Source: a virus
Strand: one strand, 5' to 3'
DNA: 32,451 nucleotides
Virus record (IMG/VR): IMGVR_UViG_3300042691_006884
Coordinates: 1 to 32,451 of that record
Shown here: in pieces, positions 1 to 32,451 of the stretch
How positions within the stretch are numbered: position 1 is the first letter of the stretch
Layout of the letters: the number at the start of each line of letters is the position of its first letter
The notes under the pieces: model-generated
Seen by the model: only the letters and a program-made list of their open reading frames with translations
What the model was told of the DNA's origin: nothing
Databases searched by the model: none
Position numbers and translations under genes: made by a program

Positions 1-2
1 AG

Positions 3-713
3 CGCCGCCGGTCCTTCCGCGTCAGCGACTTCCAGCAGGCCGTCTCCTCGGTTGGCCCGCAGGACATCGCTCGTGCGGAGATGAAGGCCGTCAAGGAGCT
101 GAAGCGTGACGTCGAGAAGACCCTCCTCGGCACGCAGAATCGCGCTGCCGAGAACGGTGGCGGCGTCGCCTACACGATGCGCGGCTTTGGCAACTGGGTT
201 GATTCGGCTGGTCCGGCGGACGTTCCCGCCGACTACCGCACCCCGGCTGGCTCCATCCACGCCTCGGGCACGTTCAACGAAACGGCGCTGAACAACCTCA
301 TCACCTCCGTCTACCGGCAGAACGGCGCGACCAACAGCCTCACGCTGCTGGCCGACACCGCTCTTCGCCGGGTGGTGACGGACTTCGCCCGCGCCGACAC
401 GACCAGCGGTGCGCTGCGCAACTACAATGCCGACAGCTCCTCGGGCCTTATCAAGCTCGCGGTTGGTCAGTATCAGTCTGACCACGGCATCATCACCATC
501 GTGGATATGAATCCCGATTGCGCTCCTGACACGACCAACAAGGACACCGGCTACCTCATCAACCCCGACTTCTACGCGGTGGGTGAGCTTATCCCGCTCG
601 GTTCGACCCGCCTCCAGAACGGTGGCGGTGGTGAGCGTGGCTACGTGGACTGGACCGGCACCCTCAAGGTGGCGCATCCTGCCGCTCACGGCAAGATCAC
701 CGTCCTCAGCTAA
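3..713 (+). CDS. Major capsid protein, SU10/DUF5309-like (5' partial)
   Basis: The frame is open from base 3, so the gene begins before the window; 236 residues are visible. The internal ATG at 81 is not the start, because the codons before it (RRRSFRVSDFQQ...) continue the same protein. The helix-rich KAVKELKRDVEKTLL segment, followed by glycine-rich and beta-rich sequence, recalls the DUF5309/SU10 major capsid family, an HK97-fold shell protein. This assignment is by remembered sequence pattern. Position fits: it precedes a small structural gene and the tail tubular A-like gene, the usual head-to-tail order. It is separated by 24 bases from the next gene. Family call is fairly sure; the missing N-terminus (including any delta domain) cannot be judged. 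Confidence 0.75.
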   Translation, partial: RRRSFRVSDFQQAVSSVGPQDIARAEMKAVKELKRDVEKTLLGTQNRAAENGGGVAYTMRGFGNWVDSAGPADVPADYRTPAGSIHASGTFNETALNNLITSVYRQNGATNSLTLLADTALRRVVTDFARADTTSGALRNYNADSSSGLIKLAVGQYQSDHGIITIVDMNPDCAPDTTNKDTGYLINPDFYAVGELIPLGSTRLQNGGGGERGYVDWTGTLKVAHPAAHGKITVLS

Positions 714-737
714 ACCCTAACCAAGGAGACCATTACA

Positions 738-1184
738 ATGGCTAAAGTTGCTGTTAACGAACTCGGTGCATTCACCGATGTCATTCGTCTGGATTACAAT
801 GATCTGAAGGCCATCGGCAACGGTGGTACGATGATCCTTGCCCAGATTCCTGCGCACGGTGCGGTTGAGCTGGTTGGCGTCGCCAAGACGGTGGCGGTTG
901 CTGGCACGACCACGCTGGTGCTTGATGTCGGCACGACGATTGCCGATCCCGATGAGTTCATCAACGCGCTCGATGCTGACGCGATGACGACTCCTGTGTT
1001 CAACACGGGTGACCAGTATCAGCTCGGCACCGCGACGACCACCACCGGCCTCAGTCAGGCTGCGAAGGCTGGTGCGGCGGTTCAGGACGTTTACCTGAAG
1101 CTGACCGACTCGGCTATCGCGTCGATCACCGCTGGCGAGTTCGTCATCGGCCTGCGCATCATCGACCTCGCTAAGTTCTCCTAA
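738..1184 (+). CDS. Small structural protein downstream of capsid, unknown
   Basis: A 148-residue protein preceded by a good ribosome binding site (AAGGAG, 9 bases before ATG), which fixes the start. No motif is recognised. The sequence is alternating beta-type (VELVGVAKTVAVAGTTTLVLDVG) with many Thr, Ala and Gly, few charges and no cysteine, as expected for a capsid decoration or minor head protein. It follows the capsid gene directly and is followed by a strong intrinsic terminator, so the two genes probably end a highly transcribed head unit. A head decoration role is inferred only from position and composition. Confidence 0.7.
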   Translation: MAKVAVNELGAFTDVIRLDYNDLKAIGNGGTMILAQIPAHGAVELVGVAKTVAVAGTTTLVLDVGTTIADPDEFINALDADAMTTPVFNTGDQYQLGTATTTTGLSQAAKAGAAVQDVYLKLTDSAIASITAGEFVIGLRIIDLAKFS

Positions 1185-1198
1185 CGAGCCTAGCGGGC

Positions 1199-1207
1199 TG
1201 TTACAAT
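1199..1207 (+). promoter_or_regulatory. Extended -10 promoter (TGTTACAAT)
   Basis: TG-T-TACAAT matches the TGnTAnAAT extended -10. The predicted start is near 1214, inside the 5' arm of the terminator that begins at 1209. Transcripts from here would lack part of that arm and escape termination. No clear -35 is seen. Confidence 0.45.
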
Positions 1208-1208
1208 G

Positions 1209-1238
1209 GGGCTCCTCCACACGGGGGAGCCCTTTTTT
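1209..1238 (+). terminator. Intrinsic terminator abutting the next start codon
   Basis: Arms GGGCTCCTCC (1209-1218) and GGGGGAGCCC (1223-1232) pair over 10 bp with one T-G wobble. The loop is ACAC and six T follow at 1233-1238. The ATG of the next gene begins at 1239. The 3' arm contains GGGGGAG, 9 bases before that ATG, so it could double as a Shine-Dalgarno sequence. Confidence 0.85.
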
Positions 1239-1541
1239 ATGCACATCATCACCAGCTTGCCCGGGGAGGGCGCGGTAAAGGATGCCCTGATCCGAGAGAT
1301 TCGCACCGGCTTTGAGCTGGTGAAGGTGAACCAGAAGAAGGAGGAGATTCTTGCTGCCCACGAGGCTCAGAAGTGGAAGAAGCACAAGACCGTTCCCGGG
1401 CTGGGCAAGGCGGTGGCGTTCTATCCCGCCGACGAGTATTTCCGCCTGATTCGTAAGTTTGGTCGGCAGGAGGTGAACAGCAAGGAGTTCATCCGCTACC
1501 ACCAGAAGAAGTTCCCCCATCTGGCTCCCAATCGCGTCTGA
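1239..1541 (+). CDS. Conserved-looking small phage protein, unknown (100 aa)
   Basis: The start is taken at ATG 1239, because an upstream in-frame ATG at 1206 would translate the terminator hairpin. The product is basic, with many Lys and Arg (KVNQKKEEILAAHEAQKWKK), then an aromatic and charged C-terminal half (AFYPADEYFRLIRKFGRQE). No motif is recognised. It could be DNA-facing or a head-completion protein, but there is no direct evidence. Its TGA overlaps the next ATG (TGATG), which suggests translational coupling to the tail tubular A-like gene. Confidence 0.65.
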   Translation: MHIITSLPGEGAVKDALIREIRTGFELVKVNQKKEEILAAHEAQKWKKHKTVPGLGKAVAFYPADEYFRLIRKFGRQEVNSKEFIRYHQKKFPHLAPNRV

Positions 1542-2164
1542 TGCAAACCGACACCTTCAGCAATCTCCTGACGCTCACCAAGGGGCTCACCGGAAACACC
1601 GCCTTTACGACGGAGGAGACGGCGCTGGTGTCGTCGTTCATCAACCGGAGACTCTACAACGCTTATCGGCGCAACCAGCACTGGCCCCGCTACTTGGTCA
1701 CGGGTGAAGCTCGTGCCGTCTCGGGCGGGCTGGTGCCGTTTACGCAGGCCACCTTGGAGCCCATAGATACGTTCCTGCGCATCTATCGGGAATCGCCCTA
1801 CGGCACCTACTCTGTGCCTGAGTATTCGTTCTACGTCACCAATGGCGGGGCCACCATTCTGTCCAAGCCAGACGACGTAACGACGGTGTACGTGGACTAC
1901 AAGAAGCGCTGGGACGGGGACTACAACACCACGACCAACACGCAGGTGCCGCAGGAGTTCTTCCAGTATGCTGCGCACGGGGCCTTTGCCGACTTCCTCC
2001 GGTATGATGGCCAGAACGAGAAGGCTGCGGCTGAGGATGGCTATGCCGAGTCGCTGTTGGCGTTGGAGCTGGAGAACGTGATGAACCAACGCAACTTCAA
2101 CACCATTGGGAAGCGCATCCGGTCGCACAGCTCCACGCAGTCGCGTCACTCTACCATCCGGTAG
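1541..2164 (+). CDS. Tail tubular protein A-like head-tail adaptor
   Basis: A 207-residue protein resembling T7 gp11-like adaptors in length, position and pattern. An N-terminal helical part (ETALVSSFINRRLYNAYRRNQHWPRY) is followed by a beta-rich middle (PEYSFYVTNGGATILSKPDDVTTVYVDYKKRWDG) and a helical C-terminus (QEFFQYAAHGAFADFLRYDGQNEKAAAEDGYA). In the family this protein forms the ring between portal and tail nozzle. The call rests on remembered pattern and synteny with the nozzle protein at 13762. The start overlaps the previous stop by one base. A terminator follows at 2189. Confidence 0.65.
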   Translation: MQTDTFSNLLTLTKGLTGNTAFTTEETALVSSFINRRLYNAYRRNQHWPRYLVTGEARAVSGGLVPFTQATLEPIDTFLRIYRESPYGTYSVPEYSFYVTNGGATILSKPDDVTTVYVDYKKRWDGDYNTTTNTQVPQEFFQYAAHGAFADFLRYDGQNEKAAAEDGYAESLLALELENVMNQRNFNTIGKRIRSHSSTQSRHSTIR

Positions 2165-2188
2165 TATTCGATTGACCCGAAGCTCAAC

Positions 2189-2216
2189 GGCGCATCCTTA
2201 TGGGTGCGCCTTTTTT
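2189..2216 (+). terminator. Intrinsic terminator abutting the glycosyltransferase start
   Basis: Arms GGCGCATCC (2189-2197) and GGGTGCGCC (2202-2210) pair over 9 bp with one wobble. The loop is TTAT and six T follow at 2211-2216. The next ATG is at 2217, the same TTTTTTATGC junction as at 1233-1242. Confidence 0.85.
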
Positions 2217-3251
2217 ATGCGATTCCACGTTGTAGCGATGCCGCAGAGTTTCACCACCCGCGCCTACTCTGCCTGCGGGTTTAGCCAGAAGACCATCAGG
2301 TTCTGTTGGATGATGAAGACCTTGGGCCACACGGTGTTCCTCTACAGCGGGCCTGAGAATCAGGCAATCTGTGATGAGCACGTTGTGATTAGCACCGAGG
2401 AGGACCAGAAGCTCATCACTGGCGGAAGCCACTACATCTACCCGTCTTGGCAGACCGGCCATCCGATTTGGGTGAAGACCAACCAAACGGCTGTGGACGA
2501 GATAAACAAGCGGAAGCAGCCCGGGGATTTCGTATGCGTGCTGGGAGGCAACTGCCAGAAGCAGATTGCCGACTCTTTGCCAGACCTGAAGGTGGTGGAG
2601 TATGGGATTGGCTACGAGGGCTTCTTCTCCAAGTGGAAGGTGTGGGAGAGTCACGTTTGGCGCTCCTACTGCATTGGTCGATGGGCCAACAGTCGTCCTA
2701 TTGACCAGCACGACACCGTGATTAACGCCTTTTACGACGATATGGAGTATGTCCGTAACGTACCCAAGAAGCCGTATGCGTTGTTCTTGGGACGAGTGAC
2801 GCCAGCCAAGGGAATCGAAGAGGCCTGTGAGGCCGCTCAAAAGGCGGGTATGCCCCTCAAGGTGGCTGGTTTTGGCAACCCCAAGCTCGTAACGCGAAAT
2901 GCCGAATACTTGGGCGTGGTTGATTTGGATCAGAAGCTGGCGCTCCTTGGCGAGGCTAGTGTGCTCATCTGCCCCACGCGCACCTTTGAGCCATTTGGCA
3001 ACGTGGCCTGCGAGGCCCAGCTTTCTGGAACTCCAGTGGTATCAACAAATTATGGAGGTTTTGTTGAGTCCGTCGAGGATGGCGTCACCGGCTTCCGGTG
3101 CAACACGGTGGATGAGATGGCCTCGGCCCTGCATCACGCCCAGTCGCTCAGTCGAATTACTATCATAAATCGTGCCATCAAGATGTTCTCGATGCGATCC
3201 AAGATGTTCGACTACAATCGCTATTTCAACGCGCTGTCCGCTGTGCAGTAG
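2217..3251 (+). CDS. Glycosyltransferase, GT4-like (GT-B fold)
   Basis: A 344-residue enzyme. The start at 2217 gives the family-typical beginning MRFHVVAMPQSFTT; an in-frame start further upstream would read through the terminator. The C-terminal half shows GRVTPAKGIEEA and then EPFGNVACE, an EX7E motif with E258 and E266, followed by GTPVVSTNYGG, as in retaining GT-B transferases that use nucleotide-sugars. Possible targets are phage proteins, phage DNA or host surface glycans; the sequence does not decide. It lies between structural genes, with a terminator before it and a fresh -10 after it, like a moron. Codon use is not obviously different from its neighbours. Confidence 0.85.
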   Translation: MRFHVVAMPQSFTTRAYSACGFSQKTIRFCWMMKTLGHTVFLYSGPENQAICDEHVVISTEEDQKLITGGSHYIYPSWQTGHPIWVKTNQTAVDEINKRKQPGDFVCVLGGNCQKQIADSLPDLKVVEYGIGYEGFFSKWKVWESHVWRSYCIGRWANSRPIDQHDTVINAFYDDMEYVRNVPKKPYALFLGRVTPAKGIEEACEAAQKAGMPLKVAGFGNPKLVTRNAEYLGVVDLDQKLALLGEASVLICPTRTFEPFGNVACEAQLSGTPVVSTNYGGFVESVEDGVTGFRCNTVDEMASALHHAQSLSRITIINRAIKMFSMRSKMFDYNRYFNALSAVQ

Positions 3252-3258
3252 CAGCCTG

Positions 3259-3273
3259 TGCTAGAATTGGCCT
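3259..3273 (+). promoter_or_regulatory. Leaderless extended -10 promoter (TGCTAGAAT)
   Basis: TG-C-TAGAAT ends at 3267, six bases before the ATG at 3274. A start 7 bases past the -10 would put the first mRNA base on the A of ATG. There is no Shine-Dalgarno. Confidence 0.6.
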
Positions 3274-3594
3274 ATGTCCAACGCCCGCATCGTCAACACC
3301 CCGTCTCAGGCCATTCCGCAGAACAATACGCTGCACGCTCAGAACTCGATTACGACGGCTGAGAACGTCATCGACTTCACGTTGTCTGCGGACACCAGCC
3401 ACGTTCTGGTGCAGTTTAACGGCGCTGACGCCCGGGTGACGTTCGACGGCACCAATCCCACCTCGACCAAGGGCTTCCTCTACAAGGACGGTGCCAGTGC
3501 GTATTGGACCCGACAGCTCGCCATTGCGGCCAAGGGCGTTCAAACCGGCGCCACTGCCGTGGTGGCTGAAATCCAACAGCTCAACTACCTATGA
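3274..3594 (+). CDS. Small virion-type protein, unknown (106 aa)
   Basis: No named domain is recognised. The sequence is beta-rich and includes VLVQFNGADARVTFDGTNPT, a pattern I associate with small phage structural or decoration proteins (polar, Gly/Thr-rich, few Lys). It is the first gene after the glycosyltransferase and has its own putative leaderless promoter, suggesting high separate expression. Its stop overlaps the next start (ATGA). A capsid or tail decoration role is inferred, not shown. Confidence 0.7.
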   Translation: MSNARIVNTPSQAIPQNNTLHAQNSITTAENVIDFTLSADTSHVLVQFNGADARVTFDGTNPTSTKGFLYKDGASAYWTRQLAIAAKGVQTGATAVVAEIQQLNYL

Positions 3595-3704
3595 CCGTGT
3601 TTGAAACCGCTATTCTCCCCAAGGTTAGTGGCCTCTACCGTGGGTTTACCCCCGTGGTGGCTGATCGTGTGTTCTGGTCTGCAATCCTAATTAGTCCGCT
3701 CTAA
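3591..3704 (+). CDS. Small hypothetical protein (37 aa)
   Basis: It begins with an ATGA overlap on the previous stop and ends one base before the next ATG, so it fits tightly in the gene chain. The product (MTVFETAILPKVSGLYRGFT...) is hydrophobic, with an apolar C-terminal end (VFWSAILISPL), and may be membrane- or virion-associated. No family is recognised. The coding call rests mainly on the spacing. Confidence 0.45.
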   Translation: MTVFETAILPKVSGLYRGFTPVVADRVFWSAILISPL

Positions 3705-3705
3705 G

Positions 3706-3885
3706 ATGCCCCAGAAGTCTACGGTGAACAGCGCCGGGGTGTATACCCGCCCGGGCCTGCGTAAGAACATCTATCGCCGTATTCTTGCTGGTTCCAAGGG
3801 TGGCAGGTCGGGTCAATGGAGCGCCCGCAAGGCGCAGTTCCTCGCTCGGGAATACAAGGACGCTGGCGGGGGATACAAGTCTTGA
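3706..3885 (+). CDS. DUF5872-like small basic protein, N-terminal-half type (59 aa)
   Basis: The sequence runs MPQKSTVNSAGVYTRPGLRK, then AGSKGGRSGQWSARKAQFLA and a KDAGGGYKS end. The KGG...GQWSARKAQxLAxxY...GGGY pattern recurs in small phage proteins and, as I recall it, in the first half of DUF5872 proteins. Function is unknown; it is strongly basic and could bind nucleic acid or pack in the virion. Its TGA overlaps a TTG start for the next gene (TTGA), whose product resembles the second half of the same family. Confidence 0.7.
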   Translation: MPQKSTVNSAGVYTRPGLRKNIYRRILAGSKGGRSGQWSARKAQFLAREYKDAGGGYKS

Positions 3886-4115
3886 AGCCTCAGCAGCGTT
3901 CTTTGGTGGACTGGACGCGCCAGAAGTGGCGCACGTACAGCGGAAAGCCCTCCCTTAAGACAGGGGAGCGTTATCTGCCCGAGAAGGCTTGGGCGTACCT
4001 CAGTCCCTCAGAGCGTTCGGCCACGAATGCCGCCAAGCGTAAGGCGATGCGGTCGGGGAAGCAGTTCTCCAAGCAGCCTGCTAGGGTGGCGGCTAAGACC
4101 CGAGCTTATCGTTAG
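3882..4115 (+). CDS. DUF5872-like small basic protein, C-terminal-half type (77 aa, TTG start)
   Basis: The first in-frame ATG (3816) lies deep inside the previous gene, so I place the start at TTG 3882, giving MKPQQRSLVDWTRQKWRTYS. The segments KWRTYSGKPS, TGERYLP.KAW, LSPSERSATNAAKRKAMRSG and KQFSKQPARVAAKTRAYR match a recurring pattern (GERYLPxKA...KxGKQFxKQPxxxAxKTxxYR) of small basic phage and giant-virus proteins. Very rich in Lys and Arg; function unknown. It is coupled to the previous gene by TTGA. Confidence 0.7.
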   Translation: MKPQQRSLVDWTRQKWRTYSGKPSLKTGERYLPEKAWAYLSPSERSATNAAKRKAMRSGKQFSKQPARVAAKTRAYR

Positions 4116-4255
4116 GATTGACTTCTGGCGGCTAGGGTTTAGCCCTCATTTATGATCGTCTAAAGGCAATTAACCACGATTAGGTATCATTTATGGACGC
4201 CAAACAAGCAGGTTATTGAGGTGTTAGAATTGAAGGTCGAAACACCCATCAAAAA
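4116..4255 (+). promoter_or_regulatory. 140-base intergenic region with two -10-like sites
   Basis: It holds TATCAT (4185-4190) and an extended -10 TGTTAGAAT (4222-4230). The second would start transcription near 4236-4237, leaving a ~20-base leader before the holin-like ATG at 4256. A weak inverted repeat GGCTA/TAGCC lies near 4131-4145. No gene longer than about 10 codons is seen. Confidence 0.4.
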
Positions 4256-4435
4256 ATGAACTCTTCTGTCCTCTCTTCCGTTGTTCGTCACGCCTTGGGC
4301 ATCGCTTCCGGCTGGCTCCTTGCCAAGGGCATTGAGCTGGATGCCGGGACCATTGAGATCATTGCCGGGGCATTGGGAAGTCTCGGGGCCGTCGGCTGGT
4401 CTCTCTGGTCGAAGCGTGCTGCCAAAGTGGCTTAA
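4256..4435 (+). CDS. Holin-like small membrane protein (59 aa)
   Basis: The sequence has a hydrophobic stretch HALGIASGWLLAKGI (about 12-26), a short polar turn, and a second apolar stretch IEIIAGALGSLGAVGWSLW (about 33-51), ending in a basic tail SKRAAKVA. This layout (SVVRxxLxxxxGxLxxKG...IxGAxxxxxxxxWSxxxK) is that of small phage holins of the Pam3-gp28 type. Holins form inner-membrane lesions that time lysis. The start is preceded by an A-rich leader without a clear Shine-Dalgarno. A second holin-like gene is at 12385; which one triggers lysis cannot be told. Confidence 0.6.
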   Translation: MNSSVLSSVVRHALGIASGWLLAKGIELDAGTIEIIAGALGSLGAVGWSLWSKRAAKVA

Positions 4436-4467
4436 ATCCAAAGGAAATGCCGTTTACGGGCATAGGG

Positions 4468-4480
4468 TAGAATAGCCCCT
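4468..4480 (+). promoter_or_regulatory. Leaderless -10 promoter (TAGAAT)
   Basis: TAGAAT (4468-4473) is followed by AGCCCCT and the ATG at 4481, a 7-base gap. There is no TG extension and no Shine-Dalgarno. The CCCCTATG junction closely resembles the one at 19214-19223. Confidence 0.55.
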
Positions 4481-4771
4481 ATGCCCTCCATCACTAAGGA
4501 TACGTTAGTCAAGAACCTGCGAGGAGAGTGGTCCCTTGAGGACTTGGGCAGAGGGGCTGGATGGAAGCCCATTCCGCCATACAGGCGGGACACCCAGCAC
4601 GTTCTGGGGCAGGACGGAAGGTGGCGTGCTGGCGGAACCCTCTCTGGAGCTTGGGATTTCTCGGAGGGGTCCAGCAGTGGGATATTGTCTCTTTTTGACC
4701 TAGATGAGGGAGTAAGCACCACCACCTACTCCGCATCTACGGTAGACTTGGAAAACGGAACATCTGAATGA
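4481..4771 (+). CDS. Hypothetical protein before the collagen-like fibre (96 aa)
   Basis: No known family is recognised. The N-terminal half is basic and Trp/Gly-rich ([20 protein letters not shown]); the C-terminal half is acidic and Ser/Thr-rich. Its stop overlaps the fibre gene start (ATGA), so the two are probably translated together, and its putative leaderless promoter would also drive the fibre. It could be a fibre attachment or assembly factor, but this is guilt by position only. Confidence 0.6.
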
Positions 4772-7700
4772 GCACGCCTGCCATCCTTCGCCATCGTCGC
4801 GACACCGCCGCCAACTGGACCAGCAACAATCCAGTGCTGGAGGCGGGGCAGCTCGGCTACGAAACCGACACCCTCAAGTTTAAGCTAGGCAACGGGACTA
4901 CGGCTTGGACCGGCCTGTCCTATGCGTCAGGTGGCAGCGGGCCAACGGGTCCTACTGGTCCCACGGGTGCGGGTGGTGCGTTGTCCTACTACGGGTCGTT
5001 CTACGACTCTAACGACCAGACGTTGACCAGTGTCACTGGCGCTCAGGCTATCACCATTGGCTCCACCTTTGAGTCGAGCGGGGTGAGCCTTCAAAGCGGT
5101 TCTCAGGTGAAGTTCACCTATGCAGGGACGTATTCCATCACGTTTTCTGTTCAGCTTAGCAATCAGAACGTCGCAATCCAGACTGCTAGGCTTTGGCTCA
5201 GAAAGAACGGCACCGACCTTGCAGACAGCAATAGCGTAGTTGACGTTCCCGGCACTCACGGCGGCGTTGATGGGCACAACCTAGCCACGGTTAATTACGT
5301 CGCTACGTTTGCGGCTAACGACTACATTCAGGTTTATTGGAGTGCGACCAGCACCGACTTGTCCGTTGAGCAGCTTCCGTCTGCCACCGGCCCTGTTCGC
5401 CCTGCCACTCCGTCAATCATTCTTACGGCCTACCAGCTCACCTATCAGGGTGTCACTGGTCCCACTGGACCGACTGGTGCTGCTGGAGCCACCGGAGCAA
5501 TTGGCCCCACCGGACCAACGGGCGCCACTGGCGCAGCAGGCCCGACTGGTCCAACTGGTGCTATGGGCACTACGGGTCCCACGGGCCCCACTGGTGCAAC
5601 TGGTGCAGCCGGTGTCACTGGCCCCACGGGCCCAACAGGTCCTGCTGGCGCCACTGGTGCTGCCGGTCCTACGGGAGCTACGGGCATCACTGGTCCCACG
5701 GGTCCCACTGGTCCGCAGGGTGCTCAAGGCGTCACCGGCCCTACTGGTGCTGCGGGTGCCGCCGGTGTTACTGGTCCCACTGGGCCCACTGGTCCCACGG
5801 GGGCTAGTGTCACGGGTCCAGCGGGCCCAACTGGACCGACTGGTGCTGCTGGCGCTACGGGCCCCACGGGGCCTGCCGGTGCCACTGGAGCTGCTGGTCC
5901 TACGGGTCCCACTGGCCCTCAAGGCATTCAGGGCGTAACTGGACCAACTGGACCTGCGGGCGCCACCGGCACCACTGGCCCCACGGGTCCTACGGGTGCG
6001 GCTGGTGCCACTGGCGTCACCGGCCCCACGGGGCCTGCTGGCGCCAACGGCGTTACTGGCCCTACCGGTCCCACTGGGCCTCAGGGCATTCAGGGCGTTA
6101 CTGGTCCCACTGGTCCTACGGGTCCAACGGGTGCTAGCATCACTGGTCCCACAGGTCCTACAGGCCCTACCGGCCCAACGGGCCCTGTAGTTGGCGTCAC
6201 GGGTCCCACGGGTCCCACCGGCCCTACTGGTCCCACCGGCCCTACGGGAGCGAGCGGCAGCGGTCTTGTTGATGGCGACAAGGGCGACATCACGGTAAGC
6301 GGCACCGGAGCCACTTGGACCATCGACAATGACGCAGTGACGTATGCCAAGATGCAGAACGTCTCTGCGGCATCAAGACTGCTCGGGCGGGGCTCTGCAT
6401 CTGGTTCTGGAGACGTAGAGGAAATTGCTCTGGGCACCGGACTGTCTATGTCCGGCACCACCCTGAATGTTTCAGGGGCCGTTGGACCCACCGGACCCAC
6501 TGGTCCTACTGGTGCTACGGGTGCCGCTGGACCTACCGGACCCACTGGTCCGGCAGGAGCCACGGGCGTCACCGGTCCAACTGGACCCACGGGGGCGCAG
6601 GGTATTCAAGGCGTTACCGGCCCCACGGGTCCTGCGGGCGCTCAGGGCGTTACGGGTCCGACTGGCCCCGCAGGCGCTACGGGCGTCACCGGCCCGACTG
6701 GCCCTGCTGGCGCTCAAGGTGTCACGGGTCCCACGGGTCCTGCTGGAGCCGCTGGCGTTACTGGTCCTACTGGACCTGCTGGAGCCACGGGTGTCACTGG
6801 TCCTACAGGCCCTGCGGGAGCTACGGGCGTAACGGGGCCAACCGGCCCCGCTGGTGCTACGGGTGCTGCTGGCCCCACTGGTCCCACGGGTCCTGCGGGG
6901 GCTACTGGCGTCACTGGACCTACTGGACCCACTGGTCCCGCAGGAGCCACGGGTAGTGCTGGTCCCACCGGACCTACTGGCCCCCAAGGCATTCAAGGCG
7001 TTACAGGACCCACTGGTCCTACCGGCGCTCAAGGCATTCAGGGCGTCACCGGGCCTACTGGCCCCGCTGGTGCTACCGGTGGCACTGGCCCAACCGGACC
7101 CACGGGTCCCACTGGAGCCAGTGTCACCGGACCTACAGGTCCCACGGGCCCCACGGGTCCTACGGGTCCTGCTGGCAGTGGCTCTTCCGGTTGGGCAACG
7201 AAGACCTCAGCATACACGGCTGTCGCTAGTGATCGGCTTTTGGCCGACACTTCTGGTGGTGCGTTCACGATTACACTTCCGGCCACGCCCTCTGCTGGCA
7301 ACTACATAGAGATTAACGACCCAAAGAAGACTTGGGCCACCAACAATCTCACGGTTGCTCGAAACGGTTCAAACATCGACAGCCTTGCAGAAGACCTAGT
7401 CTGCAACATCTCGGCTGCTATTGGCCTGACGTACATCAACTCCACCATTGGGTGGGAGGTTGATTTCATCAACGAGGTTGGCGGTGTTCAGAAAATTAAC
7501 CAGAACATCCAGACCAGCAGCTACACCCTAGTTGCATCCGACCTAGGAAAGCACATCTACACCAGTGCAGGGGTTACGGTGCCACAAAGCGTGTTCAATG
7601 CCGGAGATGTGGTTTCAATCGTGAATAGCAGTGCGTCAACGATCACCATCACTCAAGGCACTGGTGTTACGATGTACCTGTCTGGAGTCGGTAGTACGGG

Positions 7701-7788
7701 CAATCGCACGCTAGCCCTTCGCGGGGCGGCTACGCTGCTCTGTGTTGCCACCAACACGTTCGTGATTATGGGTGCTGGCCTAGGCTAA
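4768..7788 (+). CDS. Collagen-like tail fibre with C1q/TNF-like domain
   Basis: A 1006-residue fibre. Residues 1-57 resemble the Mtd/tail-fibre N-terminal module ([15 protein letters not shown], then [18 protein letters not shown]). After a short GPTGPTG block, about 70-224 is a beta-rich C1q/TNF-like jelly-roll candidate ([19 protein letters not shown]). Gly-X-Y collagen repeats, mostly GPT, GPA and GAT, run about 226-493 and again about 572-800. They are split by a fibre-type linker ([34 protein letters not shown]). Residues about 801-1006 form a beta-rich head, probably the distal receptor-binding part. The collagen should form a trimeric stalk. It heads a run of adhesin genes. Confidence 0.85.
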
Positions 7789-7789
7789 T

Positions 7790-8566
7790 ATGCCTCTTCA
7801 ACAGGTATTCTTCGTATCTCCTACCATCGCCACTGGTGGTACGGAGTTTGTCCACGACGGGTATCGGGTGCACATCTTCACCTCGTCTGGCACGTTCCAG
7901 TTGCTGTCGGCATCTCCCACTTCCACCGCTCAAATCTTTGTGTGCGGCGGAGGGTTCAACGGAACTGCTGGCGACCCCGCAGACACAGGAACGTCGGATG
8001 GCGCTGACGGCGGTGCGGGCGGGGCTGGTGGTGGATACACTCTTTCAAGCGAGAGTGTTATCGGCACCTACTTCGCCACTGGAAGTTCATACTCCATAAC
8101 CGTTGGCGGAGTTGGAGGCACAAGCAGCGCTGCGATTGTATCTGGAACGCTTACATCGCCTTCCGCTGGATCAACTGGTGGCGCTGGTGGGCCAGGAGGC
8201 ACTGAGCCCGGTGCTGGCACTGTTGGCGGCGCAGGCAGTGGGGCAACAAGCCTAAACTGGAACGGCACATCCTATTCATTTGGCGGTGGCGGTGGTGGTG
8301 GCGGCGGTGGTGGTTCCAATACATCTACTACAGGAGCAAATGGCGGAGCGGCTTCCGGTGGAGCAGCGGGTTCTGGCGGCAAAGGTGGAAATGCATTTGG
8401 TTCTGGCGGGGTTGCTGGCGTTAATGCAAACACCACTGGATACAATCGAGGCAATGGCGGAGGTGGCGGTGGCGGTGGCGGTCACGGTGTCGGTGTGCCT
8501 GCGATTACCGGAGGGGCTGGCGGATCTGGTTCCGCTGGTATCGTGATGATTCGCTATCGCCTGTAA
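7790..8566 (+). CDS. Glycine-rich tail fibre/adhesin protein 1
   Basis: 258 residues. A short beta-rich N-terminus with YRVHIFTSSGTFQLLS precedes an extended glycine-rich body (runs of six to eleven Gly), and the protein ends in a beta strand, GSAGIVMIRYRL. This design (F[TS]SSGTF... Gly-rich core... GIVxIRY) is common in phage fibre-tip proteins, where the Gly-rich part may fold as polyglycine-II helices, as in T-even-type gp38 adhesins. It starts one base after the collagen fibre stop with no Shine-Dalgarno, so it is probably coupled to it. Receptor binding is inferred. Confidence 0.75.
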   Translation: MPLQQVFFVSPTIATGGTEFVHDGYRVHIFTSSGTFQLLSASPTSTAQIFVCGGGFNGTAGDPADTGTSDGADGGAGGAGGGYTLSSESVIGTYFATGSSYSITVGGVGGTSSAAIVSGTLTSPSAGSTGGAGGPGGTEPGAGTVGGAGSGATSLNWNGTSYSFGGGGGGGGGGGSNTSTTGANGGAASGGAAGSGGKGGNAFGSGGVAGVNANTTGYNRGNGGGGGGGGGHGVGVPAITGGAGGSGSAGIVMIRYRL

Positions 8567-8571
8567 TACTT

Positions 8572-9588
8572 ATGGATTTATCCGCCATAAAGCCCCCGTC
8601 ACTAGTCGGCCCAGACGGTCTGACTATCAACGCGCAGGTCAATACCTACACTACCACCGGGACCCTGCACACTTGGACAAAGCCAGCCGGAGCCAAGGCG
8701 GTGCAGATGATCGCGGTCGGCGCAGGCGGAGGTGGCGGTGGTGGGAATGGCAGCGCCGTTGCCACCCAACGGAATGGTGGAGCTGGGGGAGGTGGAGGTG
8801 CAAACGGGCAAATCATCTACACCGCTGACCAGTTGCCGGCCACGCTTTACATCCGAGTTGGTGCGTCCGGTACGGCGGGAGTTAGCAACGGCGCCGGGGG
8901 CGCCGGAGGCAACAGCACGATTGCGGCTGCTGACCCCATCACGAATTTGACATCCGTCTACTGTATGGGCGGCGGTGGCGGCGGGGGAGAAGCTGGAGCG
9001 TCTTCCTTAGCTTCAGTTGGCGGAGGCGGAGGAGGAACTGCGGGAGCAGGAACTACTGGAACTGGAGATTCGGCTGTTGTTGGCGGTCTTCCGGCCGTGA
9101 GCATTGGTTTTTCGATTGGTGGAGGAGGCGCGGGCGGCGGGAACGGAGCGTCAGGAAGTTCAAGTTATGCGGCAGAATGGGGCGGAGGCGGTGGCGGCGG
9201 GGTCCGTAATGACGGAGCGAATCGCCAGCCGGGTGGTGGCAGTCTGTACGGCGGAGGCGGTGGCGGCGTTGGCGGCTTTGTAAACTCCGCTGGAGGAGGA
9301 AACGACGGTGTTTGCGGCGGCGCTTCTGGTCGATACCTTGTTACGAACAACCAAGCCAGCTTTGGAGGTGGTGCTGCCGGAGTGGGTACTGCGGGCGGAG
9401 CTGGGGCTAACGCGACGACCCTCTATGCCGCGGGATCGGGCGGAGGTGGGGGTGGAGTATACGGTTTTGCCGGCGGCGCTGGCGGTTTCCCGGGCGGTGG
9501 AGGAGGCGGCGGCGGAGCTTCTCCTAGTACCGGTGGAACAGGTGGAGTTGGTGGAGCCGGTCGAGTAGTCCTCGTCACCTTCTTCTGA
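8572..9588 (+). CDS. Glycine-rich adhesin, tandem paralogue A
   Basis: 338 residues. The N-terminus (MDLSAIKPPSLVGPDG..., then TWTKPAGAKAVQMIAVGAGG) is shared with the next two genes. The body is more than one-third Gly and contains landmarks found in the paralogues: a MGGGGGGG block, GGGGGGTAGAGTTG, AEWGGGGGGG, YGGGGGG, and GRYL-x-x-N (shared with B). It ends in a beta strand, GGAGRVVLVTFF. Likely a trimeric or monomeric fibre-tip adhesin with polyglycine helices. The stop codon overlaps the start of paralogue B (TGATG). Receptor unknown. Confidence 0.75.
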   Translation: MDLSAIKPPSLVGPDGLTINAQVNTYTTTGTLHTWTKPAGAKAVQMIAVGAGGGGGGGNGSAVATQRNGGAGGGGGANGQIIYTADQLPATLYIRVGASGTAGVSNGAGGAGGNSTIAAADPITNLTSVYCMGGGGGGGEAGASSLASVGGGGGGTAGAGTTGTGDSAVVGGLPAVSIGFSIGGGGAGGGNGASGSSSYAAEWGGGGGGGVRNDGANRQPGGGSLYGGGGGGVGGFVNSAGGGNDGVCGGASGRYLVTNNQASFGGGAAGVGTAGGAGANATTLYAAGSGGGGGGVYGFAGGAGGFPGGGGGGGGASPSTGGTGGVGGAGRVVLVTFF

Positions 9589-10673
9589 TGAACCTTTCCG
9601 CCCTAGTACCTTCAAGCGCGGTTGGATCGGCGGGCGTCAACTCGCGCGTAGATGTCTTCAGCACCCCGGGCGTGGTTGATATTTGGACAAAACCCGCCGG
9701 AGCTAAGTCCGTTTTGTTTATCGTTCACGGCGCCGGAGGAGGCGGCGGTGGGGGCCGTGTAAATGGTGGAGATGAACAACGTATGGGCGGGACCGGAGGT
9801 GGCGGTGGCGCTCATTCTCGCCAACTGTACCGGGCCGATGATTTGCCCTCTATCCTGTACGTGCTTGCAGGAGCTGGCGGCGCTGGCGGCGCTGGCGGCA
9901 ATAGTTCCGACGGCGGGCTTGGTGGGGCTGGCGGAAACACCATTATTTCTACCAGCAATAATCCGAACACGACTACGCCCGGTAATTTAATTATGGCTGG
10001 GGGCGGAGGTGGCGGTATGGGCGGGTTCAACCGCGCTTTAGTAGCTACCTATCTTTGTGGGGGTGGAGGTGGTGGGACCGCGGGGGCTGGGACTACTGCG
10101 TTTACATCGTACAATCTTATCCCGGGCGGTCTTCCAGCTACCTCCGCAATTGTCGACGCAATCGGTGGGCAGGGTGGCGCAGGTACGAATGGGTCAAACG
10201 ACGTAGGAAGGGCTGAATGGGGCGGGGGTGGAGGCGGTGGCAGCCGTCAGGATGGCAACGACTTTAGAACAGGCGGCAGCAGTATGTACGGAGGTGGAGG
10301 TGGAGGAAATGGCGGCATATTATGGGGCTCCTCCGCAAGCCAAACAAACCGCGGCGGAGGAAGCGCAGGTGGTTGCAGCGGACGTTATTTGCGCTCTAAC
10401 ACCTCCACGCCCTCATTCGGTGGCGGAGCAGGTGCAGTTGCTATTGGGGGGCCGGGGGCTGGGAACAACGGAGGCGCAGGTTCAGACGCCGGGACTACCT
10501 ATCCTTCGGGAGCCGGCGGAGGTGGAGGTGGCGGAGGCAGCACAACCGGAGGTCAAGGCGGAGCCGGTGGCTACCCTTCTGGAGGCGGCGGAGGTGGGGG
10601 TTCAGGAATCACCACGGGTGGCGCAGGCGGTAATGGCGGGAATGGCCGAGCCGTAATTGTCACCTATTTCTAA
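9588..10673 (+). CDS. Glycine-rich adhesin, tandem paralogue B
   Basis: 361 residues, starting MNLSALVPSSAVG and then IWTKPAGAKSVLFIVHGAGG. It shares with its neighbours the order N-terminal strand module, MAGGGGGGMGG, GGGGGGTAGAGTT, AEWGGGGGGGSRQDG, MYGGGGGGNGG, GRYLRSN and a final GGNGRAVIVTYF. The loops between the glycine blocks differ most, as expected if they carry receptor specificity. It starts inside the TGATG overlap with paralogue A and ends one base before paralogue C. Adhesin role is inferred from design and place in the fibre region. Confidence 0.75.
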   Translation: MNLSALVPSSAVGSAGVNSRVDVFSTPGVVDIWTKPAGAKSVLFIVHGAGGGGGGGRVNGGDEQRMGGTGGGGGAHSRQLYRADDLPSILYVLAGAGGAGGAGGNSSDGGLGGAGGNTIISTSNNPNTTTPGNLIMAGGGGGGMGGFNRALVATYLCGGGGGGTAGAGTTAFTSYNLIPGGLPATSAIVDAIGGQGGAGTNGSNDVGRAEWGGGGGGGSRQDGNDFRTGGSSMYGGGGGGNGGILWGSSASQTNRGGGSAGGCSGRYLRSNTSTPSFGGGAGAVAIGGPGAGNNGGAGSDAGTTYPSGAGGGGGGGGSTTGGQGGAGGYPSGGGGGGGSGITTGGAGGNGGNGRAVIVTYF

Positions 10674-10674
10674 G

Positions 10675-11712
10675 ATGAACCTTTCCAGTCTCATCCCGAT
10701 TGGCATTGCCGGACCGGCAGGAAAAGGCACTCAGGTTGACGTAATCACGACGACCGGCTCCGTGCAGACTTGGAACAAGCCCGCCGGGGCCAAGGCGGTC
10801 ACCATCACTCTTCACGGAGGAGGCGGTGGCGGTGGCGGAGGAACGTCTGCCGACACCGGCTCAATGGGTGGTGGAAGTGCCGGTGGCGGCGCCGCCAATC
10901 AGCAGACGTTTTTTGCCGATCAGCTCCCCTCGGCGTTGTACGTGATCGTCGGAGCTAGCGGCGCGGGTGGTGCGGGCGCCAGCGGAGCGGCCAATGGGAC
11001 GACGGGAGGAGCTGGCGGCAACACCACCGTTGCGACAAACAACACCAACCCGCCAACCAGCGGTATTATTTTAATGGCCGGCGGTGGTGGCGGGGGCAGA
11101 GGAGCGGTGAGTTCAACTAATGAGACCGGAGGAGGCGGAGGCGGAACCGCAGGACAGGGCGGGACGGCAACCAGTGGGTCCGGCGTAGGCGGGCTACCCC
11201 AAACTGGCAGCGTTGGTATTAACGGTATCTCTGGGCAAGGCGGGGCCGGCTGGGCCGGGAATAGTGGACTGCGCGCGGAATGGGGCGGCGGCGGCGGGAA
11301 CGGGAACTATCCGACCAGCCAAAACCCATTCAGCGGGGCTTCGTCTGTTTGGGGCGGTGGCGGGGGTGGACCCGGTGGGGGGCAGGGGACTACCCAAGGC
11401 CATCCCGGCGCCGCTGGTGGCGGCACCGGCCCGTTAAATTACAACCCCGGCGTTTCTGGCGGCGGAGCGCAAACCGCCTCAGATTCTAACGGCAACGCTG
11501 GATCAAACGCTGGGACTGTTTGCCCCTTTAGCGGTGGGGGAGGCAGCGGCGGTGGTAGACCGACAGTTACTGGAAACGGTAGGCCGGGTGGAGCAGGCGG
11601 GTTTCCATCTGGCGGAGGCGGAGGCGGAGGTTCCGGCATCGGTGCAGCCAATACCGGCGGAACTGGCGGAACTGGCGGCGCTGGCCGAGCAATCTTCATC
11701 ACTTATTTCTGA
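10675..11712 (+). CDS. Glycine-rich adhesin, tandem paralogue C
   Basis: 345 residues. The start is set at ATG 10675, because it gives MNLSSLIPIGIAG, colinear with paralogues A and B; an in-frame ATG at 10657 would overlap paralogue B. Shared landmarks are TWNKPAGAKAVTITLHGGGG, MAGGGGGGRG, GGGGGGTAGQGGT, AEWGGGGGNG, WGGGGGGPGG and the final GGAGRAIFITYF. It lacks the GRYL motif seen in A and B. Together the three genes look like two rounds of duplication followed by divergence in surface loops. Confidence 0.75.
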   Translation: MNLSSLIPIGIAGPAGKGTQVDVITTTGSVQTWNKPAGAKAVTITLHGGGGGGGGGTSADTGSMGGGSAGGGAANQQTFFADQLPSALYVIVGASGAGGAGASGAANGTTGGAGGNTTVATNNTNPPTSGIILMAGGGGGGRGAVSSTNETGGGGGGTAGQGGTATSGSGVGGLPQTGSVGINGISGQGGAGWAGNSGLRAEWGGGGGNGNYPTSQNPFSGASSVWGGGGGGPGGGQGTTQGHPGAAGGGTGPLNYNPGVSGGGAQTASDSNGNAGSNAGTVCPFSGGGGSGGGRPTVTGNGRPGGAGGFPSGGGGGGGSGIGAANTGGTGGTGGAGRAIFITYF

Positions 11713-11714
11713 CC

Positions 11715-12071
11715 ATGGCCTACATCAATCTCACCACCAACCAGTATTACTTCGGCAACACGATGCCGCCCGGTGACGGCTGGCAGCAAGTAACGATAGA
11801 GGAGTTCAACGCTTTGCGCGCTGGAGGCTGGGACCCAACTGCCTACGTGCCACCATACCGCGTAAGCAAAGACACGATTACTAGCCGTGTATTGGATGCC
11901 GGAAAGATTCCAGACTTAATGGCAGTTATTAACGGATTGCCCGCTGAGCAACAGTTTCTCTGGACCAACTACGCTTGGTTCTGGAACAATAACCCAACTG
12001 CCATTGCCATCTGCGCTCAGCTTGGCCTTGATCCAGCGGTAATCCTAGCCCCAGACCCCTACCTGCAATGA
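11715..12071 (+). CDS. Hypothetical protein after the adhesin array (118 aa)
   Basis: It starts two bases after the last adhesin stop. The N-terminus (MAYINLTTNQYYFGNTMPPG, then GWQQVTIEEFNAL) reads like a small fibre-associated domain. The C-terminal half is helical and aromatic (EQQFLWTNYAWFWNNNPTAI). I know of no named family. It may be a fibre-assembly chaperone or tip cap, since such genes often follow fibres, but nothing in the sequence proves it. The stop overlaps the next start (ATGA). Confidence 0.6.
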   Translation: MAYINLTTNQYYFGNTMPPGDGWQQVTIEEFNALRAGGWDPTAYVPPYRVSKDTITSRVLDAGKIPDLMAVINGLPAEQQFLWTNYAWFWNNNPTAIAICAQLGLDPAVILAPDPYLQ

Positions 12072-12289
12072 CCAGCGTAGTGGGCCTAGTCCTAGCCCTG
12101 TCTAAGATTGTTCCCTTCTTAAACAGGCTTCTAGACGCCCTACAGGAGGCTCGCCTAGTCCAAGCACACAATGCCATCGACCAAGCCATCCAGAACGCCC
12201 GCAATGGCCCTCCTGTGTGCCCTTACGGGGCTTGCCCTATGCGGGTGCGGAACGACGCCCAAGGTGCAGCAGCTTCTCCAGCACCCTGA
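12068..12289 (+). CDS. Probable inner-membrane spanin (Rz-like, 73 aa)
   Basis: An N-terminal hydrophobic segment (VVGLVLALSKIVPFL, about 4-18) is followed by an amphipathic helix (NRLLDALQEARLVQAHNAID), matching the layout of small i-spanins that anchor in the inner membrane and reach into the periplasm. Support comes mainly from the lipoprotein gene embedded in its 3' part in another frame, the Rz/Rz1 arrangement. It has two Cys near the C-terminus (VCPYGACP). It is shorter than typical Rz, so the call is tentative. Confidence 0.5.
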   Translation: MTSVVGLVLALSKIVPFLNRLLDALQEARLVQAHNAIDQAIQNARNGPPVCPYGACPMRVRNDAQGAAASPAP

Positions 12290-12374
12290 GTTCCCGGCAG
12301 CGGCTCAGTTTGCCCCGCATTTCACTGCTGAGGCCCTGAAAGCCATTGCCGACTATGAGCGCAAATCGTGGTAA
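12204..12374 (+). CDS. Probable outer-membrane spanin lipoprotein (Rz1-like), embedded
   Basis: A 56-residue protein encoded in the +1 frame relative to the i-spanin candidate; its first 86 bases overlap that gene. It has a short signal sequence (MALLCALTGLALCGCGTTPK) with an LCGC lipobox, so C15 would be lipidated; position -2 is Cys, which is unusual. The mature part is short and ends in a charged helix (AEALKAIADYERKSW). An earlier in-frame ATG at 12171 would add 11 residues and weaken the signal peptide. Such lipoproteins fuse inner and outer membranes at lysis, implying an outer-membrane host. Confidence 0.6.
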   Translation: MALLCALTGLALCGCGTTPKVQQLLQHPEFPAAAQFAPHFTAEALKAIADYERKSW

Positions 12375-12384
12375 ACTGTTTCAG
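12369..12384 (+). promoter_or_regulatory. Leaderless extended -10 promoter (TGGTAAACT)
   Basis: TG-G-TAAACT ends at 12377, seven bases before the ATG at 12385. It overlaps the 3' end of the o-spanin gene. There is no Shine-Dalgarno. Confidence 0.5.
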
Positions 12385-12534
12385 ATGCTCCATCCTAGGG
12401 ACATTATTGCCGCCAGCACGCCAGTGGCCGCTTCCATCACTCTCACCCAGATCAATCAGGTGGCTGGGCTCATTGGCACCCTTCTGGGCATCTTCTACCT
12501 CATCTGGAAGTGGAATCGGGAGGCCAGCAAATGA
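12385..12534 (+). CDS. Holin-like one-TM protein (49 aa)
   Basis: MLHPRDIIAASTPVAASITL is followed by a single transmembrane segment (VAGLIGTLLGIFYLIWKW) and a short charged tail NREASK. Small phage membrane proteins beginning DxIAASTPVAASIT and carrying one TM helix are frequent next to lysis genes, and a holin or pinholin role is plausible. The start was chosen over an in-frame ATG at 12346, because the later ATG gives the family-like N-terminus and a leaderless -10 sits 7 bases before it. The stop overlaps the next ATG (ATGA). Confidence 0.6.
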   Translation: MLHPRDIIAASTPVAASITLTQINQVAGLIGTLLGIFYLIWKWNREASK

Positions 12535-12788
12535 AGAAGAGCAAGGCGGATATGCCGTGCAACCAGCCGATGAAGAGCTGGAGGCCGGGGAAGAAGAAGG
12601 TGGTGAAGGCCTGTGCGAATGGGCAGGAGAGGATCGTCCATTTCGGTGATAGCTCGATGAAGGACTACACCCAGCATCGCTCCTTGGAGCGCCGGAAGTC
12701 CTACTGCGCTAGGTCTGGCGGCATCAAGGGCGGGGACGGGAAGCTCTCGGCCAACTACTGGGCTCGCAAGGTGCTGTGGTCCTGCTAG
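12531..12788 (+). CDS. Conserved small phage protein, DUF5754-like (85 aa)
   Basis: Contains PCNQPMKSWRPGKKKVVKAC, then GQERIVHFGDSSMKDYTQHR, a RRKSYCARSGGIKG segment and a SANYWARKVLWSC end. The GKKKVVKAxxxGxExIVHFGDSSMKDYTQHxxxERRxxYxxR...LSAxYWxxxxLW pattern recurs in small proteins of phages and algal giant viruses, which I recall as DUF5754; the number should be checked. Function unknown; five Cys and one His pair might bind metal. It starts in an ATGA overlap with the holin-like gene. A stable CCTCCCC/GGGGAGG hairpin follows, without a T-tract. Confidence 0.65.
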   Translation: MKKSKADMPCNQPMKSWRPGKKKVVKACANGQERIVHFGDSSMKDYTQHRSLERRKSYCARSGGIKGGDGKLSANYWARKVLWSC

Positions 12789-12790
12789 CT

Positions 12791-12808
12791 TCCTCCCCTA
12801 GCGGGGAG
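12791..12808 (+). other. GC-rich hairpin without T-tract
   Basis: CCTCCCC and GGGGAGG pair over 7 bp around TAGC just after the preceding stop. No run of T follows, so it is more likely an mRNA 3'-end stabiliser or processing site than an intrinsic terminator. Confidence 0.45.
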
Positions 12809-12832
12809 GTGGAGGGAAATCTCAATTTCAGT

Positions 12833-12845
12833 CAAACTAATTCCT
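12833..12845 (+). promoter_or_regulatory. Possible leaderless -10 (CAAACT)
   Basis: CAAACT (12833-12838) is followed by AATTCCT and the ATG at 12846, a 7-base gap like the other leaderless sites. The first base is a mismatch to TAnnnT, so this is the weakest member. Confidence 0.35.
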
Positions 12846-12986
12846 ATGAGTAAATCCGGCGAACGCTACAAGACCAAGAAGGCCAAGATGATGCACGAGA
12901 AGGGGGAGGGCAAGAAGGAGCGGATGATGGAGTATGGGGCTCCGCGTAAGGGCGACTACTCGTCCAAGCGCAAGGCCTGTTCCTGA
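12846..12986 (+). CDS. Very small basic protein (46 aa)
   Basis: The product begins MSKSGERYKTKKAKMMHEKG and ends SSKRKACS. About one residue in three is Lys or Arg, with several Met and Glu. Short KxxKMMHEKGEGKKERMMEYG-type proteins are seen in other phages near structural genes, but no named family comes to mind. It could be a DNA-condensing virion component or a host-directed peptide. The coding call rests on the promoter-like start signal, compact placement and conserved-looking sequence. Confidence 0.5.
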   Translation: MSKSGERYKTKKAKMMHEKGEGKKERMMEYGAPRKGDYSSKRKACS

Positions 12987-12997
12987 AGAGCTAGGCG

Positions 12998-13012
12998 TGG
13001 TAGGATAGGGGT
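12998..13012 (+). promoter_or_regulatory. Leaderless extended -10 promoter (TGGTAGGAT)
   Basis: TG-G-TAGGAT ends at 13006, six bases (AGGGGT) before the ATG at 13013. The GGGG could weakly act as a ribosome site if transcription starts earlier. Confidence 0.55.
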
Positions 13013-13762
13013 ATGCCGCTCCTCTCCACCACAGGCGCAGCCGGGGCCCGAGCCTTCGGGCTGTTTGGTATCAATGCAACCGTAGCTGGGTTCATATCGG
13101 CTACGGGTGGGACGATCACCACTAGTGGGAATTACAAATACCACACATTTACGTCTTCGGGGACGTTCTCCGTAACTTCGGTTCCCTCGGGCAGGACGAT
13201 TGACTACATTCTCGTTGCTGGTGGCGGTGGCGCTGCACAACAGCAAGGCGGCGGTGCTGGCGGCGTGGTCTTCAGAACCTCTCAAACCCCATCGTCCGGT
13301 TCTTATTCAGTCGTTGTCGGCGCAGGGGGTGCCTACAATTCTGCTAACGGAACAAACGGTGGCGACAGTACCTTCTTCGGTATTACTGCTATTGGCGGCG
13401 GAGCTGGCAGGTCCCAGAGTTCCGTGTTAGGAAGTGCAGGCGGTTCTGGTGGTTCTGGTCCGTTTGGCGGAGGAGCCGCCCTTCAGCCCACTTCTGCGTC
13501 TGGTGGGCTTGGCTATAATGGCGGAGGCTTTCAAGGAGGCGGTGGTGGCGCTGGTGGTGCGGGTAGCTCTCCCGATGGAGGCCCGGGATACACGGATACT
13601 GTTATAACTGGATTGGATTATGCAGCCGGTGGCCCATTTAGCAGCGACGGAACATACCTTGGCCCCGGCAATCGAGGTGATGGCGGCGGATACGAAGACG
13701 ATACCGGAACCGGATACAGCGGCCTAGGCGGAACCGTAGTGATTCGCTACCTCTATCAATAA
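13013..13762 (+). CDS. Glycine-rich tail fibre/adhesin protein 5
   Basis: 249 residues. The N-terminal region holds YKYHTFTSSGTFSVTSVPSG, then a strand YILVAGGGG leading into a glycine-rich body, with a final strand GGTVVIRYLYQ. It is closest in design to the protein at 7790 (FTSSGTF... IRY end) rather than to the tandem trio. Gly content is lower and the Gly-rich core shorter. It has its own putative leaderless promoter and overlaps the tail nozzle start by one base (TAATG), so it may be expressed with the tail genes. Likely a receptor-contacting fibre or tail appendage; receptor unknown. Confidence 0.7.
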   Translation: MPLLSTTGAAGARAFGLFGINATVAGFISATGGTITTSGNYKYHTFTSSGTFSVTSVPSGRTIDYILVAGGGGAAQQQGGGAGGVVFRTSQTPSSGSYSVVVGAGGAYNSANGTNGGDSTFFGITAIGGGAGRSQSSVLGSAGGSGGSGPFGGGAALQPTSASGGLGYNGGGFQGGGGGAGGAGSSPDGGPGYTDTVITGLDYAAGGPFSSDGTYLGPGNRGDGGGYEDDTGTGYSGLGGTVVIRYLYQ

Positions 13763-15942
13763 TGCCTAGGTACTCCAAATACGGCGCCCTCGACACGATG
13801 GTGCTCGACGACGGGGATGTTGGCTTCTCCAGCTTCAACAACCGCAAGCGCCCAGATCAGCTTGCGCAAGGGGAGTTGGCGGAGAGCATCAATGGCCGGA
13901 TGGACCTTGAGGCCGCTTGGCAGGTGCGTAAGGGGCTGGACAGCTTTGGCCCTACGCTGACGGCTAACACGGAATCCATTCGACTCCTAGACCCCTCCGT
14001 GTGGAAACTGTATGCCACCGTGAACATCAGCTCCGCCACCCGCTCTTCTGCCACCGTCACGATCACCACCTCGTCAGCGCACAGCTTCAGCAGCAACACG
14101 CTGGTGAGTGTGAACGGGGTTAATGGCACCATCGACCCCACCGGGAATCGGCTCATCACGGTGACGGGAGCCAGCACCTTCACGTTCACGATCACTGGCG
14201 CCACTGGCAGCGAAACCTATGCCCTGAGCAGCGCCACTACGTCGGCGCCTAAGCTCTCGGCTACGGCCACCACTGGCGTTTACGGCTCCTGCCTGTTCTC
14301 GGACCCGTCCAGCAACAACGCCAACTACATCATTCGGGCGACCAACAAGGAGGCCATTGCCACGCCTGTGGGCGGAGGTGCTTCCACCACCGTCGTCTAC
14401 CCTGCCGGGGTGAGCATTACGAGTGCCGTGGAACTGCTCCAGTGCTTCGACAAAGTGCTGCTGTTTCGCGAGGGCCAAACCGCGCTGGAGTGGAATGGCG
14501 TGTTGACGGGCTCCCCTGCGTTCACGGCTGTGGCCAGTGGCGTCTACACGCAGCCGGTGTATTTCGACGCAGCCGTCAACTGCCAGATCAGCAATGGCGT
14601 GGTAACGGTTGCCGCGACCAACCACGGGCTGGCCGTTGGCGACAAGGTGTACGTCATCGACCGTGGAACCTCTGAGCTGGAGGAGGGCGATGTGGCCTAC
14701 ACCGTGGGCGACATTGGCGATGGCAACGCCTTCTACTTCTACGCTCAGGTGCGGGATATGGCCCCCAACTCGGTGGTCCTGTCCAAGAAGGTGAGTAGCG
14801 GGAAGGGCTTCATTCATATGCCCTCCCCGAGCTGGGGCTACTATCATCAGCGTCGGCTATGGGTTCCCTACTGGTACGAGCCAGCCGCTGGGAGCTACAC
14901 CAACCGCAATCGTCGAGACGAGATCATCGCGTCTGACATTCTCGACAGCAACACCTACGACCGGCTGCAAAACCAATACCGCATCACGGCGGGTATTGCT
15001 GATTACGTGGTCGGGTTGCAGGCGTTTGCTGAGGACAATCTGCTGGTGTTCAACCGCAACTCTATTCACTTGGTGCGCGGCATCAGCGGTGCCATTTCCG
15101 ACACCAGCGTCACTGCCATCACCTCGGAGATTGGGTGCGTGGCTCGACGGTCCATCCTTCAGGTGGGCAATCAGGTGCTGTTCCTCTCCGACAACGGCGT
15201 GTACGCAGCCGCTTTTGGCGACCTCTACAACTTGAGAGGGGCTGGCGTGCCGTTGTCGGAGCCTATCGCGGGCACCATCGCACGGATTAACAAGGACTAC
15301 GTCGGAAACGCCGTGGCGGCTTATTTCAACAACCGCTACTACCTTGCCATCCCGCTGGATGCTTCCACGACGAACAACGCCCTGCTCGTCTACAACTTCC
15401 TCAATCAGGGCTGGGAGAGCGTGGACGAGGTGAGGGCGTCTGGTTGGGCCATCGACAACCTCATCGTGGGCGAGAACAACGGGCTGGCGTCTATGTTCAC
15501 GGTTAGCCCGTCCGGCTCGATCCACAAGGTGGATGGCCGTGAGGACAACAATGACAATCTCTCCCTGTTTGCTGGCGTCCCGTCCGTTGCCTATCCCATC
15601 TACTCTAAGCTAACGACGAGGCAATACAGCTACGGGACGATGGAGCGTAAGAAGTTCTCCACCTACGAGTTGCACATTGAGTCGTCCAGCTCACAGGCGT
15701 CGAATGCTGGCATTGCGATTGAGGTGGAGAACCCAGACTCAACCACCTCTGCCGGAACCGTTTCCGACCTGCTTGGTGGCTTTTTGGATGTGGGTGAAGA
15801 CGCCTCCGTGCGTGGTAGAATCGGCAACAAGCGCGGATATGGCGCCCAGCTTTCAATCGTCCCGCTTGCAGGACGCCCCAAGCTGCGAGCCGTAAAGGTG
15901 CAGGCTTCCACCACAGACCCAACGGCCACTTCCAAGACCTAA
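13762..15942 (+). CDS. Tail nozzle / tubular protein B-like (tail stabilisation)
   Basis: 726 residues. The N-terminus contains GFSSFNNRKRPDQLAQGELA, then NGRMDLEAAWQVRKG, a typical opening of T7 gp12-like and related nozzle proteins (many genes read 'R.pp..L..ge...a.NgR...g....R.G'). A Thr/Ser-rich inserted beta domain lies at about 85-155. The remainder has propeller-type repeats: YHQRRLWVPYWYE, DYVVGLQAFAEDNLLVFNRN, SIHLVRGISG, VLFLSDNGVYAA, YLAIPLDASTTNNALLVYNF and QGWESVDEV. In podoviruses it forms the distal tube that DNA passes through. Family is moderately certain. Confidence 0.7.
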   Translation: MPRYSKYGALDTMVLDDGDVGFSSFNNRKRPDQLAQGELAESINGRMDLEAAWQVRKGLDSFGPTLTANTESIRLLDPSVWKLYATVNISSATRSSATVTITTSSAHSFSSNTLVSVNGVNGTIDPTGNRLITVTGASTFTFTITGATGSETYALSSATTSAPKLSATATTGVYGSCLFSDPSSNNANYIIRATNKEAIATPVGGGASTTVVYPAGVSITSAVELLQCFDKVLLFREGQTALEWNGVLTGSPAFTAVASGVYTQPVYFDAAVNCQISNGVVTVAATNHGLAVGDKVYVIDRGTSELEEGDVAYTVGDIGDGNAFYFYAQVRDMAPNSVVLSKKVSSGKGFIHMPSPSWGYYHQRRLWVPYWYEPAAGSYTNRNRRDEIIASDILDSNTYDRLQNQYRITAGIADYVVGLQAFAEDNLLVFNRNSIHLVRGISGAISDTSVTAITSEIGCVARRSILQVGNQVLFLSDNGVYAAAFGDLYNLRGAGVPLSEPIAGTIARINKDYVGNAVAAYFNNRYYLAIPLDASTTNNALLVYNFLNQGWESVDEVRASGWAIDNLIVGENNGLASMFTVSPSGSIHKVDGREDNNDNLSLFAGVPSVAYPIYSKLTTRQYSYGTMERKKFSTYELHIESSSSQASNAGIAIEVENPDSTTSAGTVSDLLGGFLDVGEDASVRGRIGNKRGYGAQLSIVPLAGRPKLRAVKVQASTTDPTATSKT

Positions 15943-15943
15943 A

Positions 15944-16639
15944 ATGCCCATCCTAGCCACAGGCAACACGTTCGCCACGGGCGACAGCGTTACGGCCACG
16001 ACGCTGAACAATGCCGTCAACAACGCCACGTTTGCAGCCAACGCGGTGGACAATGTCACGACGCAGCTTTCTGGCGGGGCAGTGATTGTTCGGGATGGGG
16101 GAATCACCCCAGCTAAGCTTTCTACGGGCGCTCCTACTTGGAACACCAGCTCGCAGATGTCGGCTGGGTCCATTGAGAGCACGCCCATTGGCCTCAATGG
16201 ACCGTCTTCCGCTGCATTTACGACTCTTTCTGCGTCTGGCACCACCAAGGTGTACGAGATGATCGAAAGGGCCTCTATTTCGGGTACAGGGCTGTCTGGC
16301 ACCGTCAACTTCAATGCCCTTGATGGCGCTGTGGCTTACGTCACTGCCAGTGCTACGGGCAACTGGACCATCAACCTGCGCGGGGACGGATCAAACACCC
16401 TGAACGCTATGATGGCCACGGGTGACTCGTTCACGTTCGTGGTGCTGGCTACGCAGGGTGCTACGGCCTACTACCAAAGTGGGATGCAAATCGACGGCAA
16501 TTCCGTCACCCCAAAGTGGGCTGGTGGCACTGCCCCGGCGGCTGGCAACGCCTCCTCGATTGACGCATACAGCTTCGTGGTGATTAAGACCGCCTCTGCT
16601 ACGTTCACCGTTCTGGCCAGCCAGACCAAATTCGCTTAA
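15944..16639 (+). CDS. Tail fibre-like structural protein (231 aa)
   Basis: An N-terminal helix-strand module (FATGDSVTATTLNNAVNNAT, then GGAVIVRDGGITPAKLS) looks like a tail-attachment or trimerisation segment often found in fibres. The C-terminal part is beta-rich (GAVAYVTASATGNWTINLRG, DSFTFVVLATQGATAYY, DAYSFVVIKTASATFTVLAS) and resembles a common small fibre C-terminal domain in marine and freshwater phages. It follows the nozzle gene after one base. It is likely a fibre or spike bound to the tail, but the receptor or enzymatic role is not evident. Confidence 0.7.
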   Translation: MPILATGNTFATGDSVTATTLNNAVNNATFAANAVDNVTTQLSGGAVIVRDGGITPAKLSTGAPTWNTSSQMSAGSIESTPIGLNGPSSAAFTTLSASGTTKVYEMIERASISGTGLSGTVNFNALDGAVAYVTASATGNWTINLRGDGSNTLNAMMATGDSFTFVVLATQGATAYYQSGMQIDGNSVTPKWAGGTAPAAGNASSIDAYSFVVIKTASATFTVLASQTKFA

Positions 16640-16641
16640 TT

Positions 16642-18417
16642 ATGGCCGAAACATCCGAAGACCTAGGTCTTGTTGGCGTGAACAACCCCAAGCCTAACTA
16701 CAACCCCACGGGTGGCGTAGTGCAGTTGCCGGGGCAGGGCGGGGCTCCCGGTGCGTACACGGTGGACCCGGGTGCGGCAATGGCCAACTACCTTAGCTCG
16801 TTCAGTCCAGAGCTAATGGACCAGCTTTTCAAGCTGGAGCAGGAGTACGGAACGCGGTTTCAGGATATGGACATTGCGGCTCGCAACCGCAATATCAATT
16901 CCCTCACCGCTTTAATTGGAAACCTGACCAATACGGCTGGGAATGTGGCCCGGGACGAAACCCGCACGCAGTCGCAGTTTGAGGTTGATCGGTTTGGGCA
17001 GTTTGGTGGTGCGTCCATTGCAGCTTACATAGCCGGGAACCCCTACCTGAAGTCGGCTATGGATCGGTCGGATGCCCTTGGGGGTGTTTCGACCAATGCG
17101 GCTTACGATGCCCTGTCTAAGCAGCTTCTTGGCGGCGCTCCTAGCAACATCGACCTGAGTCCTGAGCGGATTATGGCTGGTCAGCTAGGGGTTGGCGGAA
17201 GGCTCACCCCTCAGCAGGTGCAGGCCGAGCGGGTGGCAGCGGAGCGCATTGCTGCGGAGCGCATCGCAGCAGGTCAAGTGCAGGCTGGAGAGGTGGGCGC
17301 TGGTGCTCTGGGCCAATCGCTCTATCAGCAGGCTTTAAGCAATCAGCAGCTTTCCCCGCTGTCTCAGGCCCTTCAGGCTCAGGGTTTGGGGATGGCGACG
17401 GCCCCGGGCCAGCTCAACCCAGAAGAGCTTCGTGCTGCCACTCAAGGGGCGCGTGAGCGGTTTGCTTCTAGCGGAAGGCTGGAGGACAACCTTGGCATCA
17501 CTGGGGAGGCGCTTGCCCGTGCTGGCGCTTCTCGTGAACGCCAAATGCAGGACTTGGCTGCTGCGCAGGGGATTAACGCTCAGCTTCTGGGGGCCCAACA
17601 GGCCGGTCAGGGGTTGGCTACGGACGTTCTTCGGGCTGACATTGCCCGTCAGCAGGCCAATGTGGCCACTGGTCTACAGGCTGGCACCTTCAACGTGGAG
17701 TCGGCTCTACGTGCGGCGCAGGCCAATCAGCAGACTGGGTTGCAGGCTTCGCAGGCCAATCAGGATGCATTCCTGCGAGCGGCCCTTGCCAATCAACAAA
17801 CGGGGCTACAGGCGTCACTGGCCAACCAACAGGCGGGGATGCAGGCCGACCAATTCAACATCAGCAACCTGCAAGATGTAAACCGCTTCAATATCCAGAC
17901 TGGTTTGGATACGAGTCGGTTTAACGCTGACGCTGCCAATCGCTTTGCGGAGGCCAATCGTGGGTTTAACTACACCGCCCAGCAGGACTACCTCCGTAAT
18001 CTGGGTCTGCTTGGCCAGTCTACGCAGGGCTTGCGTGAGTCGGATCGCGCATACAACCTCAATCAGGTGAACACTTACGGCAATGTGAGCAATGCCGGGT
18101 TGAACGCCACGGGCTACAACACTCCTGCTCCCGGTGTGGCCGGTGGAATGAACTACTTCACTGCTGGCTCTACCGTATCTCCCAGCCAGAAGTTTGACCC
18201 GAATACTGGTGTCAATCTGGCGGCTACCAACGCCGCCAACCTGAGCAACTACAACGCCAACATCTACTCGGCCAACAAGACGTTGGAGGCTGCGGAGAAG
18301 ACGGCGGCTGCTACCAAGTCCGCTGGAAAGAGTTCTATGTTCGGCAGTATTGCAGGCGCCGCATTGACATCTGGTCTTGCCGCAAAGGCAGGAACTGCTG
18401 CTCTTGCTGCTCTATGA
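16642..18417 (+). CDS. Internal virion protein with Ala/Gln-rich repeats (591 aa)
   Basis: No named domain is recognised. Residues about 190-450 are Ala, Gln, Glu and Arg-rich helix, with short repeats such as AERIAAERIAAGQVQAGEVG and a roughly 12-residue repeat (ANQQTGLQAS, ANQDAFLRAA, ANQQTGLQAS, ANQQAGMQAD). This suggests a long amphipathic helical rod. A hydrophobic small-residue C-terminus (FGSIAGAALTSGLAAKAGTA) could insert in membrane. Between nozzle/fibre and two larger internal proteins, it matches the ejection-protein slot of podoviruses (T7 gp14-16 analogues by position). Stop overlaps the next ATG. Confidence 0.65.
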   Translation: MAETSEDLGLVGVNNPKPNYNPTGGVVQLPGQGGAPGAYTVDPGAAMANYLSSFSPELMDQLFKLEQEYGTRFQDMDIAARNRNINSLTALIGNLTNTAGNVARDETRTQSQFEVDRFGQFGGASIAAYIAGNPYLKSAMDRSDALGGVSTNAAYDALSKQLLGGAPSNIDLSPERIMAGQLGVGGRLTPQQVQAERVAAERIAAERIAAGQVQAGEVGAGALGQSLYQQALSNQQLSPLSQALQAQGLGMATAPGQLNPEELRAATQGARERFASSGRLEDNLGITGEALARAGASRERQMQDLAAAQGINAQLLGAQQAGQGLATDVLRADIARQQANVATGLQAGTFNVESALRAAQANQQTGLQASQANQDAFLRAALANQQTGLQASLANQQAGMQADQFNISNLQDVNRFNIQTGLDTSRFNADAANRFAEANRGFNYTAQQDYLRNLGLLGQSTQGLRESDRAYNLNQVNTYGNVSNAGLNATGYNTPAPGVAGGMNYFTAGSTVSPSQKFDPNTGVNLAATNAANLSNYNANIYSANKTLEAAEKTAAATKSAGKSSMFGSIAGAALTSGLAAKAGTAALAAL

Positions 18418-19211
18418 CCTATGAGCAGAAAGTCGCCCTAGCCAAACTCACTATCAAGGCTGGCCTTGAGAACTCAAGGAATCCGGCGGTGATGTGCAGC
18501 TTTGGCAAGGACAGTGTGGTTGTCCTGCATTTGGTTAACACCTTCAAGCGACTGAAGGTTATCTTCCACCGAGAGCCATTCCAGCATCACAAATATGACT
18601 ACGCCAATCGGGTGATGAAGGAGTGGGACTTGCACGTTATCGACTACCCTCCCGCTAGCACGGCAGCAGCGGAAGTCGGTTCGGATATGGAGGTAGTCAA
18701 CTACTACCAGATTGGAGCCAGAACCGTTCATCTGCCCACGGGCCTGAAGCACGAAGACAAGGGGCCAGACACCCTTTGTGCCCTTACTGAAATCTACGGC
18801 AAGCCAACCGGCACGTTCAACTACCCCTTCGACTTAGTGTTCCACGGCCATAAGTCGGTAGACAGCGATCCGATTATGGGTGATGTGCCCCTGTTCTCGG
18901 ATGTGGCTATGAACATCGGGGCTCCGTCTGCGGCGTTCCCAATCCGCCACTTCACCCACGCGGACGTATGGCGGTACATCGAGGAGAACAACATCCCGAT
19001 TCACCACGAGCGTTATGAGAAGCGGGATGGTGAATGGGTGGAGAAGGACGACAAGACCAACAACCCAGACTACATTGGCTGCTGCTACGCCTGTATGTCC
19101 CAGAATACGGGGAATAGCGTTCATTGCCCCAAGTGGGGTCTCACCGTCAGCAATGTCTCTAGCCAGCTTCGTTGGGCTCCTAAGTTGGAGGCCAGTTATT
19201 TGAAGCGGTAG
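18414..19211 (+). CDS. PAPS reductase / ATP-pyrophosphatase family enzyme (PP-loop)
   Basis: 265 residues. PP-loop SFGKDS at 29-34 follows VMC, as in PAPS-reductase/DndC-type proteins (usual SGGKDS), and binds ATP or PAPS phosphates. A Cys cluster C223, C224, C227 and C238 (DYIGCCYACMSQ...VHCPKWG) could hold zinc or Fe-S. No C-terminal ECGxH reductase motif is visible, so true sulfate reduction is doubtful; thiolation or phosphorothioation-type chemistry is as likely. It starts in an ATGA overlap with the internal virion gene. The gap to the next gene holds that gene's own promoter. It is probably an auxiliary gene inside the ejection cluster. Confidence 0.75.
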   Translation: MTYEQKVALAKLTIKAGLENSRNPAVMCSFGKDSVVVLHLVNTFKRLKVIFHREPFQHHKYDYANRVMKEWDLHVIDYPPASTAAAEVGSDMEVVNYYQIGARTVHLPTGLKHEDKGPDTLCALTEIYGKPTGTFNYPFDLVFHGHKSVDSDPIMGDVPLFSDVAMNIGAPSAAFPIRHFTHADVWRYIEENNIPIHHERYEKRDGEWVEKDDKTNNPDYIGCCYACMSQNTGNSVHCPKWGLTVSNVSSQLRWAPKLEASYLKR

Positions 19212-19220
19212 AATACCCCT
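19209..19220 (+). promoter_or_regulatory. Leaderless -10 promoter (TAGAAT)
   Basis: TAGAAT (19209-19214) overlaps the stop codon of the PP-loop gene and is followed by ACCCCT and the ATG at 19221, a 6-base gap. No Shine-Dalgarno is present. Confidence 0.6.
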
Positions 19221-21326
19221 ATGTTCACCTTCGGCTCACAGGTAAATCCATCCCTGTTGCGGCAGGATTTCTCGCCCATCCTTCAGGCTGCGCAGGCGCA
19301 GGCGCAGGGCACGCAGCAGGCTGCTCAAATTCGGGCTCAGTCTATGGCTGGGATTGGGTCACAGATCAGCGAGGGCTTCAAGACCTACGTCCAAAATCGC
19401 GAGAAGAACTCCATCCTTGAGGGCAAGAACAGCGCGATGCTTAGGGTGGCGGAGAAGGACCCGGTGCTGAATGCTGACCCCGAGTTTCAAAAGCTCCGCG
19501 ATAAGCAGACCAAGAACGGCGGGTTGTCGTTTGCCGACAACTCCAAGATGAATGCGTTGCTAGTCACCTACTCGGAGCAGAACCGTTTGGGTGAGGAGGC
19601 CAAGGCCCGTAAGCTAGCAATGGACAACAATCAGTTCCAGCTAGAAAAGGCCAGAGCTGATAATCTGCGTGCCGAGAATGACCGCAAGGCCTTCTCAAGG
19701 GTATTTAGCTCGGCTGGAGAGCTTGGTCGGATGCCGAATCAAGATGAGGCCATCCGCCTTGGCCTCTACCACAACATGAGCCCAGAGGCAATCGCCTCGA
19801 TGCTCAATATGTCCCAGAACTCCATTGAGTTCGGAATGAAGGTTGGGCAATATGATGAGCAGATTAAGAAGCTCAAAGCTGAAAACGCCGAGACTGCGGC
19901 GCGGACCACGCGGATTAATGAAGCTCTAAAGAGGATGCCTAACGGCTTCTTGGAGGTTACCGATGGGAAGAACCGCGTGTTCCAGACCGTCAACTTCAAC
20001 ACTGGTGAGATTACTAGCAAGCTACTTGAGGCGGGGTCTGCTCCTTCAGCAATCCAAGTTCTTGAGAAGCGTCAGAAGGATACGTCTCAAATCTTCAACA
20101 AGTATACGGAGCTACTGAACCGCGCCGACAGGAACAGCCCTGAGAACATCAAGGCGCGTAATGAATTGGTTACTCAATTCAACATCATCAATCCGAAGGA
20201 TGATGTTCAGATGAACCAGACTCGGGAGAATCTGGACAGTCTGTGGGGCCTTAAGTCTCCGGTTGCCATCGCTGCCCCGGGCAAGGGAGGCGCCCCTGCT
20301 CCTGCAACTAAGTCCAACATAACGGGCGTTAGCGTCTCTGCTCCCGGCACTCAGCCTACGCCTGCTGCGGCCCCCGCCACCACGGCCTCTGTGCCGTCAT
20401 TGTTGGCTCGCATGGGTGCTAAATTCTCTGCTGGCACCCTTCCTCGTTCTGCCGCTACGCCTTCGATTGACACTTCGGTGGCTGCTCCCACCCCTGTTGC
20501 TCCTCCTCCGGTGGACCTGAGTGCTCCTCCATCCATTAACGCAGTGATCCCGATGGGGCCTGCTGGTATGGAGCGAGGAGAGGGTGCAGACTTTCGGCCA
20601 ACCCCGACTGTTTCGCGTGCCCTTGCCTCAGCAATGCGCTGGGCAGACAAGAACTTAGTCCCGGAGAAGATTGGTCTTGGTGCTTTGGCTCGCAACCTGA
20701 ACAAGCCTGCATTTGAGGCGGCTCGTGCTCAGGAACTGAGCTACGCGCAATCCTTGGCGGAGAGCAGCGATACCCCGTCCAAGACGTTTGACGAGGCGAT
20801 GGTCAATTTCGGCTATCGCAAGTCGGATGCTGGAAAGTGGGACTACAAGGGTCCTTCCTATCGTGGAGGGGTCAACCCGAGCAAGGGCAAGGAGAAGCCA
20901 ATTGAATCGTCCTCGATTCCGTTTGGACCCGCCGGAATGGATAGCACATTTCTGGACCGCGATGCTCGCGCCACTGCTGTTGCTATGCAGCCGGAAATGG
21001 AGACTCCCCTGCCATTCCAGCGCTATCAGACTCCTGAGCAAGGCCCCCTTGGGCAGGTAATCAAGCTCAGCCCAGCCGCCCAAAAGATTGCAGACGAGAT
21101 TAGTCGAAGCGCACGGAGCGGAGATCGTGGCAAGGCCCCCGAGTTCTTCATTGAGTCCTCCAATGGAGACAATGGGAAGCGCACCCGCATCAAGCTATCT
21201 CAGCGCGATCTCGATTTATTCCTTAGCCGCACCCAAGACACCCGTGGCGAAGTGAAGCTGGGGGCCGAATTTCAGCCCTTTAGCCGGTCCTACGGTCAAC
21301 AGTTGCGGCAGTTTAGGGCAAGATAG
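19221..21326 (+). CDS. Internal virion protein, coiled-coil (701 aa)
   Basis: No named domain is recognised. The N-terminal region is Ala/Gln-rich (ILQAAQAQAQGTQQAAQIRA), then helical with probable coiled coils near 130-165 (NQFQLEKARADNLRAENDRK) and near 215-240. A Pro/Ala-rich linker (PTPAAAPATTASVP ... APTPVAPPPVDLSAPPS) spans about 345-440. The C-terminal third is mixed and charged. Size, position between two other internal proteins and high helix content fit an ejection or core protein. No lysozyme or transglycosylase motif was seen. The likely leaderless promoter means it can be expressed independently of the enzyme upstream. Confidence 0.6.
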   Translation: MFTFGSQVNPSLLRQDFSPILQAAQAQAQGTQQAAQIRAQSMAGIGSQISEGFKTYVQNREKNSILEGKNSAMLRVAEKDPVLNADPEFQKLRDKQTKNGGLSFADNSKMNALLVTYSEQNRLGEEAKARKLAMDNNQFQLEKARADNLRAENDRKAFSRVFSSAGELGRMPNQDEAIRLGLYHNMSPEAIASMLNMSQNSIEFGMKVGQYDEQIKKLKAENAETAARTTRINEALKRMPNGFLEVTDGKNRVFQTVNFNTGEITSKLLEAGSAPSAIQVLEKRQKDTSQIFNKYTELLNRADRNSPENIKARNELVTQFNIINPKDDVQMNQTRENLDSLWGLKSPVAIAAPGKGGAPAPATKSNITGVSVSAPGTQPTPAAAPATTASVPSLLARMGAKFSAGTLPRSAATPSIDTSVAAPTPVAPPPVDLSAPPSINAVIPMGPAGMERGEGADFRPTPTVSRALASAMRWADKNLVPEKIGLGALARNLNKPAFEAARAQELSYAQSLAESSDTPSKTFDEAMVNFGYRKSDAGKWDYKGPSYRGGVNPSKGKEKPIESSSIPFGPAGMDSTFLDRDARATAVAMQPEMETPLPFQRYQTPEQGPLGQVIKLSPAAQKIADEISRSARSGDRGKAPEFFIESSNGDNGKRTRIKLSQRDLDLFLSRTQDTRGEVKLGAEFQPFSRSYGQQLRQFRAR

Positions 21327-21328
21327 GC

Positions 21329-21340
21329 TATCATTGGGCC
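21329..21340 (+). promoter_or_regulatory. Leaderless -10 promoter (TATCAT)
   Basis: TATCAT (21329-21334) begins just after the previous stop and is followed by TGGGCC and the ATG at 21341, a 6-base gap. There is no Shine-Dalgarno. Confidence 0.5.
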
Positions 21341-24300
21341 ATGCCCAAATTCACGGTAAGCACCCGCTACGGGACGGTTGATGTCGAAGCGGAGACTCAG
21401 CCATCTACGGATGAAGTAGAGTCCTACATGGCCGCTCAAAGCGGCCAGCAGAAGGCTCAGGAATCCAACACCGCCATCGTAAATTCCAAGGAGCCATCTC
21501 TCACCGATATGGTGATTGGAATGGGCATCGAGGGTGTTGCCTCTGTTGGCGGTAGCATCCTAGGGGGGCTCACCGGGGCTGCGCTTGGCACGGGTGTAGC
21601 CCCGGGGCCGGGAACCGTTGCTGGTGCTGTTAAGGGCGCAATGGCGGGTGGCGCCCTAGGTGGTGCTACTGGCAGCTACCTTCGCCAACTATGGGAGCAG
21701 GCTGCTGGCTCGGATAAGCCAATCAGTGGCGGGCAGATTGTGGGCTCTGCTATTCTTGGCACCATCCCCGGTGCTATTGGAGCCAAGACGGTAGCCAAGT
21801 CGGCTGGCTATTCCATTCCAATCGTATTCCGCACGGCTCAAGGTGCCGTCACCGCAGCCTCTGCTGAAGTGGTGGAGAAGGCCATCGACGAGAATCGGCT
21901 TCCAACTTGGGATGAGATTAAGGTTCCTTTGGCCGTGGGTGCGGTTGGTGGCGGAGCCTTGGGTGGCATTGAGAAGCGTTACATCACCAACGGAAACTTG
22001 ATTGCCAATCCCATTGCCGCACAGACGGCTCAGGTGGGCACTGGATTTGGCGTTGGCGCATACGTCTACAACAACGAGCGAGAGAAGGGGAACACCAATG
22101 CCCTGCCCACTGCGGTGGCTTACGGCTTGGCCACATACGGCGGCACCCACATCCCGTCTATCATTGCACAAAGCGGCAAGCAGGCTGCACAACTGGGCAA
22201 GAGGGTAGTTGGGGGACCAGAGTCCATCGTTGGCGATCCAGTAGTTCACATGAACTACGAGTTCCAAGGGGCACTCAAAGGATCGAGGTCTGACAACGCC
22301 GACTGGAACAAGCTCATCTCTGACCTAGCGAACAAGGAGCCCGATCCCACTCAGGCTGCTGCTGACATCCTATCAGTGATGGAGGGGAGGATGTCCCCCA
22401 ACAACCTGAGCCCAGAGCTGAAGCTGGCGATGGAACAGCTTCACACTCTCAGGGCGGAGAATGCCAAGAACATCGTCACCCTCTACCCCAACATGGCCGA
22501 TTCGCTTGGGAAGAAGATCACGGACAACGGAGGGGACTACACCCGCATTGGCTACATGGCTTTCAATGAAAAGGCCAAGCGTGGTGTGGATTGGGACACG
22601 CCGCAGGCCCGTGCTGCCTTCATGACTGAGTTGGCCGATGGCTTTGAGGCTGAAGCCGTCAAGAAGAAGTCTCCAATCACGCGGCAGCAGGCTGAAGCCT
22701 ATGCCGACAATTACATGAAGGAGATGGTGAGAGACGTATCCCTCATCACTTCTGGCGGAGATATCGACAAGAGCATGATTGGCGGGCTATCCTCGCCGCT
22801 GAAGGCTCGTAAGGACCTGTCTCCACGCGCTCGCGATTGGCTTGGCAAGGTGGACGACCCGGGTCTTGTTGCAGAAATCACCCTGAATGCACAGGAGCGC
22901 CTAATTATTCAGGCGAAGCACGATAAGGAGTTGGCCGACTTCCTATTAAATTCAGGCATTGGAACCAAGGCCGACACCTCGCAGATGGGGGAGGACTATG
23001 TCAAGCTAGTCCCTGGAGACCAACCAGTTACGCACTCTGCTCTTGCCGGAATCAAGGTTCCGAAGGCTTGGGCCGATGCGCATCAAGAACTTCAAAGCCC
23101 TCACCTATTCGGGGACAATGGGGTGATGAAGGCCATACTAAGCTTCTCGGGCTTCTCTAAGGCCATGAAGACGGTTGGCAATCTACCAGAAGCCTTTGCC
23201 CCTCAGATGTTTGGCAATCTAGCCTTTGCAGCTTCCGCTGGTGCAGTGAACCCCATCACGCTTTGGACTGGCCTGCGTAAGTCGGCCTATAGCTATGGCT
23301 GGCGCGGAGGGAACATGGGCACCAAGGAGAAGCTGGCCCAGATGAAGGAGTTCAAGCGCCTGCGCGAACTCAATGTGCTTCGCGGCGGTGCAGAAGTGGA
23401 GGAACTGCGTGGCCTCACTCAAAGCGCCACTCAAACCACTCGCTACAAGAAGTGGATGGACAAGGCGTCCAATGCCTATGGCTTCCCTGACACGGCTGTC
23501 AGGTATTCCATCTACCAAAACTTCCTTCAGGAAATGAAGGAGCTTGGACCTGAAGGCGCCATCTTCTTTTCTGGAAAAGAGAAAATGAAGCTTAACGGAA
23601 CTGGTCTAGATCAGTTTGAGCGCCTAGCGGCTGGCCTCACCAGTAACCAGTATCAGACCTACGACAAGATTAACCGACGCTTCAAGCAGATGTCGGCTGC
23701 TGGCGTAGCCAATGCCTTCGGCTCTTTCGAGTACGAGGTGATCCGCAACTTCAAGAATATGCTTGTCCACAACAAGCGACTTCTTGAGCTGTCTCTCACC
23801 GCCACCAACCAGCAAACCCGCACTGCTGCTGCCAAGCAGTTTGCCAAGCGGGCCATGTCAATGAGTGCCGTGGCTGGCGTTACGGCTGGTGTTGCCGTAG
23901 CTGGCAACCGGATGTTTGGAACCAGCGAGAAGGAGGAGGAGGCAATGCGCCTCATCTCTCCCTCCTTCGACCAGTATAAGACCAACATCTACAAGATCAG
24001 CGAGGACGGGAAGAAGTTCACCTACGCTCCGATCAACTACCTGATGCCCTACGCCAACATGATGGGCACCATGCTGGCTGCATATAAGGGCGAGAATCCA
24101 ATGCCCTACCTAAAGACCACGTTCTTAGGAGACGACATTGGTCCCCTGTTCACATCTGCTACCGAAGCGGTTACGAACACCTACTACAACACACAGGTGG
24201 CGATCACGGAACCCCGTGACAACGTGAAGCTAATGGAGCGGCTCATCACCAGAGCCTTCCTGCCTCAGTTTGTGGTTGGCACGCTGGCCCGCACTGAGAA

Positions 24301-25090
24301 GGCCATTATGGGGGAGACCAACAAGCTTGGCACTGTCTATACGCTAGACGACCAGATCAAGCGGTTTGGTGGCTATCGCGCCAATACTATGGACATTCTG
24401 GGTTCGGCTTCGGTACGTATCCGAGACATTGCTCAGCCTATGGGTCAGGAGCTGACTGGCTACAAGCGCATCCTGAAGGGGGCCTATGACGAGACTACGG
24501 AGCAGTATCGTGGGCTGAATGAGGAGCAGGTATACAACGAGCGGAATACGCGCTACCTGCGTGCTCAGCAGGACCTCAACTCCATCTACCGCAGCTTGAA
24601 GCTGCTGTCGGAACGAGGAGGGTTTGACGACAACCGTATCATTGACTCCTTCCGCGCTGCCGGTGTGCCCAACCGTGTTATTGCCGCTGCCATCTTTGGC
24701 TACCAAGTGCCAATGACCCGAGGCATCAGCGAGAGTCACAGTGACATCATTGACGGCATCATGTCGGACCCGCAGAAACGGCCCCAAGCCCGTGAACTCA
24801 TCAAGAACATCGCAGGTAGCGACCGAATGATGCTGAGTAGCCTAATGAATAGCTACCAAAACCACCTCGTCGAGGAGAAGCGCGGGGTGACCAATATCAC
24901 CCGTCTCTTTGCCGGGATGAGTGTGGGCGACAAGGAAAGAGCCGACAACATCATCAAGGCCATGTCCACCTATGTGGACGCTGGCGCTCCCGAGGTGGCT
25001 CAGGCATTTAAGCGCCAGTTGGTTAAGTCTGGCGTGGTTACGCCAGAGGTGGAGCTTCAGATTCGCCAGAAGCTGGCTGGCCGTCCTTAA
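21341..25090 (+). CDS. Large internal/ejection virion protein (1249 aa)
   Basis: After a short N-terminal module (MPKFTVSTRYGTVDVEAE), residues about 54-115 form a glycine-zipper hydrophobic region (SVGGSILGGLTGAALGTG, GAVKGAMAGGALGGATGSYL). A further Gly-rich apolar stretch lies at about 195-270, and a TM-like segment (SAVAGVTAGVAVAGNRMF) near 842-860. The rest is helical and charged. Glycine-zipper and TM-like stretches in a >1000-residue protein at the end of the tail operon fit the largest podovirus ejection protein, which helps form the trans-envelope channel. No peptidoglycan hydrolase motif was found. It converges with the leftward operon; only 13 bases separate the stops and no clear terminator is seen. 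Confidence 0.65.
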   Translation: MPKFTVSTRYGTVDVEAETQPSTDEVESYMAAQSGQQKAQESNTAIVNSKEPSLTDMVIGMGIEGVASVGGSILGGLTGAALGTGVAPGPGTVAGAVKGAMAGGALGGATGSYLRQLWEQAAGSDKPISGGQIVGSAILGTIPGAIGAKTVAKSAGYSIPIVFRTAQGAVTAASAEVVEKAIDENRLPTWDEIKVPLAVGAVGGGALGGIEKRYITNGNLIANPIAAQTAQVGTGFGVGAYVYNNEREKGNTNALPTAVAYGLATYGGTHIPSIIAQSGKQAAQLGKRVVGGPESIVGDPVVHMNYEFQGALKGSRSDNADWNKLISDLANKEPDPTQAAADILSVMEGRMSPNNLSPELKLAMEQLHTLRAENAKNIVTLYPNMADSLGKKITDNGGDYTRIGYMAFNEKAKRGVDWDTPQARAAFMTELADGFEAEAVKKKSPITRQQAEAYADNYMKEMVRDVSLITSGGDIDKSMIGGLSSPLKARKDLSPRARDWLGKVDDPGLVAEITLNAQERLIIQAKHDKELADFLLNSGIGTKADTSQMGEDYVKLVPGDQPVTHSALAGIKVPKAWADAHQELQSPHLFGDNGVMKAILSFSGFSKAMKTVGNLPEAFAPQMFGNLAFAASAGAVNPITLWTGLRKSAYSYGWRGGNMGTKEKLAQMKEFKRLRELNVLRGGAEVEELRGLTQSATQTTRYKKWMDKASNAYGFPDTAVRYSIYQNFLQEMKELGPEGAIFFSGKEKMKLNGTGLDQFERLAAGLTSNQYQTYDKINRRFKQMSAAGVANAFGSFEYEVIRNFKNMLVHNKRLLELSLTATNQQTRTAAAKQFAKRAMSMSAVAGVTAGVAVAGNRMFGTSEKEEEAMRLISPSFDQYKTNIYKISEDGKKFTYAPINYLMPYANMMGTMLAAYKGENPMPYLKTTFLGDDIGPLFTSATEAVTNTYYNTQVAITEPRDNVKLMERLITRAFLPQFVVGTLARTEKAIMGETNKLGTVYTLDDQIKRFGGYRANTMDILGSASVRIRDIAQPMGQELTGYKRILKGAYDETTEQYRGLNEEQVYNERNTRYLRAQQDLNSIYRSLKLLSERGGFDDNRIIDSFRAAGVPNRVIAAAIFGYQVPMTRGISESHSDIIDGIMSDPQKRPQARELIKNIAGSDRMMLSSLMNSYQNHLVEEKRGVTNITRLFAGMSVGDKERADNIIKAMSTYVDAGAPEVAQAFKRQLVKSGVVTPEVELQIRQKLAGRP

Positions 25091-25103
25091 CCCTAGATCG
25101 TAA

Positions 25104-25991
25104 TCAGCTAGTGCCTCGGATGGAGATGGTGAGTTGATCGACTCCATCTGAGGTTACGCGCTTGGGCGTCACCTCAAACTCAATCCAGCCCAGCGCATTG
25201 GGGCTGCGGCAAGCGTCTACGTTGTAGGAGGACTTGCCGTCCTCGTACACCTTCAGGAAGCTACCTGTACGGCCCTGCCAGCTAGGCTGCTCGTCGATTG
25301 TGAAGAACGGGAACTCCCGAGTCTCCCGAGGCACCAGCACTACGTTGCCCCCATTGCAGCCCTTTCCGTGGCTATGTCCCATCAAATTGATGTGAGCCCG
25401 TGGGAACATATGCCCCATCTTCTGGATCGGGTTGTATTGGCTACCGGCCAAAGCCCCTCCCCCTAGCCCGTGATGGGCCTGAATCCAAAGCGGGATGTGA
25501 CGAGGCGTGCCGCGACCATTCTTCCGTTGCTCCACCATCAGCCGCACTAGGATGAACGAGTGGACCCCTAGATGCCTCGTCTGAAGAGCCGACGCAAGCA
25601 GGTGGTCAGTGTTCTGGCCGTCATTGTAATCAAAATAATGATTACCGCCAAGAAGGCCAATGCAGCGATTGCGCATAAAGCTAAGCTCGTTAGCGAGAGT
25701 ACGCACAACGCCTTTATACATATCGCCCATAGAAATCTTGGTGGTGGAATGTAGGTTGGAAGCATTGAGAATGGCTCGTTCAGAGGTTGATACGCCGTCA
25801 GTGTAGTCGCCCATTCCTAGGAAGTAGGCGTTCTTCTGGGCTTGGGCGTAGTCCAGAAACTCCTTCCACGTAGAGTGGGCGTGCATCTCGGAGTCGCGAT
25901 GTACGTCGCCAAAGGGGATGATCTTGATGGACTCCCCCAACTTGCAGGGGATGTCCACCGAGTGGTTAACGTGTTTGCCGTCAGTTTTCAT
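25104..25991 (-). CDS. Calcineurin-like metallophosphoesterase
   Basis: 295 residues with the full two-metal motif set in order: GDVH (28-31), GDYTDG (61-66), GNH (116-118), a HH pair at 173-174 and GHSH (205-208). The family hydrolyses phosphodiesters with Mn/Fe; phage members include SbcD/Mre11-like nucleases and nucleotide phosphatases. No Mre11-type capping domain is clear, so the substrate is open. It is the last gene of the leftward cluster and overlaps the small gene before it by 11 bases. A role in DNA metabolism or host DNA breakdown is inferred from the nuclease- and helicase-rich neighbourhood. Confidence 0.85.
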   Translation of the reverse strand: MKTDGKHVNHSVDIPCKLGESIKIIPFGDVHRDSEMHAHSTWKEFLDYAQAQKNAYFLGMGDYTDGVSTSERAILNASNLHSTTKISMGDMYKGVVRTLANELSFMRNRCIGLLGGNHYFDYNDGQNTDHLLASALQTRHLGVHSFILVRLMVEQRKNGRGTPRHIPLWIQAHHGLGGGALAGSQYNPIQKMGHMFPRAHINLMGHSHGKGCNGGNVVLVPRETREFPFFTIDEQPSWQGRTGSFLKVYEDGKSSYNVDACRSPNALGWIEFEVTPKRVTSDGVDQLTISIRGTS

Positions 25992-26172
25992 TCAGAATCC
26001 AGCACTTGTATGGGCCTTCCTTACGAATCGTGTAAGGCTTGGGGCGGAACGTCTCCCACCCGCACGCACTTAGGTGATTGAGGCTTCCGCGCTTTGGCTT
26101 TGGTGGCTCGGGCTGGGCCTTCACCCACTCCGGTTGAGCCTCCTTCACCAGATTGAACATATCTAGCTGCAT
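25981..26172 (-). CDS. Small hypothetical protein overlapping the HNH gene (63 aa)
   Basis: A strong ribosome site GGAGGTG four bases before the ATG supports it. The product starts MQLDMFNLVKEAQPEWVKAQ, then has a Pro/Lys-rich linker and a C-terminal block GWETFRPKPYTIRKEGPYKC. Small phage proteins with an N-terminal MxLDxF-type peptide exist, but no function is known to me; the peptide recalls clamp-binding motifs, without proof. Its first 152 bases overlap the tail of the HNH nuclease in another frame, and its end overlaps the phosphoesterase start. Confidence 0.55.
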   Translation of the reverse strand: MQLDMFNLVKEAQPEWVKAQPEPPKPKRGSLNHLSACGWETFRPKPYTIRKEGPYKCWILNEN

Positions 26173-26524
26173 TGGTCACCTCCGTGTGGCAGGGTTTGCA
26201 CAGCACCCTTAGCCCGTCTTTCTCGCAGAACAACCTCTCCACGAACCCCGGCAGGTCTGAGGTGCTTCTCAACTGCCCACACGGGTTTACGTGGTCCAAC
26301 TGTGTTTGCTTCTGCTGGAACCACTGGTGACAGATGGCGCATTCGTACTCCCATTTCTGCTGCTTCACTGGCCCGACGTAAGGCCTGCGCCCTGCGTTTC
26401 TCGCTTGGTAGTTTGGAGGCCAACGAACGAAGGCACGCCTTAAAGCGCTTCTTAAGAAGGACCAGTAGCGTGCCTCCGTCCATTGTCTACCTGCTCGCGT
26501 CAGTTCTGGCTTTGGCTTTGGCAT
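26021..26524 (-). CDS. HNH endonuclease
   Basis: The start is set at 26524 (MPKPKPELTRAGRQWTEARY), as the upstream extension would overlap the previous gene more and looks unstructured; 167 residues. A basic helix (FLRSALRRAFVRWPP) precedes a CAIC zinc half-site, then QLDHVNPCG with the catalytic DH pair, FVERLFCEKDGLRVLC and CKPCHTEVTN, a complete HNH core with four Cys. Phage HNH proteins of this type can be homing nucleases or packaging-associated nickases; here it sits with replication genes. The ~50-residue tail is low-complexity and lies over the next gene. Confidence 0.8.
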   Translation of the reverse strand: MPKPKPELTRAGRQWTEARYWSFLRSALRRAFVRWPPNYQARNAGRRPYVGPVKQQKWEYECAICHQWFQQKQTQLDHVNPCGQLRSTSDLPGFVERLFCEKDGLRVLCKPCHTEVTNAARYVQSGEGGSTGVGEGPARATKAKARKPQSPKCVRVGDVPPQALHDS

Positions 26525-26846
26525 TCTTCCTCTCAACGCACCACAGGAGGATGCCGTCACGGTCGTGAGGCATACCCTCGTAGCGCTCAAGGCGGCGCTT
26601 AATCATAGACGCCGTAGTGCAGGAGATGTCGAAGCGATGGGACGCCTCCTTAAGGTGGATGCCCTCGTCCAGCGCCTTGCTCACCTGATAGAGAAGCTCG
26701 GGCTTCTCAATCTGGTTGCGGGATGGCTCCTTCTTGGACTTCACGACGACATCAGGAATCTCATCCCACTTCCAGCCCTTCGTATGCTTGGCTAGGATGT
26801 GGCGGATAGAGATCATCGTCTCCGACACATCATATCCTAGGCTCAT
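26487..26846 (-). CDS. Probable helix-turn-helix protein (119 aa)
   Basis: The middle contains ISIRHILAKHTKGWKWDEIP, then, at about 52-84, SKALDEGIHLKEASHRFDIS and CTTASMIKRRLERY, which reads as an HTH with a recognition helix. The C-terminus is basic. It could be a phage transcription regulator or a DNA-binding partner of the nuclease; no named family is recognised. The start overlaps the preceding stop (ATGA), and its own 3' end overlaps the HNH start by 38 bases. Confidence 0.6.
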   Translation of the reverse strand: MSLGYDVSETMISIRHILAKHTKGWKWDEIPDVVVKSKKEPSRNQIEKPELLYQVSKALDEGIHLKEASHRFDISCTTASMIKRRLERYEGMPHDRDGILLWCVERKNAKAKARTDASR

Positions 26847-27145
26847 ACCTCATCTCCTCTCGCGGGGCGCAGCCCTTTCTGAATCCAACTCAGGCAATGC
26901 AGGTAGCCGTGAGCGTCGATGAGGTTGTCGTCCTTCTGGCGATGGCTGTCCCGGCGCAGCTTGAGGGCCACCATCATACGGGCCACATCCTCGGCGGTGA
27001 TTTCGCGATGCAGCTTGGCGTTGATGAGGCCAGACCACATCATAGCAATGCCCTCAAAGTCTTCGCGGGGATTGCCGTAGGCTTCGTTGCGGTCGCCAAG
27101 GATGAGGTCTAACGAGGCCTCAGAGAAGTTGGGTGAGGTGTTCAT
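26843..27145 (-). CDS. DUF6378-like protein (MazG/PRA-PH-like fold, 100 aa)
   Basis: The start is set at 27145 (MNTSPNFSEASLDLILGDRN), where ATGA overlaps the DnaB stop. The pattern DRNEAYGNPREDFEGIAMMW, then REITAEDVARMMVALKLRR and DNLIDAHGYLHC matches phage DUF6378-type proteins, which I associate with the all-alpha NTP pyrophosphatase-like group. If so it may hydrolyse unusual or host nucleotides, but catalytic residues cannot be assigned with certainty. It lies between helicase and HTH genes in the replication operon. Confidence 0.65.
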   Translation of the reverse strand: MNTSPNFSEASLDLILGDRNEAYGNPREDFEGIAMMWSGLINAKLHREITAEDVARMMVALKLRRDSHRQKDDNLIDAHGYLHCLSWIQKGLRPARGDEV

Positions 27146-28476
27146 ACAGGTGCGTAGGGAAGGAGCTTGGTGATGGGGCGGTCGAACATCATCCCGCAAC
27201 GGCCCGTGCCGTCGCTGCGACCCTTGGCTTGGATGGCGTCCACGTAGATGAAACGCAGGTCGTTGTCGGTGATGGTTTGCATCGTGCCGTCAGGGCGATG
27301 GTCGGGGGCGTTGAGGAAGATGACGCGGTCGGCGTCCTGTTCCAAGTTGCCACTCTCCCGCAGGTCGGACAGGCGGGGCTCGCGGTTCTCGCGCTCCACG
27401 CTGCGCCCTAGCTGGGCAAGCAGGATGACGGGGACGGACAGCTCGATGGCTAGGTCCTTCATCGCCATCGTGAACCTACCGAGGGCCATATCGCGGGTTT
27501 CCCCGCGCTCCTGCTGGGCGTCATACCGCTGGAGGTAGTCCACGCAGATCGCCTTGGGCTTGCTCACCTGAGCAAAGGCCTTGGCCCGCGTCACGATGTG
27601 CGACAGGGTGCGGTCTTGGTCATACACCGCCACCTGTAAGTTGCGCACCTTGGCCAGCTCCTGCTTGAACGTCTCAAGGTAGGAGTGGGACAACCTACCA
27701 GAGAGGATGTCCCGATAGGAGATGCCGGACTCGGTCTGGGCAAACAGCGGGGCCATCTGCTTGGTGGGCATCTCGCGGCTGAACAGCAGCACCTTGCCAT
27801 CCCGTGCCCAATGCTGGGCAATCTGGCGGCAGCAGCTACTCTTCCCCATCCCGGGACGAGCCGAGATGATGATGAGTTCTCCCGGCTTGGCTAGGCCGAA
27901 GCGACGGTCCCAGTCGGGCCAAGGGAAGCTCATCCCAATGTCCTTGTCCGTGTAGGTGCCAGCCTGCACCCGCTCCACCAGTTGGATGGCGGAGTCGGCA
28001 GCATCAGCCAGCGTCTCCTGCTTCTGGCCCTCGTGGTGCTTGGTGATGAGGTTGTTCACCTCCATCACGAAGCCCTCGACGCTGCCGCTATGGGCGAGCG
28101 TCTTCTCTGCCATACGAGAGCAGGTGGCGTGAAGCTCGCGCATCACGTAGTGCTGCCGGATGACATCGATCCAGTGACTGAGCTGGGCCGTGGTGCACGC
28201 AGCCTGCGTCATCTCAACCAGCCCAGCCAAGCCGCCCACTTCGTGCAGCTTGTTCACCTTCTTCAGCTCCTCCACCAGAGCGTGCAGCTCAAGCGGCTGG
28301 CTGTTCTTGTGCTGCCACTGGATGGCCCGCCAGAGGCGGCGGTGCTGCGGCAGATAGAAGCACTCCTCCTCAATCTTGCCGTCAATGGCCTTGGCCAACG
28401 AAGCAGGACCATCTAGAAGGATGCAGGAGAGGACGATGCGCTCGCCTTCCTCGGAATGGGGAAGCACTACGCTCAC
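27142..28476 (-). CDS. DnaB-like replicative helicase
   Basis: 444 residues from GTG 28476, which overlaps the previous stop (GTGA) and has an upstream GGAGG; an ATG at 28548 lies inside the nuclease gene. The N-terminal DnaB domain (SEEGERIVLSCILLDG, then FYLPQHRRLWRAIQ) is followed by the RecA-like core with Walker A ARPGMGKSS (206-214), Walker B AICVDYLQ (309-316), a LAQLGRSVE segment and SGNLEQDADRVIFL with the conserved Q/D and Arg. It unwinds the fork as a hexamer. No primase or loader is seen in the window, so these must be encoded elsewhere or taken from the host. Confidence 0.9.
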   Translation of the reverse strand: MSVVLPHSEEGERIVLSCILLDGPASLAKAIDGKIEEECFYLPQHRRLWRAIQWQHKNSQPLELHALVEELKKVNKLHEVGGLAGLVEMTQAACTTAQLSHWIDVIRQHYVMRELHATCSRMAEKTLAHSGSVEGFVMEVNNLITKHHEGQKQETLADAADSAIQLVERVQAGTYTDKDIGMSFPWPDWDRRFGLAKPGELIIISARPGMGKSSCCRQIAQHWARDGKVLLFSREMPTKQMAPLFAQTESGISYRDILSGRLSHSYLETFKQELAKVRNLQVAVYDQDRTLSHIVTRAKAFAQVSKPKAICVDYLQRYDAQQERGETRDMALGRFTMAMKDLAIELSVPVILLAQLGRSVERENREPRLSDLRESGNLEQDADRVIFLNAPDHRPDGTMQTITDNDLRFIYVDAIQAKGRSDGTGRCGMMFDRPITKLLPYAPV

Positions 28477-29258
28477 GACGCCACCTCCCTCGGATCGTAA
28501 CCGCGACGCAGGCGCCACAGGGTGAGGCACGCCTTGAACCACTCCCACGATTCGTGAAGCTGCTTCTGGTCGTAGCGCACGACATCAACCCGCCCCGGCT
28601 CGGTCTTGCTGACGTAGATGTTGATGCCCACAGTCTCGTCCTCGGGCAACTCCGTGCAGTTGGTCCGATACTTGGCCATAATGTAGGCCGCAATCTGAGC
28701 GCAGTGGGACCGCTTGAAGGCAATCGGCTCATCCTTCTCGGTCTTGCAGGTTTTGAAGTCTAGGATGCCCGGGAGCCCGCCCTCAGAGAAGGCGTAGTCC
28801 GTGGTGCCAGCGTAGCCGAGAAACAGATTGGTGACGGCCACCTCCTGCTCCTCCACCTTGAGGCCACCAATCTTCAGGGTGTCCAGCGACTTGTTCGTCG
28901 CCTCCACGAGTAGCTCCATCCCAATCGGAACTTCGCCCTCCATAGCCTTGTGGAAGGCGGTGCCAAACACCTGCGCCTGCTCCATCTCCTTGTCGGCCTT
29001 CTCGCGAATGATCGCGGAATACTCCGACAGAGTCGGAGCCACGGCCAGCGGGTCACCGCTGCTGTAGCACGCTTCCAATATTTTGTTGGCCTTCCAGCGG
29101 TCCAGTTCAGGAGCCGCTGCCTCGTTGAGAACGCTGCTCACCGAAGGGAGCAGGCGCTCTAAGCGAGCGTCGCGCAGCGTGGTGCTACGAATGACGCCCG
29201 ACTTGCTGATGCGGGTGTGGGACGGCTTGCCGTCGCGCGTGTACCAGTGTTCGCTCAT
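28473..29258 (-). CDS. PD-(D/E)XK nuclease, RecB/Cas4-like
   Basis: 261 residues. Motifs in order: GTAFHKAME with H103, EVAVTNLFLGYAGTTDYAF with E139 and D154, ILDFKT with D167 and K169, and HCAQIAAYIMA with Q188 and Y192. These are the GxxxH, D-[E/D]xK and Q-xxx-Y motifs of RecB-family nucleases. No Cys cluster for a Fe-S site is seen. It probably acts as the phage exonuclease in recombination or host DNA breakdown. It sits directly upstream of DnaB (GTGA overlap). A 17-base gap separates it from the HTH-like gene before it. Confidence 0.8.
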   Translation of the reverse strand: MSEHWYTRDGKPSHTRISKSGVIRSTTLRDARLERLLPSVSSVLNEAAAPELDRWKANKILEACYSSGDPLAVAPTLSEYSAIIREKADKEMEQAQVFGTAFHKAMEGEVPIGMELLVEATNKSLDTLKIGGLKVEEQEVAVTNLFLGYAGTTDYAFSEGGLPGILDFKTCKTEKDEPIAFKRSHCAQIAAYIMAKYRTNCTELPEDETVGINIYVSKTEPGRVDVVRYDQKQLHESWEWFKACLTLWRLRRGYDPREVAS

Positions 29259-29275
29259 ATGTCGGAGTCAGCTTG

Positions 29276-29494
29276 CTACCATTTATGGCCAGCCTGCAAG
29301 AGTTTTTTCCTATTATTTTTTATCAAGATTTCCTCTTCAGCGGTGAGGTAGATGCGCTTCAGTTGTAACTCCCTCACCTGCTTTTGGATGCGTTCGTGGT
29401 GTACGTTCAGTTCAAGCTCGATGAGCTTCACTGGAGTCATAGCCATCAGCATCTGGCGGATTGCAGTCGTCTTCTCGTGTCGCGGGTGGCTCAT
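29276..29494 (-). CDS. Small HTH-like protein (72 aa)
   Basis: The sequence contains IRQMLMAMTPVKLIELELNV and HHERIQKQVRELQLKRIYLT, where the middle could be an HTH (helix, short turn, RIQKQVRELQ recognition helix). No family is named. Its ATGA overlaps the previous stop. It lies next to another small HTH-like gene, and the two may be diverged relatives. Confidence 0.5.
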   Translation of the reverse strand: MSHPRHEKTTAIRQMLMAMTPVKLIELELNVHHERIQKQVRELQLKRIYLTAEEEILIKNNRKKLLQAGHKW

Positions 29495-29733
29495 AGAGGG
29501 GCCGTTAGTGATTTCGCTGCACGCTGCTGCAAGATGGCCTTGTGCTCATCAGCCTTCACGTAGGCTAGGTAGTAGCCCTTGCGCTGGGCCCGCCCTGCCA
29601 CCATCTTTGAGTCGATGTGCAGGTGCTGAGCAATGTGCAGTGCACGCTGGCCCTGTGCAATCATCCAGTCGATGGAGGCCATCATCTGGGGCGTGTTAAG
29701 TTTGCGGTAGCGTCGTTTGGGTTTCTCAGACAT
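29491..29733 (-). CDS. Small HTH-like protein (80 aa)
   Basis: It starts MSEKPKRRYRKLNTPQMMAS. Then DWMIAQGQRALHIAQHLHID and SKMVAGRAQRKGYY form a likely HTH, with R-rich sequence before it. The pattern (IAxGQxAxxIAxxLxIDxxxVxxRAxRxGxYL) is similar to phage DNA-binding proteins of the replication region. The start overlaps the previous gene by 8 bases. It may be a regulator of the leftward operon; no binding site can be assigned. Confidence 0.55.
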   Translation of the reverse strand: MSEKPKRRYRKLNTPQMMASIDWMIAQGQRALHIAQHLHIDSKMVAGRAQRKGYYLAYVKADEHKAILQQRAAKSLTAPL

Positions 29734-29950
29734 CAGGATTGATTTGGTTGAGTGCCGGGATGGTGTATTGCTGGCGTATATATTGAGCCAACTCCTCGGC
29801 GGTTTTGAAATACTCTGGGTTCTCGTACTTCAGGTAGTTGCGCAGCTCTTGGTCGATGTCGTGAAGCACCGACGACATAAGCTGCGCCCGGGAGGCGAGG
29901 AGAAACTCCCTCTCCTCATCGGGAAGTTGGAACTGAAGTTGGGCGTTCAC
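29726..29950 (-). CDS. Small hypothetical protein (74 aa)
   Basis: An acidic, helical protein starting MNAQLQFQLPDEEREFLLAS, with DIDQELRNYLKYEN and TAEELAQYIRQQY. No family is named; similar acidic helical proteins accompany phage replication genes and could be adaptor or inhibitor proteins. ATGA overlap with the upstream gene, and its 3' end overlaps the next HTH-like gene by 8 bases. Confidence 0.55.
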   Translation of the reverse strand: MNAQLQFQLPDEEREFLLASRAQLMSSVLHDIDQELRNYLKYENPEYFKTAEELAQYIRQQYTIPALNQINPDV

Positions 29951-30189
29951 GGCTGCGCCCGCAGCGCAAGGTTCTCACGCTGTAGCTCCGCAATAGTGGT
30001 CCGCAGGGAGAGTTCCCGCGATCCACCTGCCCCGTTGCAGATGGCCTGCTGCTCAAGCTCATCACGGAGAAGTTGGTTCTCGCGCTCTAGCTGCCTAGCC
30101 CACTCGGCATTAACCACCATCGTCTTTCCTAGGCAGTCGGCTGGGTAGGTGCGTTCGTCTGTGCACGGCGTGTCAGTCTTTGTGGTCAT
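29947..30189 (-). CDS. Small coiled-coil protein (80 aa)
   Basis: A Cys-containing N-terminus (TPCTDERTYPADCLGKTMVV) leads into a predicted coiled coil (WARQLERENQLLRDELEQQA, then TTIAELQRENLALRAQ). No family is recognised. The start lies in the 17-base overlap with the short TM gene upstream. An oligomerisation or scaffold role is possible. Confidence 0.55.
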   Translation of the reverse strand: MTTKTDTPCTDERTYPADCLGKTMVVNAEWARQLERENQLLRDELEQQAICNGAGGSRELSLRTTIAELQRENLALRAQP

Positions 30190-30280
30190 AGTCGGGCCAG
30201 TTCTTGCTTCGGATGACGGCGATGACGACGCCCACGTTCACCCCCGTTAGGAACGCAAGTATGCACAAGATGGTAATCAC
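30173..30280 (-). CDS. Tiny membrane protein (35 aa, GTG start)
   Basis: GTG 30280 overlaps the previous stop (GTGA) and has GGAGG seven bases upstream. The product is one TM segment (ILCILAFLTGVNVGVVIAVI) with a charged tail RSKNWPDYDHKD. It overlaps the next gene by 17 bases. A host-directed or lysis-related membrane peptide is possible. Coding support comes from the ribosome site and tight overlaps. Confidence 0.5.
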   Translation of the reverse strand: MITILCILAFLTGVNVGVVIAVIRSKNWPDYDHKD

Positions 30281-30486
30281 GACGCCTCCTCGATGGCATT
30301 GTCAATGCAGGAAGACCGGATGCCCTTCTTGCGGTGGTAGTTGGTCAGCACGCGCTGGTTGTGCAACTTGCGCATCAGCTCTTGTTCACGCTCGGCCCAC
30401 TCTTTACGAGTGAGGTGTTCAAGGTATCCCTTATTGGACACCAGCTTTACTCCAAAGCACGCTAGCAGTTTGTTTATTGTGTTCAT
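30277..30486 (-). CDS. Small basic hypothetical protein (69 aa)
   Basis: The product starts MNTINKLLACFGVKLVSNKG, with a basic, helical rest (TRKEWAEREQELMRKLHNQR) and a C-terminal CIDNAIEEAS. A TTG two codons earlier is an alternative start. No family recognised. Its first 56 bases overlap the lysozyme-like gene. Confidence 0.5.
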   Translation of the reverse strand: MNTINKLLACFGVKLVSNKGYLEHLTRKEWAEREQELMRKLHNQRVLTNYHRKKGIRSSCIDNAIEEAS

Positions 30487-30853
30487 AGGCAATCATTTCG
30501 ATACGCCGCCCATAGGCCAGCGTGTCATCCTTCTTGTGGCCCCTCGGGCCACCCTTGTGCACCCGCGCCAGCGTCTGCACATCTCCAGTCGCCCACGCCC
30601 TCGGGGCGTAGCGCTTCATATACCCCTCGACCACTAACTTGGCCTTCTCCAAGTCGTCGCAGTCGGACCAGCTTCCACCGACGTTGCTATCCTCCCAATA
30701 GGCCCTGCTGATTTGCAGCGGGCCTCGATACTCACCCCAAGACACACGCCCCAACCTCCCTCCGCTCTCAACTTGATGGAGCGCGACCCAGAACGCCGCG
30801 CTAGGTGCAGCCAAGCATTGGCCAGAGAGCAGAAGGAAGAGGAGCGTGCGCAT
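30431..30853 (-). CDS. Secreted lysozyme-like / muramidase protein
   Basis: 140 residues with a Sec-type signal peptide (MRTLLFLLLSGQCLAAPSAA). Then FWVALHQVESGGR (putative catalytic E29), GEYRGPLQISRAYWEDSN, WSDCDD, VVEGYMKRYAPRAW and LARVHKGGPRGHKKDDT. The order E-S-G...QI..(A)YW.D...W..C...YM.RY...AR.H.GGP.G is the layout of invertebrate-type (destabilase) lysozymes and of a related bacterial group; most structural Cys are missing. It is likely the phage lysin that cuts peptidoglycan, exported by Sec. It sits in the early strand, away from the + strand holins and spanins. Confidence 0.65.
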   Translation of the reverse strand: MRTLLFLLLSGQCLAAPSAAFWVALHQVESGGRLGRVSWGEYRGPLQISRAYWEDSNVGGSWSDCDDLEKAKLVVEGYMKRYAPRAWATGDVQTLARVHKGGPRGHKKDDTLAYGRRIEMIAYEHNKQTASVLWSKAGVQ

Positions 30854-30863
30854 TGGGAGATGC

Positions 30864-31487
30864 TTAGAACGGGATGTCTTCCGAGTCGGCAGTGTCAGCC
30901 ACCGTCTCGGCCTGCGTCACGCGACTGTTGGAGCGGGCATTGGCCTCATCAGATGCGTCGATCTTGGCCCTAATCCACTCGGGCACCGCAGACGGCACCA
31001 CAATCGGACCGCTCTCAGGGATGTCGAACACCACGGTGTCCATCGAAGGACGTACAGGCGCCATCCCCTTGGTCAGCGGCATCACGCCTTGGATGCGGGC
31101 ATAGATGCGGCTAGGATCGGCCTTCCCGGGCTTGTGAACGATGTTCAGCAGGCAGTTGGCGCCGATGATGTTCTTCAGGTCGAACCCACCAAGCTCCTCG
31201 TTGGTGAACGGACGCCCGCGCCAGCTCTCCAAGATGCCACGCAGCGTGGCCTTCTTGCCGATGCTCATCGTGTATTCCGATGAGATGATGCGCGGCTGAG
31301 GGCCGTCAGAGGTGGAGATGGTTTCGTGCGGCAGTTCCCAGCAGATCATCACCTTGCGGGCGGCACGGTATTGGGGATTGCCCGGGTCTTGCGTACCCAG
31401 ATCAATCACCCCGTAACAGACGGCCTGATGAACCCCTGCGGGCACCGGCTCGATGGATTTACCACTATCAGCTTTAACGGTAGGCAT
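30864..31487 (-). CDS. NGO0469-family replication / ssDNA-binding protein
   Basis: 207 residues. The patterns SIEPVPAGVHQAVCYGVIDL, VMICWELPHETI, SSEYTMSIGKKATLRGILES, WRGRPFTNEELGGFDLKNII and GANCLLNIVHK match phage proteins annotated as NGO0469-family replication initiation proteins, which I take to be ssDNA-binding-like. The last residues, DSEDIPF, copy the acidic tip of bacterial SSB, used to recruit partner proteins, and an acidic linker precedes it. It is the second gene of the leftward operon, with a hairpin in the 36-base gap before it. SSB replacement is inferred. Confidence 0.75.
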   Translation of the reverse strand: MPTVKADSGKSIEPVPAGVHQAVCYGVIDLGTQDPGNPQYRAARKVMICWELPHETISTSDGPQPRIISSEYTMSIGKKATLRGILESWRGRPFTNEELGGFDLKNIIGANCLLNIVHKPGKADPSRIYARIQGVMPLTKGMAPVRPSMDTVVFDIPESGPIVVPSAVPEWIRAKIDASDEANARSNSRVTQAETVADTADSEDIPF

Positions 31488-31502
31488 ATGTGTGTTGGTT
31501 TG

Positions 31503-31519
31503 GCTCCCCGTTGCGGGGA
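31503..31519 (-). other. Perfect 7-bp hairpin in the gap before the SSB-like gene
   Basis: CTCCCCG and CGGGGAG pair around a 3-base loop, 16 bases upstream of the ATG at 31487 on the - strand. No T-tract follows on either strand. It may stabilise or process the operon mRNA. Confidence 0.45.
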
Positions 31520-31523
31520 GAAA

Positions 31524-31790
31524 TTAGTTGTTGGACGGATCGCCTCGGGTCACTTGGACGTTGGGTCCGTTCACCGAGATGCTGAAGCCAGCAGCCTCGC
31601 GTGTGGCCCTCAACTCCTTGTGAAGCTCCTTGGCATAGCGCAGCGCCGTCTCCTGCTCCTTGCAGGTGGGCTCCAGCTCAAATCGGCTGAAGAGTCCATC
31701 AAGGACGATTTCGGTACGAACCATCAGCTCAAGGACGCAGATGACATCCTCCCGCTCGATGGCCTTGGTTAGTTCGGTTGTGTCTTTCAT
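31524..31790 (-). CDS. First gene of the leftward operon, unknown (88 aa)
   Basis: The sequence MKDTTELTKAIEREDVICVL is followed by a helical, acidic middle (ELMVRTEIVLDGLFSRFE) and a C-terminal beta part (GFSISVNGPNVQVTRGDPSN). No family is named. GTG at 31799 is an alternative start adding three residues; a GGGG just before ATG 31790 could serve as a weak ribosome site. As the first leftward gene, it is probably expressed early and may act on the host or on replication. Confidence 0.6.
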   Translation of the reverse strand: MKDTTELTKAIEREDVICVLELMVRTEIVLDGLFSRFELEPTCKEQETALRYAKELHKELRATREAAGFSISVNGPNVQVTRGDPSNN

Positions 31791-31799
31791 CCCCAGCAC

Positions 31800-31895
31800 T
31801 ATCTATTATTTTCCCCAAAAATACTAGCTCTATTTTTAAGAGGATAGTAAGGTGCTGTTGGATTGGTATTTACGATATTTCTTTTTTGTTTATGC
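31800..31895 (-). promoter_or_regulatory. AT-rich region, likely leftward promoter
   Basis: The most AT-rich stretch of the right end lies just upstream of the first leftward gene. On the - strand it contains TAGTAT about 30 bases before the ATG and other TA-rich hexamers. No convincing -35 is seen, so the exact promoter is uncertain. It lacks a gene. Confidence 0.4.
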
Positions 31896-31969
31896 ATCCA
31901 AACGCTGGTGCTGATGCAGGAACACGGGTGCACAGTTCACCCGTTGCCGGGTGATGCATCGAAACGCTG
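31892..31969. repeat. Direct repeat pair, 16 bases, 62 bases apart
   Basis: ATGCATCCAAACGCTG (31892-31907) and ATGCATCGAAACGCTG (31954-31969) differ at one base, and TGCTGA recurs one or two bases later in both. The repeats flank the alternative hairpins at 31924-31954. Confidence 0.75.
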
Positions 31970-32142
31970 TCTGCTGAGAGACGAGGTGTCCGGTATGCTG
32001 CCGCCCGTGCTGGTAGGCCAAGGCCCACGGGTTGTTCGGCGGTTCACTCCCAAAGGGAGCCGTATTAAGAGAAGCTGGTGTTGTCCGTCAGGCTTCTCGC
32101 CAGTACCACGGAATTGCCTCCTTGCACAGGTAGGCACCCCGC

Positions 32143-32242
32143 GTGTCAATCCTTCTACCCTAGAAACAAGAAACCCTCACCCCGGTGCATCGAGGTGAGG
32201 GTCGTGGCCTAGGTGACTAATCTAGGCCGGTAGAAGCGACAC
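32143..32242. other. Three-way junction of perfect stems
   Basis: Outer stem: GTGTC (32143-32147) with GACAC (32238-32242), and CTTCTACC (32152-32159) with GGTAGAAG (32229-32236), with a small internal loop between. Enclosed: ACCCTCACC/GGTGAGGGT (32173-32202) and GGCCTAG/CTAGGCC (32206-32228). The last inner stem directly abuts the outer stem, allowing coaxial stacking. Confidence 0.6.
32160..32202 (-). terminator. Possible - strand intrinsic terminator
   Basis: On the - strand the 9-bp ACCCTCACC/GGTGAGGGT hairpin is followed by TTCTTGTTTCT, an imperfect T-tract. It could stop transcription entering from the right. It may equally be only a stem of the junction at 32143-32242. Confidence 0.35.
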
Positions 32243-32311
32243 AATGAACAACTGGCGAGTTGGACCATAGCACAGCTTTGTGTTCCGTCAATAGATTTCT
32301 TGAAAAAAGTT

Positions 32312-32339
32312 GGCCCGGGGTGAACACGGCCCGGGGTGA
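32312..32339. repeat. Tandem 12-base GC repeat
   Basis: GGCCCGGGGTGA occurs at 32312-32323 and again at 32328-32339, a 16-base period. It is followed by further GC-rich sequence and no gene. Confidence 0.7.
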
Positions 32340-32382
32340 GTGGCACCCGCCCGCCCCGGGCGCCGCCAGAACATACCAAAAG

Positions 32383-32403
32383 CCCCCCCCCCCCCCCCCC
32401 CCC
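32383..32403. repeat. 21-base C homopolymer
   Basis: An uninterrupted run of 21 C near the end of the window, in very C-rich sequence unlike the rest. Runs of this kind at contig ends often come from sequencing or assembly errors. From 32243 to the end no gene or other feature is seen. Confidence 0.8.
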
Positions 32404-32451
32404 TCCCCTACCCTGCCGGACCCGGCCCTGCCCCCAAGGATAATGAGACTC

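Follow-up and report, generated by a model that had tools for sequence, protein, structure and literature searches.

A candidate structured RNA family ahead of the replication operon in a group of uncultured phages

Does the non-coding stretch that precedes the replication operon of this uncultured phage encode a structured RNA, and if so, what might that RNA do? The window, by which we mean the whole stretch of DNA that was analysed, is an IMG/VR virus record of 32,451 bases, and a nucleotide search with it found no close phage record in the collection. Plus-strand structural genes lie in its left part, the first being partial and encoding a major head protein with a match to the Pfam family of SU10 major capsid proteins; a glycosyltransferase-like gene (2106-3251) and a PAPS-reductase-like gene (18414-19211), both on the plus strand, are found amid them. 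The replication operon runs leftward in the right part of the window, from 31799 down to 25104, and encodes a small protein, a phrog_862 protein, a PD-(D/E)XK exonuclease, a DnaB-type helicase and a DNA-repair exonuclease-like protein. Its first gene (31524-31790, minus strand) encodes 88 aa from an ATG, or 91 aa from a GTG at 31799. The phrog_862 protein of 207 aa (30864-31487, minus strand), which some relatives have annotated as putative ssDNA-binding, was our query for collecting homologues. The third gene of the operon (30431-30853, minus strand) matches the Pfam Destabilase family (lysozyme type) just over the curated cut-off, which is odd among replication genes. No tRNA gene is present in the window; in the relatives L041 (1255-1331, minus strand) and L169 (3651-3723, plus strand), tRNA genes (tRNA-Asp and tRNA-Thr) lie close to where the replication operon begins. 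The 21 consecutive C at 32383-32403, close to the record's right end, are possibly an assembly artefact, which makes the sequence to the right of them doubtful.

The initial annotation had proposed a previously undescribed structured phage RNA at 31923-32242. As it had described, this region is non-coding, contains inverted repeats and adjoins the replication operon, upstream of it on the minus strand. The claim that the repeats are far denser than elsewhere does not hold. The region has seven perfect inverted repeats (at least 6 bp, loops up to 60) against a mean of 4.5 in 201 windows of 320 nt, and 39 of these 201 windows have at least seven. By GC-corrected folding energy the region comes 6th (minus strand) and 12th (plus strand) among the 201 windows, and it folds better than its dinucleotide shuffles (z of -4.5 on the minus and -3.2 on the plus strand). 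Inverted-repeat density is an invalid signal for an RNA here. Since the density claim fails, and 6th and 12th are modest ranks for folding energy, it is comparative evidence on which an RNA must rest.

Two separable modules upstream of the operon

The comparison of homologues divides the region into two modules, R1 and R2, which sit immediately upstream of the replication operon on the minus strand; all coordinates given for them below refer to that strand. The span 31923-32242 fuses R1 and its terminator with the R2 core, omits the promoter and trims about 20 nt from the 3' end of the R2 core, which reaches 31904.

The promoter scan detected the sigma70-type promoter P1 at 32264-32291, composed of TTGACG, a 16-nt spacer and TATGGT, with a TG one base before the latter (extended -10). 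TTGAC and most of TGnTA...T are retained in 12 aligned homologues, and similar elements are found in L024 and L041. Going by spacing, transcription from P1 would start at or near a conserved GCCAG. R1 is the predicted transcript of about 95 nt (32162-32256) from this GCCAG, the start that we infer, to the U-run of the terminator T1. Eleven divergent sequences, L169 among them, share its layout, in which a conserved unpaired 5' segment precedes a hairpin and then an intrinsic terminator. In alignment and folds the 5' segment, GCCAGUUGUUCAUUGUGUCG (32237-32256), is conserved and mostly unpaired. The stem of hairpin A (32206-32228), defined from alignments and folds, varies while its pairing is kept (GGCCUAG/CUAGGCC, GGACUAG/CUAGUCC, GGAUUAG/CUAAUCC and others), and UGUS or GUC loops are frequent; in L007, L008 and L041 the hairpin was assigned by inspection, as the MFE folds of these sequences pick other pairings. 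T1, found by the terminator scan at 32172-32203 between P1 and R2, has the features that define an intrinsic terminator, namely a GC-rich hairpin followed by a U-run, with the U-rich tail extending to about 32162. An equivalent exists in every relative that retains this part. A boxA-like CGCUCUU lies ahead of hairpin A in L006 to L009; the window has CGCUUCU, and the sequence is absent from L010, L011, L024, L025 and L041. We also considered a pairing between the GCCAG of R1 and a CUGGC of R2. It is kept in the groups of one alignment and lost in L024, and was rejected as a general feature.

The R2 core of about 200 nt (31904-32103; 200 positions in the covariance model) was delimited by alignments, covariation and an island of conservation. 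About 110 nt separate its end from the first operon gene, and a 5' hairpin extends R2 to 32143. This hairpin, H0 (32107-32143), is imperfect, carries the loop CCU-GUGCA-AGG and has several compensated pairs in RNAalifold. R2 has at least five helices. H1 (32069-32098) has a 6-bp stem with compensatory changes at four pairs and a partly invariant loop; its stem variants are GAGAAG/CUUCUC, GGGAAG/CUUCCC, GGAGGG/CCCUCC, GGGGAG/CUCCCC, GGAAGG/CCUUCC and GGAUGG/CCAUCC. H2 (32047-32059), found by inspection of the alignment, pairs CUCC(C) with (G)GGAG around a UUU, UUUG, UUCG or UUUU loop. H3 (32000-32040) consists of three stacked stems in alignment and covariation, the middle one covarying at three pairs (CCCGUG/CACGGG, CCACG/CGUGG, UCACG/CGUGA). 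H5 (31937-31954) has a 7-bp stem that is closed by an invariant GCAA (GNRA) tetraloop; in the alignment a single pair is compensated and one C-G becomes U-G. A near-perfect 16-bp direct repeat (31892-31907 and 31954-31969, 62 bp apart) is located inside and just after R2, and a similar repeat, CAGCGU..., is present in relatives.

The two modules can be separated. A gene of 68 aa lies between them in L024, L025 and L041, where R2 keeps its place by the operon instead of remaining beside P1 and R1. The gene is found at 2083-2289 of L041 and at 14180-14386 of L082, on the minus strand of both, with a TTGACA sequence before it. The inverted repeat GGAACAGGGTGTTCC precedes it in L025 and L041, and its L041 copy has no PHROG match. 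In L169, R1 and the operon are present and R2 is absent at that site. L169 is a member of the clade, with a helicase 68% identical, and its contig is a 23-kb fragment outside which R2 could lie.

Distribution, covariation and strand of R2

Scanning with the 207-aa protein as query yielded 32 loci, 23 of which carry the region wholly or partly. From 2.9 million viral contigs, two scans with DNA patterns contributed only two more, L041 and a truncated one, L115. R2 is present in about 25 related contigs, and is single-copy in each of the eight R2 contigs that were searched whole. We found no R2 outside this clade with a wider protein scan followed by a covariance model and a profile HMM, with the covariance model over 148 sources, or with three blastn queries against phage genomes. 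DNA patterns had no match in 84,980 bacterial and archaeal genomes, where exact patterns could miss diverged copies. Relatives of the SSB-like protein at 28-47% identity gave no R2 match either, and in L026 and L028, the two checked by ORF listing, compact coding sequence takes the place of R2.

Alignments of the window with L010, L018 and L011, read in steps of 40 nt, give R2 an identity of 68-85%. Identity is near 50-60% right after R2 and over much of the first gene, and about 75-85% over most of the 207-aa gene. In these alignments R2 stands out as a conserved island between flanks near 50%. The first operon protein shares 26-32% identity with those of L041, L024 (read in L082) and L169.

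RNAalifold of 15 sequences gives 57 pairs, of which 14 have compensatory changes. In ten diverse sequences our hand-defined R2 core structure of 35 pairs is 98% paired, and this falls to 35-52% when the partners are slid by one to three columns. Because related sequences can mimic covariation, we simulated a phylogeny-aware null, using a purpose-written simulation in place of R-scape, in which each column evolves independently along a FastTree tree, its changes matched in number and kind to those observed. H2 was excluded from this test because its columns are misaligned by one base. The 30 R2 pairs tested in 10 sequences are 100% paired, with eight pairs and 25 cells double-changed, compared with null means of 1.7 pairs and 2.7 cells; the observed pairing or double-change values were reached in 0 of 2000 simulations. 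The C-G to U-G changes in R2 fit an RNA of the minus strand, since the other strand would need A-C. Such wobble changes are few, and the strand call also leans on the direction of promoter and terminator.

A coding explanation was ruled out by the lack of a conserved frame and of a convincing PHROG match. In 15 homologues the reading frames of either strand are broken by stops and indels, and the local ORFs have no convincing PHROG match at E<=1. Rfam 15, which includes GOLLD, ROOL, riboswitches, tmRNA, RNase P and 6S, has no match at gathering thresholds in the whole window and none at E<=10 in 31780-32330, and our literature search found no description of R2. The initial annotation had asked for three checks, on compensatory changes in homologues, Rfam matches and a conserved ORF. 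All were run; the changes are present and exceed the null, a previously undescribed RNA is not contradicted by Rfam, and no frame is kept across homologues. A structured phage RNA is supported by these results, and the comparative data make a well supported case that R2 is a previously unlisted structured RNA family, found in these searches only in a little-known group of uncultured phages.

Could the conserved region instead be a replication origin, with hairpins acting as single-stranded DNA or with the P1 transcript priming DNA synthesis? It is an intergenic control region beside an operon with a DnaB-type helicase, an AT-rich stretch follows R2, and in the relative L069 the region sits between divergently transcribed arms, the genes on its far side including an amidoligase, a glutamine amidotransferase and a probable terminase. 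However, the wobble changes favour an RNA strand, the sequences that link the stems are conserved in the manner of a folded RNA, and only two-copy short direct repeats were found instead of an iteron array, though origins can lack iterons. We regard an origin as improbable. The amidoligase and glutamine amidotransferase genes of L069 are adjacent (7156-9121, plus strand), and an amidoligase gene is also present in L006 and L017.

Predicted role of R2 in the replication operon

Of the roles that the initial annotation suggested, a regulatory leader fits best, while a replication origin and a packaging RNA have little or no positive support. In the reading that we prefer, to which we give roughly an even chance, R2 is a new structured-RNA family that forms the 5' leader of the replication-operon mRNA and acts in cis. 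P1 and T1 share the strand of R2, and the scan detected no terminator-like site between R2 and the first gene. We consider a cis leader the best reading because of the constant position of R2 before the operon, the missing terminator after it and its staying with the operon despite the insertion of a gene. The job of R2 would probably be control of the replication genes.

The transcription of the region, the passage of T1, the cis action and the partner of R2 are all things that we infer. Transcription from P1 would first yield R1, and most of it would probably end at T1. A polymerase that passes T1 would copy R2 and go on into the operon. This step might happen by read-through, antitermination or an unrecognised promoter, and in relatives with the inserted gene a second promoter could offer an alternative entry to R2. 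R2 would then fold compactly and act in cis on the expression of the downstream genes, by way of a conserved partner such as the host RNA polymerase, the ribosome, an RNase or a small ligand. Some observations speak against this reading. The only promoter recognised for R2 in the window group lies behind the terminator T1. Folding of the whole leader with and without R1 and R2 gave no consistent change in the exposure of the first gene's start site, and a translational switch by start-site sequestration was rejected on this ground. Simple feedback by the product of the first gene seems unlikely because this gene is far less conserved than R2. R2 may also be dispensable for some members, because L169 has R1 and the operon with no R2 at that site.

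A further question is whether R2 could instead be a stable RNA, cut or terminated out of the leader, with a trans-acting role such as the binding of a phage or host protein. The greater conservation of R2 compared with the first protein behind it, which implies a conserved partner, the invariant GNRA tetraloop and well-conserved loops, and the separability from R1 would all suit such an RNA. Against this, R2 is found at one place only, before the same operon and in one copy per contig, and no terminator follows it. We see a trans-acting RNA as possible, if on the unlikely side. In a bolder reading, R2 might represent a new class of RNA machine, whether a ribozyme, a leader that senses a ligand or an RNA for host-factor capture, that folds and is dedicated to the control of phage DNA replication beside the separate, terminated R1; we hold this to be rather unlikely. 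If R2 acts on the host polymerase, the ribosome or a metabolite, it would give a phage a new means of timing its replication. The covariance model gives a means of looking for R2 elsewhere, and L169, which keeps the operon and misses R2, offers a natural comparison.

Comparison with known phage and leader RNAs

The put RNA of phage HK022, whose adjacent stem-loops lie near the early promoter, suppresses termination via the zinc-binding domain of the RNA polymerase beta' subunit, and the lambda nut site consists of a boxA followed by a boxB hairpin. These systems raise the question whether R2, or R1, is a processive antitermination element for terminators in the early operon. The leader position behind a sigma70-type promoter, the strong RNA conservation, as expected for a contact with host polymerase, and the boxA-like CGCUCUU before hairpin A in some relatives would agree with this. 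But R2 cannot rescue T1, because T1 precedes it, and terminator-like sites in the operon are no more frequent than chance, so that the idea of operon terminators needing antitermination was dropped. We find such an element very improbable. As a structured nascent RNA, put resembles R2 in its place behind a sigma70 promoter, within the leader of an early phage operon, and is the nearest in position, but it is only about 70 nt long with two stem-loops (PMC9378689), while R2 has about 200 nt, another layout and an operon behind it without an excess of terminator-like sites. R1, being a hairpin plus a terminator, has a length compatible with put. It is also similar to lambda nutL with its terminator, since its 5' segment is single-stranded and leads to a hairpin, whose loop motif recurs, and on to a terminator. 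The resemblance to a nut site is partial: the boxA-like sequence is missing in most R1 groups, among them those of L010, L011, L024 and L025, and no N-like protein was identified.

The packaging RNA of phi29 is a phage-encoded structured RNA of a size comparable to R2; it is a component of the prohead and is required for DNA packaging. That R2 has the same job is extremely improbable, as its genome position differs, in the leader of the replication operon, it matches no Rfam family, and the relative L169 has the same replication genes without R2 at that site. GOLLD and ROOL are, like R2, large conserved phage-encoded RNAs without known function, often found near tRNA islands, and GOLLD often exceeds 800 nt (PMC12286853). 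The initial annotation was right in finding the region unlike either of them, as both have Rfam models and neither matches here, in a window without tRNA. Leaders of the riboswitch type share with R2 a conserved RNA of about 200 nt before an operon, conserved loops and a GNRA tetraloop; R2 differs in having no Rfam riboswitch match and no recognised expression platform. We therefore report R2 as a member of the broad kind of structured phage leader RNAs, with a family that appears to be new and a function that is predicted.
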